Positions 1 through 64,000 of a stretch of DNA of 64,000 nucleotides are shown here, piece after piece. Every line of letters begins with the position of its first letter. Position 1 is the first letter of the stretch. The notes under the pieces were generated by a model that ran no database searches, was not told where the DNA came from, and worked only from the letters and a program-made list of their open reading frames with translations. The DNA is from Pseudomonadota bacterium. Its GTDB lineage: Bacteria; Pseudomonadota; Gammaproteobacteria; Burkholderiales; Rhodocyclaceae. The stretch is from the NCBI GenBank assembly GCA_018241725.1, contig JAFEDI010000103.1:124001-188000 (forward strand). Direction: 5' to 3'. The position numbers were made by a program, and so were the translations under genes.

Positions 1-614
1 TCGGCGGCGGGGACGGCGCCACAGCCCGGGAGCTGCTCAAACACCCAAGCCTTGAACGAATCGTCGTGGCCGAGCTCGACGCAGAGGTCGTGCGTCTTGT
101 CGGACAGTTCATTCCCACCCTCCCCGCCCTGGCCTTCACTTCACCCCGCGTGCACCTGCAGATTGGCGACGCCGCCGCAAGCCTTCGCCAACACCATGCC
201 AGAGGCGAGCGCTTCGACCTCATCCTCTTTGATCTCACGGCCAGCGACAATCCGGCCTGCGCGCATCTTCATCACGAAGAATTCATTCGCCTTTGTGCTG
301 CCAGCCTGAACGCAGGCGGTATCATCCACGTCCAGTTGGGATCACCCTTTTATCAACCGGTGCAGACTGCGGCCCTGTGGCAACACATGCGCAGCGTATT
401 TACCGGCCTGTGCCCCACGCTCATCAGCGTTCCGTCCTACGGCGGTCCCTGGCTGCTGGCCCGCGCCACCGCCGACACAGGAACAGACCCGGCCCCTACC
501 ATACTGAACGCACGCCTCAGCGAGCGCGGCATCACAGGTCTGCGCCACTACAATCCGGATCTGCACCACGCCTGCCAGGCCCTGCCCAACCACATTAGCC
601 AATTGCTCGCCTGA
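1..614 (+). CDS. Spermidine synthase-like methyltransferase-fold protein (5' end cut by window)
   Basis: The reading frame is open from the first bases (codons from position 3) and stops at 612-614, so the N-terminus lies outside the window. The visible start GGGDGATARELLKHPSLERI is the nucleotide-binding glycine loop of spermidine/spermine synthases, followed by VAELDAEVV, where the acidic residue would contact decarboxylated SAM or MTA. A second conserved stretch, FDLILFDLTASDNP, sits where SpeE proteins carry their catalytic Asp region. SpeE transfers an aminopropyl group to putrescine in the cytosol. Only about 204 residues are visible and the C-terminal half is diverged, so a SpeE-like protein of other specificity is possible. 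rsmB begins 4 bases downstream, so the two are probably co-transcribed. Confidence 0.8.
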   Translation, partial: GGGDGATARELLKHPSLERIVVAELDAEVVRLVGQFIPTLPALAFTSPRVHLQIGDAAASLRQHHARGERFDLILFDLTASDNPACAHLHHEEFIRLCAASLNAGGIIHVQLGSPFYQPVQTAALWQHMRSVFTGLCPTLISVPSYGGPWLLARATADTGTDPAPTILNARLSERGITGLRHYNPDLHHACQALPNHISQLLA

Positions 615-618
615 ACCC

Positions 619-1935
619 ATGCCCCACGCTTTTACCTCCACGCCCCCCAAATCTCTACCGGAAGACAGCCTGGGCTACGCCATCCTCACCGCAGCCCAGC
701 TGATTGCCGACGTTGTCGCCGGAACCACCCTCACCGACAGTCTGGCCGCCCTGTGGGCCGCACGTACGCAGACGCCGGCCAGCGTGCGGGGTGCGGTGCT
801 CGACCTCACCTACGGGACCCTGCGGGACTATGGTCGCCAGGACTTCATCCTTGGCCGCCTGCTGCAAAAGCCCTTGCCAGAGCCGATCCAGTCCATCCTG
901 CGCGTGGCGCTGCACCGCTTGGACAGCCATGCCGACACCGCCCATACCGTCGTCAACCAGGCGGTCGGCGCTGCGGCCACGTGCATCGAGGGCAAGTTCA
1001 AGGGCGTCGTAAACGGCGTGCTGCGCAATGCCCTGCGGCAGATGGATGCGTTGAACAAGGCCGCCGATTCAGACATGGTTGCAGAGCACCGCCACCCGCC
1101 CTGGTGGATCCGCCGCCTGAAGGCTCAGTACCCCGCCGAGTGGCGTGACATCCTTCGAGCCGGCAACACCCATCCCCCGATGGCGCTACGCATCAACGTA
1201 CTGCGCAGCAACCTCGAGGACACTCTGGCCAGCTTCGCCGAAGCGGACTTGCCGGTTCGCCAACTCACCAACGGTGCCCTGCTGCTGGCGCGCCCAGTCC
1301 CCGTTTCCCGTGTGCCCGGCTTTGCCGAAGGCTGCATCAGCGTGCAGGATGCAGGCGCCCAGTTTGCCGCCCAGTACCTGGATGTGGACGATGGACAGCG
1401 CGTCCTCGACGCCTGTGCCGCCCCAGGCGGTAAGGCCGCCCATGTCCTCGAGATCGCCGATGTAGAACTCACCGCCATCGACGCCGATCCACTGCGGGCC
1501 AGACGCATTACAGAGAACCTGCAGCGCCTCGGCCTCGACGCCACCGTCAAGCATGCCGACTGCCGCGATCTCGCCGGTTGGTGGGACGGCCGCCCTTTCG
1601 ATCGCATTCTGGCCGACGTGCCCTGCTCCGCCTCCGGCGTAGTACGCCGCAACCCGGACATCAAATGGCTGCGCCGCGCCAGCGATATTGCCCACTTCGC
1701 GGCCCAGCAGGCCGAGATCGTCGATGCCCTGTGGCAGGTCCTCGCCCCGGGTGGCAAAATGCTCTATGCCACCTGCTCGGTATTCGCCGAGGAAAACCGT
1801 GAGCAGATGGCCGGCTTCGCTGCCCGTCATCCCGATTGCCGCCGGCTGCCCCTGAACGGCCAGCTCGACTGCCAATACCTGCCCAGCTCCGAACATGACG
1901 GATTCTTCTACGCCCTGCTCGAGAAAATCGCCTGA
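619..1935 (+). CDS. rsmB: 16S rRNA (cytosine-967 C5)-methyltransferase RsmB
   Basis: A 438-residue cytosolic rRNA modification enzyme that methylates C967 of 16S rRNA with SAM. The N-terminal ~140 residues form a NusB-like RNA-binding domain (SLAALWAARTQTPASVRGAV, then VVNQAV). The C-terminal ~290 residues form the Rossmann methyltransferase. The SAM motif DACAAPGGKAAHVLE is present. Both catalytic cysteines of m5C enzymes are present: Cys336 in DVPCSASGVVRRNPDIKW and Cys386 in LYATCSVFAEEN. Length matches the family. The ATG lies 4 bases after the upstream stop, and the 3' end overlaps the DUF4390 gene by 41 bases, which indicates translational coupling. Confidence 0.95.
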   Translation: MPHAFTSTPPKSLPEDSLGYAILTAAQLIADVVAGTTLTDSLAALWAARTQTPASVRGAVLDLTYGTLRDYGRQDFILGRLLQKPLPEPIQSILRVALHRLDSHADTAHTVVNQAVGAAATCIEGKFKGVVNGVLRNALRQMDALNKAADSDMVAEHRHPPWWIRRLKAQYPAEWRDILRAGNTHPPMALRINVLRSNLEDTLASFAEADLPVRQLTNGALLLARPVPVSRVPGFAEGCISVQDAGAQFAAQYLDVDDGQRVLDACAAPGGKAAHVLEIADVELTAIDADPLRARRITENLQRLGLDATVKHADCRDLAGWWDGRPFDRILADVPCSASGVVRRNPDIKWLRRASDIAHFAAQQAEIVDALWQVLAPGGKMLYATCSVFAEENREQMAGFAARHPDCRRLPLNGQLDCQYLPSSEHDGFFYALLEKIA

Positions 1936-2512
1936 GCGCCGCCGCTTCCTGCTCCACACCCTCGGCATCACCGCCGGTGTGCTATTTGCACTTAAAGCCG
2001 CACCGGCGCATGCCAACGATGCGGACATCCGCAGTGCCGCCCTGCTGCCCAGCGACGATCTCTACGTCCTCAACGCCGACATCAACGCCGAACTCACCCC
2101 GCTTCTCGCCGATGTGGTGGCCCGCGGGGTATCGCTGTACTTCAATGCAGAGTTCGAATTGAGTGCCCCGCGTTGGTACTGGATGGACGAAGAGATCGCC
2201 AGCAAGACCCTGACCTATCGCCTCTCCTACCAATCCCTGACCCGCCAGTACCGCCTCACCACCGGAGCTTTGCACCAGAACTTTGGCAGCCTTGAGGAGG
2301 CCATGCGGACCATGCTGCGCATCCGCAACTGGGGCATCGCCGATCGCAACGCCCTGAAGGTCGGCAAGAGCTACAACGCCGCACTGCGTTTCCGCCTGGA
2401 TGTCGGTGAGTTGCCCAAGCCGCTGCAGGTCAGCGCCTTCGGGCGCAAGGACTGGAACATGGCAACCGACTGGTACCGGTGGACCTTCGTCGTCCCCCGG
2501 GAGTCGAAATGA
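1895..2512 (+). CDS. DUF4390 family exported protein
   Basis: A 205-residue protein of unknown function. It starts inside the end of rsmB in another frame and ends in an ATGA overlap with the NtrY kinase gene. Residues ~15-42 look like a Tat-type export signal (ERRRFLLHTLGITAGVLFA, then AAPAHA). The mature part has alternating hydrophobic strands with many aromatic residues (APRWYWMDEEI, LTYRLSYQSLTRQYRL, WYRWTFVVP), consistent with a periplasmic beta-rich domain. The rsmB-DUF4390-ntrY-ntrX order is recurrent in betaproteobacteria (recalled, not searched). That order, plus export, suggests it may modulate the periplasmic part of the kinase; this is inference only. Confidence 0.85.
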   Translation: MTDSSTPCSRKSPERRRFLLHTLGITAGVLFALKAAPAHANDADIRSAALLPSDDLYVLNADINAELTPLLADVVARGVSLYFNAEFELSAPRWYWMDEEIASKTLTYRLSYQSLTRQYRLTTGALHQNFGSLEEAMRTMLRIRNWGIADRNALKVGKSYNAALRFRLDVGELPKPLQVSAFGRKDWNMATDWYRWTFVVPRESK

Positions 2513-4635
2513 GATCCACCGGCCTCGTCATCGCGGCGGCTGTCGGCGGCATCCTTCTCTTCCTGCTTGCCACCGCCAGCGCCAATACGCCGCTGTTCGC
2601 CCGCAACTACACCCTGCTCCTTGGTCTCAACGGCGCCATCACCCTCGGGTTGGCCAGCCTGGTGGTCGTCCAGTTGCGCAGCTTGTGGCAGGAACACCGG
2701 GCCCGTCGTTTCGGCTCCCGTCTCAAGCTGCGCCTGATGGCCATCTTCGCGGCGATGGCGGTCGTACCTGGCGCCCTCGTCTACGCGGTGTCTTTGCAGT
2801 TCGCGGTGAAGAGCATCGAATCCTGGTTCAACGTGCGGGTAGACGCGGCCCTGGAAAGTGGCCTCCAGCTCGGTCGTACGACCCTCGAAATCCTCCTCGA
2901 TCAGCTCGCCAACAAGGCCGATCAGGTAGCCCTCGAGCTCGAATCCGCCGCACCGATCCGCCCGCCGCTGCTCAACCAACTACGCGAAAGGGCCGGCATC
3001 GAATCCGCAACGGTGTTCTCTCCGAGTGGCAAGATCATCGCCACCGCCGACATCCAGCTCGACACGCTGATGCCCGAGCAGCCCAGTGCGTCCCAGTTGC
3101 GCCAGGCCCGCCAGACCCGTGGCTACCGGGCGGCAGAAGGCAATGCCACCGAAGGGCTGGTGCTGCGCGTGATCGTGCCGATTCCGTCGCGGCGCTTCAC
3201 CGAACCCCAGCTGCTACAGGTCACCCAGGAAGTCCCGCGCTCCTTCGCGATGCACGCCGAGAGCGTTGAAACGGTGCACCGGGACTACCAGGAGCTGTCC
3301 CTCGCGCGTAACGGCCTGAAGCGCATCTACACGCTGACCCTCACGCTCACCCTGCTGCTGGCCCTGTTCGCTGCCGTTGCCGTCGCCTTCGTGCTGACCC
3401 GCCGCCTCGCTGCGCCGCTGTTCATCCTCGCCGAGGGCACCCAGGCGGTGGCCGCCGGTGACTTCAGCCCACGTCAGGCCCTGCCGGCCCGCGATGAACT
3501 CGGCGTGCTGACCCAGTCCTTCAACCAGATGACCCGCCAGTTGGAAGACGCCCGGGAACAGGCCGACAAGCACCGGGCCGCCGTCGAACGCAACCGGGCC
3601 TACCTGGAAGGGGTGCTCGCCAATCTCTCCGCCGGCGTGCTGGCTTTCTCGCCGGACGGCCACCTGCGGGCAGCCAACCACGGCGCGATGACCATCCTCA
3701 ACGACCCGCTCGACGGCTACGAGCGCCTGCGCCTCGACGAATGGGAGGGCCACGGTGCCTTCCGGGATGCGCTGCTGGACGGCTTCCACGGCCCCGAGGC
3801 CGACTGGAACCGGCAGATCGAATTCTCCAATCCGGATGGCAGCACTCAGACTCTCCTCCTTCATGGCACCCGCCTGCCTGACGATACTGGCGGTGGCTGG
3901 GTAGTTGTGTTCGACGACATCACTCACCTCATCGCCGCCCAGCGCACCGCTGCTTGGGCCGAGGTGGCCCGGCGCCTGGCCCATGAGATCAAGAACCCGC
4001 TAACCCCGATCCAGCTGTCGGCCGAACGCCTGCAGTTCAAGCTGGCCGACCGCCTCGATGACGAGGGCCGGCAGATGCTGGAGCGCTCCACCACTACCAT
4101 CGTGAACCAGGTGGAGGCGATGAAGAATCTGGTCAATGCCTTCCGCGATTACGCCCGCCTGCCCAGCCCGGTGATGACCCCGGTGGATCTGAACGCGCTG
4201 GTGCGCGAGGTCCTGGTCCTCTACGAAGGCTCACCGGTGATGATCCACGCCGAGTTGGCCGCCGAGCTACCCCGCGTGCTCGGCGACGTCACGCAGATCC
4301 GCCAGGTCATCCACAACCTGCTGCAAAATGCCGAGGACGCCCTCGCCGAGCAGGCCCATCCGGAAATCGAGCTGTTGACCCGATCCGATGCGCGCCGGGT
4401 AGACTTGATCCTGCGCGACAACGGACTGGGCTTTCCGCCCGAGATCCTGTCCCGGGCCTTTGAGCCCTATGTAACAACCAAAACCCGCGGTACCGGCCTC
4501 GGCCTCGCCATCGTCAAGAAGATCATCGACGAGCACGAGGGAGAGATCCGTCTCGCCAATCGAGAAGCCGGTGGAGCGGAAATCCGCATCCGCCTGCGCT
4601 GCGCCCCCCATTCTGAGTCCAGTGTCCATGGCTAA
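2509..4635 (+). CDS. ntrY: NtrY-type membrane sensor histidine kinase
   Basis: A 708-residue sensor kinase. The start was set at the ATG at 2509 because it overlaps the upstream stop (ATGA) and has a GGGAG Shine-Dalgarno; a longer GTG start at 2479 is less likely. It has three N-terminal membrane segments, an extracytoplasmic loop, a fourth membrane segment (residues ~275-300), a HAMP linker (RRLAAPLFILAEGTQAVAAG), a PAS domain and the kinase core. The phosphorylation site is His492 in HEIKNPLTPIQLSAERL. The ATP site shows NLLQNAEDAL, DNGLGFP and TKTRGTGLGLAIVKK. It should phosphorylate the regulator encoded immediately downstream (8-base overlap). NtrYX systems control nitrogen and redox responses. 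Confidence 0.93.
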   Translation: MRSTGLVIAAAVGGILLFLLATASANTPLFARNYTLLLGLNGAITLGLASLVVVQLRSLWQEHRARRFGSRLKLRLMAIFAAMAVVPGALVYAVSLQFAVKSIESWFNVRVDAALESGLQLGRTTLEILLDQLANKADQVALELESAAPIRPPLLNQLRERAGIESATVFSPSGKIIATADIQLDTLMPEQPSASQLRQARQTRGYRAAEGNATEGLVLRVIVPIPSRRFTEPQLLQVTQEVPRSFAMHAESVETVHRDYQELSLARNGLKRIYTLTLTLTLLLALFAAVAVAFVLTRRLAAPLFILAEGTQAVAAGDFSPRQALPARDELGVLTQSFNQMTRQLEDAREQADKHRAAVERNRAYLEGVLANLSAGVLAFSPDGHLRAANHGAMTILNDPLDGYERLRLDEWEGHGAFRDALLDGFHGPEADWNRQIEFSNPDGSTQTLLLHGTRLPDDTGGGWVVVFDDITHLIAAQRTAAWAEVARRLAHEIKNPLTPIQLSAERLQFKLADRLDDEGRQMLERSTTTIVNQVEAMKNLVNAFRDYARLPSPVMTPVDLNALVREVLVLYEGSPVMIHAELAAELPRVLGDVTQIRQVIHNLLQNAEDALAEQAHPEIELLTRSDARRVDLILRDNGLGFPPEILSRAFEPYVTTKTRGTGLGLAIVKKIIDEHEGEIRLANREAGGAEIRIRLRCAPHSESSVHG

Positions 4636-5878
4636 AATCCTCATCGTTGACGACGAAGTCGGTATCCGCGAGCTCCTGTCCGAGATCCTGCGCGACGAAG
4701 GTCACGACATCATCCTCGCCGAAAACGCCGCCACGGCCCGAGCCGCCCGTAATGCCGCCCGACCGGATCTCGTCTTGCTCGACATCTGGATGCCCGACAC
4801 CGATGGCGTCAGCCTGCTCAAGGAGTGGTCGGCCAATGGTCAGCTGACGATGCCGGTGGTTATGATGTCCGGACACGGCACCATCGACACCGCGGTCGAA
4901 GCCACGCGCATCGGCGCGATGGAGTTCCTCGAAAAGCCCATCGCGCTGCAGAAGCTGCTCGCCGCAGTCAAACGCGGGCTGGCCCGCATCAAGCCAGCCC
5001 ATGCGCCGAGTCCGCTGGGCCTCGCGGCTTTCGCCCGCTCTGCCCCGCTACGTGACCTGCGCAAGCGCCTGGAGCAGATGGCCGACAAGTCGCGGATCAT
5101 CCTGCTGCGTGTCGGCCCCGGCAGCCTCGCCGAGCTGTGTGCACGAACCCTGCAACGGGTTGGCGCCCCGTGGCTGGACCTGTCGCTGAACAGCGCTCCC
5201 CTCGAACTGAACATCCTCGAAGGAGCCCGCAATGGCCTGCTTTACGTCCCGGAACTGATCTACCTGTCACGCCCCCAGCAGAAGAACCTGGTCTTCGCGA
5301 TGGACCGTCTGGAACGCCACGGTCAGACCCTGGTCGTCGCCACCGAGCATCGCCCGGACGAACTGATCGAGCACGGCTGGGAAGAGCGCGTGCTGACCCG
5401 CCTGTTCGAAGTGTCCCTGGCACCACCAGCCCTCGGCGAGATCCGCGACGAGATCCCGGAGATCGCCAGCCAGGTCCTGCTGCACCTGGTCGAAGCCGGC
5501 GAGGTGCCACCGCGCCGGCTCTCTTCCGCCGCCCTCAACGCGCTGCGTAACCAGGCCTGGCCAGGCGGCTACGGCGAACTGAAGGCGGCCATCAAGTCCC
5601 TGTCCCTCGGCACGCTGGAAGAAGAGATCGGCATGGACGACGTCGCACACCTGCTGGTCAAGACGCCGACCGCCGCCCTCGGCCTACCCCTCGACCTGCC
5701 GCTGCGCGAAGCCCGCGAGATCTTCGAGCGCCTCTACTTCGAACACCACCTACAGCTGGACGGCGGCAACATGACCCGCCTGGCGGAAAAGACCGGCCTC
5801 GAACGGACCCACCTTTACCGCAAGCTCAAGCAGCTCGGCATCAGCGTCGGACGCAAGCATGAGGAAGGCAGCGCCTGA
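4628..5878 (+). CDS. ntrX: NtrX-like response regulator with a degenerate AAA+ domain
   Basis: A 416-residue response regulator, partner of the upstream NtrY. Residues 1-120 are an intact receiver with Asp8/Asp9, phospho-acceptor Asp52 (LLDIWMPDTDG) and the conserved Lys (EFLEKPI). The centre resembles a sigma-54 activator AAA+ domain in LTRLFEVSLAPPALGEIRDEI and WPGGYGEL. However, the Walker A loop is replaced by RVGPGSLAEL, the Walker B Asp is Pro (LLYVPEL), and the GAFTGA segment is missing between NSAPLELNILEGA and GLLYV. The C-terminus is a Fis-type helix-turn-helix (NMTRLAEKTGLERTHLYRKL). It should bind DNA on phosphorylation but is unlikely to hydrolyse ATP or remodel sigma-54 polymerase. 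A start at 4571 was rejected as an upstream extension inside ntrY. Confidence 0.9.
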   Translation: MAKILIVDDEVGIRELLSEILRDEGHDIILAENAATARAARNAARPDLVLLDIWMPDTDGVSLLKEWSANGQLTMPVVMMSGHGTIDTAVEATRIGAMEFLEKPIALQKLLAAVKRGLARIKPAHAPSPLGLAAFARSAPLRDLRKRLEQMADKSRIILLRVGPGSLAELCARTLQRVGAPWLDLSLNSAPLELNILEGARNGLLYVPELIYLSRPQQKNLVFAMDRLERHGQTLVVATEHRPDELIEHGWEERVLTRLFEVSLAPPALGEIRDEIPEIASQVLLHLVEAGEVPPRRLSSAALNALRNQAWPGGYGELKAAIKSLSLGTLEEEIGMDDVAHLLVKTPTAALGLPLDLPLREAREIFERLYFEHHLQLDGGNMTRLAEKTGLERTHLYRKLKQLGISVGRKHEEGSA

Positions 5879-6019
5879 TCCTCCTCTGCGGCAAGACCGC
5901 GAGCCCGCCACGATCCAGGGACTCACCCCTTCTTGATCTACCCCATCCACGCGGGGGTGACAAATGGCGGATAATCCCGCCTTTGCCGCCCCTGCGCGGT
6001 CCCCCGTCGAGGATTTACC

Positions 6020-7093
6020 GTGAGCCGTCCGAAGAACGACACCTTCCTGCGCGCGCTGCTGCGCCAGCCCACCGACTACACCCCCCTCTGGCTGATGCGC
6101 CAGGCTGGCCGCTACCTGCCCGAATACCGCGAAACCCGCAAACGCGCCGGCAGCTTCCTCGACCTCTGCAAGAGCCCCAGCCTGGCCTGCGAAGTCACGT
6201 TGCAACCCCTCACCCGCTACAATCTCGACGCGGCAATCCTGTTCTCCGACATCCTCACCGTGCCCGACGCGATGGGCCTCGGCCTATACTTTGCCGAAGG
6301 CGAGGGACCGAAGTTCGAGCGGCCGCTGAAGGAAGAATGGGAGATCCGCAACCTGGCCGTGCCCGATCCCAACATCGAGCTCGGCTACGTGATGGACGCC
6401 GTCGCCGAAATCCGCCGCGCGCTGGGTGATTCCGTACCGCTGATCGGCTTCTCCGGCAGCCCCTGGACCCTCGCCTGCTACATGGTCGAGGGCGGCGGCT
6501 CGGACGACTATCGCAAGGTCAAGGCCCTGCTCTACAGCCGCCCCGACCTGATGCACCACATCCTGGACGTCACCGCCCAGGCCGTCATCGCCTACCTCAA
6601 TGCGCAGATCGAAGCTGGCGCCCAGGCCGTGATGATCTTCGACTCCTGGGGTGGCGTGCTCGCCCACGGCGCCTACAAGGAATTCTCCCTCGCCTACATC
6701 CGCAAGATCGTCGCCGGCCTCACCCGCGAGAAGGATGGCGAAAAGGTGCCGTGCATCGTGTTCACCAAGGGTGGCGGCCTGTGGCTGGCCGACATTGCCG
6801 ACAGTGGCGCCGACGCGGTCGGCCTGGACTGGACCGTGGATATCGGCGCAGCCCGCCGCCTGGTCGGCGACAAGGTTGCACTGCAGGGCAACCTCGACCC
6901 AGCCGTGCTGTTCGGCACCCCCGAAGCCGTCGCTGCCGAAGCGAAGAAGGTGCTCGACTCCTTCGGCCCGCACCACGGCCATGTGTTTAACCTGGGCCAC
7001 GGGATTTCCCAGTTCACCCCGCCGGAAAACGTCGAGGTGCTGGTCAACACCGTGCACAGCTACAGCCGCGAACTCAAGGCGAAGACCGCCTGA
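6020..7093 (+). CDS. hemE: Uroporphyrinogen decarboxylase HemE
   Basis: A 357-residue cytosolic enzyme that removes four acetate carboxyls from uroporphyrinogen III to give coproporphyrinogen III in heme synthesis. The N-terminal signature [19 protein letters not shown] supplies the substrate-binding arginines. Also visible are [20 protein letters not shown] (essential Asp), [19 protein letters not shown] and the C-terminal [16 protein letters not shown]. It starts with GTG at 6020, preceded by GAGG, and the length is normal for HemE. It lies 141 bases after ntrX with its own leader and ends at a strong terminator, so it is probably a separate unit. The porphyrin link to cobA at 34 kb is metabolic only. 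Confidence 0.97.
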
Positions 7094-7114
7094 GGCACTG
7101 CGGCTCAGTCGTGC

Positions 7115-7141
7115 AAAGGCCGGCAGCTTGCCGGCCTTTTT
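7115..7141 (+). terminator. Rho-independent terminator of hemE
   Basis: A perfect 10-bp stem (AAAGGCCGGC pairing with GCCGGCCTTT) with loop AGCTT is followed by a T run, 21 bases after the hemE stop. Confidence 0.9.
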
Positions 7142-7435
7142 GCTGCCAGCCCCTGATTTCGCCCGTTTTCCAGCACCTGCGGGAGCATCCTGGCCCCTTC
7201 CCAAGCCCGGACGGGAAAACGGCTCCGTCAAGCATTAAATTTTCAACTTACCCCTTGACTTGTGCACAGCTTCACGTCCCCTGTCATTTTTTCGACATGA
7301 ATTCCTAACTGACTTTTTGGTCGTTCCAAGGGACTGTTTTTAAATGGAATATTATCCATGCCAGATTCACGGTCGGAAAATGGAAAGCATATGGCGAGTG
7401 GCTACAAGGGTGATTTTCCGGTTTTCCCCACAAAG

Positions 7436-7458
7436 TTATCCACAGTTTTTGTGGACAA
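7436..7458. promoter_or_regulatory. Convergent pair of DnaA-box-like sequences upstream of priA
   Basis: TTATCCACA matches the DnaA box consensus exactly. Five bases later comes TGTGGACAA, an inverted box with one mismatch. Together they form an inverted repeat that could bind DnaA cooperatively. The site lies about 130 bases before the priA start codon, so DnaA control of a replication-restart gene is plausible but unproven. Confidence 0.45.
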
Positions 7459-7586
7459 GAAGAAATACGCATTCGACGCCAAAGAGTTCAACCCCTTTGC
7501 CCATCCGCCATCTCAAAAAAACGTTGCAATGCGCTGATTTACGGGTACTTTCCCAAAACAGCCACCATTCCCCGCCTTAGCCCACC

Positions 7587-9758
<2,172 letters not shown>

Positions 9759-9989
9759 ACGGCTCCTGCTCGCGCCAGCACCAACCTTCCCAGCAAAACC
9801 GCCAGCCCATGCCGGGGCAGGAGCTGCGGCGCTATAGCGCGGACCACAGGTGGCTCACATCGCTGTTACAAATGAACAAGGGCTTACATTTCCCCTGACA
9901 ACCACGGGCGATGGCAGGCGTTATTCGCTACAAGGGCAGGCAATTACGCCACCCCGGAACAAACGACCCAGTCATCCAGGAGAACGCAA

Positions 9990-10277
9990 ATGCTGAACAA
10001 GATCATCGCCATCGCCATCGCCGCCGGTTTCGCTTCCGCTTCCTTTGCGCAGGCGCCCGCCGCAACTCCGGCCAAGCCCGCTACTGCAGCCACCGCGGCT
10101 GCCGAGAAGAAGGCTGAAGCTCCCAAGGCTGGCGAAACGGTGAAGACCGAGACGACCAAGAGCGAAGGTGCCAAGGCCGAGAAGCATGAAAAACACATGA
10201 AGCACGCCAAGCACACGGCGAAGGCTGAAGCCAAGGCAGAAACCAAGGCCGCTGACACGCCCGCCGCTGCTAAGTAA
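9990..10277 (+). CDS. Small exported Ala/Lys/His-rich protein
   Basis: A 95-residue protein with a clear Sec signal (MLNKIIAIAIAAGFASASFA, cleavage after Ala-X-Ala) and a Shine-Dalgarno CAGGAG. The mature ~75 residues are low-complexity, rich in Ala, Lys, Glu and Thr, with a His/Lys cluster (KHEKHMKHAKHTAKAE). The composition recalls enterobacterial acid-shock protein Asr and other metal- or proton-buffering periplasmic proteins, but low-complexity similarity does not prove homology. A strong terminator follows 27 bases after the stop, so the gene is a stand-alone transcript, perhaps abundant. Function unknown. Confidence 0.75.
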   Translation: MLNKIIAIAIAAGFASASFAQAPAATPAKPATAATAAAEKKAEAPKAGETVKTETTKSEGAKAEKHEKHMKHAKHTAKAEAKAETKAADTPAAAK

Positions 10278-10304
10278 GCTGCTTCAGTCGTACTGATACC
10301 AGCC

Positions 10305-10350
10305 CCGCGGGGCGTGGTCCGGGCATCCGGATCACGCCCCGCGGTCTTTT
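10305..10350 (+). terminator. Strong Rho-independent terminator
   Basis: Arms CCGCGGGGCGTG and CACGCCCCGCGG pair perfectly and continue inward (GTCCGG/CCGGAT with one G-T pair), giving about 18 bp with loop GCAT, followed by TCTTTT. It ends the small exported-protein gene. Confidence 0.9.
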
Positions 10351-10390
10351 GATCTGAGGCATCTGCAAGCTGGAACGTCGCCTGCAATTA

Positions 10391-10453
10391 TTTGATAATA
10401 ATTCTCGTTTACTTTTCAATCCAACAGCACTAAATTGAGATCAATTCTCATTA
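10391..10453 (+). promoter_or_regulatory. Candidate Fur-type boxes around a promoter
   Basis: Two 19-mers resemble Fur boxes: TTTGATAATAATTCTCGTT at 10391 and TTGAGATCAATTCTCATTA at 10435. They share AATTCTC(A/G)TT. Between and overlapping them is a possible sigma-70 promoter, TTTACT (10408-10413), 17 bases, TAAATT (10431-10436). Repression by Fur with iron is therefore expected for the two genes downstream. This rests on motif likeness only. Confidence 0.5.
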
Positions 10454-10459
10454 GCTCAA

Positions 10460-10714
10460 ATGGATGAATCGATGAACACACCAACCCTATCGGCAACCAC
10501 GGTCGAGTCGCCCAGCCTCTGGGCCGGAACCCTCGCCCAGCTCCTCCGTTTCGATGAAACCGGCTGCCACCACGCCGCCAGACGCGCAGCCGACCTGCTC
10601 AGCCGCCTGGCCGACCAACCGAACCTGGATCCGGGCTTCCGCGATCTGTGCGAACGCGCAGCCCATCGACTGGAAGACGCAGATACGGGAGCGCGCCATG
10701 TGTCTCGCCCCTGA
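10460..10714 (+). CDS. Small uncharacterised protein upstream of the DUF2325 gene
   Basis: An 84-residue predicted soluble protein of unknown family. The middle (SLWAGTLAQLLRFDETGCHHAARRAADLLSRLAD) and end (DPGFRDLCERAAHRLEDAD) look helical and include a CHH cluster. There are two possible starts, ATG at 10460 or 10472; neither has a strong Shine-Dalgarno. It overlaps the DUF2325 gene by 17 bases, so the pair is co-translated and probably works together. It sits directly behind the Fur-like promoter, which suggests a role in iron limitation; this is inference. Confidence 0.6.
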   Translation: MDESMNTPTLSATTVESPSLWAGTLAQLLRFDETGCHHAARRAADLLSRLADQPNLDPGFRDLCERAAHRLEDADTGARHVSRP

Positions 10715-11984
10715 AAACCAGCCCCCGAGCCTGCAAAGCCTGCTGCGTGCCGAATACGCCAACGCCCTGGTAGCCATCGAAGCGCCGAGCGGCGCTACCG
10801 CGGGCCGCAAGCGGCCCAAGCTGTGGGATCTGGACGACAAGCATCATTGCCCGCTGATCGGCACCTGCCTGTCCATCGACGAGCTGCAGCGCTTCGCCAA
10901 GCGCTTCCACTTCCCAGCCCGCCCCAGCGACGACTTCGCACTGCACGTGGAAGCCGTCGCCCAATGCCGCAGTCGCAACCCGGCCTCCGAAGCCATGCAG
11001 CGCCATTTGGACCGCAAGTACACGCTGTGGATGGAGCGCTTCGGCAAGCTCAAGGACGACAAGGAGCTGCTGGCCCTGTGGCACGAATGCCAGCAGCGCG
11101 GCGACGTCGCCGGCCCCCTGTGGGCCCTGTGCACCCACCGAAACGCCTCCCAGACCACGCTGCAACAGGCCTACGCTGACGTCCACATGCTGTCCCACCA
11201 GGTTGGCGCCGGCCTCGCCGCCGACACACGTCGCCTGGCCCATCTGGAAAAGGAGAATGCCGAACTGAAAGGCGGCCTCAAGCGGGAAGTGGCCGCCCTG
11301 CGCCGCCAGCTCGCCGCCGCCGAGGCCGAGCGCGCCGAACGGGACATACTGCGCAACGAGATCGACACACTGCAGAAGCGCCTGCAACGCTTCGAATCCG
11401 GCCAGGTCGTCGTCGAGATGGGCCAGCGCCTGATGGCCATTCAGGCATCCCACGAAAAGCTGCTGACCGCCTCGGGACGGGTCTGGGAATTGGAGCGAAA
11501 CCTGAAGGACATCCGCGAGGACGCCCAGCGCATCGCCGCCGAACGGGACACCGCGCTGGCCGAGCGGGACGCGCTGGAACATCTGCTGCGGGCCATGGAG
11601 CCGGCTACCTGCGATGCCGGCAGCGACGCTTGCACCGCCTGTGAACACGCGCTGGGCGCACGCTGCGTGCTGTATGTGGGCGGCCGCGCTGCGCTGCTGG
11701 CTCAATACCGCCAACTCGCGGGGCGCCTCGGCATCACACTGATCCACCACGATGGCGGCCAGGAAGAATCCCTGTCGCGCTTGCCCGAACTGATCCGCAG
11801 CGCCGACGCAGTGATGTGCCCGACCGATCACGTCAGCCACAACGCCTACTACCACGTGAAGGCCCACTGCAAACGAGTCGGCAAGCCCTGCCTGTTCTAC
11901 CGGGGCAGCGGCATCTCCGGCTTCGCCGTGGCGATGGCCCGTATCGGGCGCGGTGAATACACCCTGGCCGGTGAGCCCGGCTGA
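10698..11984 (+). CDS. DUF2325 domain protein with long coiled coil
   Basis: A 428-residue cytosolic protein. The ATG at 10698 has GGGAG seven bases upstream. The N-terminal ~170 residues are a Cys/His-containing region (KHHCPLIGTCLSIDEL, ECQQRGDVAGPLWALCTHRN). Residues ~185-310 are a coiled coil with Leu/Ala heptads and many Glu/Arg. The C-terminal ~110 residues are the DUF2325 fold: RCVLYVGGRAALLAQYRQLA, then HHDGGQEE, then DAVMCPTDHVSHNAYYHVK. The invariant Cys and His residues (CPTDHVSHNA, CTACEHALGARC) suggest metal or redox sensing. The biochemical role of DUF2325 is not established. With the upstream Fur-like promoter and the overlapping small gene, an iron-responsive function is the best guess. 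Confidence 0.85.
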   Translation: MCLAPENQPPSLQSLLRAEYANALVAIEAPSGATAGRKRPKLWDLDDKHHCPLIGTCLSIDELQRFAKRFHFPARPSDDFALHVEAVAQCRSRNPASEAMQRHLDRKYTLWMERFGKLKDDKELLALWHECQQRGDVAGPLWALCTHRNASQTTLQQAYADVHMLSHQVGAGLAADTRRLAHLEKENAELKGGLKREVAALRRQLAAAEAERAERDILRNEIDTLQKRLQRFESGQVVVEMGQRLMAIQASHEKLLTASGRVWELERNLKDIREDAQRIAAERDTALAERDALEHLLRAMEPATCDAGSDACTACEHALGARCVLYVGGRAALLAQYRQLAGRLGITLIHHDGGQEESLSRLPELIRSADAVMCPTDHVSHNAYYHVKAHCKRVGKPCLFYRGSGISGFAVAMARIGRGEYTLAGEPG

Positions 11985-12102
11985 GCATCGGCTGCAGGAG
12001 AGGCTGGCATGGTTCCAGCACACTCATTCCTTGTGAATAAGTTCACTCAAGTTCATATGCCGTCCTCCGTTAGCAATCGAAGAAATTCACTGGAGCGACA
12101 GC

Positions 12103-12468
12103 ATGCCCTCCCCTGCAACGATCCTGCTCGTCGACGACAGCCGCGCATCCCGGATGCTCTGCGCATCCGTCATGCGCAGCCAGCGGCCCGACCTGAACCT
12201 GCTCGAGGCCGGCAACGGCGAAGCAGCCCTCGAGATCCTGGCCACAGCCCATCCCGATCTGGCCGTGCTCGACATGAACATGCCGGGCATCTCCGGGCTT
12301 GAGCTGGCCGAGAAGATCCGCATATCCCATCCCGACATCACCCTCGCGCTTCTCACCGCCAACGTCCAGGAAGCCATCCAGCGGCGGGCAGCTGGGCTGG
12401 GCGTGCGCTTCTTCCGCAAACCCATCGGCGAAGCCGTTATCAGCGACATCCTGCAACTGCTGGACTGA
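12103..12468 (+). CDS. CheY-like single-domain response regulator
   Basis: A 121-residue stand-alone receiver domain with all catalytic residues: the acidic pair in LLVDDSRAS, phospho-acceptor Asp57 (AVLDMNMPG), Thr85 (ALLTAN) and Lys106 (FFRKPI). There is no output domain, so it must act by protein contact. It is the first gene of a tight three-gene unit with a CheC-type phosphatase 4 bases downstream and a diguanylate cyclase after that. No histidine kinase is in the unit; the CHASE2 kinase at 14.6-16.9 kb is on the opposite strand and could be a partner. Confidence 0.92.
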   Translation: MPSPATILLVDDSRASRMLCASVMRSQRPDLNLLEAGNGEAALEILATAHPDLAVLDMNMPGISGLELAEKIRISHPDITLALLTANVQEAIQRRAAGLGVRFFRKPIGEAVISDILQLLD

Positions 12469-12472
12469 AGCG

Positions 12473-13120
12473 ATGCACACCTTCTCCGATCTCGAACTCG
12501 ACGCACTAACCGAAGCGTTCAACCTGTCCCTCGGCGAGGCGGCAGCCACCTTTTCGGCAATCGTGCACGAAGAGATCGAGCTGTCGGTGCCGGCCATCGA
12601 GATCCTGTCCCGCGACGCCCTCACCGAACGTCTGACCCGGGGCCGGCCCGATAGCGGCAACGACCGCCTGTGCCGCATCAACCAGCGTTTCAACGCAGCC
12701 GATGGCTTCCAGACCGACGCGCTGCTGCTGTTCCCCGAACACGGCAGCCTCGAGATCGTGCGCCGCATGCTCGGCGACGATACACCCGTCCAACACATCA
12801 CCGAACTCGAGCAGGATGCCCTCGCCGAGATCGGCAACATCATCATCAACAGCTGCATGGCCAGCCTGGCCAACCTCTTCGGCACCGAGATCATCGGCTC
12901 GCTGCCGAGCGTGCAGTCCCGCAGCGCCGCCACACTGCTCGACGACCGGGACGCCGACAGCGTGATCCTGGTGGCCCGCATCTCGATGAACATGGCGGCC
13001 CACAACCTGTCCGGCTTCGTGCTGTTCATCATGGACGTGCCGTCGATCACCAGCTTCATGGCGCAGATCCGCCGCCTGTTCCGCCTCCCCGGTCACGACG
13101 ATCCACCACCCGCGCCATGA
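12473..13120 (+). CDS. CheC-family CheY-P phosphatase-like protein
   Basis: A 215-residue protein with two copies of the CheC/CheX/FliY phosphatase signature: Glu14-Asn17 in LTEAFNLSLGEAA and Glu119-Asn122 in ALAEIGNIIINSC. Such Glu/Asn pairs insert into a receiver domain and hydrolyse its aspartyl phosphate. The obvious target is the CheY-like protein encoded 4 bases upstream. The ATG at 12473 is the first start after that stop, and an ATGA overlap joins it to the next gene. CheC proteins usually accompany CheD and flagellar chemotaxis genes; none are here, so this is a signalling module outside a chemotaxis cluster. Confidence 0.88.
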   Translation: MHTFSDLELDALTEAFNLSLGEAAATFSAIVHEEIELSVPAIEILSRDALTERLTRGRPDSGNDRLCRINQRFNAADGFQTDALLLFPEHGSLEIVRRMLGDDTPVQHITELEQDALAEIGNIIINSCMASLANLFGTEIIGSLPSVQSRSAATLLDDRDADSVILVARISMNMAAHNLSGFVLFIMDVPSITSFMAQIRRLFRLPGHDDPPPAP

Positions 13121-14448
13121 CCGGCTTCCACTCTCTCCTCGCCGACTGCGTCGACATCGGTCTGATCCTGTTGAACAGGGAGGGACGCATTTGCCTGTGG
13201 AACCGCTGGATCGAACAGCGCAGCGGCCTCGACGCGGTCCGGGTAGCCCAGCTCCCGCTGGCCGAAGCCTTCGGCGCTCCAATCGATCCACGGCTGGCTC
13301 TGGTCATCCGTGAAACCCTGGATTTCGGCTGGTCGGCCCGCCTGTCCCATGCGCTGCATCCGATGCCGCTGCCGCTCTTTCCGCCCGGCAGCAAGCAGGA
13401 CGAACGGGTCAAGCAGGCCATCGACGTGATCCCGGTGGACGTGGACGGTGTCCGTCACTGCCTGCTGCAGATCCGCGACGTCACCGAAACCGTCCGCCGC
13501 GAAGCGCTCCTCAAGCAGCAGGCGCGCCAGCTGCGCAGCGACCTCCAGCGCCTGTCCCGCGCCCAGGTCGAACTCCAGCACAGCGAGATGCGCTTCCGCG
13601 AACTGGCACGCCAGGCACCGGCTGGCCTGTTCGAGGCAGACAGCCATGCCCGCTGCACCTTCCTCAACGAGCGCTGCGAACAGATCCTCGGCCGCAGCCT
13701 GCCCGAGGTCACCGACACCCCGTGGCTCGACCTGCTGCCGCCCGGCGAACAACTACGGGTGCGGGACAGTTGGCGCCTGGCCGTCGCCTCGGCAACCCGC
13801 TTCGCCGAAGAATTCATCTTCATCCACCCCAACGACGGCAGCCGACGCCGCATGCGTGCCGAGGCAGGCCCACTTCGCGACGAACTGGGACGCATCAGCG
13901 GATTCATCGGCACCATGGTGGACGTCACCGAATTCCATGAACGGGCCACGCTCAACGAATTCCGCGCCAACCACGACAGCCTGACCGCACTGCTCAACCG
14001 GGACCGTTTCGATCGCCACCTGTGTGCCGCCATCACCGGCGCCGCCGAAAGCGGCGAGCGGGTCGCAGTACTGTTCATCGACCTCGACGACTTCAAGCAG
14101 ATCAATGACACCCACGGGCACCAGGCCGGCGACGCTGTGCTGAAAACCATCGCCAGCCGCCTGCGCCGTACCCTCCGCAATGAAGACCGCGTTGCACGCT
14201 ACGGTGGTGACGAATTCGCCGTGCTGCTCAACGGCGCCCACGACCGCCGGGCACTCGACGGCGTCATCACCAAGATCACGCGGGTCGTGGCTCTACCGAT
14301 CAACCTCGGGCACTGCCACGTACGTATCTGCTGTTCCATAGGCCTAGCCATCTATCCCGACCACGGCCGCGACCCCGCCACACTGCTGACCCACTCCGAC
14401 AAGAGCATGTACAGCGCCAAGCGGCGCCACAACGATCCCCAGCGCTGA
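13117..14448 (+). CDS. PAS-PAS-GGDEF diguanylate cyclase
   Basis: A 443-residue predicted soluble enzyme making cyclic di-GMP from two GTP. The start is the ATG in an ATGA overlap with the CheC gene. Residues ~1-120 and ~155-275 are PAS domains (GLILLNREGRICLWNRW; RELARQAPAGLFEADSHA), separated by a short coiled coil. The GGDEF domain follows, with the active site YGGDEFAV at residues 363-367 and an intact allosteric inhibition site RNED at 354-357, so feedback control by the product is expected. No membrane segment is seen. Its place behind a receiver and its phosphatase suggests that their phosphorylation state regulates it. Confidence 0.93.
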   Translation: MTGFHSLLADCVDIGLILLNREGRICLWNRWIEQRSGLDAVRVAQLPLAEAFGAPIDPRLALVIRETLDFGWSARLSHALHPMPLPLFPPGSKQDERVKQAIDVIPVDVDGVRHCLLQIRDVTETVRREALLKQQARQLRSDLQRLSRAQVELQHSEMRFRELARQAPAGLFEADSHARCTFLNERCEQILGRSLPEVTDTPWLDLLPPGEQLRVRDSWRLAVASATRFAEEFIFIHPNDGSRRRMRAEAGPLRDELGRISGFIGTMVDVTEFHERATLNEFRANHDSLTALLNRDRFDRHLCAAITGAAESGERVAVLFIDLDDFKQINDTHGHQAGDAVLKTIASRLRRTLRNEDRVARYGGDEFAVLLNGAHDRRALDGVITKITRVVALPINLGHCHVRICCSIGLAIYPDHGRDPATLLTHSDKSMYSAKRRHNDPQR

Positions 14449-14598
14449 GAGGGAGCCGTAGTCACGCAAGGCATACTGTGCCGGCAGATCAGGACCGGAT
14501 CGGGCTTCCGCTAGGAATCCGCAACGTGCAGCACGGAATTCACACCATTGGGTGCCACGCCACGGCCATTCCCCAGCACAATCACCTGCTCAGACGGG

Positions 14599-16917
14599 CT
14601 ACGACGTCGACAACAGGACCCGCAGCGGCAGGCGCATTTCAAAGGTACTGCCCTGCCCGGGCGTGCTGTCCACCGTCACCGTGCCACCATGGCGCTCGGC
14701 CACTGTTTTGACGATCAGCAGGCCCAGACCAACCCCGGATGGTTGGGCCGGCCCATCGCCACCAATACGGCCAAAGCGCCTGAACAGACGCGGTAGCGCT
14801 TCACGGGGAATCCCGGCCCCCTGATCGCGAACGCGGATCAACCAGTCACCGCCGTCGGCCTGCAGGCTCACACCTACGGTACTGTTCGACGCGCCATACT
14901 TGATCGCATTGGTCAGCAGGTTGATCACCGCCCGCCGCAACAGGGAGAAATCCCCGCGCACGATAGCCTCCTCACTGTCCGCAGCATGGGTATCCACTTC
15001 GACGCGGATACCGCGGGCATGGGCTTGGGGCCACACTTCGTCGGCGGCCGAATCCACCAGGCCGGCCAGGTCAAGTTCGACGAAGTCCTTTGGATCCGAC
15101 CCTTCCGCACGCACCAAGCGGAACAGGCCGTCGGCCAGATCGAGCGCCGACCGGGCATAACGGGCAATGCGCGGGATCTGAGCCACCCGCTGTTCCGGCG
15201 AGGGATTGCCCCCCTCGATGAGCGTCAGGATGGAAGCCAGAGGCGCGCGCAGATCGTGGGACAGGAAATGCATGGTGTCCTCGCGGCTGCGGCGCGCCTC
15301 ATGCATCACCGTCACATCGGCCAGGCCGATGACCCGTCCGGGTGGCGCCCCCGACTCGAGGGTCAGGTCTGCCACCGATACCAGCAGACAATGCCGCTCA
15401 CCGTTGCTCAGTTCAAACTGGCGGGTGCCCTTGAAACCTCCCAGGTCGGGCAGACCATCGCGCATCGGTAGGTAGGCCGGCCATGGCAGCGCCCGTAGCG
15501 CCTCGAGTACCGCCTCGCCATGACTGGCATGGAGCAGCAGGCGCGCCTGGCCGTTGTGCAGGATCACCCGATCGTACGGGTCAATGACGACCACGCCGAT
15601 GGGAAGATGTTCGAGCGTCGCCGCCATGAAACGGCGCACGTCCCGCTGATGTTGGGCAACCTGCCGGACAATGCCGATGCGTCGCTCCAGCGGATCCGCG
15701 CGGTGTGCCCCCACCGCTTTCAGTGGCTCACCGAAGGGCGTGCCCTCGCGCTCCAGCGCCACCAGTTCCGCATCCAGGTAGCGCTGTGCAGACTCCAGCC
15801 GGCGCCAGCTCCACAAGGGATAGGCCAGGGCGCAGCCGAGCACCGCCGGTGCCGGGCCAAACCACCATCCCCCTACGTGAAGCCCGACAAAGGCCAGCAC
15901 AACCGCGCAACCGCCGAGCAGGAAAGTGGCTATCAGGCCAGCGCTGGGGCCGGCATGCAGCAGGAACAGCATCAGCAGCACCACGAGTACCGCCGCAACG
16001 GCCGCCGCCGCCCACGGGGACAGGGTCGTCACGGTAGCGCCACGGCGCAGGGCATCGAAGACGTTGGCCTGCACCTCGATGCCCTGCATCTGCTGAAGCA
16101 AGCCGGAAGTCGGCGTCGGCACCGCCTCACCGAGGCCGGTGGCAGTCAGGCCAACGAACAGGATCTTGCCGCGAAGCGCCGCGTCAGGCACATCGCCGTT
16201 GAGCACGGCGCGAAAGGGATGATGGGTGTAACTGCCCGGCGGCCCGGCAAAACGGATGTGCAGCCAGTCGGCCCGCTGCCACAGCACGTTGTCAAGCCCA
16301 TCGGCAAGCGGCGGTTCCCGATAGTGCCGAGCCGCTTCCGGCTCGACCAGCCGCAATAGAGCCAGCGCGAGGTGGGGATTGCGTGCCGCCCCGAAGCCCC
16401 CCCACAGGTACAGGCTGCGCACGATGCCGTCCGGGTCGAATTCCAGTTGGTCATGCCCGATGGACGCGGCTGCATTGGCAAACAGCGGCAAGGGCAACTC
16501 CTCACCCATTCCGGAGCCCGCCTGGTGGAGCGGCAGCACAACTCGCCGGAAATCCCGCATCGCCTGCGCCAGCAGGCGGTCCCCTTCCGGATCGTCGCGA
16601 CTCGCCGTTTCCAGCGGCAGATCGAGGACGACCGCTGCAGCCCCCGCCAAACGCGCCTGGTCGATCAACCTGGCGTACAGACGGCGCGACCAAGGCCAGC
16701 GTCCGACGCTTGCCAGGCTGGCATCGTCGATGGCGATGATCACCAGGTCGGCACTCGGTGGTCGCAGCCAGCTGGAAAGCGCATCGTCATAAAGTGTATG
16801 GTCGATACGCCACAGCCAGCCCTCCCACGCCGACAATATCGCCAGCGCGGCACAGAGGAACGTCACCGCCAGCCACTCGAGAGTGGGCCGGTGCAGGGAA
16901 GCGGTAACGCTTTTCAA
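14599..16917 (-). CDS. CHASE2-domain sensor histidine kinase
   Basis: A 772-residue membrane kinase. Residues ~15-35 are a membrane segment, then a CHASE2 extracellular sensor of ~270 residues (VIIAIDDASLASVGRWPWSR). Three more membrane helices follow around residues 300-375, then a PAS domain, and a HisKA core with His554 in FLSHDLRAPLASI. The ATPase motifs are NLLTNAIKYGAS, RDQGAGIPREALPRLFRRFGR and SGVGLGLLIVKTVAERHGG. The chosen start is TTG at 16917 with a weak AGAGA upstream; a GTG about 20 codons in is possible. The OmpR-type regulator at 17574-18290, same strand, is the likely partner even though mscL lies between them on the other strand. Confidence 0.9.
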   Translation of the reverse strand: MKSVTASLHRPTLEWLAVTFLCAALAILSAWEGWLWRIDHTLYDDALSSWLRPPSADLVIIAIDDASLASVGRWPWSRRLYARLIDQARLAGAAAVVLDLPLETASRDDPEGDRLLAQAMRDFRRVVLPLHQAGSGMGEELPLPLFANAAASIGHDQLEFDPDGIVRSLYLWGGFGAARNPHLALALLRLVEPEAARHYREPPLADGLDNVLWQRADWLHIRFAGPPGSYTHHPFRAVLNGDVPDAALRGKILFVGLTATGLGEAVPTPTSGLLQQMQGIEVQANVFDALRRGATVTTLSPWAAAAVAAVLVVLLMLFLLHAGPSAGLIATFLLGGCAVVLAFVGLHVGGWWFGPAPAVLGCALAYPLWSWRRLESAQRYLDAELVALEREGTPFGEPLKAVGAHRADPLERRIGIVRQVAQHQRDVRRFMAATLEHLPIGVVVIDPYDRVILHNGQARLLLHASHGEAVLEALRALPWPAYLPMRDGLPDLGGFKGTRQFELSNGERHCLLVSVADLTLESGAPPGRVIGLADVTVMHEARRSREDTMHFLSHDLRAPLASILTLIEGGNPSPEQRVAQIPRIARYARSALDLADGLFRLVRAEGSDPKDFVELDLAGLVDSAADEVWPQAHARGIRVEVDTHAADSEEAIVRGDFSLLRRAVINLLTNAIKYGASNSTVGVSLQADGGDWLIRVRDQGAGIPREALPRLFRRFGRIGGDGPAQPSGVGLGLLIVKTVAERHGGTVTVDSTPGQGSTFEMRLPLRVLLSTS

Positions 16918-17118
16918 GTCGCGTCTCTTGATTGAAATGCGACCACTATATTAGGTTATTGTTCTACTCGAAGTGCAATACTTCCCAAACTCGATCTTCA
17001 TGAACAAATTCGGGCCGGGTGACAAGCAATATTGTCAAATTTGCGCATTTATCGTACTTATCGGATCGCGCTACCGGAAATCCCGCGCTTTTATCGACTC
17101 ATCTACAAAGGAGCAACC

Positions 17119-17547
17119 GTGAGCTTCATCGAAGAATTCAAGGAATTCGCCGTCAAGGGCAACGTCGTCGACCTGGCCGTCGGTGTGATCATCGGCGGCG
17201 CCTTCCAGAAAATCGTCGACTCCCTCGTGAAGGACATGCTGATGCCCGTCCTCGGCAAATTGCTGGGTGGCGTGGACTTCAAGCACTTCTATCTGAATCT
17301 TGGCGACAAGACCTACGAGTCCATGGAGGCTGCCGAGAAAGCCGGTGCACCGCTGTTCAAGTACGGCGTGTTCATCAACTCAGTGATCGACTTCCTGATC
17401 GTCGCGTTCGCAATCTTCGTTGCGATCAAGGCCATCAACAAATTGAAGCGCGAAGAGCCGGCCGCCGAACCGGCCCCGGTCGAGGCTCCAGCGGAACCGG
17501 AAGACGTGAAGCTCCTACGGGAAATCCGCGACGCGCTGAAGAAGTAG
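17119..17547 (+). CDS. mscL: Large-conductance mechanosensitive channel MscL
   Basis: A 142-residue inner-membrane channel that opens on membrane tension during hypo-osmotic shock. The pore helix is classical ([20 protein letters not shown] then [21 protein letters not shown]). The second helix is [22 protein letters not shown], and the C-terminal bundle ends LLREIRDAL. The start is GTG at 17119 with an excellent AAAGGAG; earlier in-frame codons from 17032 are leader. A possible promoter is TTGTCA at 17032 and TACTTA at 17055 (17-base spacer). It is inserted on the opposite strand between two apparent two-component genes. Confidence 0.97.
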
Positions 17548-17573
17548 GCACGTCGCGGCCCCTCGTCCCGTCC

Positions 17574-18290
17574 TCAATCGGGCGAGACGAGGGCGGACGG
17601 TTCGGACGGATCGATCCGCTCGAGGCGGTAGCCGAAATTGTAGGTAGGGGTCAGGCGGAAGCCGTTTTCCGGGCGCAGGTTGAGTTTGCTGCGCACACGG
17701 CTGATATGGGTATCCACGGTGCGCGTCGCGAGGGACGGGTTGCGCCCCCACACAGCCTCCAGCAGGTGACCGCGGGACAGCAGGCGGCCAAGGTTGCGGA
17801 ACAGGAAGGCGGCCAGTTCGAACTCCTTGTCCGTGAGGTCCACACCAGCTCCATCGATACCGAGGGTCTTCTTGGCCAGGTCGAAGTGGTAGAGGCCCAC
17901 CGTCAGCGTCTGGTTGGGGCTCTTCGGCTGCGCCCGCCGCAACACCGCCTCAATGCGCGATAACAGCTCGATGCGCCGCGGCGGCTTGACCACGTAGTCG
18001 TCGGCACCGGCACTGAAGGCATTGGCGATGTCCTCTTCCGCGTCCCGCGAGGTGATGAAGATCGCCGGTGTATCGTTGCTGCGCTCGACGCGCAGCCAGC
18101 GCAGCACCTGTTCGCCGGTCAGGTCCGGCAGCATCCAGTCCACCAGTAACAGATCGAAACTCTCGCGACTTGCCACGCGCATGAACTCACGCGCCAGCGT
18201 GAAACCGTGCACATCATGCCCGGCCTCCTTCAGCCAGGCCGTCAGTACCTCCATCTGGGCTGGATCGTCCTCGATAATCGCAAATCGCAC
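17574..18290 (-). CDS. OmpR/PhoB-family response regulator
   Basis: A 238-residue transcription factor. The receiver carries the acidic pair (IIEDDPA), phospho-acceptor Asp51 (LLVDWMLPD) and Lys in VVKPPRR. The C-terminal ~100 residues are a winged helix (LTDKEFELAAFLFRNLGRLL, RTVDTHISRVRSKL, YNFGYRLE). The start is GTG at 18290 with AGGTAGG upstream. It is convergent with mscL, with only 26 bases between stops, where an 8-bp inverted repeat (CCCTCGTC/GACGAGGG, 17560-17593) may stop both transcripts. The CHASE2 kinase just beyond mscL is the likely cognate sensor. Confidence 0.92.
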   Translation of the reverse strand: MRFAIIEDDPAQMEVLTAWLKEAGHDVHGFTLAREFMRVASRESFDLLLVDWMLPDLTGEQVLRWLRVERSNDTPAIFITSRDAEEDIANAFSAGADDYVVKPPRRIELLSRIEAVLRRAQPKSPNQTLTVGLYHFDLAKKTLGIDGAGVDLTDKEFELAAFLFRNLGRLLSRGHLLEAVWGRNPSLATRTVDTHISRVRSKLNLRPENGFRLTPTYNFGYRLERIDPSEPSALVSPD

Positions 18291-18350
18291 GCAGACCTAC
18301 CTTTTTCTGAAATTGAAGCTCGTCGCCTGAAACCGGGATGCGCCTGATGC

Positions 18351-18992
18351 TCAGGCGTAGTCACCCACGTAAGGATTGCTGTCACGCTCCTCGCCGAAGG
18401 TGGACATCGGTCCGTGGCCGGGAATGAAGGACACATCGTTGCCCAACGGCCACAGCTTGCCGCGGATGGACTTCACCAGATCGGCATGGCTGCCACGCGG
18501 AAAATCGGTACGTCCGATCGACCCAGCGAACAGCACATCCCCCACCACCGCCAGGCGCGCCGTCGGGCTGAAGAACACCACATGTCCCGGCGTATGGCCG
18601 GGGCAATGAAGTACATCCAGGACTTCCTGCCCCACCGTCACCACATCCCCATCGGCCAGCCAGCGATCCGGTGTGAAGGTCTCAACCTGCGGAAAGCCGA
18701 ACATCTTGCTCTGCTGCTGCAACGCATCGATCCAGAAACTCTCGTCCCGTTGCGGCCCCTCCACAGGCACTTCCAGACGTCGGGCCAGTTCGGCGGTACC
18801 GCCGGCATGGTCGATGTGGCCATGGGTCAGCAGGATCTTCTCCACCGTCACACCCAACTGCTCGGCGGCGGCGGTAATCCGATCGACATCTCCGCCCGGA
18901 TCGACAACCGCCGCCTTGCGGCTCACGTCGCACCACAGCAGGGAGCAGTTCTGTTCGAAAGGTGTGACAGGAACGATCTTGTATCGAAGCAT
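18351..18992 (-). CDS. Metallo-beta-lactamase fold hydrolase (glyoxalase II-like, YcbL type)
   Basis: A 213-residue predicted cytosolic hydrolase. The metal-binding signature is THGHIDHAGG, with further ligands at CPGHTPGH, VVGDVLFAGSIGR and PGHGP. The length and order match the short YcbL-type branch, which lacks the C-terminal helical domain of classical glyoxalase II. Its physiological substrate is not fixed; a thioesterase on glutathione conjugates such as S-lactoylglutathione is the usual suggestion. It lies 60 bases beyond the regulator gene on the same strand, with an independent start ATG. Confidence 0.88.
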   Translation of the reverse strand: MLRYKIVPVTPFEQNCSLLWCDVSRKAAVVDPGGDVDRITAAAEQLGVTVEKILLTHGHIDHAGGTAELARRLEVPVEGPQRDESFWIDALQQQSKMFGFPQVETFTPDRWLADGDVVTVGQEVLDVLHCPGHTPGHVVFFSPTARLAVVGDVLFAGSIGRTDFPRGSHADLVKSIRGKLWPLGNDVSFIPGHGPMSTFGEERDSNPYVGDYA

Positions 18993-19035
18993 GGTCGGGA
19001 AAACGGTCAGGTGATCTGAAAGGCTCCAGCAGCAC

Positions 19036-19665
19036 TCAACGCTGGGACGGCGGCGCCAAATGGGATTCGGTCAGTGCGATGTAGCGGCTGCGATCCTGCT
19101 CATAACGGGTGCGAATGGCCTCGATGTCCCGCTTTTTCGCATCGATCACCAAGCCCTGCGCAGCCAGTTCGCTGTCGGACTCCCGCAGCGCGGCCGCCAG
19201 ACTGGGGGGCAACCCGCGCTTCTGGTAAAACTCCGCCTCGCGGGTCAGCCCGGTCCGCTTCTGCAGCAACTGGGCACGCACAGCCTCGGCCTGCTTGAGT
19301 TCCAGCTGCACGCCCTGAATCGCGCGATCCCGCCGCTCATCGATGTCGGCGACACTGGAATAGGTTTCGAGCAGGGACTGGTTGCGGCGCTGCTCGGCCC
19401 GCAAACGGAGCTGTTCAGCCCGTCGGGCCCGGTCTTCGGCTTCCTTGCGTGCCAGTTGCTCGGGCGTCAGCGGCGCTTCCACTACCCGACGAACGGTGCC
19501 CTGCGGGCTCATCTCGCGGTAGCTTTTGCCATAGCACTGGGCTGGCAACACATCGCCACACACCTGATGGCCATTGTCCGAGCAGCAATATACGGTCCGG
19601 GAGGGCGTCTGCGCCTCCACCGGCAACGTCGCCAACAACGCACACAGCAGAGCCGGCCATCGCAT
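19036..19665 (-). CDS. Secreted coiled-coil protein with DUF4124-like N-terminus
   Basis: A 209-residue protein of unknown function. The preferred start is the ATG at 19665, giving a Sec signal (MRWPALLCALLATLPVEA), rather than a GTG 18 bases upstream inside pyrE. The mature N-terminus has four cysteines (TVYCCSDNGHQVCGD, QCYGKSY) followed by a Pro turn, like the DUF4124 family. From residue ~75 it is a long charged coiled coil (EAEDRARRAEQLRLRAEQRR). It is 4 bases downstream of pyrE and probably co-transcribed. A periplasmic structural or envelope role is a guess. Confidence 0.75.
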   Translation of the reverse strand: MRWPALLCALLATLPVEAQTPSRTVYCCSDNGHQVCGDVLPAQCYGKSYREMSPQGTVRRVVEAPLTPEQLARKEAEDRARRAEQLRLRAEQRRNQSLLETYSSVADIDERRDRAIQGVQLELKQAEAVRAQLLQKRTGLTREAEFYQKRGLPPSLAAALRESDSELAAQGLVIDAKKRDIEAIRTRYEQDRSRYIALTESHLAPPSQR

Positions 19666-19669
19666 GGGG

Positions 19670-20317
19670 TCAGCGCTCTCCACTCACGCCATAGGTGTCC
19701 CGGTAACGCTGGACGGCCTCCAGGTTGGCGTTCAGCGCCGGGCTGTCCGTCAGGTAGCCGATCAGGTCGGTCAGATTGGCCACTGCCAGCACCGGAATTC
19801 CGTAGGCATCGCGCACTTCCTGCACGGCCGACAGGGTGCCAGTGCCGCGCTCCATGCGGTCGAGGGCGATGACCACCGCCGACGGCGTGGCGCCATGGGC
19901 ACGGATGATCTCCACCGACTCGCGCACCGAGGTGCCGGCCGAAATCACGTCGTCGAGGATCGCCACGCGGCCGGCCAGCGGCGCGCCAACCAGCGTGCCG
20001 CCCTCACCGTGGTCCTTGGCTTCCTTGCGGTTGAAGCAGAACGGCAGGTTGTGGCCGCGCTCGGCAAGCCGCATCGCAGTGCCCGCTACCAGGGGAATTC
20101 CCTTGTAAGCCGGTCCGAACAGCATATCGCAGGGCAGCTCGGCCGCCAGCAAGGTCTGCGCGTAAAAGTCGCATAGTTTGCCGAAGGACGCACCGTCGTT
20201 GAACAGCCCGGCATTGAAGAAATAGGGGGAGAGACGCCCCGCCTTGGTGACGAACTCTCCAAACCTCAGAACGCCCTTGTCGCAGGAGAGGGCGATGAAA
20301 TCACGGCTAAAATCCAC
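19670..20317 (-). CDS. pyrE: Orotate phosphoribosyltransferase PyrE
   Basis: A 215-residue cytosolic enzyme of UMP synthesis that joins orotate to PRPP. The GTG at 20317 (Shine-Dalgarno GGAAA) was chosen because it places the conserved FIALSCDKGVLRFGEFVTKAGR at the N-terminus as in E. coli PyrE (213 residues); a frame open to 20416 would run into the divergent xthA. Visible motifs are GRLSPYFFNAGLF, GPAYKGIPL, the catalytic Lys-rich loop FNRKEAKDHGEGG and the PRPP site VAILDDVISAGTS. It is divergent from xthA with only 34 bases between start codons. Confidence 0.96.
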   Translation of the reverse strand: MDFSRDFIALSCDKGVLRFGEFVTKAGRLSPYFFNAGLFNDGASFGKLCDFYAQTLLAAELPCDMLFGPAYKGIPLVAGTAMRLAERGHNLPFCFNRKEAKDHGEGGTLVGAPLAGRVAILDDVISAGTSVRESVEIIRAHGATPSAVVIALDRMERGTGTLSAVQEVRDAYGIPVLAVANLTDLIGYLTDSPALNANLEAVQRYRDTYGVSGER

Positions 20318-20351
20318 GTCGTTTCCAAAAAAATGGACCAAATCAAACAAA

Positions 20352-21140
20352 ATGTTACGCGTCGTCACCGCCAACCTCAATGGCATCCGCTCCGCCAGCG
20401 TGAAAGGCTTCCTCACGTGGCTCGGCCAACAGGATGCCGACGTCGTATGTGTACAGGAGTTGAAGGCTCAGCTGCCGGATCTTACGCCTGAAATGAGCAC
20501 TCCAGCCGACATGACGGGATACTTCCACTGCGCCGCCAAGAAAGGCTATAGCGGCGTCGGCATCTACACCCGCAAGGTACCCGACCGCATCGTCGAAGGC
20601 CTCGGCCACGAGGAGTTCGACCTGGAAGGCCGCTATCTGCAGGCCGACTTCGACAACTTGTCGGTGGTTTCCCTGTACCTGCCGTCCGGTTCCAGCTCCG
20701 AAGAACGCCAGGCCGCCAAGTTCCGCTTCATGGACCTCTTCCTGCCGCACATGGCCGAACTGCGAGCCAGCGGGCGTGACGTGGTGATCTGCGGCGACTG
20801 GAACATCGCCCACCAGGCCATCGACCTCAAGAACTGGCGCTCCAACCAGAAGAACTCCGGCTTCCTGCCCGAAGAACGCGCCTGGCTGAGCCGCCTGTTC
20901 GATGAACAGGGCTGGGTGGACACCTACCGCCGCCTCCATCCCGAGGCCACCGATGCCTGCTACACCTGGTGGTCCAACCGCGGCCAGGCCTGGGCCAAGA
21001 ACGTGGGCTGGCGGCTGGACTACCAGATCGCCACGCCGGATCTCGGCGCCCGCGCGGTGCGCAGCGCCGTCTACAAGGATGAGCGCTTCAGCGACCACGC
21101 GCCGCTGACCGTCGACTACGACCTGCCCTTCGCCGGCTGA
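20352..21140 (+). CDS. xthA: Exodeoxyribonuclease III (AP endonuclease) XthA
   Basis: A 262-residue DNA repair nuclease that cuts at abasic sites and trims blocked 3' ends. It has the full exonuclease-endonuclease-phosphatase fold: TANLNGIRSA, VQELKAQ (metal Glu), CGDWNIAH (catalytic Asp and Asn), RLDYQIATPD and FSDHAPLTVDY with the catalytic His. The start is the ATG at 20352. It shares a very short divergent control region with pyrE. It is followed by the rubrerythrin cassette, an oxidative-stress context that suits base-damage repair. Confidence 0.96.
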   Translation: MLRVVTANLNGIRSASVKGFLTWLGQQDADVVCVQELKAQLPDLTPEMSTPADMTGYFHCAAKKGYSGVGIYTRKVPDRIVEGLGHEEFDLEGRYLQADFDNLSVVSLYLPSGSSSEERQAAKFRFMDLFLPHMAELRASGRDVVICGDWNIAHQAIDLKNWRSNQKNSGFLPEERAWLSRLFDEQGWVDTYRRLHPEATDACYTWWSNRGQAWAKNVGWRLDYQIATPDLGARAVRSAVYKDERFSDHAPLTVDYDLPFAG

Positions 21141-21145
21141 TCCAC

Positions 21146-21167
21146 GCCGCCCCCAATCTGGGGCGGC
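21146..21167 (+). terminator. Putative terminator of xthA
   Basis: GCCGCCCC pairs with GGGGCGGC around loop CAATCT, 5 bases after the xthA stop. The downstream sequence is only loosely T-rich (GATTTAATAGTTATTT), so termination strength is uncertain. Confidence 0.55.
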
Positions 21168-21292
21168 ACAGCGATTTAATAGTTATTTATTATCAAAATT
21201 CTTTAAATAATCAATTTCAAATATTTTACCCACAGCCATACCATGGTCTCCATCGAATCCCGATCACCGCGACAACCACCAGGAGAACCATC

Positions 21293-21778
<486 letters not shown>

Positions 21779-21832
21779 ACGCAGCCCGACCCCATTCAAT
21801 CCCGACATTCAGACCAAAAAGGAAAGCGCACC

Positions 21833-21997
21833 ATGAAAACCTACCAGTGCATCGTTTGCGGCTTCATCTACGACGAAACCGCCGGCCTCCCCGACGAAGG
21901 CATCGCCCCCGGCACCCGCTGGGCCGACATCCCCGACGACTGGGCCTGCCCCGACTGCGGCGTCGCCAAGTCGGACTTCGAGATGGTCGAGATCTGA
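21833..21997 (+). CDS. Rubredoxin
   Basis: A 54-residue electron carrier. The two Cys pairs that bind one iron are plain: [12 protein letters not shown] and [17 protein letters not shown], with the [15 protein letters not shown] core. The start ATG follows AAGGAAAG. It sits between rubrerythrin and a rubredoxin reductase, so it should pass electrons from NAD(P)H via the reductase to rubrerythrin. Confidence 0.97.
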
Positions 21998-22073
21998 CCA
22001 TGCCCATCCGGGCGGCGTGCCTTCCTGTTCCACACCGCGCCGCCCCGCCAGCCCATTTCGCGAGGTCATACCG

Positions 22074-23237
22074 ATGCCCCACCCCGACGACTTGCCCATC
22101 CTCATCCTCGGCACCGGCCTCGCCGGCTACAACCTGGCCCGCGAGATCCGCAAGCTCGACAAGACCGTTCCGCTGGTACTGGTCAGCCGCGACGCCGCGC
22201 CCTTCTACTCCAAGCCGATGCTGTCCAACGCGCTGGCCGGCGGCAAGACCGCCGAGTCGCTGGTGATGAAGAGTGCCGACCGGATGGCCGAAGAACTCGG
22301 CACCCGGATCCTCGCCCACACCCAGGTTGTGTCCATCGACACGACAACGCGTCAGGTGTCTTTCAGCACCGGCGAACAACTGGCCTACCGCGACCTGGTG
22401 CTCGCCGTCGGCGCCGACCCGATTCGTTTGCCCCTCGCCGGTGACTGTGCCACCGACGTTCTGTCGGTCAACGACCTGGACGACTTCGCCCGCTTCAGCG
22501 CCCGCCTCGACGGCGTGCAGCGCATCGCTATCCTCGGCGGCGGCCTGATCGGCTGTGAGTTCGCCAACGACCTGCTGGCCCGCTGCATCGTGCCGACGAT
22601 CCTCGACCCCGCCCCGTGGCCCCTCGGCCGCCTGCTGCCGGAGGCCGCGGGGCACTGGTTCCAGCAACGCCTCGAGGCCGCCGGTGTCCGCTTCCGCATG
22701 GGCACCGCGGCACGCAGCGTCGCCCGCCACGCAGACGGTTATCGCCTCGACCTCGACGACGGCAGCCAGCTCGATGTGGACCTCGTCCTGTCGGCGGTGG
22801 GCCTGCGCCCGCGCACCGGCATCGCCGCCGCGGCGGGACTCGCAACGAACCGTGGCATCGTCGTCGACCGCCGCCTGGCCGCCAGCGCACCGAACGTCTT
22901 CGCGATCGGCGACTGCGCCGAGGTGGACGGCCTCAGCCTGCCCTTCGTGATGCCGATCATGCAGCAGGTCCGCACGCTGGCCCAGACCCTCGCCGGCACC
23001 CCGACCGACGTGCGCTATCCGGCCATGCCGGTGCTAGTGAAGACCCCAGCGGTACCGACGGTGGTCGCCCCGCCCCCCGCCGGCAGCGACGGCACGTGGC
23101 AGGTAGATGGCGACACGGATGGCCTGACGGCCCGCTTCGTCGCGCCGGACGGCAGCCTGCGCGGCTTCGCGGTACTCGGCAGCGCAACCACCGGCAAGCA
23201 GGCACTCACCGCCCAGCTGCCTCCCACACTGGGCTGA
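22074..23237 (+). CDS. Rubredoxin-NAD(+) reductase-like FAD oxidoreductase
   Basis: A 387-residue flavoprotein with two dinucleotide sites: the N-terminal FAD loop LILGTGLAGYNLAREIRK and the NAD loop IAILGGGLIGCEFANDL around residue 150. The second FAD contact is NVFAIGDCAEVDG near residue 280. The C-terminal ~90 residues form the dimer or rubredoxin-facing domain. Overall length and order match rubredoxin reductases of the AlkT/RubB type. The start ATG at 22074 has GAGG upstream. Position 76 bases after the rubredoxin gene supports the electron chain NAD(P)H to FAD to rubredoxin to rubrerythrin. Confidence 0.92.
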   Translation: MPHPDDLPILILGTGLAGYNLAREIRKLDKTVPLVLVSRDAAPFYSKPMLSNALAGGKTAESLVMKSADRMAEELGTRILAHTQVVSIDTTTRQVSFSTGEQLAYRDLVLAVGADPIRLPLAGDCATDVLSVNDLDDFARFSARLDGVQRIAILGGGLIGCEFANDLLARCIVPTILDPAPWPLGRLLPEAAGHWFQQRLEAAGVRFRMGTAARSVARHADGYRLDLDDGSQLDVDLVLSAVGLRPRTGIAAAAGLATNRGIVVDRRLAASAPNVFAIGDCAEVDGLSLPFVMPIMQQVRTLAQTLAGTPTDVRYPAMPVLVKTPAVPTVVAPPPAGSDGTWQVDGDTDGLTARFVAPDGSLRGFAVLGSATTGKQALTAQLPPTLG

Positions 23238-23283
23238 CTGGCGCCGCCCTGCAGCCTCCAGGGAGTTGACCACGTCATGTCGA

Positions 23284-23301
23284 TCGACTAAATTCAGTCG
23301 A
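23284..23301. promoter_or_regulatory. Candidate TetR operator
   Basis: A perfect inverted repeat, TCGACT-AAATTC-AGTCGA, lies 55 bases before the TetR start. The arms extend with one mismatch to GATCGACT/AGTCGATT. Its place in the only promoter region of the efflux operon makes it the likely self-repression site. Confidence 0.6.
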
Positions 23302-23355
23302 TTGATTAACTTAGCGCGTCGGAAGCATCCACATAGCTTCCGGCGCGTGTGCACC

Positions 23356-24027
23356 ATGACCGCCACCTCCGCCCACCAGCCGACCCGCGCCGACGGCATC
23401 CTGGCCCGCCGCCGCCTGCTGGAAGCCGCGCTGCCGCTGTTCGCCTCCAAGGGTTACCAGCAGACCTCGACCCGCGAGATCGCCGACGCCGCCGGCGCCA
23501 ACCTGGCCGCCATCAACTACTACTTCGGCGACAAGGCCGGCCTCTACCGGGCCGTGTTCAGCGAATCCCTGTGCGCCGATCAATCCGCATCGCCCCTCGA
23601 CAACGCTGCCGGCCAGCCGTTGGAAGCTATCCTCACCGGCTTCTTTCACGACTTCCTGGCTCCACTGAAGAACGGCGCTCCGGTGGACCTGGTGATGCGC
23701 CTGCATTTCCGCGAACTCCTCGACCCCAGCGGCGTCCTCGGGCAGGAGCACGACGCGGAGCTCGCCGCCGTGTACACCGCTCTCGTCGAGCTACTGACCC
23801 AGCACCTCGGTCTCGCCGGCATCGACGCAGACATCCAGCGCCTGGCCCACTCCATCATCGGCCTGGCCCTGCCCTACTACGTCGCGCGTGACCTGATCGA
23901 CCGGGTCAGTGCCGAACTGTTGGCCGATGCCGCCACCGTCGACGTCCTCGCCGACCGGCTCGCCAGCTACGCCCTGACGATGATCGGTAGCGAACGGCAG
24001 CGCCGCCAGACCGGGAGCACCACATGA
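23356..24027 (+). CDS. TetR-family repressor of the efflux operon (CerR C-terminal type)
   Basis: A 223-residue regulator. The N-terminal helix-turn-helix is canonical: ILARRRLLEAALPLFASKGY, then TSTREIADAAGANLAAINYYFGDKAGLYRAVF. The all-helical ligand domain follows and resembles the CerR C-terminal group. The ATG at 23356 was chosen because the DNA-binding domain begins ~15 residues later; earlier codons lie across the operator. The stop overlaps the next gene (ATGA), so the repressor is the first gene of the operon it most likely controls. Confidence 0.9.
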   Translation: MTATSAHQPTRADGILARRRLLEAALPLFASKGYQQTSTREIADAAGANLAAINYYFGDKAGLYRAVFSESLCADQSASPLDNAAGQPLEAILTGFFHDFLAPLKNGAPVDLVMRLHFRELLDPSGVLGQEHDAELAAVYTALVELLTQHLGLAGIDADIQRLAHSIIGLALPYYVARDLIDRVSAELLADAATVDVLADRLASYALTMIGSERQRRQTGSTT

Positions 24028-25478
24028 ACCTCCCCCAACGCAGCGTCGCAGCCCTGCTGACCGTGCTCGGCCTGTCCGCCTGCGGCGTGCTGCCGCGTGT
24101 CGGTCCCGATTACCAGGCACCTGCCATCCCGACCCCCGCCGGCTGGCAGGCCCCGCAGCCCCACAACGGCCAGATCGCCGAACTCACCGACTGGTGGCGG
24201 CGCCTCGACGACCCGCTGCTGCCCGAGCTGATCAACGCCGCCGAACGGGAAAGCGCCAGCCTCGCCCAGGCCCGCGCGCGCATCGCCCAAGCCCGCGCCT
24301 CGGCGGTGGCGGCCGATGTCGCCGGTCTGCCCACCGTCGATGGCAGCCTCGCCGCCAAGCGCGCCGCCTTCACCTTCGGCGCCCCGACCACCTTCCAGAC
24401 CACCCGCCAGGCCTCGGTGATGGCCAACTGGGAGATCGATCTGTTCGGCGGCCTGGCCCGCGACCAGCAAGGCGCCGAAGCACGCCTCGCCGCCAGCGCC
24501 GCCCGCTGGCACGCCGCCCGCGTGTCGGTGGCCGCAGAAACCGCCGACGCCTACTTGCAGCTGCGCTACCAGGAACGCCGCCTGGCCCAGGCCGAGGCTG
24601 ACGCCACCTCCCGCGCGGCCACCTTTGAACTCACCCGCAAACTCGGCACGGCTGGCTTCAACGCCCCCGCCGACGTCGCCCTCGCCGGTGCCAGTGCCGC
24701 CGACGGCACCGCCGCGGTGGCCGACCTGCGCGCTGCCCGCGACCGCCAGGTCAAGGCCCTGGTGGCCCTCACCGGCATCGACGAAACCCGCCTGCGCCAG
24801 CAGCTCGCCGGTGCGAGCGGCCGCTTCCCGACCCCTGCCGCCTTCGCCATCGACACGCTGCCGGCGCGCCTGCTCACCCAGCGCCCAGACGTGGCCGCCG
24901 CCGAACGGGATCTCGCCGCCGCCAGCGCGGCCATCGGCAGCGCTGCCGCCGAGCGCTATCCGCGCCTGACCCTGGCTGGCGTCTTCACACCGCTGCGCCT
25001 CAACACCAACGGCCAGCACATGTCTGCCACCACCTGGTCGATCAGCCCCACGCTGGCCATGCCGCTGTTCGACGGCGGCCGCGTCGCCGCCAACGTGGAG
25101 GCTGCCCGCGCCGATTATGCTGCCGCCGAAGCGGCCTACCGCCAGACCGTGCGCACAGCGGTCAGCGAAGTCGAACAAGCCCTCGTCCGCCTCGATGCCG
25201 CCGCCACCCGCGAAGCCGACGTACGCCGCGCCGCCGCCGGCTACCGCCAGGCCTACGGCGCCACCGAAGCCCGCCAGCGGGCCGGTTTCGCCAGCCTGCT
25301 CGAACTCGAAGACGCCCGCCGCACCCTCCTCGCCGCCGACACCACGGTGGCCGGTTGGGAGCAGGAGCGCGCCTCGGCGTGGATCGCCCTGTACCGGGCC
25401 ATCGGCGGCGGATGGACCGCCACCGACACGGCTGCCCCTCAAGTCCCCCAAGCTCCCTCACCGGACGACGCCCGATGA
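24024..25478 (+). CDS. NodT-family outer-membrane efflux lipoprotein
   Basis: A 484-residue outer-membrane channel component of a tripartite pump. The lipobox is LGLSACGVLP; the mature start VGPDYQAP is typical of NodT/OprM proteins. Two OEP repeats of Ala-rich helices follow (ESASLAQARARIAQARASA; AEAAYRQTVRTAVSEVEQAL), with barrel strands between. It starts in an ATGA overlap with the repressor and ends in another with the adaptor gene. Placing the outer-membrane gene before adaptor and permease is less common than the reverse order. Confidence 0.93.
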   Translation: MNLPQRSVAALLTVLGLSACGVLPRVGPDYQAPAIPTPAGWQAPQPHNGQIAELTDWWRRLDDPLLPELINAAERESASLAQARARIAQARASAVAADVAGLPTVDGSLAAKRAAFTFGAPTTFQTTRQASVMANWEIDLFGGLARDQQGAEARLAASAARWHAARVSVAAETADAYLQLRYQERRLAQAEADATSRAATFELTRKLGTAGFNAPADVALAGASAADGTAAVADLRAARDRQVKALVALTGIDETRLRQQLAGASGRFPTPAAFAIDTLPARLLTQRPDVAAAERDLAAASAAIGSAAAERYPRLTLAGVFTPLRLNTNGQHMSATTWSISPTLAMPLFDGGRVAANVEAARADYAAAEAAYRQTVRTAVSEVEQALVRLDAAATREADVRRAAAGYRQAYGATEARQRAGFASLLELEDARRTLLAADTTVAGWEQERASAWIALYRAIGGGWTATDTAAPQVPQAPSPDDAR

Positions 25479-26611
25479 TGTCCTTCCGCGCCCCCCTTAT
25501 CGCCACCTTGCTGGCCGGCCTCCTGACCGCCTGCTCCTCGGACGCCCCGCCGCCCGAAACTTCCAAGCCCACCGCCGGACCGGCCAAACCGGCTCTCGCG
25601 GTGACCACCGTCACTCCCGAAGGCCGCGAGCTGCCCCGCGGCCTGGTCGCCAACGGCAGCGTCGCCGCCTGGCAGGAAGCCTCCATCGGCGCCGAATCCG
25701 GCGGTCTGCGCCTCGCCGACGTGAAGGTCAATGTGGGCAGCCCGGTCAAGCGCGGCGAACTGCTCGCCGAGTTCGCCGCCGACGTGCCTCTTGCCGAACA
25801 GGCCCAGGCCCGCGCCAGCCTCGCCGAAGCCGAAGCCGCGCTGCAAGAGGCCCGTGCCAACGCGGCCCGGGCCCGTTCGGTGGAAGCCAGCGGCGGCCTC
25901 AGCCCCCAGCAGATCCAGCAATACGTGACCGCTGAGGCAACCACCGACGCGCGCCGCCAGGCCGCCCGCGCCAGCCTTGCCAGCGCCGACCTGCGCGTGC
26001 GCCACACCCGCGTGGTGGCCAGCGACGACGGCGTGATCTCCTTCCGTGCCGCCAGCGCCACCGTCGGCGCGGTGGTGCCCCAGGGCCAGGAACTGTTCCG
26101 CCTGATCCGCCAGCAACGCCTCGAATGGCGGGCCGAAGTCCCGGCCGCCGAGCTGGCCCGCGTCCGCGTCGGCCAGCCGGTGCAGCTAACGGCCCCCGGC
26201 GGTGAGCGTGTCACCGGCACGGTGCGCACGCTGGCCCCCACGGTTGATGTGCAGAGCCGCAACGCGCTGGTCTATGTGGATCTGCCGGCCGCCGCCGGCA
26301 AGGGCGCCACGGCTCCCTTCAAGGCCGGCATGTTCGCCCGCGGCGAGTTCGCGCTGGCAGCCAGCCGCGGCCTGACCCTGCCGCGCCAGGCGATAGCCTT
26401 GCGCGACGGCTTCAACTACGTGTTCCGCATCGGCGACGGCAACCGAGTCGTGCAGACCAAGGTCGAGGTCGGCCGCCGCGACGGCGAGCGCGTCGAGATC
26501 CTCTCCGGCCTGCCCGCCGACGCACGGGTGGTGGCCAGCGGCGCCGGCTTCCTCGACGACGGCGACCTGGTCCAGGTGACAGCCCCTGCCCCCCAGGCCC
26601 CGAGCAAGTGA
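25475..26611 (+). CDS. RND periplasmic adaptor lipoprotein (membrane fusion protein)
   Basis: A 378-residue adaptor linking pump and outer-membrane channel. The lipobox LLTACSS anchors it to the inner membrane. The lipoyl half-motif is GSVAAWQEASIGAESGGLRL and VGSPVKRGELLAEF, a helical hairpin of ~70 residues follows (QAQARASLAEAEAALQEARA), then the return half-motif (RHTRVVASDDGVISF) and the beta-barrel (VRVGQPVQLTAPGG). The start ATG at 25475 overlaps the previous stop. The permease starts 10 bases after the stop. Confidence 0.93.
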   Translation: MMSFRAPLIATLLAGLLTACSSDAPPPETSKPTAGPAKPALAVTTVTPEGRELPRGLVANGSVAAWQEASIGAESGGLRLADVKVNVGSPVKRGELLAEFAADVPLAEQAQARASLAEAEAALQEARANAARARSVEASGGLSPQQIQQYVTAEATTDARRQAARASLASADLRVRHTRVVASDDGVISFRAASATVGAVVPQGQELFRLIRQQRLEWRAEVPAAELARVRVGQPVQLTAPGGERVTGTVRTLAPTVDVQSRNALVYVDLPAAAGKGATAPFKAGMFARGEFALAASRGLTLPRQAIALRDGFNYVFRIGDGNRVVQTKVEVGRRDGERVEILSGLPADARVVASGAGFLDDGDLVQVTAPAPQAPSK

Positions 26612-26621
26612 GCGGCACGCC

Positions 26622-29600
26622 ATGAACTTTTCCGCCCTGTCGATCCGCAACCCGGTCCCGGCGATCCTGCTCTTCATCCTGCTCAGCCTGGCCGGCCTGC
26701 TGGCCTTCAAGAGCACCGGCGTGCAGGACTTTCCGGACATCGAACTGCCGGTGGTCACGGTCAAGGCCAGCCTGCCCGGCGCCGCCCCCGGCACGCTGGA
26801 GACCGAGGTCGCCCGCAAGCTCGAGAACAGCATCGCGACCCTCGCCCAGATCAAGCGCATGCACACCACCATCCTCGACGGCGAGGTCACGGTGGCCATC
26901 GAATTCGAACTGGAGAAGAACGCCAACGAGGCGGAGACCGAGGTCCGCGCCGCGGTCAGCCGCGTGCGCGCCGACCTGCCCGCCGACGTGCGCGACCCGG
27001 TGGTGGCCAAGATCGTCACCGCCGGCCGGCCCCTCGGCGCGTGGACGATCCGCGCCGACACCCACGACGAAGAATCCCTCAGCTGGCTGGTGGACGACAC
27101 GGTCACCCGTCGCCTGCTGGCGGTCAAGGGCGTCGGCGCAGTGAAGCGCCTCGGCGGCGTCGGCCGGGAGGTACGCATCGAACTCGACGCCGAACGGATG
27201 GCCGCCCTCGGCGTCAGCGCCGCCGACGTGTCCCGCCAGCTGCGCCGCGCCCAGCAGGAAGCCCCCGGCGGCCGCGGCGACGTGGGCGGCGGCGAGCAGG
27301 CCGTGCGCACTATCGCCACCGTCGCCAGCGCTAGCGACCTGGGCGCCATCGACATCCCGCTGTCCGAAGGGCGCAGCGTGCGCCTCGACCGCATCGCCAG
27401 GATCACCGACACCATCGCCGAGCGCCGTTCCGTAGCCCTCTTCGACGGCCAGCCGGTGGTCGGCTTCGAGGTCTCGCGCACCAAGGGTGCCAGCGAGATC
27501 ACCGTCGCCGCCGGCGTCGCCAAGGCCATCGCCGAACTGGAAGCCGCCCATCCCGGCGTGCATTTCGCCCACGCCTACAACAACGTCGCCCCGGTGCAGG
27601 AGAACTTCGACGGCTCCATGCAGCTCCTCTACGAAGGTGCGCTGCTGGCGGTGCTGGTGGTGTGGTGGTTCCTGCGCGACTGGCGCGCCACCCTGGTCGC
27701 CGCGCTGGCCCTGCCCCTGTCGGTGATCCCGACCTTCCTCGGCATGGCCTGGTTCGGCTTCACCCTCAACACCGTCACGCTGCTGTCGCTGGCGCTGGTG
27801 GTCGGTATCCTGGTGGACGACGCGATCGTCGAGATCGAGAACATCGCCCGCCACCTGCGCATGGGCAAGACGCCGCTGCAGGCCGCCATGGAGGCCGCCG
27901 ACGAGATCGGCATGGCGGTCATCGCCACCACCTTCGCACTGGTCGCGGTGTTCCTGCCCACCGCCTTCATGGCCGGCATCGCCGGCAAGTTCTTCAAGCA
28001 GTTCGGGTGGACCGCAGTGCTGGCCATCCTCGCCTCCCTGGTCGTGGCGCGCCTGCTGACGCCGATGATGGCGGCCTACTTCCTGAAGCCCGTCGCCCAC
28101 GGCGAGGTACCCGAGCGGCGCCTGATGCGCAGCTACATGACGGCCATGCAGTGGTGCCTGCGCCACCGCTTCCTCACGCTACTCGGCGCGGTGGCCTTCC
28201 TGGTCGGCTCGGTCATGCTGATCCCCCTGCTGCCGACCGGCTTCGTGCCGCCCGCCGACCGCGCCCAGACGCTGGTCAACGTGGAGCTCCCGCCGGGCAG
28301 CACGCTGAAGGAAACCTGGAACGCTGCCGAACAGGCCCGCCAGGCCATCGCCGTGATGCCCGACGTGAAAGCCGTGCTCAGCTCGGTGGGTGGCGGTGCG
28401 GCCGGCGACGGCTTCAACCCCGGCGCCGCCGCCGAGGTGCGCCGCGCCGTTCTCACCGTAACCCTCAGCCACCGCACCCAGCGCCACCGCAACCAGCAGG
28501 CTGTCGAAGTGGAGATGCGCCAGCGCCTCGCCGTGCTGCCCGGCATGCGAATCACCGTCGGGCCTGCCGACTCGGGCGTCAAGATGCTGCTGGTGCTGAA
28601 GAGCGACGATCCAGCCACGCTGGCCGTCGCCGCCCAGGCCGCCACCCGCGACCTGCGTACCCTGCAGGGCATCGGCAACATCACCTCCAGCGCCAGTCTG
28701 GTACGCCCGGAAGTGGTGATCCGCCCCGACTTCGCCCGCGCCGCCGACCTGGGCGCGACCGCCGAGGCCATCGCCGACACGATCCGCATTGCCACCGCCG
28801 GCGACTACGACGTCGGCCTCGCCAAGCTCAACCTGGAACGCCGTCAGGTGCCGATCCGCGTGCGCCTGCCGGACGCCGAGCGGGCCGACCTGGCCGCCAT
28901 CGGCCGCCTTCAGGTGCCCGGCAAGAGCGGACCGGTGTTCCTCGCCAACGTGGCGGACATCGCGATGGACAGCGGCCCCGCCCAGGTAAACCGCCTCGAC
29001 CGCAGCCGCAACGTAACCCTCGAAGTGGAACTCGGCCAGCGCGAACTCGGCTCGGTGTACAAGGAAGCCCTGGCCCTGCCCGGCCTGGCCAAGCTGCCGC
29101 CCGGCGTGACGCTGGCCGACTCCGGCGACACCGAGGTCATGCAGGAACTGTTCGGCAGCTTCGGGCTGGCGATGGGCATTGGCGTGCTGTGCATCTACAT
29201 GGTGCTGGTGCTGCTGTTCGGCGGCTTCACACAGCCGGTGACCATCCTGGCGGCCCTGCCGCTGGCCATCGGCGGCGCCTTCGTGGCACTGCTGGTCACC
29301 CACAACAGCTTCTCGATGCCGTCCCTGATCGGCCTCCTGATGCTGATGGGCATCGTCACCAAGAACTCCATCCTGCTCGTCGAATACGCCATCGAGGCCC
29401 GCCACGGCCGCGGCGGTACGCCACTGAGCCGCCACGACGCGCTGGTGGACGCCTGCCGCAAGCGCGCCCGCCCGATCGTCATGACCTCCCTGGCGATGGG
29501 CGCCGGCATGCTGCCGATCGCCCTCGGCCTCGGCGCCGACCCAAGCTTCCGCGCACCGATGGCCACCGCGGTGATCGGCGGCCTGATCAGCTCGACGCTG

Positions 29601-29705
29601 CTGAGCCTGCTGGTAGTGCCCGCCGTATACACCTACGTGGACGACCTGGAAGCCTGGCTGGCCCGCGTCCTGCGCCATTCCACGCCAAGCGCACAGCCAG
29701 AATGA
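26622..29705 (+). CDS. RND efflux permease (AcrB/MexF-like superfamily)
   Basis: A 1027-residue inner-membrane proton-driven pump. It opens with the family signature FSALSIRNPVPAILLFILL and DFPDIELPVVTV. Twelve membrane helices fall in the usual 1+5+1+5 pattern, and helix 4 carries the proton-relay acids (ALVVGILVDDAIVEIENIAR). The two large periplasmic loops include porter-domain motifs (GAVKRLGGVGREVRIELDAERMAALGV). The second half repeats IGLLMLMGIVTKNSILLVEYAIEARHGRGG. The substrate cannot be told from sequence; hydrophobic drugs or solvents are likely, since a TetR regulator controls the operon. Confidence 0.94.
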   Translation: MNFSALSIRNPVPAILLFILLSLAGLLAFKSTGVQDFPDIELPVVTVKASLPGAAPGTLETEVARKLENSIATLAQIKRMHTTILDGEVTVAIEFELEKNANEAETEVRAAVSRVRADLPADVRDPVVAKIVTAGRPLGAWTIRADTHDEESLSWLVDDTVTRRLLAVKGVGAVKRLGGVGREVRIELDAERMAALGVSAADVSRQLRRAQQEAPGGRGDVGGGEQAVRTIATVASASDLGAIDIPLSEGRSVRLDRIARITDTIAERRSVALFDGQPVVGFEVSRTKGASEITVAAGVAKAIAELEAAHPGVHFAHAYNNVAPVQENFDGSMQLLYEGALLAVLVVWWFLRDWRATLVAALALPLSVIPTFLGMAWFGFTLNTVTLLSLALVVGILVDDAIVEIENIARHLRMGKTPLQAAMEAADEIGMAVIATTFALVAVFLPTAFMAGIAGKFFKQFGWTAVLAILASLVVARLLTPMMAAYFLKPVAHGEVPERRLMRSYMTAMQWCLRHRFLTLLGAVAFLVGSVMLIPLLPTGFVPPADRAQTLVNVELPPGSTLKETWNAAEQARQAIAVMPDVKAVLSSVGGGAAGDGFNPGAAAEVRRAVLTVTLSHRTQRHRNQQAVEVEMRQRLAVLPGMRITVGPADSGVKMLLVLKSDDPATLAVAAQAATRDLRTLQGIGNITSSASLVRPEVVIRPDFARAADLGATAEAIADTIRIATAGDYDVGLAKLNLERRQVPIRVRLPDAERADLAAIGRLQVPGKSGPVFLANVADIAMDSGPAQVNRLDRSRNVTLEVELGQRELGSVYKEALALPGLAKLPPGVTLADSGDTEVMQELFGSFGLAMGIGVLCIYMVLVLLFGGFTQPVTILAALPLAIGGAFVALLVTHNSFSMPSLIGLLMLMGIVTKNSILLVEYAIEARHGRGGTPLSRHDALVDACRKRARPIVMTSLAMGAGMLPIALGLGADPSFRAPMATAVIGGLISSTLLSLLVVPAVYTYVDDLEAWLARVLRHSTPSAQPE

Positions 29706-29813
29706 ATTGCCACAGACTTCGATTGGGATTAGCCTAAGCCCGGAACAAGTGGCGACTACAGGCCTCCAACCTGCTTACCAATTTTCGATAACGCCATTCA
29801 TTGGGAGAAAACC

Positions 29814-30122
29814 ATGAGCGACGCACAAGTGACCAAAGACAAACTCGTCACCGATTTCAAGGCCGTGGTGGCCGACACCGAAGAACTGCTCAAGCTGACC
29901 GCCGGCCAGGCCGGCGACAAGGTCGCTGACGTGCGTGCCCGCCTTGGCGACCGCCTCACCAGCGCCAAGTACAAGCTGCAGGACCTGGAAGCCGCCGTCG
30001 TGCAGAAGACCAAGGCCGCTGCCCGCGCCACCGACGACTACGTGCATGACAATCCCTGGAAGGCCGTCGGTGTCGCGGCCGGTGTCGGCTTCCTGCTGGG
30101 CCTGCTGGTCAATCGCCGCTAA
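29814..30122 (+). CDS. DUF883 membrane-anchored protein (YqjD/ElaB family)
   Basis: A 102-residue protein with a long amphipathic helix (TDFKAVVADTEELLKLTA; YKLQDLEAAVVQKTKAAARATDDY), the family motif HDNPWKAVGVAAGVGFLLGLLV, and a C-terminal membrane anchor ending NRR. YqjD/ElaB proteins sit in the inner membrane and bind stationary-phase ribosomes in E. coli. The Shine-Dalgarno is GGGAG (29803). It opens a three-gene cassette equivalent to E. coli yqjD-yqjE-yqjK. Confidence 0.92.
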   Translation: MSDAQVTKDKLVTDFKAVVADTEELLKLTAGQAGDKVADVRARLGDRLTSAKYKLQDLEAAVVQKTKAAARATDDYVHDNPWKAVGVAAGVGFLLGLLVNRR

Positions 30123-30136
30123 ACCCCCGGCTGCGC

Positions 30137-30520
30137 ATGAGCGATTCCGCGCCCTCGCGCCTCGGCGAGTCCCTCAAAGGGCTCGCAGACTCGGGTCTGG
30201 CCACAGTCCAGACCCGTCTCGAACTCTTCGCTGTCGAGCTGAAGGAAGAGAAGCTGCGCGCCGGCAGCTTCCTTTTCGACACCGTGCTCGCCGCGCTCTT
30301 CATCGGCTTCGGCTTCGTCTTCCTGCTGGCCTTCCTGACCGTGCTGCTGTGGGACAGCCATCGCCTGCTGGCCCTCGGCCTCGCCACCACCGGGCTGTTC
30401 GCCGCCGGCGTGTGGACCGCCACCCGGGCCGCCGCGCGGCTGCGGGCAGGCTCGCGCCTGTTCGCCTCCAGTCTGGCCGAGCTGGCCCAAGACCGGGAAG
30501 CCCTGCGGCCGAAAGAATGA
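30137..30520 (+). CDS. Phage-holin-family membrane protein (YqjE type)
   Basis: A 127-residue protein with an N-terminal amphipathic segment (LKGLADSGLATVQTRLELF) and two membrane helices (FDTVLAALFIGFGFVFLLAFL; LLALGLATTGLFAAGVWTA), then a charged C-terminal tail. This is the YqjE layout; despite the family name it is not a prophage gene. It follows the DUF883 gene by 14 bases and overlaps the next gene by ATGA. Its function is unknown, presumably in envelope stress with its neighbours. Confidence 0.85.
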   Translation: MSDSAPSRLGESLKGLADSGLATVQTRLELFAVELKEEKLRAGSFLFDTVLAALFIGFGFVFLLAFLTVLLWDSHRLLALGLATTGLFAAGVWTATRAAARLRAGSRLFASSLAELAQDREALRPKE

Positions 30521-30801
30521 ATCCCGAACTCGTCGAACTCGCGCTGCGCAAGCAGCGCCTGCAGATCCGCTGCAGCGAACAGCGCGACGCGCTGATTCAC
30601 CACGCCCAAGCCTTCATACCGGTACTGCACGGCGTCGACCGCATCGGCGACGGCCTGCGCTGGGCCCGCCACAACGCCCCGCTGCTGAGCGGCATCGCGG
30701 TGTTCACGCTGGTCGTCCGGCCCCGTGCAGCAATCCGCTGGGCCCGCCGCGGCTGGTTCGGCTGGCAACTGCTGCGCCGCATCCGCAACCTGATTCCCTG
30801 A
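30517..30801 (+). CDS. YqjK-like small protein
   Basis: A 94-residue protein that starts in an ATGA overlap with the YqjE-type gene. It has a basic helical N-terminus (LALRKQRLQIRCSEQRDALI), one short hydrophobic stretch (APLLSGIAVFTLVVRP) and a very basic Trp-rich C-terminus (AIRWARRGWFGWQLLRRIR). Position and character match YqjK, the third member of this cassette; sequence likeness is weak, so the call rests mainly on context. Longer frames reaching back to 29935 overlap the two upstream genes and are not coding. Confidence 0.75.
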   Translation: MNPELVELALRKQRLQIRCSEQRDALIHHAQAFIPVLHGVDRIGDGLRWARHNAPLLSGIAVFTLVVRPRAAIRWARRGWFGWQLLRRIRNLIP

Positions 30802-30818
30802 CCTCCATCGCGATTGCC

Positions 30819-31382
30819 ATGACCACCACCGTCGACCTCGAGGAAATCCGCCGGGCCCGCGAAGAAGCCGACTGCCTGTGCACGCCGGCCGAAGTGGACG
30901 CCGCCCTCAACCAGCTCGCCGCCGACATCACCGTCCGCCTGCAGGACAAGAATCCGCTGGTGTACGTGGTGATGAACGGCGGCCTGATCCTCGCCGGCCG
31001 CCTCCTGCCGCGCCTGCCCTTCCCGCTGGAACTGGCCTACCTGCACGCCACCCGCTACGGCCACGCGCTGCAGGGCACCCTGCTCGACTGGCGCGTCCGC
31101 CCGACCCAGGACCTGCGCGACCGCACGGTGCTGGTGCTCGACGACATCCTCGACGAAGGCCACACGCTGGCCGCCATCATCGACTACCTGAAGCAGGAAG
31201 GTGCCCGTGAGGTGCATTCGGCGGTGCTGGTGCACAAGGTCCATGACCGCAAAGCCTATCCCGGCATGCGCGCCGACTTCACCGGCCTCGACGTGGCCGA
31301 CCGCTTCCTGTTTGGCGGCGGCATGGACTACAAGGGCTACTGGCGCAACGCGCCGGGCATCTACGCACTGAAGGGGCACTGA
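30819..31382 (+). CDS. hpt: Hypoxanthine-guanine phosphoribosyltransferase
   Basis: A 187-residue purine salvage enzyme that joins hypoxanthine or guanine to PRPP. The PRPP-binding motif is VLVLDDILDEGHTL, the flexible catalytic loop region is LHATRYGHALQG, and the pyrophosphate loop is VVMNGGLILAGRL. The C-terminal purine-binding stretch is VADRFLFGGGMDYKGYWRN. The gene is 17 bases after the YqjK-like gene and may be read with it. It is convergent with the MarR gene. Confidence 0.9.
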   Translation: MTTTVDLEEIRRAREEADCLCTPAEVDAALNQLAADITVRLQDKNPLVYVVMNGGLILAGRLLPRLPFPLELAYLHATRYGHALQGTLLDWRVRPTQDLRDRTVLVLDDILDEGHTLAAIIDYLKQEGAREVHSAVLVHKVHDRKAYPGMRADFTGLDVADRFLFGGGMDYKGYWRNAPGIYALKGH

Positions 31383-31475
31383 GCGCCCCCAGGGCCGGGC
31401 TACGCCCAGCCCGCCCCCTGCAGCGGAGGACGAGGAAACCTTGGGCGGCCCGACGTTTCCCCTAAAGCCCTAACC

Positions 31476-31910
31476 TCAGCCGCCCTTCACCAGCACCGCC
31501 ATCGCGCGGCGCCAGCCGTCGGCAGCCTCCGGGCCGGCTTCGGCGAAGACCTTCTCCAGCATCTCCATCTGCGTTCCCGACAATTGCGCCTCCAGCGCCG
31601 CCCCTTCGGCAGTCAGCTGCAGGCGCTTCACGCGCCGGTCGTTGTCGGCCGCCGCAGTCCCCACCAGGCCATCGTCCACCAGCTGGCGCAGCGGCGCATG
31701 CAGCGCCTGCTTGCTGACGCCCAGCGTGGTCAGCAGCGCATTCACAGCGATCCCCGGATTGCGTCCGACGAAATACAGGATGCGGTGATGCACGCGGCCT
31801 AGGCCGCGCTGGGCCAGGATGTCGTCCGGCGGCGCGGTGAAGGCCCGATAGGCGAAGTAGAACAGTTCGATGGCCTCGCGGAGTTCGGCCTGGCGATTTA
31901 GGTCAATCAT
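31476..31910 (-). CDS. MarR-family transcriptional regulator
   Basis: A 144-residue winged-helix regulator. The DNA-binding core is VHHRILYFVGRNPGIAVNALLTTLGVSKQALHAPLRQLVDDGLV followed by the wing AADNDRRVKRLQLTAEG, described here in parts: helix 2 (residues ~55-63), recognition helix (~66-80) and wing (~85-97). It is divergent from an aminotransferase gene with 73 bases between starts, and two matching palindromes lie there, one over its own start codon. Auto-repression and control of the aminotransferase are therefore expected. Confidence 0.9.
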   Translation of the reverse strand: MIDLNRQAELREAIELFYFAYRAFTAPPDDILAQRGLGRVHHRILYFVGRNPGIAVNALLTTLGVSKQALHAPLRQLVDDGLVGTAAADNDRRVKRLQLTAEGAALEAQLSGTQMEMLEKVFAEAGPEAADGWRRAMAVLVKGG

Positions 31911-31961
31911 GTTGACATTATTCCGGAAGAGGCTCAGGATTTATAGGTCAATATTATTGAC
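31902..31961. promoter_or_regulatory. Paired 15-bp palindromes, candidate MarR operators
   Basis: GTCAA-TCATG-TTGAC at 31902-31916 overlaps the MarR start codon. GTCAAT-ATT-ATTGAC at 31947-31961 sits 22 bases before the aminotransferase ATG. Both share the 15-base form GTCAAtnatnTTGAC and are 45 bases apart (centre to centre), four helical turns or so. They explain control of both divergent genes. Confidence 0.7.
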
Positions 31962-31983
31962 TTAATTTTTTCTGGAGACTTTC

Positions 31984-33147
31984 ATGCCGACCACCCTCCC
32001 CCCGCGCCTGCCAACATCCCTTTCCGCCCGTGTGCAAGATCTGTACCCGTCGCCGATCCGGGAGATCCTGGCCGTCGTAGGACGCCCCGGCATGATCTCC
32101 TTCGCTGGCGGGCTGCCGGCCGCCGAAACCTTTCCCGAACTCGCCCTCGCCGCCCCTACCGACGCGCTGCAATACGGCCCGACCGAAGGCGATCCCCAAC
32201 TGCGCACACGCATTGCCGAAGAACTCGGCCGCCGCGGCCTCGACTGCGGACCGGAACGCATCCTCGTGCTGTCCGGCTCCCAGCAGGGCATCGATCTGGT
32301 CGGCAAGCTGTTCGTCGATGCGGGCACACCGGTGGCCGTCGAATCGCCAACCTATCTCGCCGCGCTGCAGGTGTTCCGCTTTTTCGGGGCGCGCTTCGTC
32401 CCCATCGCGGCGGCCGAGGTCAGCGCCGCCGCCCTCCGTGACAGCAAGCCGGCGCTGGCCTACGCCATCCCGACCTTCCAGAACCCTACCGGGCATTGCT
32501 ACAGCGCAGCCGAACGGCAGGCGCTGGCGACGGCCTGCGGCGAAGCCGGCGTGCCGCTGTTCGAGGACGACCCCTACCGCGACCTGGTCTATGACGCCTG
32601 CGAACGGCGCCCGGTGTGTGCTGCGCTGACCGACAGCCCATGGATCTACCAGGGCTCCTTCTCGAAGAGCCTGGCACCGGGCCTGCGCCTGGGCTTCCTC
32701 GCGGCCTCCGCGGATCTGCTCCCCTACCTGGTGCGCCTCAAGCAGGCCGCCGACCTGCACAGCAACCGCCTCAGTCAGTGGCTGGTGCTGCAGCAGCTGG
32801 AATCCCCGGCGCGGGCCGAACGCCTTGCCGGGCTGGCCGACTTCTACCGCCACAAGCGCGACCTGTTCGCGGCGGCGCTGGAACGCCATTTCAGCGCCCT
32901 GGCGAGTTGGAGCGTGCCCAAGGGCGGACTGTTCTTCTGGCTGCAACTGAAACGCCGCATCGACACCCGCAGGCTGTTGCCGCTGGCCATCGAAGAAGGC
33001 GTCGCCTTCATGCCTGGCGAAGCCTTCTACCCGGACACTCCGGAGGCCACCGGCACGCTGCGTCTCAACTTCAGCCACGCCAGTGAGGATGAGATCGACC
33101 GCGGACTGGCCCGGCTGGCGGCGCTGATCGCCCACCAGCCGGCCTGA
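31984..33147 (+). CDS. PLP-dependent aminotransferase (MocR/LysN-like class I/II)
   Basis: A 387-residue fold-type I aminotransferase. The N-terminal ISFAGGLPAAETFP is the marker of the 2-aminoadipate/aromatic transaminase group. PLP contacts are GSQQGIDL, PTFQNPTGHCY and FEDDPYRDL, and the Schiff-base Lys lies in GSFSKSLAPGLRLGF. The C-terminus has the substrate-carboxylate Arg in LRLNFSH. No N-terminal GntR domain is present. The amino acid substrate cannot be fixed. The gene is under the control region shared with the MarR regulator. Confidence 0.9.
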   Translation: MPTTLPPRLPTSLSARVQDLYPSPIREILAVVGRPGMISFAGGLPAAETFPELALAAPTDALQYGPTEGDPQLRTRIAEELGRRGLDCGPERILVLSGSQQGIDLVGKLFVDAGTPVAVESPTYLAALQVFRFFGARFVPIAAAEVSAAALRDSKPALAYAIPTFQNPTGHCYSAAERQALATACGEAGVPLFEDDPYRDLVYDACERRPVCAALTDSPWIYQGSFSKSLAPGLRLGFLAASADLLPYLVRLKQAADLHSNRLSQWLVLQQLESPARAERLAGLADFYRHKRDLFAAALERHFSALASWSVPKGGLFFWLQLKRRIDTRRLLPLAIEEGVAFMPGEAFYPDTPEATGTLRLNFSHASEDEIDRGLARLAALIAHQPA

Positions 33148-33155
33148 CGAAGCAC

Positions 33156-34448
33156 TCAGGCGCCGAATAGCGCGGCGATGGCTGCGGAATTGGACGGGAA
33201 GTAGAAATGCACGTAGGAGGCGGTTACCCGGCCCAGCCGGTAGATCGCCTCGCCGTCCTTGCCACCACGCAGGCTGCTCGCGCGAGTCAGCGGCTGCAGC
33301 GGCGTCTCGCTTTTCGAGTAATGGAAGGTGTGGCCGGTGAGCCGCCCTTCCGGCAGTTCAGCCACCTGGGTGCCGAGGGCCGCCAGCCGCGCCTGCATGC
33401 GCGTATGGCCGGGCAGCACGGCGGAACCGGGGAAGGTCGTGCCTTCCTTGTCGGTGATGGTCTCGAACAGGCTCATCATGCCGCCGCATTCGGCCAACAA
33501 GGGCTTGCCGGCCGCCACATGGGCATGCAGGTCGGTCTGCCAGCGCGCATTGGCAGCCAGCGCCTCGGCGTGCAGCTCGGGATAGCCGCCGGGCAACCAC
33601 AGCACGTCGCAAGCCGGCAAGGCATCGCCAGCCAGCGGCGAGAAGAAGCACACTTCGGCGCCGAGTTCGGCCAGCGTATCCAGGTTAGCCGGGTAGATGA
33701 AGCCGAAGGCCGCGTCGCGGGCCACGGCGATGCGCCGGCCACGCAAGGCCACGTCCACCGGCGGACGGGCGACCGCCGGAAAACTTACCGGCGGTGGCAA
33801 ATCGGCCGCGCCAGTGCGCGCCAAGTGATCGGCAAGGCGATCGAGACGCGCGTCCAGGTCGGCAATCTCCGCCGCCTGCAACAGGCCCAGGTGGCGCTCC
33901 GGCAGCGCCGCGTCGGCATCCCGTGGCAGCGCGCCGTACCAGGCGATACCGGGCCCCAGACTGTCCTGCAGCAGCTTGGCGTGGCCTTCGCTGCCCACAT
34001 GGTTGGCCAGCACACCGGAGAACGGCAGGTCAGGCTGCCAGGTGGCAAGGCCATGCACCAGCGCGCCAAAAGTCTGCGCCATGGCCTTGGCGTCGATCAC
34101 CGCCATCACCGGAATGCCGAAGCGGCGCGCGATGTCGGCGCCGGACGGCGCGCCGTCGAAGAGTCCCATGACCCCCTCGACCAGGATCAGGTCGGCCTCC
34201 TGCGCGGCCGCGTGCAGGCGCCAGGCGGCGTCTTCGGCGCCACACATACCCAGGTCCAGGTTGTACACCGGCGCCCCACTGGCCACCGCGTGAATCTGTG
34301 GATCGAGGAAGTCCGGGCCGCACTTGAACACCCGCACCCTGCGCCCCTGACGGGTATGCAGGCGGGCCAACGCGGCGGTAACGGTGGTCTTGCCCTGCCC
34401 GGAGGCCTGGGCCGCGACGAACAGGGCCGGACAGGCGGCTACGCTCAT
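33156..34448 (-). CDS. cobB: Cobyrinate a,c-diamide synthase
   Basis: A 430-residue enzyme that uses ATP and glutamine to amidate the a and c side chains of (hydrogeno)cobyrinate in the B12 pathway. The N-terminal ATP domain begins LFVAAQASGQGKTTVTAALA and KCGPDFLDP. The second half is a class I glutamine amidotransferase: DVLWLPGGYPELHA and the nucleophile Cys in LLAECGGMM, ending GHTFHYSKSE and SYVHFYF. The start is ATG 34448, overlapping the cobA stop by ATGA; frames open further upstream lie in cobA. The aerobic (cobB) and anaerobic (cbiA) forms cannot be told apart here. Confidence 0.93.
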   Translation of the reverse strand: MSVAACPALFVAAQASGQGKTTVTAALARLHTRQGRRVRVFKCGPDFLDPQIHAVASGAPVYNLDLGMCGAEDAAWRLHAAAQEADLILVEGVMGLFDGAPSGADIARRFGIPVMAVIDAKAMAQTFGALVHGLATWQPDLPFSGVLANHVGSEGHAKLLQDSLGPGIAWYGALPRDADAALPERHLGLLQAAEIADLDARLDRLADHLARTGAADLPPPVSFPAVARPPVDVALRGRRIAVARDAAFGFIYPANLDTLAELGAEVCFFSPLAGDALPACDVLWLPGGYPELHAEALAANARWQTDLHAHVAAGKPLLAECGGMMSLFETITDKEGTTFPGSAVLPGHTRMQARLAALGTQVAELPEGRLTGHTFHYSKSETPLQPLTRASSLRGGKDGEAIYRLGRVTASYVHFYFPSNSAAIAALFGA

Positions 34449-35236
34449 TCCTTCGCCTCCGGATGGAACCAGGCCAGGCGTGACTGCAGGCTGACCACGT
34501 CGCCGACGATGGTCAGCGCCGGCGGCGTGATGCCGGCCGCCTTCACGGCCTCGGCCAGATTGGCCAGGTCGGACGTCACCACCCGCTGGGCCTTGGTCGT
34601 GCCGCGTCGTACCACCGCCGCCGGCGTCGTCGCCGGCAAGCCGTGGGCGACCAGTTGGGCGCAGATCGTCGCCAGCTGGGTGATGCCCATGTAGAACACC
34701 AGAGTCTGCTTGCGGCGGGCCAGCATGTCCCAGTCCAGGTCCACCGAACCGTCCTTCAGATGGCCGGTGACGAAGATGCACGACTGGGCGAAATCCCGGT
34801 GGGTCAGCGGAATCCCCGCGTAGGCGCCGATGCCGGCCGCCGCAGTGATGCCGGGAATCACCTCGAAAGGCACGCCGGCCTTCACCAGCTCTTCCACTTC
34901 CTCTCCGCCGCGCCCGAAGATGAACGGATCACCGCCTTTCAGACGCACGACGCGCTTGCCTTCCTGGGCCAGGCGCACCAGCAAGGCATTGATGCCTTCC
35001 TGCGGCAGCGAATGGTTCGAGGCTTTCTTGCCGACGTAGATGCGTTCGATGGCCGCCGGCACGCAGTCGAGCACCTCCTTGCTGACGAGGTTGTCATAGA
35101 CCAGCACATCCGCTTCGAGCAGCAGGCGGAAGGCGCGCAGCGTCAGCAGTTCCGGATCGCCAGGGCCGGCGCCGACCAGATAGACCCAGCCCGGCTTGGC
35201 CGGAGAGCGTTCGCGGGGAAGAGAGTCAGCAAGCAC
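34445..35236 (-). CDS. cobA: Uroporphyrinogen-III C-methyltransferase (SUMT)
   Basis: A 263-residue enzyme that adds two methyl groups from SAM to uroporphyrinogen III to give precorrin-2, the branch point to siroheme and B12. Family motifs are VYLVGAGPGDPELLTLRA, VYDNLVSKEVL, VRLKGGDPFIFGRGGEE and GITAAAGIGAYAGIPLTHR. The start is GTG at 35236. It is a single-domain SUMT without the CysG dehydrogenase part. It sits between cobB and a CbiE-CbiT-like gene, so a B12 role is more likely than siroheme alone. Its substrate is also the substrate of HemE. Confidence 0.94.
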   Translation of the reverse strand: MLADSLPRERSPAKPGWVYLVGAGPGDPELLTLRAFRLLLEADVLVYDNLVSKEVLDCVPAAIERIYVGKKASNHSLPQEGINALLVRLAQEGKRVVRLKGGDPFIFGRGGEEVEELVKAGVPFEVIPGITAAAGIGAYAGIPLTHRDFAQSCIFVTGHLKDGSVDLDWDMLARRKQTLVFYMGITQLATICAQLVAHGLPATTPAAVVRRGTTKAQRVVTSDLANLAEAVKAAGITPPALTIVGDVVSLQSRLAWFHPEAKE

Positions 35237-35260
35237 GTCAGCGCTCCACGGTGGAAAGTC

Positions 35261-37276
35261 TCAGGATACGGCCGGCTTTCGCCACAAGGCCAGGCGCACC
35301 GGTGCGCTGGGCGTGAAACGCAGGCGTCCGGCCACCGTCTCGCCGCTGGACAGGCTCAGCTCCTGCCAAGCTTCAGCAGGCACCTGGGTGGCGAAAGCCA
35401 ACAGCTCGCCACGGGCCTGATCGTCCTCGGCGCTGGCCACCAGACGTCCGCCCGGCGCCAGACGGACCCACGCGGCCGCCAGCCAGTCGCCGAGGCCCAC
35501 GCCGCCGCGGATGAACACTGCCTCCGGCGCCGGCCATTCGCGGCACCGCAGCGGCGACGCGCTGCCAATCGCCGACAGGTTGTCACCCACCCCTGCCAAC
35601 GGAATGCTCATCCCCAGCAGGCTCGGCTCCACGCCCACCGCGCGCACCCGCGCCGTCGGCACCGCCCGCGCCCATTCGAGAGCCAGGCTGGCCTCGCCGT
35701 CGGCGATTGCCCAGCCGGTCTCCCATGCCGCCGGCTGCAGCCAGGCCAGCGCCAGCGTGCGCACGGCCAGCGGCAGCGCAGCAGGCGCCCCTTCACCGAG
35801 GGCCGCATCGGACAGCCCCGGCAGCTCGGCAAACAACCCGCTCGACGAACCCGTGGCGACGATCAACACTGCCCGCGGATCGAAGGCCTCACGCAGCTCG
35901 ACCAATTCGGACGCCAGCCAGGCCCGCGCCTGAAGCGCGCCCGCGAAGAATTCGCAGACCCATACTCGCGCGCCGGCAAAGCCGCTATCGAGCAGCAGAC
36001 GCGCCACCGCCACCGGCGCCGCGGCGTCGGCCAGCGGCAGGGCCAGCAGACGATGGGCGCGCAGTTGACCGCGCAACGTCGCCAGCGGCGTCCGGCGCAG
36101 GTCTACCACCGACACGATCTCGGCCGACAGGCCCAGCGCCGCGCAGGCCGCCTGCACGCGCCCGACACCAGGCAGCACGCGCACATGGGCCGGTCCCAGT
36201 TCGGCCAGCAGTTCGGCGGCCGGGCCGTCGCCAGCACCATCGCCGGTCACCACCAGCACGCTGCCGGCATGGCCGACGGACCGCACGTCGATATGGGCCG
36301 ATTCAGCGGCACAAAGTTGCTGCGGCACATTCAGTTCAAGGCCGGCCAAACGATCCAGCGCATCGGCGGTCCCCAGCACAACCCGCGCATTGCGCAACGC
36401 AGTCAGCGCTTCGGTCGACAGCACCGGCGGCACATCCAGGCCCAGGCTGACGACGGTCAGCGGAGCCGGTTCAACGGCAACGGGTTCGGGTTCGACTGCG
36501 GCCTCACTGTCGACGGACGGCAGCGCCTTGAGCGCTTCAACGTCCACGGGCATGGCGGCAGGCGCTTCACCCGCCACCTCGACGAGTACATCCGCCACCT
36601 CGGCAGCCAGTTCATCGGACTCGCCTTCCAGCAGCGTTTCGCCAGCCTGCTCGCGACGTTCGCCCTGGCCGTTCCGCTCTCCACGACCACGCCGGCGCTT
36701 GCGCTTGCGCCGCGGACCGGCAGGTGCATCGGCCGCTTCGCCGTCTGCAACCGGCTGCAGGTCGTCGGATTCGTCGACAGCACCTTCGACCGCATCAGCT
36801 GTTTCGGTAGCGGCGTCCTGCACCGGCTCCTGTACCGGCGCGGGCGCGGGCGCGGCCTCGGCCGGCTGCGGCTGCTCCTGCGGCGTCATGACTTCGACTG
36901 AAGCAGGGATGGCTGGCGCTTCCACGACGGGCACCTCGGCAACCGGCTCCGGCTCGGCCGCCGCTGCGGGCACGTCGGCAACGGCTTCCACCGCCGCGAA
37001 GAGATCCGCTGTCGTCTCCACGACGACGACGACGGCCTCGGCCTTCGGCTTGCGTGGCGCACGCTTGGCGCGGGGCTTGGCCGCCTTCTTGGCGACGGGC
37101 GCGTCGGCTTCAGCCTCCGCCACGACGGGGGTCGCCTCAGCGGCGGGAACGGCTTCGGCCACGACTTCAGCTTTCTTGCGCGAGGTCCGGGCGGGAGCCT
37201 TGCGGCGGGCTGGCTTGGCAGGCGCCTCCGCGTCCGCCGGCACGGCCGGCGGCTCGAAATTCTGTTCTTCGCTCAT
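35261..37276 (-). CDS. CbiE-CbiT-like (CobL-type) protein with long disordered N-terminus
   Basis: A 671-residue protein in three parts. Residues 1 to ~270 are low-complexity Ala/Pro/Glu/Val with basic patches (KKAAKPRAKRAPRKPKAE; RRKRKRRRGRGERNGQGERR) and no folded-domain look. Residues ~273-470 resemble CbiE (LTVVSLGLD, ALRNARVVLG, GPAHVRVLPGVGRVQAACAA). Residues ~475-671 resemble CbiT (ETGWAIADGEASLALEWA, EWPAPEAVFIRGGVG, LAPGGRLVAS). Key SAM motifs are altered: the CbiE GDPxFYG loop reads GDGAGDG, and the CbiT glycine loop reads WETGWAIADGEAS. CobL performs the C5/C15 methylation and decarboxylation in B12 synthesis; activity here is uncertain. The chosen start is ATG 37276; an earlier one at 37339 exists. 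It is 24 bases upstream of cobA. Confidence 0.75.
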   Translation of the reverse strand: MSEEQNFEPPAVPADAEAPAKPARRKAPARTSRKKAEVVAEAVPAAEATPVVAEAEADAPVAKKAAKPRAKRAPRKPKAEAVVVVVETTADLFAAVEAVADVPAAAAEPEPVAEVPVVEAPAIPASVEVMTPQEQPQPAEAAPAPAPVQEPVQDAATETADAVEGAVDESDDLQPVADGEAADAPAGPRRKRKRRRGRGERNGQGERREQAGETLLEGESDELAAEVADVLVEVAGEAPAAMPVDVEALKALPSVDSEAAVEPEPVAVEPAPLTVVSLGLDVPPVLSTEALTALRNARVVLGTADALDRLAGLELNVPQQLCAAESAHIDVRSVGHAGSVLVVTGDGAGDGPAAELLAELGPAHVRVLPGVGRVQAACAALGLSAEIVSVVDLRRTPLATLRGQLRAHRLLALPLADAAAPVAVARLLLDSGFAGARVWVCEFFAGALQARAWLASELVELREAFDPRAVLIVATGSSSGLFAELPGLSDAALGEGAPAALPLAVRTLALAWLQPAAWETGWAIADGEASLALEWARAVPTARVRAVGVEPSLLGMSIPLAGVGDNLSAIGSASPLRCREWPAPEAVFIRGGVGLGDWLAAAWVRLAPGGRLVASAEDDQARGELLAFATQVPAEAWQELSLSSGETVAGRLRFTPSAPVRLALWRKPAVS

Positions 37277-37375
37277 GTTCTGGCGGCCGCGTTCACGCAC
37301 GACCGGAAAAACGGGGGACGCAGGATAGCACGAAGCCATTTACGCCCGCGGACGGGGACTGCAAGCGTCACAGAT

Positions 37376-37389
37376 TGAACTAAAGTTCA
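37376..37389. promoter_or_regulatory. Palindrome between the CbiET-like gene and carbonic anhydrase
   Basis: TGAACT-AA-AGTTCA is a perfect 14-bp palindrome in the 186-bp divergent gap, 74 bases before the carbonic anhydrase start. It may be an operator; no cognate regulator can be named. Confidence 0.4.
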
Positions 37390-37462
37390 GCCGCAGCAAT
37401 GCCGTTTCAGCGCCGGACATCGCGGCATTCCGATGTCTGAACAACACACTAGCGGAGACATA

Positions 37463-38188
37463 ATGAAAACCAAACTCGTCCTTGCCCTGGCCCTCGCGGC
37501 CTTGATCAGCAACACCCCGGCGCTGGCCGACGACCACGGCGGCCCGGTCGCACCAAAGCCCTACACCACCGGCGCGACCCTCACCAAGGCCGTCCAGGCC
37601 AGCATCACGCCGGACAAGGCACTGGAGATCCTGAAGGCCGGCAACGCCCGCTTCGCAGCCGACAAGCCCCTCAAGCGCAATCTCAAGGCGCGGGTCCAGG
37701 CCACGGCGCTCGGCCAGTTCCCGTTCGCCAGCGTGGTCGGCTGTATCGACTCCCGCGCCGCGCCGGAGGTGGTCTTCGACCAGAGCGTCGGCGACATCTT
37801 CGCCGCCCGCGTGGCCGGCAACACGGTCAATGAAGACATCCTCGGCAGCCTCGAATACGCCTCCAAGGTAGCGGGCTCGCGCCTGGTGGTCGTCCTTGGC
37901 CACACCGGCTGCGGCGCCATCAAGGGCGCCTGCGACGACGTGCAGATGGGCAACCTGACCAGCCTTCTGGCCAAGTTCAAGCCGGCCGTCGCCGCCGCCT
38001 CCACCCCCGGCGAGCACAACTCCCACAACCACGCCCTCGTGAACGAGGTGACCGAGCTCAACGTGAAGCAGGTCGTCCAGCGCATCCGCGACCAGAGCCC
38101 GATCCTCAAGGGCCTGGAAGACGAAGGCAAGATCAAGATCGTCGGCGCCCTCTACGACACCAGCAACGGCAAGGTGACCTGGTACTGA
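37463..38188 (+). CDS. Exported beta-type carbonic anhydrase
   Basis: A 241-residue zinc enzyme interconverting CO2 and bicarbonate. The start ATG at 37463 (GGAG upstream) gives a Sec signal (MKTKLVLALALAALISNTPALA), so it acts in the periplasm, which is less usual for the beta class. Zinc ligands and catalytic residues are CIDSRAAPE (Cys, Asp-Arg dyad) and GHTGCGAIKGA (His, Cys). RVAGNTVNEDILGSLEYA is the conserved core. It has its own terminator and a divergent promoter region. Confidence 0.94.
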   Translation: MKTKLVLALALAALISNTPALADDHGGPVAPKPYTTGATLTKAVQASITPDKALEILKAGNARFAADKPLKRNLKARVQATALGQFPFASVVGCIDSRAAPEVVFDQSVGDIFAARVAGNTVNEDILGSLEYASKVAGSRLVVVLGHTGCGAIKGACDDVQMGNLTSLLAKFKPAVAAASTPGEHNSHNHALVNEVTELNVKQVVQRIRDQSPILKGLEDEGKIKIVGALYDTSNGKVTWY

Positions 38189-38236
38189 GCCAGCAGTCAC
38201 CCGCCACGGGAGCCAATGCGGATCCCCGGCACCATG

Positions 38237-38270
38237 CGACGAGGCCCGCTTGCGCGGGCCTCGTCGTTTC
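38237..38270 (+). terminator. Terminator of the carbonic anhydrase gene
   Basis: A perfect 13-bp stem, CGACGAGGCCCGC with GCGGGCCTCGTCG, loop TTGC, followed by TTTC. It lies between convergent genes; the minus strand lacks a T run. Confidence 0.8.
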
Positions 38271-38288
38271 AACGGAGCAGATTGACGC

Positions 38289-41200
38289 TTACAGCAGCAC
38301 GCGCTCGATGCCGCCGCTGTTGGCCTTCGCCACGTAGTCGGCCATCCAGTTCTCGCCGAGGATGTGCTTGGCCATTTCGACAACGATGTAGTCGGCATCC
38401 ACGCCGCCGGCATCGTTGGCGTAGCGCGACAGGCCCTGCAGGCAGCTCGGGCAGGAGGTGAGAATCTTCACCTGGGCGGTGGCATCGGCGCCGCGCAGCT
38501 TCTCGGCCCCCTTCTCGATCTCCTCCTGCTTGCGGAAACGCACCTGCGTCGAGATGTCCGGGCGGGACACCGCCAGCGTGCCGGATTCCCCGCAGCAGCG
38601 GTCGGACAAATCCACCCGCGTCCCCATCAGCTCGTTGGCCACCTTGATGCCGGAATGGATCTTCATCGGGGTATGGCAGGGCTCGTGGTACATGTAGCGG
38701 GTACCGGTGATGCCGTCGAGCTTGAGACCCTTCTCCATCAGGTACTCGTGGATGTCGAGCAGGCGGCAGCCTGGGAAGATCTTCTCGAACTGGTACTTCT
38801 GCAACTGGTCCATGCAGGTGCCGCAGGACACGATCACCGTCTTGATGTCGAGATAGTTGAGTGTGTTGGCGACCCGGTGGAACAGCACCCGGTTGTCGGT
38901 GGTGATCTGCTGCCCCTTGTCGTCCTCGCCCGCAGAACTCTGCGGATAGCCGCAGCACAGGTAGCCCGGCGGCAGCACGGTGGTGGCGCCGACCTGGTAG
39001 AGCATGGCCTGGGTGGCCAGACCGACCTGGCTGAAGAGGCGCTCCGAACCGCAGCCCGGGAAGTAGAACACCGCGTCCGACTCGTCGCGCTTGACCTGCG
39101 GGTTGCGGATCACCGGGACGATGGCGTCATCCTCGATGTCCAGCAGCGCGCGGGACGTGCGCTTGGGCAGACCGCCCGGCATCGGCTTGTTGATGAAATG
39201 GATCACCTGGGCCTTGATGGTCGGCTTGCCGAGGGTGGCCGGCGGATGCTGGACCTGGTCCTGGATCAGTCCGAGGGACTTGCCGACGGCATGGCCGAGG
39301 CGCTGGGCCTTGTAGCCGAGGCCGATCATGCCGGCGCGAATGGTCTTGATCGTCGCCGGATCGGTAGCGGTCAGGAAGGCCATCGCCGCGGCCTTGCCGG
39401 GGTTGAAGGACTTCTTGCCCTGCTCGCGCAGCAGGTTGCGCATCTTGATCGACACGTCGCCGAAGTCGATGTCCACCGGGCAGGGCTTCTCGCACTTGTG
39501 GCACACCGTGCAGTGGTCGGCCACGTCCTCGAACTCGGCCCAGTGGGCAAGCGAAACGCCGCGGCGGGTCTGCTCCTCGTACAGGAAGGCCTCGATCAGC
39601 AGCGAGGTGCTGAGGATCTTGTTGCGCGGGCTGTACAGCAGGTTGGCGCGCGGCACGTGGGTCGAGCACACCGGCTTGCACTTGCCGCAGCGCAGGCAGT
39701 CCTTGATGTCATGGGAGATCTCGCCGATGGCGGTCTGCTCCATGATCAGGGATTCATGCCCCATCAGGTTGAAGCTGGGCGTGTAGGCATTTTCGAGGTT
39801 GCCGCCGCGCATCAGCTTGCCGCGGTTGAAGCGGCCTTCCGGGTCCACCTTCTGCTTGTAGTCCCAGAAGTTGGCCATCTCGGCGTCGGTCAGGTAGTCG
39901 AGCTTGGTGATGCCGATACCGTGCTCGCCGGAGATCACGCCGTCCAGCGAACGGGCCAGCTCCATGATGCGGTCGACGGCCTTGTTGGCGGTCTGCAGCA
40001 TCTCGTAGTTGTCGGAGTTCACCGGGATGTTGGTGTGCACATTACCGTCGCCGGCGTGCATGTGCAGCGCCACGAAGACGCGGCCGCGCAGCACCTGCTT
40101 GTGCAGCTTCTTGATGCCCTCGCGCACCGGGCCGAACAGCTGGCCATCGAAAATCTTGTCGAGGCGCGGCTTGAGTTCGTTCTTCCAGCTGGTGCGGACG
40201 GAATAGTCCTGCAGGCGGTGGAACAGCTTCGGGTTGGCAGCGCGGTTGCTCAGCTCGCCAGCAACGATGCCGTAGGAGACGAAGCTCGGCTCTGCCAGTT
40301 CCAGCGGCGTGTCGAGGTTGTCGAGCAGCCATTCCCAGCGCAGGCGCACCGCCTCCACGTAGTTGATGGCAGCCTCGCGGCGATCGCCGATCAGCTCGTC
40401 GCGGGAGATCGTCGCGTCGCCGGTGTCCAGCGGCAGCTCGCCCTGCAGGTATTCCTTCAGCGCGTCGCACAGGGCCAGTTTGTTCTGCGTGGACAGCTCG
40501 ATGTTGATGCGCTCGATGCCGTCGCAGTAATCGCCCATCCGCGGCAGCGGGATCACCACGTCCTCGTTCACCTTGAAGGCGTTGGTGTGGCGGGAGATCG
40601 CCGCGGTGCGCGAACGGTCGAGCCAGAACTTCTTGCGCTGCTCGGGGCTGACCGCGATGAAGCCTTCGGCGCCGCGGGTGTTGGTCATGCGGATCACTTC
40701 GGAGGCGGCGGTCATCACCGCCGCTTCATCGTGGCCGACGATGTCGCCGATCAGCACCATCTTGGGCCGCCCGTGGCGCTTGGCCTTGGTGGTGTAGCCC
40801 ACCGCCTTCACATAGCGCTCGTCCAGGTGCTCCAGGCCGGCCAGCAGCACGCCGGCGGCGTTGCCGGCACCGCCCGGCTTGAAGTAGTCGGTGATCTCGA
40901 CGATCGCCGGCACCGCCTCGCGGACCTGGCCGAAGAACTCCAGGCACACCGTGCGGGTCACCGGCGGCATCTTGTGCAGCACCCAGCGGGACGCCACGAT
41001 CAGGCCGTCGGTGCCTTCCTTCTGCACCCCCGGCACACCGCCGAGGAACTTGTCGGTGACGTCCTTGCCGAGTCCGTCCTTGCGGCAGGCCGCGCCTGGC
41101 ATCGTCAGGATCTCTTCGGAGATCGGCTTGTAGCTCTTGGCGTCGAAGCGCTTCAGGCGGAACTGGACGGTTTCCTGCTCGTGGATCTTGCCGAAGTTGT

Positions 41201-42167
41201 GGTTGAGGCGCTCCACCTCCAGCCAGTTGCCGTCCGGCGTGACCATCTTCCACCAGGCCAGGTTGTCCAACGCAGTGCCCCACAGCACGGCCTTCTTGCC
41301 GCCGGCGTTCATCGCGATGTTACCGCCGATGCACGACGCGCTGGCCGAAGTCGGGTCCACCGCAAAGACGCGGCCGGCCAGGGATGCAGCTTCCGACACC
41401 CGGTCGGTAACGACGCCAGCGCCGGTGCGGATGGTGGCGTAAGGCTCGGTGTGGCCGGGCAGCACCACCTCCTCGACCGGCCCCAGGGAAATCAGCTTTT
41501 CGGTGTTGATGACCACCGACCTGGCGTCCAGCGGCACGGCGCCGCCGGTGTAGCCGGTGCCGCCCCCGCGCGGGATGATGGTCAGGCCGAGCTCGATGCA
41601 GCTCTTCACCAGCGGCGCCATTTCCTCTTCGGTGTCCGGGTAGAGGACCACGAAGGGGTATTCGACGCGCCAGTCGGTGGCGTCGGTCACGTGGGACACG
41701 CGGGCATGGCCGTCGAAGCAGATATTGTCCTTGCGGGTGTGGCGGACGAGCTCGTGGCGCACCTTCCTGCGCAGCTCGGCGGTGTCATCGAACAGCTGCG
41801 CGAAGCGGTCCACCGCGGCGTTGGCGGCCTGGACCAAGCTGGCCACCTTGGCGCTGCGCTCCGGATCCTCGTCGCTGGATTCCTCGCGGCGCTTCTCCAC
41901 CTCGTGCAGGCGGTGGCGCAAAGCGCCGATCAGCGCACCGAGGCGGTCCCGGTTGTCGAGCAGATCGTCCTGCAGATAGGGATTGCGCTGGACGACCCAC
42001 ACATCTCCCAGCACCTCGTACAGCATCCGCGCAGAGCGGCCGGTGACACGCTCGGTGCGCAGGTCATCCAGCGTCCGCCAGGCCTCGGGGCCAAGCAGGC
42101 GAATGACAATCTCGCGATCCGAGAACGACGTGTAGTTGTAGGGAATTTCGCGCAGGCGTTGGGTCAT
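38289..42167 (-). CDS. Giant FAD-linked oxidase with Fe-S and CCG domains (DUF3683 type)
   Basis: A 1292-residue oxidoreductase. Residues ~1-150 match the DUF3683 N-terminal region ([20 protein letters not shown]). Next is a VAO-type FAD domain ([20 protein letters not shown]) and FAD-oxidase C-terminal domain ([24 protein letters not shown]). Two 4Fe-4S motifs follow: [11 protein letters not shown] and [11 protein letters not shown]. The end has two CCG domains ([27 protein letters not shown]) as in glycolate oxidase GlcF or lactate dehydrogenase subunits. It thus fuses what are usually separate flavin and Fe-S subunits. A 2-hydroxy acid such as lactate or glycolate is the likely electron donor, with quinones as acceptor. 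The ATG at 42167 was preferred to a TTG at 42200. Confidence 0.9.
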
Positions 42168-42294
42168 GGAACACACCGGAACCGACAGGGGAACTGCCAA
42201 TTGTATCCAATGGGAAGCGACGCCGGGGCGTCAAATCAATACCTTAACGCCTGTGGGGCCATTACCTGGCGGCCTGCCGGCCACAACCGCCCCC

Positions 42295-42332
42295 CTGAAA
42301 AACAACGAGGCCGGCACCCAACTACCGGCCTC
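42295..42332 (-). terminator. Terminator of the GDSL hydrolase gene
   Basis: Read on the minus strand, GAGGCCGG pairs with CCGGCCTC around a 10-base loop and is followed by GTTGTTTTTC. It begins 26 bases past the stop. Confidence 0.75.
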
Positions 42333-42358
42333 GATCGTCACTTTCGCAGCTGCGGATG

Positions 42359-43351
42359 TCAGGTTGCGCACCGGCCGCGGTACCGAGTCCTCACCAGCAG
42401 CACCAGGCCAACTCCCAGCAGCGCCACCGTACCCGGCTCCGGGATACCCAGCGCCGACAGCGCCAGCACGCCGGCACGAACCTGGACGATCTGCGTCGGG
42501 TGGATCCCGTCGGCGAACACCGAGTCGCTGCACGCTGGCGCATTCTGTGCAAAACACGGATAGAGCGCATTGCTGAGGCCGAAACGCTGGCCACCGGAAT
42601 TGGTATCGGCGACGACATCCTCGAGCATGCTGAACAGGTCGACCTCGGCGACATTCACCGCGAAGATCTGGCGCAGGTTATCGAGCGCCGTGTCGAGCAG
42701 CGCATCGTAGTACTTACTCACCTCCGTCGCTGCACTACCCTTACCGCCGAGGTTCATCTCGGGCGTCAGACCGAGATCCGTGACGTTGGCGATCAGGAAA
42801 TTACGCGCGCCGCTACTGATGAAATATCCCAGCGACTTGGTCAGGTTGCTAAGCACCGTGTCGGCCACCGACTGGCGGAAGGCCACGTCGGCCACCGTAC
42901 TGCCACTGTTGGTACGCACCGCGTCGAGCAGGTCATTGGAGCCGATCCCGATCACGTAAAGGGCGTTCGGATCCGCCGCTCCGCCCGTCGTCGGCGCCCA
43001 CTGCCCGAAAACCTGCGACAACAGACCAGTACCGGGCCCCGCATGGCCGTCGGCGCCGGACAGGGCGCCACCCCATGCATAGTTGTTGCCGCCTTGCCGC
43101 CAGGCCGTGGAATCGGCAGGCAGTCCCAGCCCCGCCGCAACCCTCTCGGTCCATACCGGTCCGTCGGAGAAGCGGCCCTGATAGTAGGGGGGCGGCGGGT
43201 AGGTTCCATTGGTCGCCGAATAGACGTTACCCGTATCGGACAGGCTGTCGCCGAAGAAATAGACGCTGGAATAGCTCGCTTCGGCGGCGAAAGCCGCCGT
43301 CGTCAGGCACAGGGCGGCAAGGCCGCGGGACAGTCGCTTGGACCAGGACAT
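42359..43351 (-). CDS. PEP-CTERM-anchored GDSL/SGNH esterase
   Basis: A 330-residue exported hydrolase. The start ATG 43351 (GGGGA upstream) gives a signal peptide (RLSRGLAALCLTTAAFA). The catalytic Ser is in FFGDSLSDTGN, block II/III are GGNNYAWGGA and IGIGSNDLLDA, and the catalytic Asp-His pair is DGIHPTQ. The C-terminus is a sorting signal: the IPEPGTVALLGVGLVLLV motif, a hydrophobic helix, then Arg-rich RTRYRGR. PEP-CTERM proteins are processed by exosortase and often accompany exopolysaccharide. No exosortase gene is in the window. It should act as a secreted lipase or esterase. Confidence 0.92.
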   Translation of the reverse strand: MSWSKRLSRGLAALCLTTAAFAAEASYSSVYFFGDSLSDTGNVYSATNGTYPPPPYYQGRFSDGPVWTERVAAGLGLPADSTAWRQGGNNYAWGGALSGADGHAGPGTGLLSQVFGQWAPTTGGAADPNALYVIGIGSNDLLDAVRTNSGSTVADVAFRQSVADTVLSNLTKSLGYFISSGARNFLIANVTDLGLTPEMNLGGKGSAATEVSKYYDALLDTALDNLRQIFAVNVAEVDLFSMLEDVVADTNSGGQRFGLSNALYPCFAQNAPACSDSVFADGIHPTQIVQVRAGVLALSALGIPEPGTVALLGVGLVLLVRTRYRGRCAT

Positions 43352-43605
43352 GGGGTTCCCCTCATTGGTTCGAGTTCTTGGTGGAAAACCGGTGTCGCTG
43401 GAGCTTGGCGGGGACATCGGCCGAAGAACCACCACCAGCCTTTCCACGCCGCGAAACCGGGCGACGCGATGCCAAGCAAATAAAATACCAAGCGTGAGAA
43501 AATCCCTTTACATCAAACGTTCACATCCCCTTCAACAATCATTCTCAATTAATTCCTTAAGCATATGTAAGATTTCCCGACACCATTCAACCGGCGGCGC
43601 TTGGC

Positions 43606-43956
43606 TCAGCAGGCCGCCTGCACCGCCACCTCAATCCGCCAACCCGGCTTGGCCAGGCGCACCACCTGCACGCAGGCGCGGACCGGTGCGGTACCTGCCG
43701 GCAACCAGGCATCCCAGACTGCGTTCACCGCGTCGTAATCCGCCATGTCCACCAGGTACAGGGTCGCCATCAGCAGGCGATCCTTGCCGCTGCCGGCCTG
43801 GACAAGGAAGTTCTCGAGGCTGGCCAGCATCGCGGCGGTCTGCGCGGTGATATCGGCATGCTCGTCGGGCGGCACCTCGACGCAATGCACGACGCCGTTG
43901 TGGATCGTGTAGTCGGAATAGCGCGGCGTGGTGCCGGCACGCTGGATCGGGGTCAT
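43606..43956 (-). CDS. RidA/YjgF-family enamine/imine deaminase
   Basis: A 116-residue small cytosolic protein of the RidA family, which hydrolyses reactive 2-aminoacrylate and related imines released by PLP enzymes. The family core is PVRACVQV, with the key Arg, and the final strand WRIEVAVQA has the conserved Glu. The Shine-Dalgarno GGAG is 8 bases before the ATG. It is divergent from ilvA with 97 bases between starts, and threonine dehydratase is the classic source of such imines. It is one of several RidA subgroups, so activity may be on a different imine. Confidence 0.88.
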   Translation of the reverse strand: MTPIQRAGTTPRYSDYTIHNGVVHCVEVPPDEHADITAQTAAMLASLENFLVQAGSGKDRLLMATLYLVDMADYDAVNAVWDAWLPAGTAPVRACVQVVRLAKPGWRIEVAVQAAC

Positions 43957-44053
43957 GGAAAGCTCCGCGGAGTCAAAGGACGCAATGTTGCAGCGCGGCG
44001 CCTCCGGCTGCTACCCTTTGTTGCTTCCCCAGCCGAAGCAAAGGTCTTGTGTC

Positions 44054-45574
44054 ATGAGCGCGCAGCATCCGGACTACCTCCAGAAGATCCTTACCGCCCA
44101 GGTCTACGACGTCGCGATCGAGACGCCCCTCGACCCGGCGCCCAACCTGTCGGCGCGAATTCACAACAGGATCTTCCTGAAGCGCGAGGACATGCAGCCG
44201 GTGTTCAGCTTCAAGCTGCGCGGTGCCTACAACAAGATGGCCAGCCTCAGCCCGGCAGCCCTCAAGCGCGGCGTGATCTGCGCCTCCGCCGGCAACCACG
44301 CCCAGGGCGTCGCCCTGTCGGCAAAGAAGCTCGGCACGCGGGCGGTCATCGTGATGCCCACCACCACGCCGGCAATCAAGATCGACGCAGTCAAACGCCA
44401 CGGTGGCGAAGTGGTGCTGGCCGGCGAGAGCTATTCCGACGCCTACGGCCACGCCAAGGAACTCGAAAAGGCCGAAAAGCTCACCTTCGTCCACCCCTAC
44501 GACGACGTGGAAGTGATCGCCGGCCAGGGCACCATCGGCATGGAGATCCTGCGCCAGCACCCCAAGCCCATCCAGGCGATCTTCTGTGCGGTCGGTGGGG
44601 GCGGCCTGCTCGCCGGCGTGGCTGCCTACGTCAAACGGGTGCGCCCCGAAATCAAGGTTATCGGCGTCGAAACGGTGGACTCCGACGCCATGGCGCGCTC
44701 CCTCGCCGGCACCGAGCGCGTTGTGCTCGACAGCGTCGGCCTCTTCGCTGACGGTACCGCCGTCAAGCAAGTCGGCGTAGAAACGTTACGCGTGTGCCGG
44801 GAGTATGTGGACGAGATCGTTCTGGTGGATAACGACGCGATCTGCGCCGCCATCAAGGACGTCTTCGAAGACACCCGTTCGATTCTGGAACCCTCCGGCG
44901 CATTGGCCCTGGCCGGCGCCAAGGAATACGCCAAGCGCCACGCCCTGAAGGACAAGACCCTGGTCGCGGTGGCCTCCGGCGCCAACATGAATTTCGACCG
45001 CCTGCGCTTCGTCGCCGAAAGGGCCGAAGTCGGCGAGCAGCGCGAAGCCGTGCTGGCCGTCACCATCCCCGAGAAGCCCGGCTCCTTCAAGAAGTTCTGC
45101 AACCTGCTCGGCAACCGCAACATCACCGAATTCAACTACCGCTACGCAGATGCGCAGAAAGCCCACATCTTCGTCGGGGTCGGCGTACACAACCGTGCCG
45201 AGGGCGGGCGTATCACCGAGCTGCTGCAGCGCCACGAGCTGCCCTGCCTGGACCTCACCGACGACGAGATGGCCAAGAGCCACATCCGCTACATGGTCGG
45301 CGGTCACGCCCCGCAGGCGGACAACGAGGTGCTGTACCGCTTCGTGTTCCCGGAACGCCCGGGCGCGCTGCTCAACTTCCTCGAAACCCTGCGCTCCGAC
45401 TGGAACATCAGCCTGTTCCACTACCGCAACCACGGCGCCGACTTCGGCCGCGTGCTGGTCGGCATGCAGGTGCCACCGTCCGACCGTGAAGCCTTCCAGG
45501 GCTTCCTGGGGCGGCTCGGTTACGAGTACGTGGACGAAACCGCCAACCCGGTCTACCGGATGTTCCTCGGCTGA
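44054..45574 (+). CDS. ilvA: Threonine dehydratase, biosynthetic (IlvA)
   Basis: A 506-residue PLP enzyme turning threonine into 2-oxobutanoate, the first step to isoleucine. The PLP Lys is Lys54 in SFKLRGAYNKMA, the Asn/glycine phosphate site is SAGNHAQGVAL, and the glycine loop is AVGGGGLLAGVAAYVK. The C-terminal ~170 residues hold two ACT-like regulatory domains (VTIPEKPGSFKKFCNLLG; FVFPERPGALLNFLETLRSDWNISLFHYRNHG, here only parts quoted), so feedback inhibition by isoleucine is expected. The start is ATG 44054. RidA is the divergent neighbour. Confidence 0.95.
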   Translation: MSAQHPDYLQKILTAQVYDVAIETPLDPAPNLSARIHNRIFLKREDMQPVFSFKLRGAYNKMASLSPAALKRGVICASAGNHAQGVALSAKKLGTRAVIVMPTTTPAIKIDAVKRHGGEVVLAGESYSDAYGHAKELEKAEKLTFVHPYDDVEVIAGQGTIGMEILRQHPKPIQAIFCAVGGGGLLAGVAAYVKRVRPEIKVIGVETVDSDAMARSLAGTERVVLDSVGLFADGTAVKQVGVETLRVCREYVDEIVLVDNDAICAAIKDVFEDTRSILEPSGALALAGAKEYAKRHALKDKTLVAVASGANMNFDRLRFVAERAEVGEQREAVLAVTIPEKPGSFKKFCNLLGNRNITEFNYRYADAQKAHIFVGVGVHNRAEGGRITELLQRHELPCLDLTDDEMAKSHIRYMVGGHAPQADNEVLYRFVFPERPGALLNFLETLRSDWNISLFHYRNHGADFGRVLVGMQVPPSDREAFQGFLGRLGYEYVDETANPVYRMFLG

Positions 45575-45609
45575 AAATCTCCGGGCCGGCCTGCTCCCGG
45601 CACATCGGT

Positions 45610-45633
45610 GCCAGCCCCCGCTGCGGGGCTGGC
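45610..45633. terminator. Possible bidirectional terminator hairpin
   Basis: GCCAGCCCC pairs with GGGGCTGGC around loop CGCTGC, between the convergent ilvA and epimerase genes. No T run follows on either strand. Confidence 0.45.
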
Positions 45634-45646
45634 CCGCGATACCGGG

Positions 45647-46684
45647 TTAATCGCGGCCGACGGCCAGATGCTCACAGTGCCAGTCCAGCGCCTGCCGGAT
45701 GCCTGTTTCGAAGGGCGTGGCGGGCGTCCAGCGCAGGCGCGCCGCCGCCTTTTCCGTCGAATAGATGAAGCAGTGGCCGAATGACTTGACCACCGCCGTG
45801 GTGATCAGCGGCTCGCCGCCGATGCCGATCTTCGCCACCCCCTCCAGCAGCGCCGCAAGCCCGTACATCAGCCAGTACGGCAGCTTGATCACCCGATACC
45901 TGAGCCCGAAGCGCTCAGCGATGCGCGCACACAGATCGAGCATGCCGACCCGGGTCTCGGCGTCGAGGATGAGGAAATCCTCGTTGTCGGCGGCGGGATT
46001 CCCCAGCGCCTGCAGCATGGCATCGACCAGATCCTCGACATAGATGAAGCCCAGCGGATAGCTGTTGGGACTCCACAGCGGCAGAAAGCCGCTCTCCAGC
46101 TGCTCCAGCACTGAAGGCAGCAGGGCCCGGTCGCCCGGCCCATAGACCCAGCCCGGATAGATGATCGTCGATACCAGCCCGCGGGCCTGATAGTCCTTCA
46201 CGACCCGCGTCCCGGCGATCTTGGTGTCCGCGTATTTCTCGTTCCAGGCCGCATGCGGCGTGGCCTCGGTGACAACCTCCCCTGCTCTCGGCAGACCAAA
46301 CACATCGGCAGTGCTGACGTAAACGAACTTGGCGATGCCATGCCGCAAGGCCAGTTCGCACATGTTCTCGGTGCCGCTCACATTGGCCGCGCGGTAGGCA
46401 TCCCAGGACGCCTCGGTGCTGACCATCGCCGCCACGTGGAACACATAGCGCACCCCGTCGAAGGCCGCCTCGAGGGACTCCTTGACGGCGATGTCGCCTT
46501 CGACGATCTCCAGCCGGCCGTTCGCCGACGCATCCAGCCCGATTTCCTTCAACAGCGGGTTGTTCGCGCTGCGGACCAGGATGCGCACCCGGTAGCCCTC
46601 CCGCAGCAGACGCCGGGCCAGCGCCCCGCCGACGAAGCCGGTGGCACCGGTCACCAGCGCAAGAGTGTTTTCGACAGGCTCCAA
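45647..46684 (-). CDS. NAD-dependent epimerase/dehydratase (extended SDR)
   Basis: A 345-residue Rossmann oxidoreductase. The NAD loop is VTGATGFVGGALARRLL, and the active-site Tyr-Lys is in EKYADTKIAG, with the Ser/Thr partner in FVYVSTADVFG. It is closest in style to dihydroflavonol-4-reductase, 3-beta-hydroxysteroid and HpnA-like epimerases. It starts with TTG at 46684, supported by GGGAG six bases upstream. It is 31 bases downstream of the sterol-desaturase-family gene, so both may act on one lipid or lipid-linked sugar. The substrate is unknown. Confidence 0.85.
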   Translation of the reverse strand: MEPVENTLALVTGATGFVGGALARRLLREGYRVRILVRSANNPLLKEIGLDASANGRLEIVEGDIAVKESLEAAFDGVRYVFHVAAMVSTEASWDAYRAANVSGTENMCELALRHGIAKFVYVSTADVFGLPRAGEVVTEATPHAAWNEKYADTKIAGTRVVKDYQARGLVSTIIYPGWVYGPGDRALLPSVLEQLESGFLPLWSPNSYPLGFIYVEDLVDAMLQALGNPAADNEDFLILDAETRVGMLDLCARIAERFGLRYRVIKLPYWLMYGLAALLEGVAKIGIGGEPLITTAVVKSFGHCFIYSTEKAAARLRWTPATPFETGIRQALDWHCEHLAVGRD

Positions 46685-46715
46685 GGCTTACTCCCGGATT
46701 GTGGTTTGCATTCGA

Positions 46716-47525
46716 TCAAGCCTGCGCCGACTGCGCCCGGCCCTTTTCAGCCGTCGGCTCGGTCAGCCGGACACCCAGGAACAGGGACTTCATCGTGTAG
46801 TCCTCCATCAGGCCCAGGGGCCCCTTGTCGGGCACATCGTCCGAATCGATATAGGTGCCGAAGAGGTGATCCCAGATCGAGAAATAGAAGCCGTAATTGG
46901 AATTCCCGTAGGCCATGTCCCGATGGTGATGGATGAAGTGCATCCGCGGCGTGACCAGGAACCACTCCAGCTGCCGTACGAAGGGCAGACGCAGGTTCGA
47001 GTGGGTCAGGTGCTCGCTGGCCATCTGGATGAACAGCAGGATGAAGAAGGCCGTGTGGCTTTCGGTCAGCAGGAAGAGCGGCGCCATCAGTGCGCCGGGC
47101 GCCAAGATGAAGACCATGTCCATCGGCGTCCCGCGCATCCCCGAGAACCAGTTCAGGCTGCGGGCGGAGTGATGCATCGCGTGGATGCGCCACACCGCGC
47201 TGGAGTGCATCAGCCGATGGGCCCAGTAGCCGAGGAAATCGGTGGTGATCAGATAGACCAGGACCTGCGTCGTCACGCTCCAGCCGGCAACGGCCTGCCG
47301 CGCCGGAGCAGCCCACGCGTAGAGGCCATTGGCCACGGCGTTCAGGGCCGGCCCGAAGATCACATCCACCGCCCCTCCCAGGGCCAGTGCAACAGCCAGG
47401 AACCAGCGGTCGAAGGGCTCCACCGGCTGCGGCCCGTATTCGTCCATCGGGAAACGCCGGGCAAGCGCCCAGACGATGATCCCCAGCACGATGAAGGCGA
47501 GCAGTCTCAGCAACTCTTCAGGCAT
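46716..47525 (-). CDS. Sterol desaturase/fatty acid hydroxylase-family membrane enzyme
   Basis: A 269-residue diiron membrane hydroxylase. The histidine boxes are HRLMH, HAMHHS and HFIHHHRD with a more distant HLTHSN, placed between membrane helices as in the ERG3/FAH family. Four to five hydrophobic helices are visible (LLRLLAFIVLGIIVWAL; AFFILLFIQMAS). Oxygen-dependent C-H hydroxylation or desaturation of a lipid is expected. Bacterial members rarely act on sterols; carotenoid, hopanoid or fatty-acyl substrates are possible. It is next to an SDR enzyme and an SMR transporter. Confidence 0.88.
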   Translation of the reverse strand: MPEELLRLLAFIVLGIIVWALARRFPMDEYGPQPVEPFDRWFLAVALALGGAVDVIFGPALNAVANGLYAWAAPARQAVAGWSVTTQVLVYLITTDFLGYWAHRLMHSSAVWRIHAMHHSARSLNWFSGMRGTPMDMVFILAPGALMAPLFLLTESHTAFFILLFIQMASEHLTHSNLRLPFVRQLEWFLVTPRMHFIHHHRDMAYGNSNYGFYFSIWDHLFGTYIDSDDVPDKGPLGLMEDYTMKSLFLGVRLTEPTAEKGRAQSAQA

Positions 47526-47572
47526 CTTCAGCTCATGCTTCCTTCACGACGATCAACCCGGCTGCGCCCGTT

Positions 47573-47902
47573 TCAGTGCATCACCGACTTGGAAAACAGG
47601 TTAAGGACCAGTGCCCCCGCGGTAATCAGGCCGATCCCGATCACCGCGGCCAGATCGAGCTTCTGGTCGTACAGCAGCCAGCCGGCCACCGAAATCAGTA
47701 CCACGCCCACGCCGGACCAGATCGCATAGGCCACGCCGAGGTTGATCACCTGGATGGTCAGCGACAGGAAGTAGAAGGCTGACGCGTAACCGAGCACGAC
47801 GATCACCGACGGAAGCAGATGCGTGAATCCCTCCGACGCCTTCAGCGCCGAGGTCGCCAGAACCTCCGAAACGATCGCAATCCCAAGAAAAACCCAGTTC
47901 AT
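47573..47902 (-). CDS. Small multidrug resistance (SMR/EmrE-like) transporter
   Basis: A 109-residue, four-helix inner-membrane transporter. The essential membrane Glu is in [19 protein letters not shown], followed by the family helices [21 protein letters not shown] and [18 protein letters not shown] proteins work as antiparallel dimers exchanging protons for cationic drugs, guanidinium or polyamines. The subgroup looks like EmrE/QacE more than SugE. It is 14 bases after the chemoreceptor gene on the same strand. Confidence 0.92.
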
Positions 47903-47916
47903 CCAAGCCCTTTACA

Positions 47917-49368
47917 TCAATCGGGATGCTTCTCCGCAACCAGCCGATCGAGCAGGTCCATCGCCTCCCGGCTCCCCGCCTCCATACTTTCCAGCCCATC
48001 GACGATGGCCGCCTGCAGCGCGGCGTCGTTCTGCCAATCCTGGTCGATCTGCGCCATCACCTGATGGGCACCGTCATGAACCCGGGCATGGGGCTGCTCC
48101 AGGCGGCGATAGGAGGGAAGCATACCGAAGCTTTCTTGCCCCTCCCTGTCATACCAGGTGCCAAGGCGGCACTGGTGGTGATCCATGGCCACCGCCCGCG
48201 CCGCATCCGTGTCGCAGGTCCCGTTGAGGGCCAGGTAGGTACGCTGCTTGTAGACCATGTGGTCGAGCTTGAAGAGGGTCACCAAGCTCTTGTCGTGGAC
48301 CCGCACCGACTCCTTCTCGGTTTCCCGCGCCGCTGCAGCGAAGCGGCCGAAGGTCTGGGTCAGCTCGCCGACCACCACCGACGAGCGGGCCGTGATCTCG
48401 CGCATCTCCCGCGCATCCTCCTGCATCGCCTCACCGTCGGTGATCAGGCCGCGCATCACCTCGCCGATGGCCTGGGACGCGCTGCGGGTCTTCTCCGCCA
48501 GCTTGCGCACCTCATCCGCCACCACCGCAAAACCGCGGCCCGATTCGCCGGCCCTCGCCGCCTCAATGGCCGCATTGAGCGCCAGCAGATTGGTCTGGTC
48601 GGAAATCTCGGTGATCAGCACCACCGCCTGGCTGACCTCCTTGCTGCGCGCATTGAGGCCGCCGATAGCGTCCGCCACATGCACGATGCGCTCGCTGATG
48701 CCCGACAGCTGGCTGACCACCTCGGCCACCGCGCGCTGGTTCTCCGCCGCTTCGCTCGCCGTCTCGGTGGCGGCGGTGGCAGCTTTGCGCATCTGCGTGG
48801 TGACTTCCAGCAGATCGGCCTGGTTGCCGGTCAGGTTGGCGATCAGGTTGCCGGCATTGAGCAGGCCGGCATTGCTGAGCACCCGGTTGCGGGCCTGGTC
48901 GCGCAGGTGCGAGGACATGTTGGTGAGCAGCGTGTTGTGCGTTTCCATCGCTTCGAACAGGCTGCCGTGCAGCCCCGCCGACTGGGCGAGGCGGCAGTAT
49001 CGGCCTTCCATCTGGGCGCGGAAGGAAGAGTCGGCCTCGCGGAAATAGGCTTCCAGCTGGTCGAGCATGTCGTTCATCGCCCAGATCAGGCGGCCGATCT
49101 CGTCCTTGTCCGACACCCCAGTGACGCGATCGACGAAATGCCCGCGGCCGATCTTCTCGGCCAGCTCCACCGCCGACTGCAATGGCGCCAGCGAGCGGCG
49201 GAACTGCCACTGCCCCCACACCGTCAGGCCCACGCCGAGCACCAGGAAGATCAGCAGTGCAGGGTGGAAGCCAGTAATGAAGAACACCGTCAGCAGGGTC
49301 GCCAGCAGCAGCGCCGACTGCCCCCAACCCACCAGGGACAGCTTAGAGTGCAAGGACGAACTGCTCAT
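47917..49368 (-). CDS. Methyl-accepting chemotaxis protein with C-terminal CZB domain
   Basis: A 483-residue receptor. The start ATG 49368 has GGAAAG six bases upstream. Two close membrane helices occupy residues ~13-55 with almost no periplasmic loop, so it senses inside the cell or in the membrane. A HAMP-like region follows. The signalling hairpin is conserved ([38 protein letters not shown]). The last ~110 residues are a chemoreceptor zinc-binding domain ([31 protein letters not shown]). CZB proteins bind zinc through His3Cys and respond to hypochlorous acid or zinc. It overlaps the PAS gene upstream by 26 bases. Confidence 0.93.
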
Positions 49369-49855
49369 AGCTCTTTCCATTCAAGACTTCAGTCAGTACC
49401 GCCGTCCCGGCAGCGATCGCGTCCCGCGCGCCGGCGCGGCTCTCGGCGGCCAGCATCTCCTTGTACAGCCCGGCCGCCGCACGTATCGCCTCGGCCCGCG
49501 GCTTGCGGCGCACCGAGGTATAGCTGACGATCCGCCGCGCGGCGTCGTAGTCCGGCGTCACCGTCGCCAACACCCAGTAGAAGCTGCCGTCCTTGGCCAT
49601 GTTCTTCACGTAGGCGATGAACTCCTGCCCCGCCGCGATGCTGTCCCACAGCAGCTTGAAGGCGCTGCGCGGCATATCCGGATGGCGGATGATGTTGTGC
49701 TGGCGGCCGATGAGTTCCGCCTCGCTGTAGCCCGACAGCGCAATGAAGATCCGGTTGGCGTAGAGGATGCGCCCCTTCGGATCGGTCTTCGAAACGATGA
49801 AATCCTGCTCGCCCAGCGAACGTTCGCTGCTGGTCGGCGTCACACGCGGCTTCAT
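49343..49855 (-). CDS. Aer-like single PAS-domain protein
   Basis: A 170-residue cytosolic protein. Residues ~15-115 are a PAS fold very like that of the aerotaxis receptor Aer: [39 protein letters not shown], then [19 protein letters not shown] and YWVLATVTP. The FAD-type Aer pocket residues (NIIRHPDMP) are kept, so redox sensing is likely. No signalling domain is attached. Its gene overlaps the CZB chemoreceptor by 26 bases, so the PAS protein probably feeds that receptor in trans. The start ATG is at 49855. Confidence 0.88.
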
Positions 49856-50349
49856 GGCCTGGCACTGCCCTTCATAAGTACGGGTTCCGATACACACAGG
49901 CCCCGCCGACGGGTGCGCAAAACGCACATGCAGGCGAGGCCAGTGACTATGTCGGCAATTTTTGCCCACACTGAAGGTCGGTATTACCAAAAAGTGCATC
50001 GAAACGGGACAGCCCCACCCTGCCACCTCCGCCGGCCGCCTGGTTAAATCGGGCGATGATCCTGCCTCCACCCACTTTGACCAGCCCCGCTTGCCCTCCC
50101 TCCTCCAGCCACGAACCCATCCGGTCGGACTACGCCGTGCTAATCAACCTGATCGAAAAGCGCTGCGTGGCGTCGCAGCGGTACGTTGCGACATCATCGA
50201 GGCAGGCCACCACATGCTGGATTCATCCATCATCCATAGCGTGAAGGCGTTTTGACGCCCGGCATGCCATTCATCATCGATATGGTGCAGCCAATTTGCG
50301 GCGAACAAAAACCTGGCTGCACATCCCGACGTCCTCACCGGAGCTTCGG
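49856..50349. other. 494-bp intergenic gap between the chemoreceptor operon and the ABC importer
   Basis: Both flanking operons run on the minus strand. The right-hand end is the promoter region of the PAS gene; the left end is downstream of PhnE. A 9-bp inverted repeat, GTGCAGCCA/TGGCTGCAC with a 20-base loop (50285-50322), may form a hairpin after the importer operon. A second small hairpin GGCGT-TTTG-ACGCC lies at 50246-50259. No gene is supported: the open frames have no family features. Confidence 0.5.
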
Positions 50350-51120
50350 CTAGACCGACGCCCGCCGCAGCCAGGCGCTGACGCCATCCACGGCAACCGC
50401 CATCGCCAGCATCGCGAGGATCACCGTGCTGGCCTCCGCTTCGTGGAACAGGGACAGGCTGAAGTAGAGCAGCGCACCGAGCCCGCCGGCGCCGACGAAA
50501 CCGAGGATCGCCGCCATGCGGATATTCATCTCCCAGCGGTACAGCGCATAGGCCAGCCACTGGGCAGCAACCAGCGGAAAAGTGCCGTACAGGAAAGCCG
50601 CCAGGGACGGCGCCCCTGTGCCAGCCAGCGCTTCCGCCGGTGCCGGCGGCGTGTTCTCCAGCGCCTCGGCGAACAGGCGGCCGAGCACGCCGGTGGTATG
50701 CAGCGCCAACGCCAGCGTGCCGGCGAAGGGCCCGAGGCCGGCGGCCAGCACCATCAACGTGGCCCACACCAGCTCCGGCACCGAACGCAGCAAATTGAGG
50801 ACAAAACGCGCCGCCACCCGCCCGGCCACGCCATGACGCCCGGCCGCCGGCAATGCCAGCACGGCGCCCGCCACGGCCGCCAGCACGGTGCTGACCAGCG
50901 AGATCGCCAGCGTCTCCAGCGCTGCCCAGCCCACCTTGGCGAGAAAATCCGGCGCCAGCTCGGGTGGGAAGAAGCGCCCGACGAAATCGACGATCTCCCC
51001 TGCCGCCGCGCCGGAGAACAAGGCCCCCAGCGGCATGTCGAGGTAGGCGAAGCTGCCGGCCACCCCCGCGATGACCAGCACCACCGCCAGCAGGCCGCCG
51101 AAGGACACTCCGGCCCTCAT
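50350..51120 (-). CDS. phnE: PhnE-type ABC permease, second copy
   Basis: A 256-residue inner-membrane permease with about six helices. The cytosolic EAA-like loop is [18 protein letters not shown], and the family segment LLRSVPELVWATLMV is present. It starts in an ATGA overlap with the first permease and is its paralogue (compare [14 protein letters not shown] and [15 protein letters not shown]). The pair probably forms a heterodimeric channel for the substrate given by the binding protein at 52.9 kb. The exact ligand is uncertain (see the binding protein). Confidence 0.88.
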   Translation of the reverse strand: MRAGVSFGGLLAVVLVIAGVAGSFAYLDMPLGALFSGAAAGEIVDFVGRFFPPELAPDFLAKVGWAALETLAISLVSTVLAAVAGAVLALPAAGRHGVAGRVAARFVLNLLRSVPELVWATLMVLAAGLGPFAGTLALALHTTGVLGRLFAEALENTPPAPAEALAGTGAPSLAAFLYGTFPLVAAQWLAYALYRWEMNIRMAAILGFVGAGGLGALLYFSLSLFHEAEASTVILAMLAMAVAVDGVSAWLRRASV

Positions 51121-51938
51121 GCCAGCCTCCGCCGCAGCAGTTCGGACAGGCCGTCGGCCGCCACCACCAGCACCAGGAAGGTCACCAGGATGCTGGCCGC
51201 CTCGCCGCCGTTGAGCATCTTCATCGACTGGTCCATCAGCTGGCCGAGCCCACCGGCGCCGACGAAGCCCATCACCACCGACGCGCGCACCGCGCACTCC
51301 CAGCGATAGACGGTGTAGGACACCAGCTCGCTCGCCGCATTCGGCAGCAAGCCATAGCACAGGGCCGCCAGGCGGCCGCTGCCGGCCTCCAGCAGCGCGC
51401 GGGCCGGGCGGGCGTCGGTGGATTCGAGAATTTCGCCGTACACCTTACCGAGCATACCGCCGTAGGTGATGCCCAGCGCCAGCACGCCGGCCGCCGCGCC
51501 GAGGCCGAAGACCCGCACGAACAGCAGCGCCCACACCAGCTCCGGCACACCGCGCAGCACCGCCAGCAGCGCCCGCGCCACGGCCCGCAGCGACTGGCCG
51601 ATCCAGCCGCGCCGGCCCGGCCCCAGGCGGGCGATGGACAGGCTGCGGGTCAGCACCAGGCCGAGCGGCACCGCCAGCAGAATGGACAGCGCGATGCCGG
51701 CGGTGGCCATCGCCAGCGTCTCGACGGTGGCCTTGCCGAGCAGGGACAAAAAGTCCGGCGAGGTTTCGGGCGGCAGGAAGCCGGCGAGGAAATTACCCAT
51801 CGCCGTCAGGTTGCCGGCCTCGAACAGGGCCACCGGGTGGAAATCGGTAAGGCGCAGCAGCGGCCACAGCAGCACCAGCGCCGCCAAGGTCCAGCCCAGC
51901 CGCGGCAAGGCGGCCGGATCGCGTACGGCGGTGCTCAT
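51117..51938 (-). CDS. phnE: PhnE-type ABC permease, first copy
   Basis: A 273-residue inner-membrane permease with helices at [54 protein letters not shown] and [17 protein letters not shown]. The EAA-type loop is [19 protein letters not shown]. It overlaps the ATP-binding gene upstream and the second permease downstream by ATGA, so expression is tightly coupled. Tandem PhnE paralogues recur in phosphonate, phosphite and selenate-type importers. Confidence 0.88.
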
Positions 51939-52756
51939 GCGCAGCGCAGCGGCGGCAGCTCGCCGGCGGTTTCGGCCGGCTCCGGCGCGCGCAGGCCACC
52001 CGTCAGCGGCAGCCCGCCCTCGGCGGCGTACAGCTCGCGCAGCAGGGCATCGCTGACCTGCGCCGCCGGCAGGTCGAACAGGATCGCGCCCTCTTTCACC
52101 CCGACCACTCGCGGGAAATGGCGCAGCGCCAGGTCCACCGCATGCAGGCTGGCCACCAGCGTCACGCCGCGGCGGGTCGCCTCTTCGTTGAGCAGGGAGA
52201 TGGTGAGTTCGGACAGGGCCGGGTCCATCGCCGACACCGGCTCGTCGGCCAGCAGCAGGTCCGGTTGCTGGTACAGCACGCGGGCCAGCGCGACCCGCTG
52301 CAGTTGTCCGCCGGACAGGCGATCGCAGCGCTCATATAGCCGCTCGGCGAGATCCAGGCGGGCCAACGCGGCGCGGGCGCCGTCCGGATCGACCGGCAGC
52401 ACCAGCGAGGCGAGGCATTTCCACAGCGGCCACTGGCCGAGGCGGCCGGCCAGCACGGCAGTCACCACCCGCTGGCGCGGCGGGATCGGCGGCGACTGGT
52501 GTACCAGGCCGATGCGCGCGCGCAGGCGCCGCAGCGCGGCCGGCGCACAGGCCCACGGCTCGCCGTCGAGCAGTGTCACCCGCCCCTCGCCGGGGCGCAG
52601 GGACGCCGCCAGCACCCGCAGCAGCGTCGTCTTGCCGGCGCCGGACGCGCCGATCAACGCCACACGTTCGCCCGGCGCGATGCGCAGATCGATGCCGCGC
52701 AGCGCGCGAAAACCGTTGGCGTGGGTCAGCCCAACGCCTTCGAGGGAAAAACCCAT
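51935..52756 (-). CDS. PhnC-type ABC transporter ATP-binding protein
   Basis: A 273-residue ATPase that powers the importer. Walker A is GASGAGKTT, the Q-loop is GLVHQSP, the signature is [15 protein letters not shown], Walker B is LLLADEPV and the switch His is in VASLHAVDL. The start ATG at 52756 has AAGGA. It is the first gene of the C-E-E set. The C-terminal ~40 residues extend beyond the usual core. The binding-protein gene lies 139 bases upstream on the same strand. Confidence 0.9.
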
Positions 52757-52894
52757 GGTGATCCTTGTAGTCGCCGGCCGGAGCAAGTACGGGGGAGGCA
52801 CGTTCCGTTCGGGCGAGTGCATTGCCCGGACGGACTCAGCCGACAAATCGAGCCCCGGACTCGCCCCGCAAACCGCCCCGGCCGGCTTACGGCC

Positions 52895-53776
52895 TTACTT
52901 CAGCAAGCCAGCCGCGTGGGCGGCCGCTTCGATGCCCTTGTAGTTCTCCACCTTGGTGGGGATGAACTTACTGGCGCGCTGCAGGGCCATGATCTCCTTG
53001 TGGGCCGGGTTGGCCGGATCGAGCTTCAGGAAGGCCTGGGCGATCTTGGCCTGGATCTTCGGATCCAGGTCGCCGCGCACCGTCCAGTTGTAGTCGAAGT
53101 AGGTCGGCGTGGTGGCGAAGACGTGCACCTTGGCGGTATCCACCTTCTTCTGCTCGACCAGCTTGTCCCACACCGAGGCGTTCAGCACGCCGGCGTCCAC
53201 CTTGCCGGCCTGCACGAAGGCCACGGTGGCGTCATGGGCGCCGGAGAAGGCCACGTTCTTGAAGTCCTTGTCCGGGTTGAGGCCTTCCTGGCTCAGGAAG
53301 TAGCGCGGCATCAGGTGGCCGGAGGTGGACGACGGCGCGCCGAAGGCAAAGGTCTTGCCCTTCAGGTCGGCGAAGCTCTTGATGTTGTCGTTGGCGGTGA
53401 TGAATTTCGACGTGAACTTCGAGTCCTCGACCCGCTGCACCAGCGGCACCGCCGTGCCGTTGGTGCGGATCTTGGCCTGCACGAAGGTGAAGCCGCCCAG
53501 CCAGGCCAGGTCTATTTTGCGGGTAGCCAGGCCTTCGACGACGGCCGCGTAGTCGGTCACCGGGATGAAGCTGACCTTCATCCCGGTCTCGTGCTCCAGG
53601 TAGGCGCCGAGGGGCGCGAATTTGCGCTGCAATTCGGTGGGCGCCTCGTCGGGAATCGCCGACACGCGCAGCACTTCTTCAGCGTGGGCAGCAGCCGGCA
53701 GGCCGGCGACGGCGGACAGGGCGGAAACGGCACAGGCGCGCAGCAGCGCGCGCCGGGAAAACGGCACGGAAGGCAT
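52895..53776 (-). CDS. PhnD-type periplasmic binding protein (phosphonate/phosphite/selenate-like)
   Basis: A 293-residue exported solute-binding protein. The signal has a Tat-like pair (FSRRALLRACAVSALSA) and ends AAAHAEE. The mature core VSAIPDEAPTELQRKFAPLG, PVTDYAAVVEGLATRKIDLAWLGGF and FGAPSSTSGHLMPRYFL is the PhnD/PtxB superfamily. The IPDEAPTEL opening is, as I recall, typical of a subgroup named putative selenate binding proteins, so oxyanion import is as likely as phosphonate. No C-P lyase or phosphite dehydrogenase gene is present. GAGGAG precedes the ATG. Confidence 0.88.
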   Translation of the reverse strand: MPSVPFSRRALLRACAVSALSAVAGLPAAAHAEEVLRVSAIPDEAPTELQRKFAPLGAYLEHETGMKVSFIPVTDYAAVVEGLATRKIDLAWLGGFTFVQAKIRTNGTAVPLVQRVEDSKFTSKFITANDNIKSFADLKGKTFAFGAPSSTSGHLMPRYFLSQEGLNPDKDFKNVAFSGAHDATVAFVQAGKVDAGVLNASVWDKLVEQKKVDTAKVHVFATTPTYFDYNWTVRGDLDPKIQAKIAQAFLKLDPANPAHKEIMALQRASKFIPTKVENYKGIEAAAHAAGLLK

Positions 53777-53941
53777 GAATGGCTCCTCAATACGGCGTCC
53801 AGCGGACACCAGCCGCCGGGACGAGGGGAGGACGGCCCCGGCTTGATGGGCGGAATGGCTGCATGCGATCCCGCGAAAAACCCAAAGCGGTGCGAAGACC
53901 GCGAGGCGGACTATAACCAGCGGAAAAGGATCAGTGAAGGG

Positions 53942-54853
53942 TCAATTTCCAGCAGCCGCCCGACGGCTAGCCAGCCAGCCGAACAACGACAAGAGCGTCA
54001 ATCCGCCGCCGATCAGCAGGATGCCGGCGATCTCGGTACTGCGGAATTCCTCGCCGAGGGTCAGCCGCGACGACAAAATCGCTACCACCGGCGTACCCAG
54101 CACCGACAAGCTGGCCTCCCAGGCCGGCACCCGGTCGAGGATCCAGATCCACAGCCACCAGCACAAGGCCACGCTGGCCACCGACAGGAAGGCCAGGATC
54201 GCCACGTAGTGCAGCGACCAGTCCGTCGCTGGCCCCGGTACCACTGCGGCCAGCAGCACCAGCGGCAGCGCACCGACGATCATCTGCCAGGTGGTCAGCA
54301 CCAGCAGATCCACCGACTGGCGGCTGCGCAGGCGCTTGATGAGGATGGTGCCGACGGCCCAGCACAGCGCCGCGCTGAGGCCCAGCAGCTTGCTGAACAG
54401 GCTGGCGTGCATGTTCCACGGCTCGATGATCAGCAACAGGCCGGCCAGCGTACAGGCCGCCGCCAACCACTGCTTGCCGCGCACCCGCTCACCGAGGATC
54501 GGCCAGGCCATCAGCAGCATCCAGATCGGCATCGTGAAGATCAGCACCGCGGTCTTGCCGGGCCCGCCCTCCACCAGCGCCCAGGTCTGGAACACCACGA
54601 AGCCGCTGACCTGCACCAGCCCGATGGCGCTGGTCGCCAGCGGCGCCACCAGGCGCAGGGAGCGCCCGCTCAGACGCACCGCCAGCATCAGGGCCAGCGC
54701 ACCGCCGACGGTGCGTTGCGCCGCCAGCGCGAAGGGCGAGGCGAAAACCAGCCCCTGCTTGAGCAGGACCCAGGTATATCCCCAGGTGGACGACAGGACG
54801 ATGAGCGCCAGCGCGGGCAACCAGCGCAGCGTGGAAGCGGACGATACGGACAT
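53942..54853 (-). CDS. EamA/DMT-family transporter
   Basis: A 303-residue inner-membrane protein with ten predicted helices in two EamA repeats (ALALIVLSSTWGYTWVLLKQG; AALCWAVGTILIKRL). The second repeat ends GTPVVAILSSRLTLGEEF and GILLIGGGLTLLSLFG, the family mark. Such proteins export metabolites or amino acids; the substrate is unknown. It sits about 100 bases downstream of the NYN gene and 165 bases before the binding-protein gene on the same strand, but there is no evidence that it belongs to the ABC importer. Confidence 0.9.
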   Translation of the reverse strand: MSVSSASTLRWLPALALIVLSSTWGYTWVLLKQGLVFASPFALAAQRTVGGALALMLAVRLSGRSLRLVAPLATSAIGLVQVSGFVVFQTWALVEGGPGKTAVLIFTMPIWMLLMAWPILGERVRGKQWLAAACTLAGLLLIIEPWNMHASLFSKLLGLSAALCWAVGTILIKRLRSRQSVDLLVLTTWQMIVGALPLVLLAAVVPGPATDWSLHYVAILAFLSVASVALCWWLWIWILDRVPAWEASLSVLGTPVVAILSSRLTLGEEFRSTEIAGILLIGGGLTLLSLFGWLASRRAAAGN

Positions 54854-54954
54854 GCGTGGAGCCGTCGCGAGAGACGGCAGAAAACGGAAGAAAGGGAGAC
54901 CCGTCGGCGAGAGCGAAGTTCGAGCCCGCCGGTAATTGCGCGGATCTCAGGATT

Positions 54955-56286
54955 TCATTCGGCCGATTCCGCCTTCTTGCGCGGCCGTCGGGCACGTGGC
55001 GCCGACTTGCGGGCCTCGTCGGCAGGCTGTGGGACAACTGCGGAGTCCACTTCGACGGCAACTGCCTTCGCCGGCCGGACCGTCTTGCGCTTCGCCCGCG
55101 CCGGGCGGACGGGCTCAGGCGGAGAAACCGCCTCGACGAGTGGAGCCGGCACTGCGACTGCTACCGGCGCGGTGACAACCGGCTCAAGATCGACAACCGC
55201 AGCCCCGGCTTCGCCCTTGGCGGGCCGGCGCCCTTTGCTGCGCTTGGCCGGCGCCTTCTTCCCTTCTTCGGCAACGGCGACGGGCGGCAGGTTTTCCGGC
55301 GCCACGGCACTTGCCCCCGGTTCGACGGCCGGCTTGCTGCGCCGCGCCCGCGGGCTCTTGCGCTTGCCTTCCGCCGACCCTTCAGCCCCCGCCGGCACGG
55401 CCGGGGCCATGGTAGGAACCTCGATCGCCACCACCGGTACCGCTTCATTCGCTACGGACACCGGCCCCCCGGCCTGGCGATAAACGTAGGTGCCGGATTT
55501 CTCATCACGCCTGATCTCCAGCAAGCCGCGGGACTGGGCTTCGTCCAGCAGATTGCCGAAGGCCTTGAAACCAAAACGGGTCTCGCTGAAATCCGGTTTG
55601 CGGCGCTTGATCGCGTCCTTCAGCACCGAGGCCCAGATCTTGCCGGTGTCGCCGCGCTCGGCAAGCAGCGCGTCGAAGGTCTCGACCGCCATGTCGACGG
55701 CCCGGCTGCGCCGGGCCTCGATTTCCTCACGACGGCGCTTTTCTTCCTCGGGACTGCGGCGCACCGGCAGCTGCTCCTTTGGTTCACGCTTGGCCACCGC
55801 CTGACGGGTTTCGCGCACCAGATCGTCGTAGAAGATGAATTCATCGCAGTTGGCGATCAGCAGGTCGGACGTGGACTGCTTCACACCGACGCCGATCACC
55901 TGCTTGGCGTTCTCGCGCAGCTTGGAGACCAGCGGCGAGAAGTCGGAATCGCCGCTGATGATGACGAAGGTATTGACGTGGCTCTTGGTGTAGCAGAGGT
56001 CGAGGGCGTCCACCACCAGCCGGATGTCGGCGGAATTCTTGCCCGACTGACGCACGTGCGGGATCTCGATCAGCTCGAAATTGGCCTCGTGCATGCCGGC
56101 CTTGAAGCCCTTGTAGCGCTCCCAGTCGCAATAGGCCTTCTTGACGACGATACTGCCCTTCAGCAGCAGGCGCTCGAGAACCAGCTTGATGTCGAATTTC
56201 TCGTACTTCGCATCGCGCACGCCGAGGGCGACGTTCTCGAAGTCGCAGAACAGGGCCATGCTGACGTTGTCGGGAGAGGCGGCCAT
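54955..56286 (-). CDS. NYN-domain nuclease-like protein with OST-HTH and basic disordered tail
   Basis: A 443-residue protein. The start ATG 56286 has AGGAA. Residues ~10-155 are a NYN/PIN-type fold (LabA-like): ALFCDFENVALGV has the first acid, KNSADIRLVVDAL the second, and VIISGDSDFSPLVSKLRE the third, so a metal-dependent RNase site looks complete. Residues ~195-270 look like a winged-helix OST-HTH/LOTUS domain (VLKDAIKRRKPDFSETRFGF, FGNLLDEAQSRGLLEI). The last ~170 residues are Ala/Pro/Lys/Arg-rich disorder (PRARRPRKKAESAE). RNA processing or decay is the likely role. Confidence 0.87.
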   Translation of the reverse strand: MAASPDNVSMALFCDFENVALGVRDAKYEKFDIKLVLERLLLKGSIVVKKAYCDWERYKGFKAGMHEANFELIEIPHVRQSGKNSADIRLVVDALDLCYTKSHVNTFVIISGDSDFSPLVSKLRENAKQVIGVGVKQSTSDLLIANCDEFIFYDDLVRETRQAVAKREPKEQLPVRRSPEEEKRRREEIEARRSRAVDMAVETFDALLAERGDTGKIWASVLKDAIKRRKPDFSETRFGFKAFGNLLDEAQSRGLLEIRRDEKSGTYVYRQAGGPVSVANEAVPVVAIEVPTMAPAVPAGAEGSAEGKRKSPRARRSKPAVEPGASAVAPENLPPVAVAEEGKKAPAKRSKGRRPAKGEAGAAVVDLEPVVTAPVAVAVPAPLVEAVSPPEPVRPARAKRKTVRPAKAVAVEVDSAVVPQPADEARKSAPRARRPRKKAESAE

Positions 56287-56441
56287 GGGGAAATTCCTGA
56301 GATGGGCGAATGTGCCAGCAGAGTACGCGCAAATCACTGCGCTGAGACAGGCAAGTCCCTCGCGGGGACGAAATCATTCATTCCCAGCCAACAAAACCCA
56401 TCCAAAGGCGGAAGCACTCCCCTCCGAGATGGGTTGCTGGC

Positions 56442-58247
56442 TCAGTGCCCCTGGTCGGTCTCTGCCGGCGGCGCGACTTTGACGACTTCTTCCAGCGTGG
56501 TGATGCCGGCCGCCACCTTGAGAGCGCCGGACAGGCGCAACGGCCGCATACCCTCGCGGATCGCCAGGTCACGGATCTTCGCCAGATCCACCTCCTTGCC
56601 AATCACCTTGCGGATCTCCGGCGACATCAGCAGGATCTCGTAGAGGCCGATACGGCCCATGTAGCCTGTCATGCGGCATTCGATGCAGCCCACCGCCCGG
56701 TGGATGCGGGCCGGCCGCGTGGCCTTCCATGGCGTGACGAGGTGATCCCAGATGGCCTCCTCCTCGGGCGTCATCGGCTGGGCCTCCTTGCAGTGGGGGC
56801 ACAGCACGCGCACCAGGCGCTGGGCCATGATGCCGAGCAGGGTCGCGTTGAGCAGATAAGCCGGCGCCCCCAGATCGAGCAGGCGGGTCACTGCTGACGG
56901 CGCATCGTTGGTGTGTAGTGTGGAGAGCACCAGATGCCCGGTCAGCGCAGCCTGGATCGCCATTTCGGTCGTTTCCAGGTCACGGATCTCGCCGACCATG
57001 ATGATGTCCGGATCCTGCCGCATCAGCGCCCGCACGCCTTCCGCAAAGCCCAGGTCGATGGCCTGGTGGACCTGCATCTGGTTGAAGCTCGGCTCGACCA
57101 TCTCGATCGGATCCTCGATCGTGCAGACGTTCACCTCCGGCGTGGCGAGCTGCTTGAGGGTCGAATAGAGCGTCGTGGTCTTGCCGGAACCGGTCGGTCC
57201 GGTGACCAGCAGGATGCCGTGGGGCTGGCTCGAAATGGACTGCCAGCGGGCCTGGTCGGCATCCGAGAAACCCAGCTCCGCCATGTTGCGCACCAGCACG
57301 TCGGGATCGAAGATCCGCATCACCAGCTTTTCGCCGAAGGCGGTGGGCAGCGTGGACAGGCGCAGCTCGACCTCCTTGCCGCTGGTCACCCGGGTTTTCA
57401 CCCGGCCGTCCTGGGGCCGGCGCTTCTCCACCACGTCCATGCGGCCGAGGATCTTGATGCGGCTGGTCACGGCCGCCAGCACGCTCATCGGCATCTGATA
57501 GACCTGGTGCAGCACCCCGTCGATGCGGAAGCGCACCAGCCCCATCTCGCGCCGGGGCTCGATGTGGATGTCGCTGGCCCGCTGTTCGAAGGCGTACTGC
57601 CACAGCCAGTCCACGATATTCACGATGTGGCGGTCGTTGGCATCGTACTGGCGATTGACCTGCCCCAGTTCCACCAGCTGCTCGAAGGACGAACCACCGC
57701 CATGCCCGCTGCTCTGGGCGGCCTTCTTGACCGAGCGGGCCAGATTGTAGAACTCGACGAGATAGCGCGCCACGTCAGCCGGGTTGGCGATGACGCGGCG
57801 GATCTCCTTCTTCAGAATGCCGGCAACTTCCCTCTCCCATTCCCGCAGGAAAGGCTGGGTCGTCGCCACCACCACTTCACGCAGCCCCACCTCCAGCGGC
57901 AGCACGCCGAAACGAGTCGCGTAAGCCGAGGACATCACCGCGGTGACCGCCGCGAAATCGATCTTCAGCGGATCGATGCGCATGTAATCGAGCCCGACCC
58001 GGCTGGCAAGCCATTCGCTCAACACCTCCAGGCTCAAAACCTGATGAGGAGCCGCTCTTGCGGCCCATTTCTGGCCAGCCACGACCACCAGGGGATGCAC
58101 CTCGGCGGCCTTTTTCGCCTGGGCAATGCGTAGCGTATCGGCATCGGCCGAATCGACGAGTTGATCGCCAACCAGCATGTCGAGCACTTCGGCAAGGGTC
58201 AGTCTGTGTTCGGAAACGGAGACCGCAGCAGCTGAATATCGGGACAT
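56442..58247 (-). CDS. PilB/GspE-family assembly ATPase
   Basis: A 601-residue cytosolic hexameric ATPase. It has an N-terminal MshEN-like domain (residues ~15-165) and an N2 domain (ASDIHIEPRREMGLVRFRIDG). The motor has Walker A GPTGSGKTT, the Asp box TIEDPIEM, Walker B IIMVGEIRDLETTE and the His box STLHTND. A zinc tetracysteine lies in CPHCKEAQ and CIECRMTGYMGR. Such ATPases power type IV pilus extension or type II secretion. No pilus or secretion gene is adjacent, so which machine it serves is open. Confidence 0.92.
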   Translation of the reverse strand: MSRYSAAAVSVSEHRLTLAEVLDMLVGDQLVDSADADTLRIAQAKKAAEVHPLVVVAGQKWAARAAPHQVLSLEVLSEWLASRVGLDYMRIDPLKIDFAAVTAVMSSAYATRFGVLPLEVGLREVVVATTQPFLREWEREVAGILKKEIRRVIANPADVARYLVEFYNLARSVKKAAQSSGHGGGSSFEQLVELGQVNRQYDANDRHIVNIVDWLWQYAFEQRASDIHIEPRREMGLVRFRIDGVLHQVYQMPMSVLAAVTSRIKILGRMDVVEKRRPQDGRVKTRVTSGKEVELRLSTLPTAFGEKLVMRIFDPDVLVRNMAELGFSDADQARWQSISSQPHGILLVTGPTGSGKTTTLYSTLKQLATPEVNVCTIEDPIEMVEPSFNQMQVHQAIDLGFAEGVRALMRQDPDIIMVGEIRDLETTEMAIQAALTGHLVLSTLHTNDAPSAVTRLLDLGAPAYLLNATLLGIMAQRLVRVLCPHCKEAQPMTPEEEAIWDHLVTPWKATRPARIHRAVGCIECRMTGYMGRIGLYEILLMSPEIRKVIGKEVDLAKIRDLAIREGMRPLRLSGALKVAAGITTLEEVVKVAPPAETDQGH

Positions 58248-58384
58248 GGGCTACGTAGCATGGGCAGGACGACCACGGAAAGCAGCCCCTGACCGGAAAT
58301 CGGATGCGACCCAAGCATAAAGGCATATCCCCGCCACAGCCAGAGATTTGCACGCTTTTACGCCCCGGCCCGGCCCGGCAACGT

Positions 58385-58570
58385 TTACCAGCCCCGGTAA
58401 CCGCGATCGTAACCTTGCTCATAACCTCTCTGATAACCCGGACCGTAGCCACGGTAGGGTCCTGGCCCGTCGTAGTGATGGTAGCGGCCGTAGCCCGGAC
58501 CAGCCGGAACGACGACACAGCCTCCCAGCAGGGCAGCAAGAAGAATGCTGCAGACAAGACTTTTTTTCAT
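58385..58570 (-). CDS. Tiny Gly/Tyr-rich lipoprotein
   Basis: A 61-residue exported lipoprotein (signal MKKSLVCSILLAALLGGC, lipobox LLGGC). The mature 44 residues are almost all Gly, Tyr, Arg and Pro in short repeats (GPYRGYGPGYQRGYEQGYDRGYRGW). GGAG precedes the ATG. Function unknown; surface or matrix-like proteins have such composition. It is divergent from the ComEA-like gene. Confidence 0.75.
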   Translation of the reverse strand: MKKSLVCSILLAALLGGCVVVPAGPGYGRYHHYDGPGPYRGYGPGYQRGYEQGYDRGYRGW

Positions 58571-58671
58571 GGCAGAGCTCCAGGAATCGGTTGATGTCCT
58601 CCCTTAACGCATGAGGTGCTCGTTTGGTTGGTAGCAAACAGTCTCCAAATGTTGCCGCCCCTATTGATGAC

Positions 58672-58704
58672 AATGGTATTGTTCTGCAAAATAACAATGT
58701 CATT
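58672..58704 (+). promoter_or_regulatory. Inverted repeat in the leader of the ComEA-like gene
   Basis: AATGGTATTGTT and AACAATGTCATT (9-base spacer) pair with two mismatches and end just before the AAGGAG Shine-Dalgarno. It could be an operator or a leader hairpin. This is a visual observation only. Confidence 0.35.
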
Positions 58705-58719
58705 AACAAGGAGACCCAC

Positions 58720-58992
58720 ATGAAGCACATCCTGTCCTTCCTCGGCCTGTCCCTCGCCGGAATCCACCTTGCGCTGGCCGCCGTCAATATCAACACTGCC
58801 AACCAGAGCGAACTCGACGGCGTCAAGGGCATCGGCCCCTCCAAGGCCCAGGCGATCATCGATTACCGGACCAAGAACGGCCCCTTCAAGAGCCTCGACG
58901 ACCTGAAGAACGTGAAGGGTTTCGGCGACAAGAGCATCGCCAAGCTGAAGGGCGAATTGAGCGTCAACGGTGGAGATAGCGCCAAAAAGTGA
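58720..58992 (+). CDS. ComEA-like helix-hairpin-helix DNA-binding protein
   Basis: A 90-residue exported protein. The signal peptide is MKHILSFLGLSLAGIHLALA. The mature part is a single HhH domain with two hairpins (INTANQSELDGVKGIGPSKA; PFKSLDDLKNVKGFGDKS), the DNA-binding unit of competence protein ComEA. It would bind incoming DNA in the periplasm. AAGGAG precedes the ATG at 58720; upstream codons are leader. The PilB-type ATPase gene nearby (56.4-58.2 kb) fits a natural transformation theme, though they are not one operon. Confidence 0.92.
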   Translation: MKHILSFLGLSLAGIHLALAAVNINTANQSELDGVKGIGPSKAQAIIDYRTKNGPFKSLDDLKNVKGFGDKSIAKLKGELSVNGGDSAKK

Positions 58993-59081
58993 GTTTTTGA
59001 CGGCGGAAGGCATGACGAACACGACAAATGGCGGTAGTGTTGATCACCATCTCCATTTTTCCGGATCCACTGGAGCCCGCC

Positions 59082-59306
59082 ATGCCTTCCGCATTCATCT
59101 CCCGCCTCGTCATCGTGCCGATGGCACTTCTGCTGGCCGCCTGCGGCGTCTCCGACACAGGTACAGCCGCTGTCACCGCCGCCCAACTCAAAGCCCGCGA
59201 AGCCGAACAAGCCCAGGCGGCGAAAGCTCAAATCGAACAACAACTGGAAGCTGCCAACCGGCAAGCCGAGGAACAACGCAAGCAGATCGACGCCGCAACC
59301 CGCTAG
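59082..59306 (+). CDS. Small helical lipoprotein
   Basis: A 74-residue lipoprotein (MPSAFISRLVIVPMALLLAACG, lipobox LLAAC). The mature ~50 residues are one charged amphipathic helix (AREAEQAQAAKAQIEQQLEA, NRQAEEQRKQIDAATR), probably a coiled coil, recalling Lpp-type lipoproteins. GGAG precedes the ATG. Function unknown. Confidence 0.7.
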   Translation: MPSAFISRLVIVPMALLLAACGVSDTGTAAVTAAQLKAREAEQAQAAKAQIEQQLEAANRQAEEQRKQIDAATR

Positions 59307-59329
59307 CAAGCCAATGAAATAAAAAGAAC

Positions 59330-60166
59330 TTGCCGGAAATAAGCTTCATTCTTCTGGGCGCAGCCATACTGGCCGTATGGTGGCCTGTCCGTACGTCCAT
59401 CGCCCCCTGGGCCGTTCTTTCCACTCTTGCACTGAGTTTCGCCCTGGCCGGCGGAACCGTGGCTCCGGTCGCATTGCCCGGCCTGGCACTCCTGCTATTG
59501 GCCAGCCATGCCTCCGTCCACTACCTGCCGAAGGCCGGCCCTTGGGCGGCCGGTGTCCTTGCATTGATCCTGGCACTGCACGTCTGGCCGGGATTTCACC
59601 CGATAACCATCGTCGCCAACGTCGTACTGAGCCCCGGTACACGCGCCTTCACCCTCAGTGCCGGTTTCGACAAAGCGGCCGCCGGGCTCATACTATTGGC
59701 ATTCTTCGGTCAACGCATCAAATCAGGACTTGAACTCCGTCGAATTAGCGTCTTAATGCTGACATTTTCGGCATTCGCTTCGATTTCGACGCTGGGACTC
59801 GCATGGCTGACGGAATTCGTCCGCCCGGATCCAAAATGGCCAGCCTTCGCCGAAAGTTTCCTGGCGATCAACTTGTTGTTTACCTGCATCGCTGAAGAAT
59901 GCTTCTTTCGTGGGTTGATCCAGGAAAAACTGCACCAATACTTCAGCCTGCAGGGAAAACTCATCCCAGTAATGCTGTCGGCGCTATTGTTCGGCGCCGC
60001 CCATCTGCCTGGCGGAGTGCAATACGCGACGCTCGCCGTTATCGCCGGCCTCTCCTACGCCTGGGCGTATGCACACACAAGGCGCATAGAAGCGGCAATT
60101 TTCGCGCATTTTGTCGTCAATTCGACGCATTTTCTGGGTTTCAGCTACCCAGGCCTGGGTAGCTGA
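59330..60166 (+). CDS. CPBP-family intramembrane glutamic protease (Abi/Rce1 type)
   Basis: A 278-residue membrane protein with about eight hydrophobic helices. The three CPBP motifs are clear: AEECFFRGLIQEKL (motif 1 EExxxR), FGAAHLPGG (motif 2 FxxxH) and FAHFVVNSTHF (motif 3 HxxxN). Substrates in bacteria are mostly unknown. The start is TTG at 59330 with a poor Shine-Dalgarno, so the N-terminus is uncertain. Codons from ~59680 on include more AT-rich choices than the neighbours. The 3' end runs into a perfect 34-bp palindrome. Confidence 0.88.
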   Translation: MPEISFILLGAAILAVWWPVRTSIAPWAVLSTLALSFALAGGTVAPVALPGLALLLLASHASVHYLPKAGPWAAGVLALILALHVWPGFHPITIVANVVLSPGTRAFTLSAGFDKAAAGLILLAFFGQRIKSGLELRRISVLMLTFSAFASISTLGLAWLTEFVRPDPKWPAFAESFLAINLLFTCIAEECFFRGLIQEKLHQYFSLQGKLIPVMLSALLFGAAHLPGGVQYATLAVIAGLSYAWAYAHTRRIEAAIFAHFVVNSTHFLGFSYPGLGS

Positions 60167-60170
60167 AACC
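60137..60170. repeat. Perfect 34-bp palindrome over the end of the CPBP gene
   Basis: The arm GGTTTCAGCTACCCAGG (60137-60153) is followed without spacer by its exact reverse complement to 60170. It encodes the last residues of the CPBP protein and ends 4 bases before the convergent aminotransferase stop. It may act as a two-way terminator, though no T run follows. Confidence 0.85.
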
Positions 60171-60173
60171 GCG

Positions 60174-61307
60174 TCACCGCCGGAGCACCGCCTCCAGCGC
60201 CTCCAGGCATAGCGCGATATTGGCAGGACGGCTGGAATGCCCCATCAGACCAATACGCCATACCTTGCCGGCCAGAACCCCCAGCCCGGCTCCGATCTCC
60301 AGCCCGAATTCGGTGAGCAGGCGATGGCGCGCAGCCGCTTCATCAATGCCTTCCGGGACCCACACCGTGTTTAGCTGCGGCAAACGTGCTTCCTCGCGGA
60401 CAACGAAGCGCAAACCGAGCGCCTCCAGCCCGGCGCGCAGGCGCAGATGGTTGTCCCGATGGCGTTGCCAGACGTTTTCCAACCCCTCTTCGGCCACCAG
60501 CACCAGCGATTCGTGCAGGCCGTAGAGTGGATTGACCGGTGCCGTGTGGTGATAAGTCCGTTTCGCGCCGCTCCAATAGCCCAGCACAAGGCTCAAATCC
60601 TGGAACCAGCTCTGGCAGGAAGTCTTGCGGTTGCGAATCCTCTCTACCGCCGCAGCGGAAAAACTGACCGGAGAGAGGCCCGGCGCACTCGACAGACATT
60701 TCTGGCTGCCCGAATAGGCCGCATCGATGCCCCATTCGTCGAGCAGTACCGGCACGCCAACGAGGGACGTGACGCTGTCCATGATCGTCAGCGCACCGAA
60801 ACGGCGGGCAATCGCCGCCAGCGTCGCCGCATCGGACAACGCACCGGTCGAGGTTTCTGCGTGAACGAAGGCCAGCAGTGCCGCATCGGGATTGGCTCGT
60901 AAGGCATCCTCGACCTTGTCCGGATCCACTGCTTCGCCCCACGGATCCTCGACGATCACCGGGACACCGCCGATCCGGCGGACGTTTTCAGCCATGCGCT
61001 GGCCAAAAACACCGTTGATGCAGACGATGACCTTGTCGCCAGGAGCGACCAGATTGACGAAACAGCTTTCCATACCCACCGAACCCGGTGCCGACAGGGG
61101 AAAAGTCAGCTCATTTTCGGTCTGAAAAACGTAACGCAGCAGGCTTTTCAGCTCGTCCATCATGCCGACAAATGCTGGATCGAGATGGCCTATGGTCGGC
61201 CGCGCCAGCGCGGCGAGCACCCGCGACGGCACATCCGACGGCCCGGGCCCCATCAACGTGCGAACCGGTGCTTGGAAAGAACGGATTTCGGGACTTGCGA
61301 CCTTCAT
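60174..61307 (-). CDS. Serine/alanine-glyoxylate aminotransferase family protein
   Basis: A 377-residue fold-type I PLP enzyme. The opening LMGPGPSDVPSRVLAALA is the mark of the SGAT/AGXT group. The PLP Lys is in GSQKCLSSAPGLSP; the Asp contact is in ALTIMDSVTSLVGVP. The C-terminus WRIGLMGHSSRPANI has the substrate Arg. It should convert glyoxylate with serine or alanine to glycine. AGGAG precedes the ATG. It meets the CPBP gene tail to tail, 7 bases apart. Confidence 0.92.
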   Translation of the reverse strand: MKVASPEIRSFQAPVRTLMGPGPSDVPSRVLAALARPTIGHLDPAFVGMMDELKSLLRYVFQTENELTFPLSAPGSVGMESCFVNLVAPGDKVIVCINGVFGQRMAENVRRIGGVPVIVEDPWGEAVDPDKVEDALRANPDAALLAFVHAETSTGALSDAATLAAIARRFGALTIMDSVTSLVGVPVLLDEWGIDAAYSGSQKCLSSAPGLSPVSFSAAAVERIRNRKTSCQSWFQDLSLVLGYWSGAKRTYHHTAPVNPLYGLHESLVLVAEEGLENVWQRHRDNHLRLRAGLEALGLRFVVREEARLPQLNTVWVPEGIDEAAARHRLLTEFGLEIGAGLGVLAGKVWRIGLMGHSSRPANIALCLEALEAVLRR

Positions 61308-61349
61308 GGTTTCTCCTGAAGACAGTCTGAAATACCGCAGGCAGGCCTG

Positions 61350-61823
61350 CTACTGAGGCCGCCCGTTGGCAGCAATCATGCGGATGATGCGCACCGTATC
61401 CACGTCCGATTCCCGGTACGCCGACTTGACGAATTCGGACACCTGCACCACTTCGCCCTCGGCAGCGTTCTCAGAGAGAGTCGTCTCGTACATGAAACGG
61501 AGAAAAATTCTCGTTGAATCAGGGGTTTCGAGCCTGATCGTAAGCGTGCCACCGGCATGTTCGGCGGTCGCCCGCGATTCGAAGCACATCCACTCCTGCG
61601 CACGATAGGTGACCGTGTCGCGGATGCTGGCCTGCCCGAAGTGGAGAACCCGTTCCACCTGGCTCTCGCTGCGCGACAGGATCTCGCAACGGTCCAGCCC
61701 CGGCAGGAAGATCCCTGGCTCTTCGACCCGATACATCAGGCCGGTCCACACCTGCTCGACGCTCAGCGACTCGATGAGCGGGTTGAGGGGATTGTTGATC
61801 TCGATGAGATGTTCGAAATGCAA
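61350..61823 (-). CDS. SRPBCC-fold protein of the DUF1857 (AtaL-like) group
   Basis: A 157-residue cytosolic START-like protein: EIN-NPLNP opening, then LSVEQVWTGLMYRVEEPGIF, DRCEILSRSESQVERVLHF and the antiparallel strands LTIRLETPDSTRIFLRFMYE. The group is widespread; its ligand is unknown and the binding cavity is inferred from the fold. It lies between the aminotransferase and the EamA transporter on the same strand with gaps of 42 and 29 bases, so one transcript is likely. Confidence 0.82.
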   Translation of the reverse strand: MHFEHLIEINNPLNPLIESLSVEQVWTGLMYRVEEPGIFLPGLDRCEILSRSESQVERVLHFGQASIRDTVTYRAQEWMCFESRATAEHAGGTLTIRLETPDSTRIFLRFMYETTLSENAAEGEVVQVSEFVKSAYRESDVDTVRIIRMIAANGRPQ

Positions 61824-61852
61824 GAAGTGGCTCCCTAAGTTCGTCGCGCAGT

Positions 61853-62758
61853 TTAGCGTCGATTGAAACCAGTCGTCAGCCAGATGCCAGCAAGAATCAT
61901 CGCTATTCCGAGCAGATGGTACAGCTGCGGCACTTCGCTGAGAAAAATGGCGGCCAGGATCGTGCTGAAAACTGGCATCAGGTGGATGAACAGGCCGCCT
62001 TTCGCAGCCCCTACCTCGGCAACAGCGCGGTTGTAGAACACGTAACCGAGAAAAGCCGGAAAGACTCCCGTGTAGACGATGCCGGCGAACGCCATCGGCA
62101 CTGGATGCAGAACCGCTCCCGTAGCCAGTTCACGCCACGCAAACGGCAGCAGGATCACCAGGCCGATCGCCGTCAGCGCCGCCAGCAGGGCCATCGGATG
62201 CACACCGGGGGGACGCCAGCGCAGGCCCAGGGTGTACAAAGCCCAGGACAGTACCGCCGCCAACATCCAGACATCCCCGACATTCAGGCTCAATCCGGCC
62301 AGGATTGCCGGATCACCGTGGCTGACGATGGTCAGCACGCCACAGAAAGAGACACCGACACCAAAAAGCTCGAGTCCCTTTGCCCGATGACCGAAAAACC
62401 AGGAAATCGCGATGATCGCGATCGGGATGAAGGAATTCAGCAGCGCCGCATTGGTAGCCGTGGTATGGGCAAGGGCGATGTAGGCCAGCGTGTTGTAGGC
62501 ACCGACCCCCAGTATGCCCAGCACCAGCATCACGACCCATTGCCGAAGATCCAACCCCTTCAACGTCCACCGATGCGGCCAAGCAAAGGGGAGGGTCAGC
62601 AGAAAAGCCAGAATCCAGCGCCCGACAGCCAGGGAAAATGGAGGGACCAGGTCCCGCATTCCCCGCCCAACCACCATGTTGCCTGACCAGAACAGGACGG
62701 TGAGCGTCAACAGAAGGTAGGGATGGCCGAGAAAACGTGGGTTGCGGTGATCGAACAC
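61853..62758 (-). CDS. EamA/DMT-family transporter
   Basis: A 301-residue inner-membrane protein with ten helices in two EamA repeats (YLLLTLTVLFWSGNMVVGRG; AAVLSWALYTLGLRWRPPG), ending AAIFLSEVPQLYHLLGIAMI. The substrate is unknown. It starts with GTG at 62758 with only a weak Shine-Dalgarno; a frame open further upstream enters the AT-rich repeat and looks non-coding. It differs from the EamA gene at 54 kb. Confidence 0.9.
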   Translation of the reverse strand: MFDHRNPRFLGHPYLLLTLTVLFWSGNMVVGRGMRDLVPPFSLAVGRWILAFLLTLPFAWPHRWTLKGLDLRQWVVMLVLGILGVGAYNTLAYIALAHTTATNAALLNSFIPIAIIAISWFFGHRAKGLELFGVGVSFCGVLTIVSHGDPAILAGLSLNVGDVWMLAAVLSWALYTLGLRWRPPGVHPMALLAALTAIGLVILLPFAWRELATGAVLHPVPMAFAGIVYTGVFPAFLGYVFYNRAVAEVGAAKGGLFIHLMPVFSTILAAIFLSEVPQLYHLLGIAMILAGIWLTTGFNRR

Positions 62759-63117
62759 GAAAACGGTTTCTGGATGCGTTGACGCGGATTATCAGCGAGA
62801 ACCGTCCTCTCGGACACGACGATTGCTGTGCTGCCAAACGGGGTTTGTGTGGGTGTGGCTCCTGCAGTTCAGCTTGGTGTTTTGTTCTTAGTTTTTCTTT
62901 ATATATATAAGACTCTGTTAACGGTACACCGCTGTTTTCTGTGGATAACCCAATAAAACATTTATGATTCAAAGCCTTGAATAAGGTAAAAGGTTCTGGA
63001 GAACAGCACTAACAGCACGGGGACAGATTGGGGAGGAAAATTCCGTTTCCCGTAGATCCCTGGCTTGTCCACATTTCCTGCGCCTGTTTACCGTCTGCTT
63101 GTACACAGGAAGCGGCT
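62759..63117. other. 359-bp AT-rich gap with DnaA-box-like sites and repeat copy A
   Basis: No gene is supported here. It holds repeat copy A (62891-62986), a perfect inverted DnaA box TGTGGATAA at 62940-62948, and two near matches: TTGTCCACA at 63065 and TTGTACACA at 63099. On the minus strand it also serves as the upstream region of the EamA gene. Confidence 0.6.
62891..62986 (+). repeat. AT-rich DnaA-box repeat, copy A
   Basis: It begins GTTTTTCTTTATATATA, which is identical over 17 bases to copy B at 63453. Aligned parts then include TGTTAACGGTACACCGCTG, the box TGTGGATAAC, an AAAACATTT block and a closing ATAAGG. The two copies are in the same orientation, ~560 bases apart, and match clearly but imperfectly over ~100 bases. 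Confidence 0.75.
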
Positions 63118-63387
63118 TCAGAGGGTTTCCGTCAGCGGATACTTGCGGGAAAAGTAGCTGTAGGCTTTGTTCAGGTGGCGTCTACGCAGGAAGTCGAACT
63201 GTTTCTCGGTGATAGATAACTGGTCCCGGAACATCTGATGTACCAGATAAAGTCCTTGAGGGGTCTTCAACAATTCCTTGGCAAGTCCGTGAGCCTGATC
63301 ATCGGAGAGTCCGGTTGCGTCACGTACGATTTGTACGGTTTCCCAGTCCACTTCGATGAAGTCCAGCAAGTCGGTGATCGAAAGCAT
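63118..63387 (-). CDS. Orphan 89-residue protein between two repeats
   Basis: A small soluble protein of no family I recognise. It opens MLSITDLLDFIEVDWETVQI, continues VRDATGLSDDQAHGLAKELL and ends in a basic region (FDFLRRRHLNKAYSYFSRKY). Helical throughout; the middle looks like a UBA-style or winged-helix three-helix bundle, but this is only an impression. AAGGA precedes the ATG at seven bases, so it is probably translated. It is flanked by repeat copies A and B, B lying just upstream of its start. Confidence 0.7.
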   Translation of the reverse strand: MLSITDLLDFIEVDWETVQIVRDATGLSDDQAHGLAKELLKTPQGLYLVHQMFRDQLSITEKQFDFLRRRHLNKAYSYFSRKYPLTETL

Positions 63388-63452
63388 GGAGATTCCTTTG
63401 CGGTCGCCGTGGCTTGTTGGACACGGGCTCAGGTTGATAGAGATTGTTGACT

Positions 63453-63555
63453 GTTTTTCTTTATATATAAGTACTGTTTACGTTTACGCTGCGAGCATTT
63501 TTGTGGATAACACAAAAAAACATTTTTTTATCAATGTCTTGATACGTTGATAAGG
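63453..63555 (+). repeat. AT-rich DnaA-box repeat, copy B
   Basis: The partner of copy A: GTTTTTCTTTATATATA, then TGTTTACGTTTACGCTGCG, a perfect inverted DnaA box TGTGGATAA at 63502-63510, an AAAAAACATTTTT block and GATAAGG. A near-match box TTGTGCACA follows at 63627. It lies 66 bases upstream of the orphan gene (minus strand) and in front of earP (plus strand). Confidence 0.75.
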
Positions 63556-64000
63556 ATGTCGGAAAGCGACTGCATAGTGTGTGGGAGGATTGTTGAGGAA
63601 ATTTTGCCTCGCCGCCGAAAGAAGCTTTGTGCACAATCTGTCCGCCCGTCCATCCCCGATTTGTCCCCAGTTTTGTCGAAACGTTCTCCCTCTTCCGCTC
63701 CCCTTGCGCCTACCGAGGGCGTTTGGGATGTGTTTTGTCCAGTTGTAGATAATTTTGGCGATATCGGCGTGTGCTGGCGCTTATCCCGGCAACTGGCAAC
63801 GGAGTACCGGGTTGCTGTGCGCCTGTGGGTAGATGACCTGAAGGTCGCCCGCCGACTGATTCCCCAACTCGATGTGCTTGCCATCAGCCAACAGATTGAT
63901 GGTGTGGAAATTCGTCACTGGAGTGTTCCGTTGCCGGACATCGAACCTGGCGAGGTGGTGATTTCGGCTTTTGCAGGCAATCTTCCCGACGCTTTCCTCC
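63556..64000 (+). CDS. earP: EF-P arginine rhamnosyltransferase EarP (3' end cut by window)
   Basis: The conserved N-terminus of EarP, WDVFCPVVDNFGDIGVCWRL, begins at 63724 and continues VAVRLWVDDLKVARRLIP and VVISAFAGNLPDAFL to the window edge. EarP moves rhamnose from dTDP-rhamnose onto an Arg of elongation factor P so that ribosomes can pass polyproline; VDNFGDIG lines the active site. efp normally follows. The start is uncertain: ATG 63556 is the first in-frame ATG but adds ~56 odd residues; GTG 63577 or TTG 63673 are alternatives with poor Shine-Dalgarno sites. Confidence 0.85.
   Translation, partial: MSESDCIVCGRIVEEILPRRRKKLCAQSVRPSIPDLSPVLSKRSPSSAPLAPTEGVWDVFCPVVDNFGDIGVCWRLSRQLATEYRVAVRLWVDDLKVARRLIPQLDVLAISQQIDGVEIRHWSVPLPDIEPGEVVISAFAGNLPDAFL

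Follow-up and report, generated by a model that had tools for sequence, protein, structure and literature searches.

Two tandem modules upstream of earP form a probable chromosomal replication origin, away from dnaA, in a Zoogloea-type betaproteobacterium

A duplicated element at the right end of the DNA analysed here is very probably oriC, the origin of chromosome replication, in a Zoogloea-type betaproteobacterium; it is made of two tandem modules and located away from dnaA. This assignment is based on computed features of the element: its anatomy, its conservation, the GC skew around it, its uniqueness in the genome and the contrast between its location and that of related modules in relatives. 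An origin was one of the roles proposed by an earlier sequence-only reading, and this option is strongly supported, as the skew minimum lies here and R1, a model built from module-1 sequences, matches the genome of the window at these two places only.

Sequences and methods

The window, that is the whole stretch of 64,000 nucleotides that was analysed, corresponds to positions 124001-188000 of contig C4 (289.6 kb), which carries both modules and dnaA. The source genome (G000) comprises 5.93 Mb in 151 contigs. Coordinates are those of the window unless preceded by a contig or genome name. The genus comparison included 23 genomes, G000 and 22 others, several of which are fragmented drafts; earP was found in 22 of them and is absent from G001, which is 72% complete. 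Conservation counts given below are not independent because these genomes are related.

Model R1 was made from 18 of 23 module-1 sequences, 17 from members of the genus and one from G031, a member of another genus of the family; G012, G015, G019, G020 and G022 were omitted from its training. Genomes were searched with R1 at E <= 0.01 with stricter filters, and the best 60 candidates were scored per genome. Matches to module 1 in the 17 genomes and in G031 are expected by construction; matches to module 2 are independent of the model, and the module-1 matches of the five left-out genomes are likewise outside it. The earP tree contained 19 genus genomes and five others (G008, G010 and G014 of the genus are missing). 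Column tests, for IHF-like sites and DnaA-trios, were made on 22 aligned rows for module 1 and on 21 rows for module 2, from which G008 is missing.

Results

Both copies of the element carry an AT tract, a DnaA box and an IHF-like site

The sequence-only reading had described two direct copies of an AT-rich element with DnaA boxes, and the duplication is present where it had been placed. Direct repeats at 62882-62907 and 63444-63469 are 85% identical with a spacing of 562 bp, and a second pair, at 62936-62980 and 63498-63542, is 80% identical with the same spacing. Both copies have the same layout, an AT tract, 29-31 bp, the box TGTGGATAA, 18 nt and an IHF-like site, and in each module an opposed DnaA-like box is found 125 bp beyond the DnaA box.

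Module 1 (62895-63012, plus strand) scores 88.0 bits with R1, its own sequence being in the model. It contains AT tract 1, a candidate DNA-unwinding element (DUE; TTTATATATATAA, 62898-62910); DnaA box 1, the counterpart of box R1 of Escherichia coli, which reads TTATCCACA on the minus strand (62940-62948); and, 18 nt past this box, IHF-like site 1 (ATTCAAAGCCTTG, 62967-62979, plus strand), which has one mismatch and is tied in G000 by another one-mismatch site at offset 3. The opposed DnaA-like box TTGTCCACA (63065-63073, plus strand), 125 bp from box 1, is followed by a weak DnaA-like box, TTGTACACA (63099-63107, plus strand). Module 2 (63456-63568, plus strand) scores 47.1 bits, with a sequence that is outside the model. 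It consists of AT tract 2, also a candidate DUE (TTTATATATAA, 63460-63470), DnaA box 2 (TTATCCACA on the minus strand, 63502-63510) and, 18 nt past it, IHF-like site 2 (TATCAATGTCTTG, 63529-63541, plus strand), which has no mismatch. Its opposed DnaA-like box, TTGTGCACA (63627-63635, plus strand), is 125 bp from box 2 and is conserved across the aligned genus rows. The two perfect boxes and the three near matches are those that had been pointed out from the sequence. In the window, the motif TTWTNCACA occurs five times for 0.89 expected, a number reached by none of 100 shuffles. An Rfam search of 61500-64000 gave no match up to E = 1.

The element is flanked on the left by a gene for an EamA-family transporter (61853-62758, minus strand; PF00892, 1.9e-45) and on the right by the 5' part of earP (63547-64000, plus strand; TIGR03837, 3.3e-36), the true start of which lies between 63547 and 63724. 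It was also observed that two more exact TTATCCACA boxes are present on the same strand at C4:188031 and C4:190407 (window 64031 and 66407), less than 3 kb from module 2, and that four of the eight exact TTATCCACA boxes of contig C4 fall inside 3.5 kb.

The module pair is conserved in the genus

Two modules are present upstream of earP in all 22 genus genomes that have this gene. R1 gave exactly two matches, adjacent to each other, in 22 of the 23 genus genomes, and none in the incomplete G001. The occurrence of many similar elements throughout the genome had been named beforehand as an argument against an origin; R1 reports just these two places in its own genome. The module pair is therefore more than a chance arrangement. 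Box 1 is an exact TTATCCACA in 20 of the 22 genomes and has one mismatch in two. Box 2 is exact in 16 and reads TTTTCCACA in five; in G008 there is none within one mismatch. In 16 of 22 genomes the opposed box TTGTCCACA and box 1 are 124-125 bp apart; the other six have, as judged by eye, two-mismatch forms thereabouts.

The modules resemble the DUE-R1-IHF half of E. coli oriC

The IHF consensus WATCAANNNNTTR was compared with columns fixed by the DnaA box, and mismatches were counted out of 9. The best position was 18 nt past TGTGGATAA in both modules, with a mean of 1.59 mismatches in module 1 and 1.38 in module 2, compared with 3.32 and 3.81 at the next-best offsets and a mean of 5.8-5.9 over offsets. 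When the best IHF-like site of each row was taken irrespective of offset, the mean was 1.55 in module 1 (2.34 in shuffles, sd 0.15) and 1.24 in module 2 (2.41 in shuffles, sd 0.15), and this best site was the one at offset 18 in 12/22 and 13/21 rows respectively; these row statistics are not independent because the rows are related.

In E. coli K-12 oriC, TGTGGATAA is followed after 18 nt by GATCAACAACCTG, which is given as the IHF sequence in the available part of PMC4285127. Comparison of R1 with the E. coli oriC stretch gave a score of 13.9 bits, with an E of 0.0039 in 86 kb; this result serves as a check rather than as a search, because the stretch had been picked beforehand. The modules share with the DUE-R1-IHF half of E. 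coli oriC the AT tract, TGTGGATAA, the distance of exactly 18 nt, the IHF site and the polarity: a predicted IHF-binding site lies 18 nt past TGTGGATAA and the AT tract is on the opposite side of the box. In contrast with E. coli, the Zoogloea module is doubled, and its neighbours are earP and the EamA gene instead of mnmG and mioC. The E. coli oriC is likewise apart from dnaA, at 43 kb.

The basal unwinding system, made of a DnaA box and DnaA-trios, also places a box beside an AT-rich tract, a feature shared by the modules; B. subtilis-type trios were not found in them. With the definition given in the available part of PMC8287927, a set of three or more trios inside 16 bp was present in none of the 22 module-1 rows and in 4 of the 21 module-2 rows, and trio runs were on average shorter than in shuffles, with no enrichment. 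This reading was rejected.

The GC-skew minimum coincides with the element

On contig C4, taken as a whole, cumulative GC skew is lowest at C4:186688 (window 62688), a point 207 bp to the left of module 1. The dnaA gene (C4:113101-114513, minus strand), at a distance of 72 kb, sits on a local high of the skew curve. The sequence-only reading had considered that a skew minimum and a dnaA gene both located far away would speak against an origin: dnaA is indeed distant, but the skew minimum sits at the element. Gene-strand bias was uninformative, with 28 of 52 ORFs on the plus strand to the left and 47 of 80 to the right.

In other genus members, skew minima were taken from fetched stretches rather than from entire contigs. 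The minimum was 1.7 kb from the modules in G012 (C23, 160-360 kb; minimum 267650, modules 269375-269881), 0.5 kb in G020 (C71, 20-220 kb; minimum 104309, modules 103126-103800) and 0.5 kb in G016 (C706, 60-180 kb; minimum 154146, modules 154644-155317). In these three genomes dnaA is 64-93 kb away (203975-205390 on C23 in G012); it adjoins the skew maximum in G020 (dnaA 196324-197733, maximum 196177) and in G016 (dnaA 68927-70342, maximum 70483). The earP genes of G020, G016 and G021 are 81-92% identical to that of G000, and that of G012 is more distant (66%).

In G006 the minimum found within 100 kb on each side, at 927503, is 12 kb from the modules. When 30 stretches along the 1.4-Mb contig of this genome were compared, the sign of the skew flipped across the module: the 18 stretches to the left had a skew of -0.023 (5 positive) and the 12 to the right +0.024 (9 positive), and the best contig-wide splits were at 0.92 and 1.03 Mb, equally good. 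In conclusion, skew marks the element sharply in four of the five genus contigs examined, since the minima of G000, G012, G016 and G020 are within 1.8 kb, and roughly in G006. An inversion of the segment between dnaA and the modules could displace the skew minimum.

Related modules are adjacent to dnaA in most of the relatives examined

The search with R1 also covered one genome from each of 13 further genera of the family. Matches were beside dnaA in nine, at earP in one (G031, which is in the model) and nowhere in three; G025, G029 and G033 had two matches each. The gaps next to dnaA contain apparent pairs of boxes 124-125 bp apart in G023, G027, G028, G033 and G035 and 99-101 bp apart in G025, G032 and G034. 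By R1 the dnaA-side modules of other genera are the same module, and box pairs occur there too; they differ in location, as those of the window's genus and of G031 are upstream of earP. On the earP tree G031 groups with G029 (90/86), apart from Zoogloea. In 24 genomes of other families, R1 had matches in five, of which three are beside dnaA, one is about 5 kb off and one is G042. Skew did not mark the dnaA-side modules of G032, where the minimum is 30 kb off, or of G027, which has no local minimum there; therefore, these are called origins on the basis of the module itself.

On the simplest reading, the origin was relocated from dnaA to earP in an ancestor common to the genus, with dnaA and parS left behind; we infer this direction from the position of the module, beside dnaA, in most relatives. 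It was also observed that G042, a complete-looking genome, has two modules (C1:5138120-5138608) 48 kb from dnaA, between LysR-like and pyrB-like ORFs (named by eye). In this genome the skew minimum of 280 kb, at 21680, is nearer dnaA, and both a box and an AT run are present in the dnaA gap as well. In the lineage of G042, oriC may have moved a second time, independently.

The alternative that survives best is that the real oriC of the window's organism is at dnaA, the element being a DnaA-titrating or DnaA-ATP-controlling site comparable to datA or DARS. These sites are composed of DnaA boxes and an IHF site, have no unwinding tract and are located away from the origin. As in datA and DARS, IHF-like sites are present in the element, and dnaA, rpmH and parS-like sites remain together 63-72 kb from it. 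Two parS-like sequences are present at C4:122953-122968 and C4:123746-123761 (1048 and 255 bases to the left of the first window position), near dnaA and 63 kb from the modules; in six relatives parS-like sites are at most 16 kb from dnaA. The rpmH-dnaA gap of G000 contains one exact DnaA box. However, AT runs of 11 or more are missing from this gap, the 1.2 kb following dnaA contain no box within one mismatch (dnaN starts less than 90 bp after dnaA), and the combination of boxes and an AT tract is lacking around dnaA. In the element, by contrast, an AT tract stands at an R1-DUE-like distance from each box. Furthermore, the skew minimum is at the element in four of five genus contigs, the dnaA genes of G000, G016 and G020 are on a local high, and related modules adjoin dnaA in other genera. 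An element with AT tracts at the skew minimum departs from datA and DARS on both counts, and we consider a site of this type very unlikely.

A side observation in this region concerns a stretch of about 45 kb beside dnaA (C4:65-110 kb), which has a low G+C content (0.50-0.61) and is island-like.

A small gene lies between the modules in about half of the genomes

The orphan gene of 89 residues noticed between the two copies corresponds to an ORF at 63118-63387 (minus strand), here called p89, for which neither Pfam nor NCBIfam gave a match up to E = 1. Its dN/dS is 0.03-0.19 in seven pairs, three of these values being rough because dS is above 1; p89 is a real gene. An orthologue is present between the modules in 12 of the 22 genomes and missing from there in 10, a distribution that needs three changes on the earP tree. 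Box 1 and box 2 are 560-592 bp apart where p89 is present (in 11 of these 12 genomes; not measurable in G008) and 354-431 bp apart in the 10 genomes without it.

A p89 relative with 25-30% identity is found elsewhere in 20 of the 23 genus genomes. Outside the genus, relatives were found in Thauera phenolivorans (53% identity) and in two beta-proteobacteria (47%), with no module in the flanking DNA available. For T. phenolivorans this holds for the surrounding 6.3 kb, in a record where a repeat and a series of unread bases are found close to the gene. In the search for p89 relatives, two modules were present at 11 of 15 loci. AlphaFold predicts five helices for p89 (mean pLDDT 85.7; residues 5-10 under 50). 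Comparison with the PDB gave a best E of 0.074 by sequence and no match by fold (best E 3.6). A relationship to PhoU was rejected, as in a 19-member alignment the best value, 0.0092, came from just 2/19 members and the matches were scattered and weak; an NCBIfam family, with one weak match (0.0063) in 1/19 members, was rejected as well. From its position, one might guess that p89 has a role in initiation.

Each copy of the element is upstream of a minus-strand gene, p89 or the EamA gene, so the repeats could be a duplicated pair of DnaA-controlled promoters for these two genes. However, the modules persist without p89 in 10 of 22 genomes, and without an EamA match in the upstream stretch in 8 of 22 (the G005 and G008 contigs are short). 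A scan of 62700-63800 yielded no sigma-70-like promoter, a weak argument as shuffles average 0.9, and promoters would leave the coincidence with the skew minimum unexplained. We regard the promoter pair as highly improbable; DnaA-controlled transcription may be a secondary role of the element. Finally, although a small gene of no known family flanked by repeats recalls the origin of a plasmid, or of another mobile element, that has become integrated, this possibility is negligible, as the element is beside earP in all 22 genus genomes having earP, no initiator gene was recognized by eye among the ORFs of C4:183-197 kb, and the skew minimum at the element is that of the contig that carries dnaA.

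Discussion

The computed features of the element are those expected of a chromosomal oriC. Its DnaA boxes adjoin an AT-rich candidate unwinding tract, R1 finds a single locus per chromosome (22 of 23 genus genomes), and position and architecture are kept among relatives (22 of the 22 with earP). The skew minimum coincides with it in G000, G012, G016 and G020 and is not sharp in G006. Adjacency to dnaA/dnaN, a usual but non-essential trait of oriC, is not observed: in the eight genus genomes that have both on one contig, 36-93 kb separate the modules from dnaA. The other 14 have module and dnaA on separate contigs, or no full dnaA match.

By analogy with E. coli, we infer DnaA and IHF binding, unwinding and firing as follows. 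DnaA would bind the strong R1-like box of a module, and IHF, 18 nt past this box, would bend the DNA. A DnaA oligomer would then open the adjacent AT tract, onto which the helicase would be loaded. Two modules might provide redundancy, serve one fork each, or be one active and one regulatory. A more specific scheme, in which both modules are complete and have their own DnaA-IHF opening (for example one per fork), p89 tunes initiation and the whole has moved as a block, is conceivable and on balance doubtful.

oriC is usually flanked by dnaA, though not in many bacteria, according to the available part of PMC4285127, and a cyanobacterial oriC is described as far from dnaA and dnaN in that of PMC6323995. 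In bipartite origins, which are found in Epsilonproteobacteria (PMC5043019, in part), the spacer gene is usually dnaA and the DUE is in one half (PMC4285127 and PMC5043019, available parts). Origins distant from dnaA and split origins are thus both already known from these three sources, as far as they were available. Two DnaA-box sub-origins around a gene are found in 12 of the 22 Zoogloea-type genomes, as in B. subtilis, Helicobacter pylori and other Epsilonproteobacteria. Unlike in those bipartite origins, an AT tract is present in both halves, and the spacer is p89, or there is no such gene, instead of dnaA with a DUE in one half only. By title, none of the literature matches listed describes two AT tracts with a non-dnaA spacer, in a search whose scope did not extend to subscription papers and DoriC tables. 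By title again, none concerns the replication origin of Zoogloea or Accumulibacter; two papers, available in part, are genome tables. We conclude that the element is very probably a bipartite oriC with two AT tracts and a spacer other than dnaA, at a distance from dnaA.

Zoogloea is a floc-forming genus of activated sludge. The present results place its probable origin where annotation based on dnaA would miss it. They provide a natural case in which oriC is separated from dnaA and parS, most of the examined relatives having the module beside dnaA, and in which an E. coli-type DUE-R1-IHF module occurs as a tandem duplicate. The reason for the splitting of origins was called unknown in a 2015 review (PMC4285127, available part); a spacer gene that some related species have and others lack is a natural experiment on this question.
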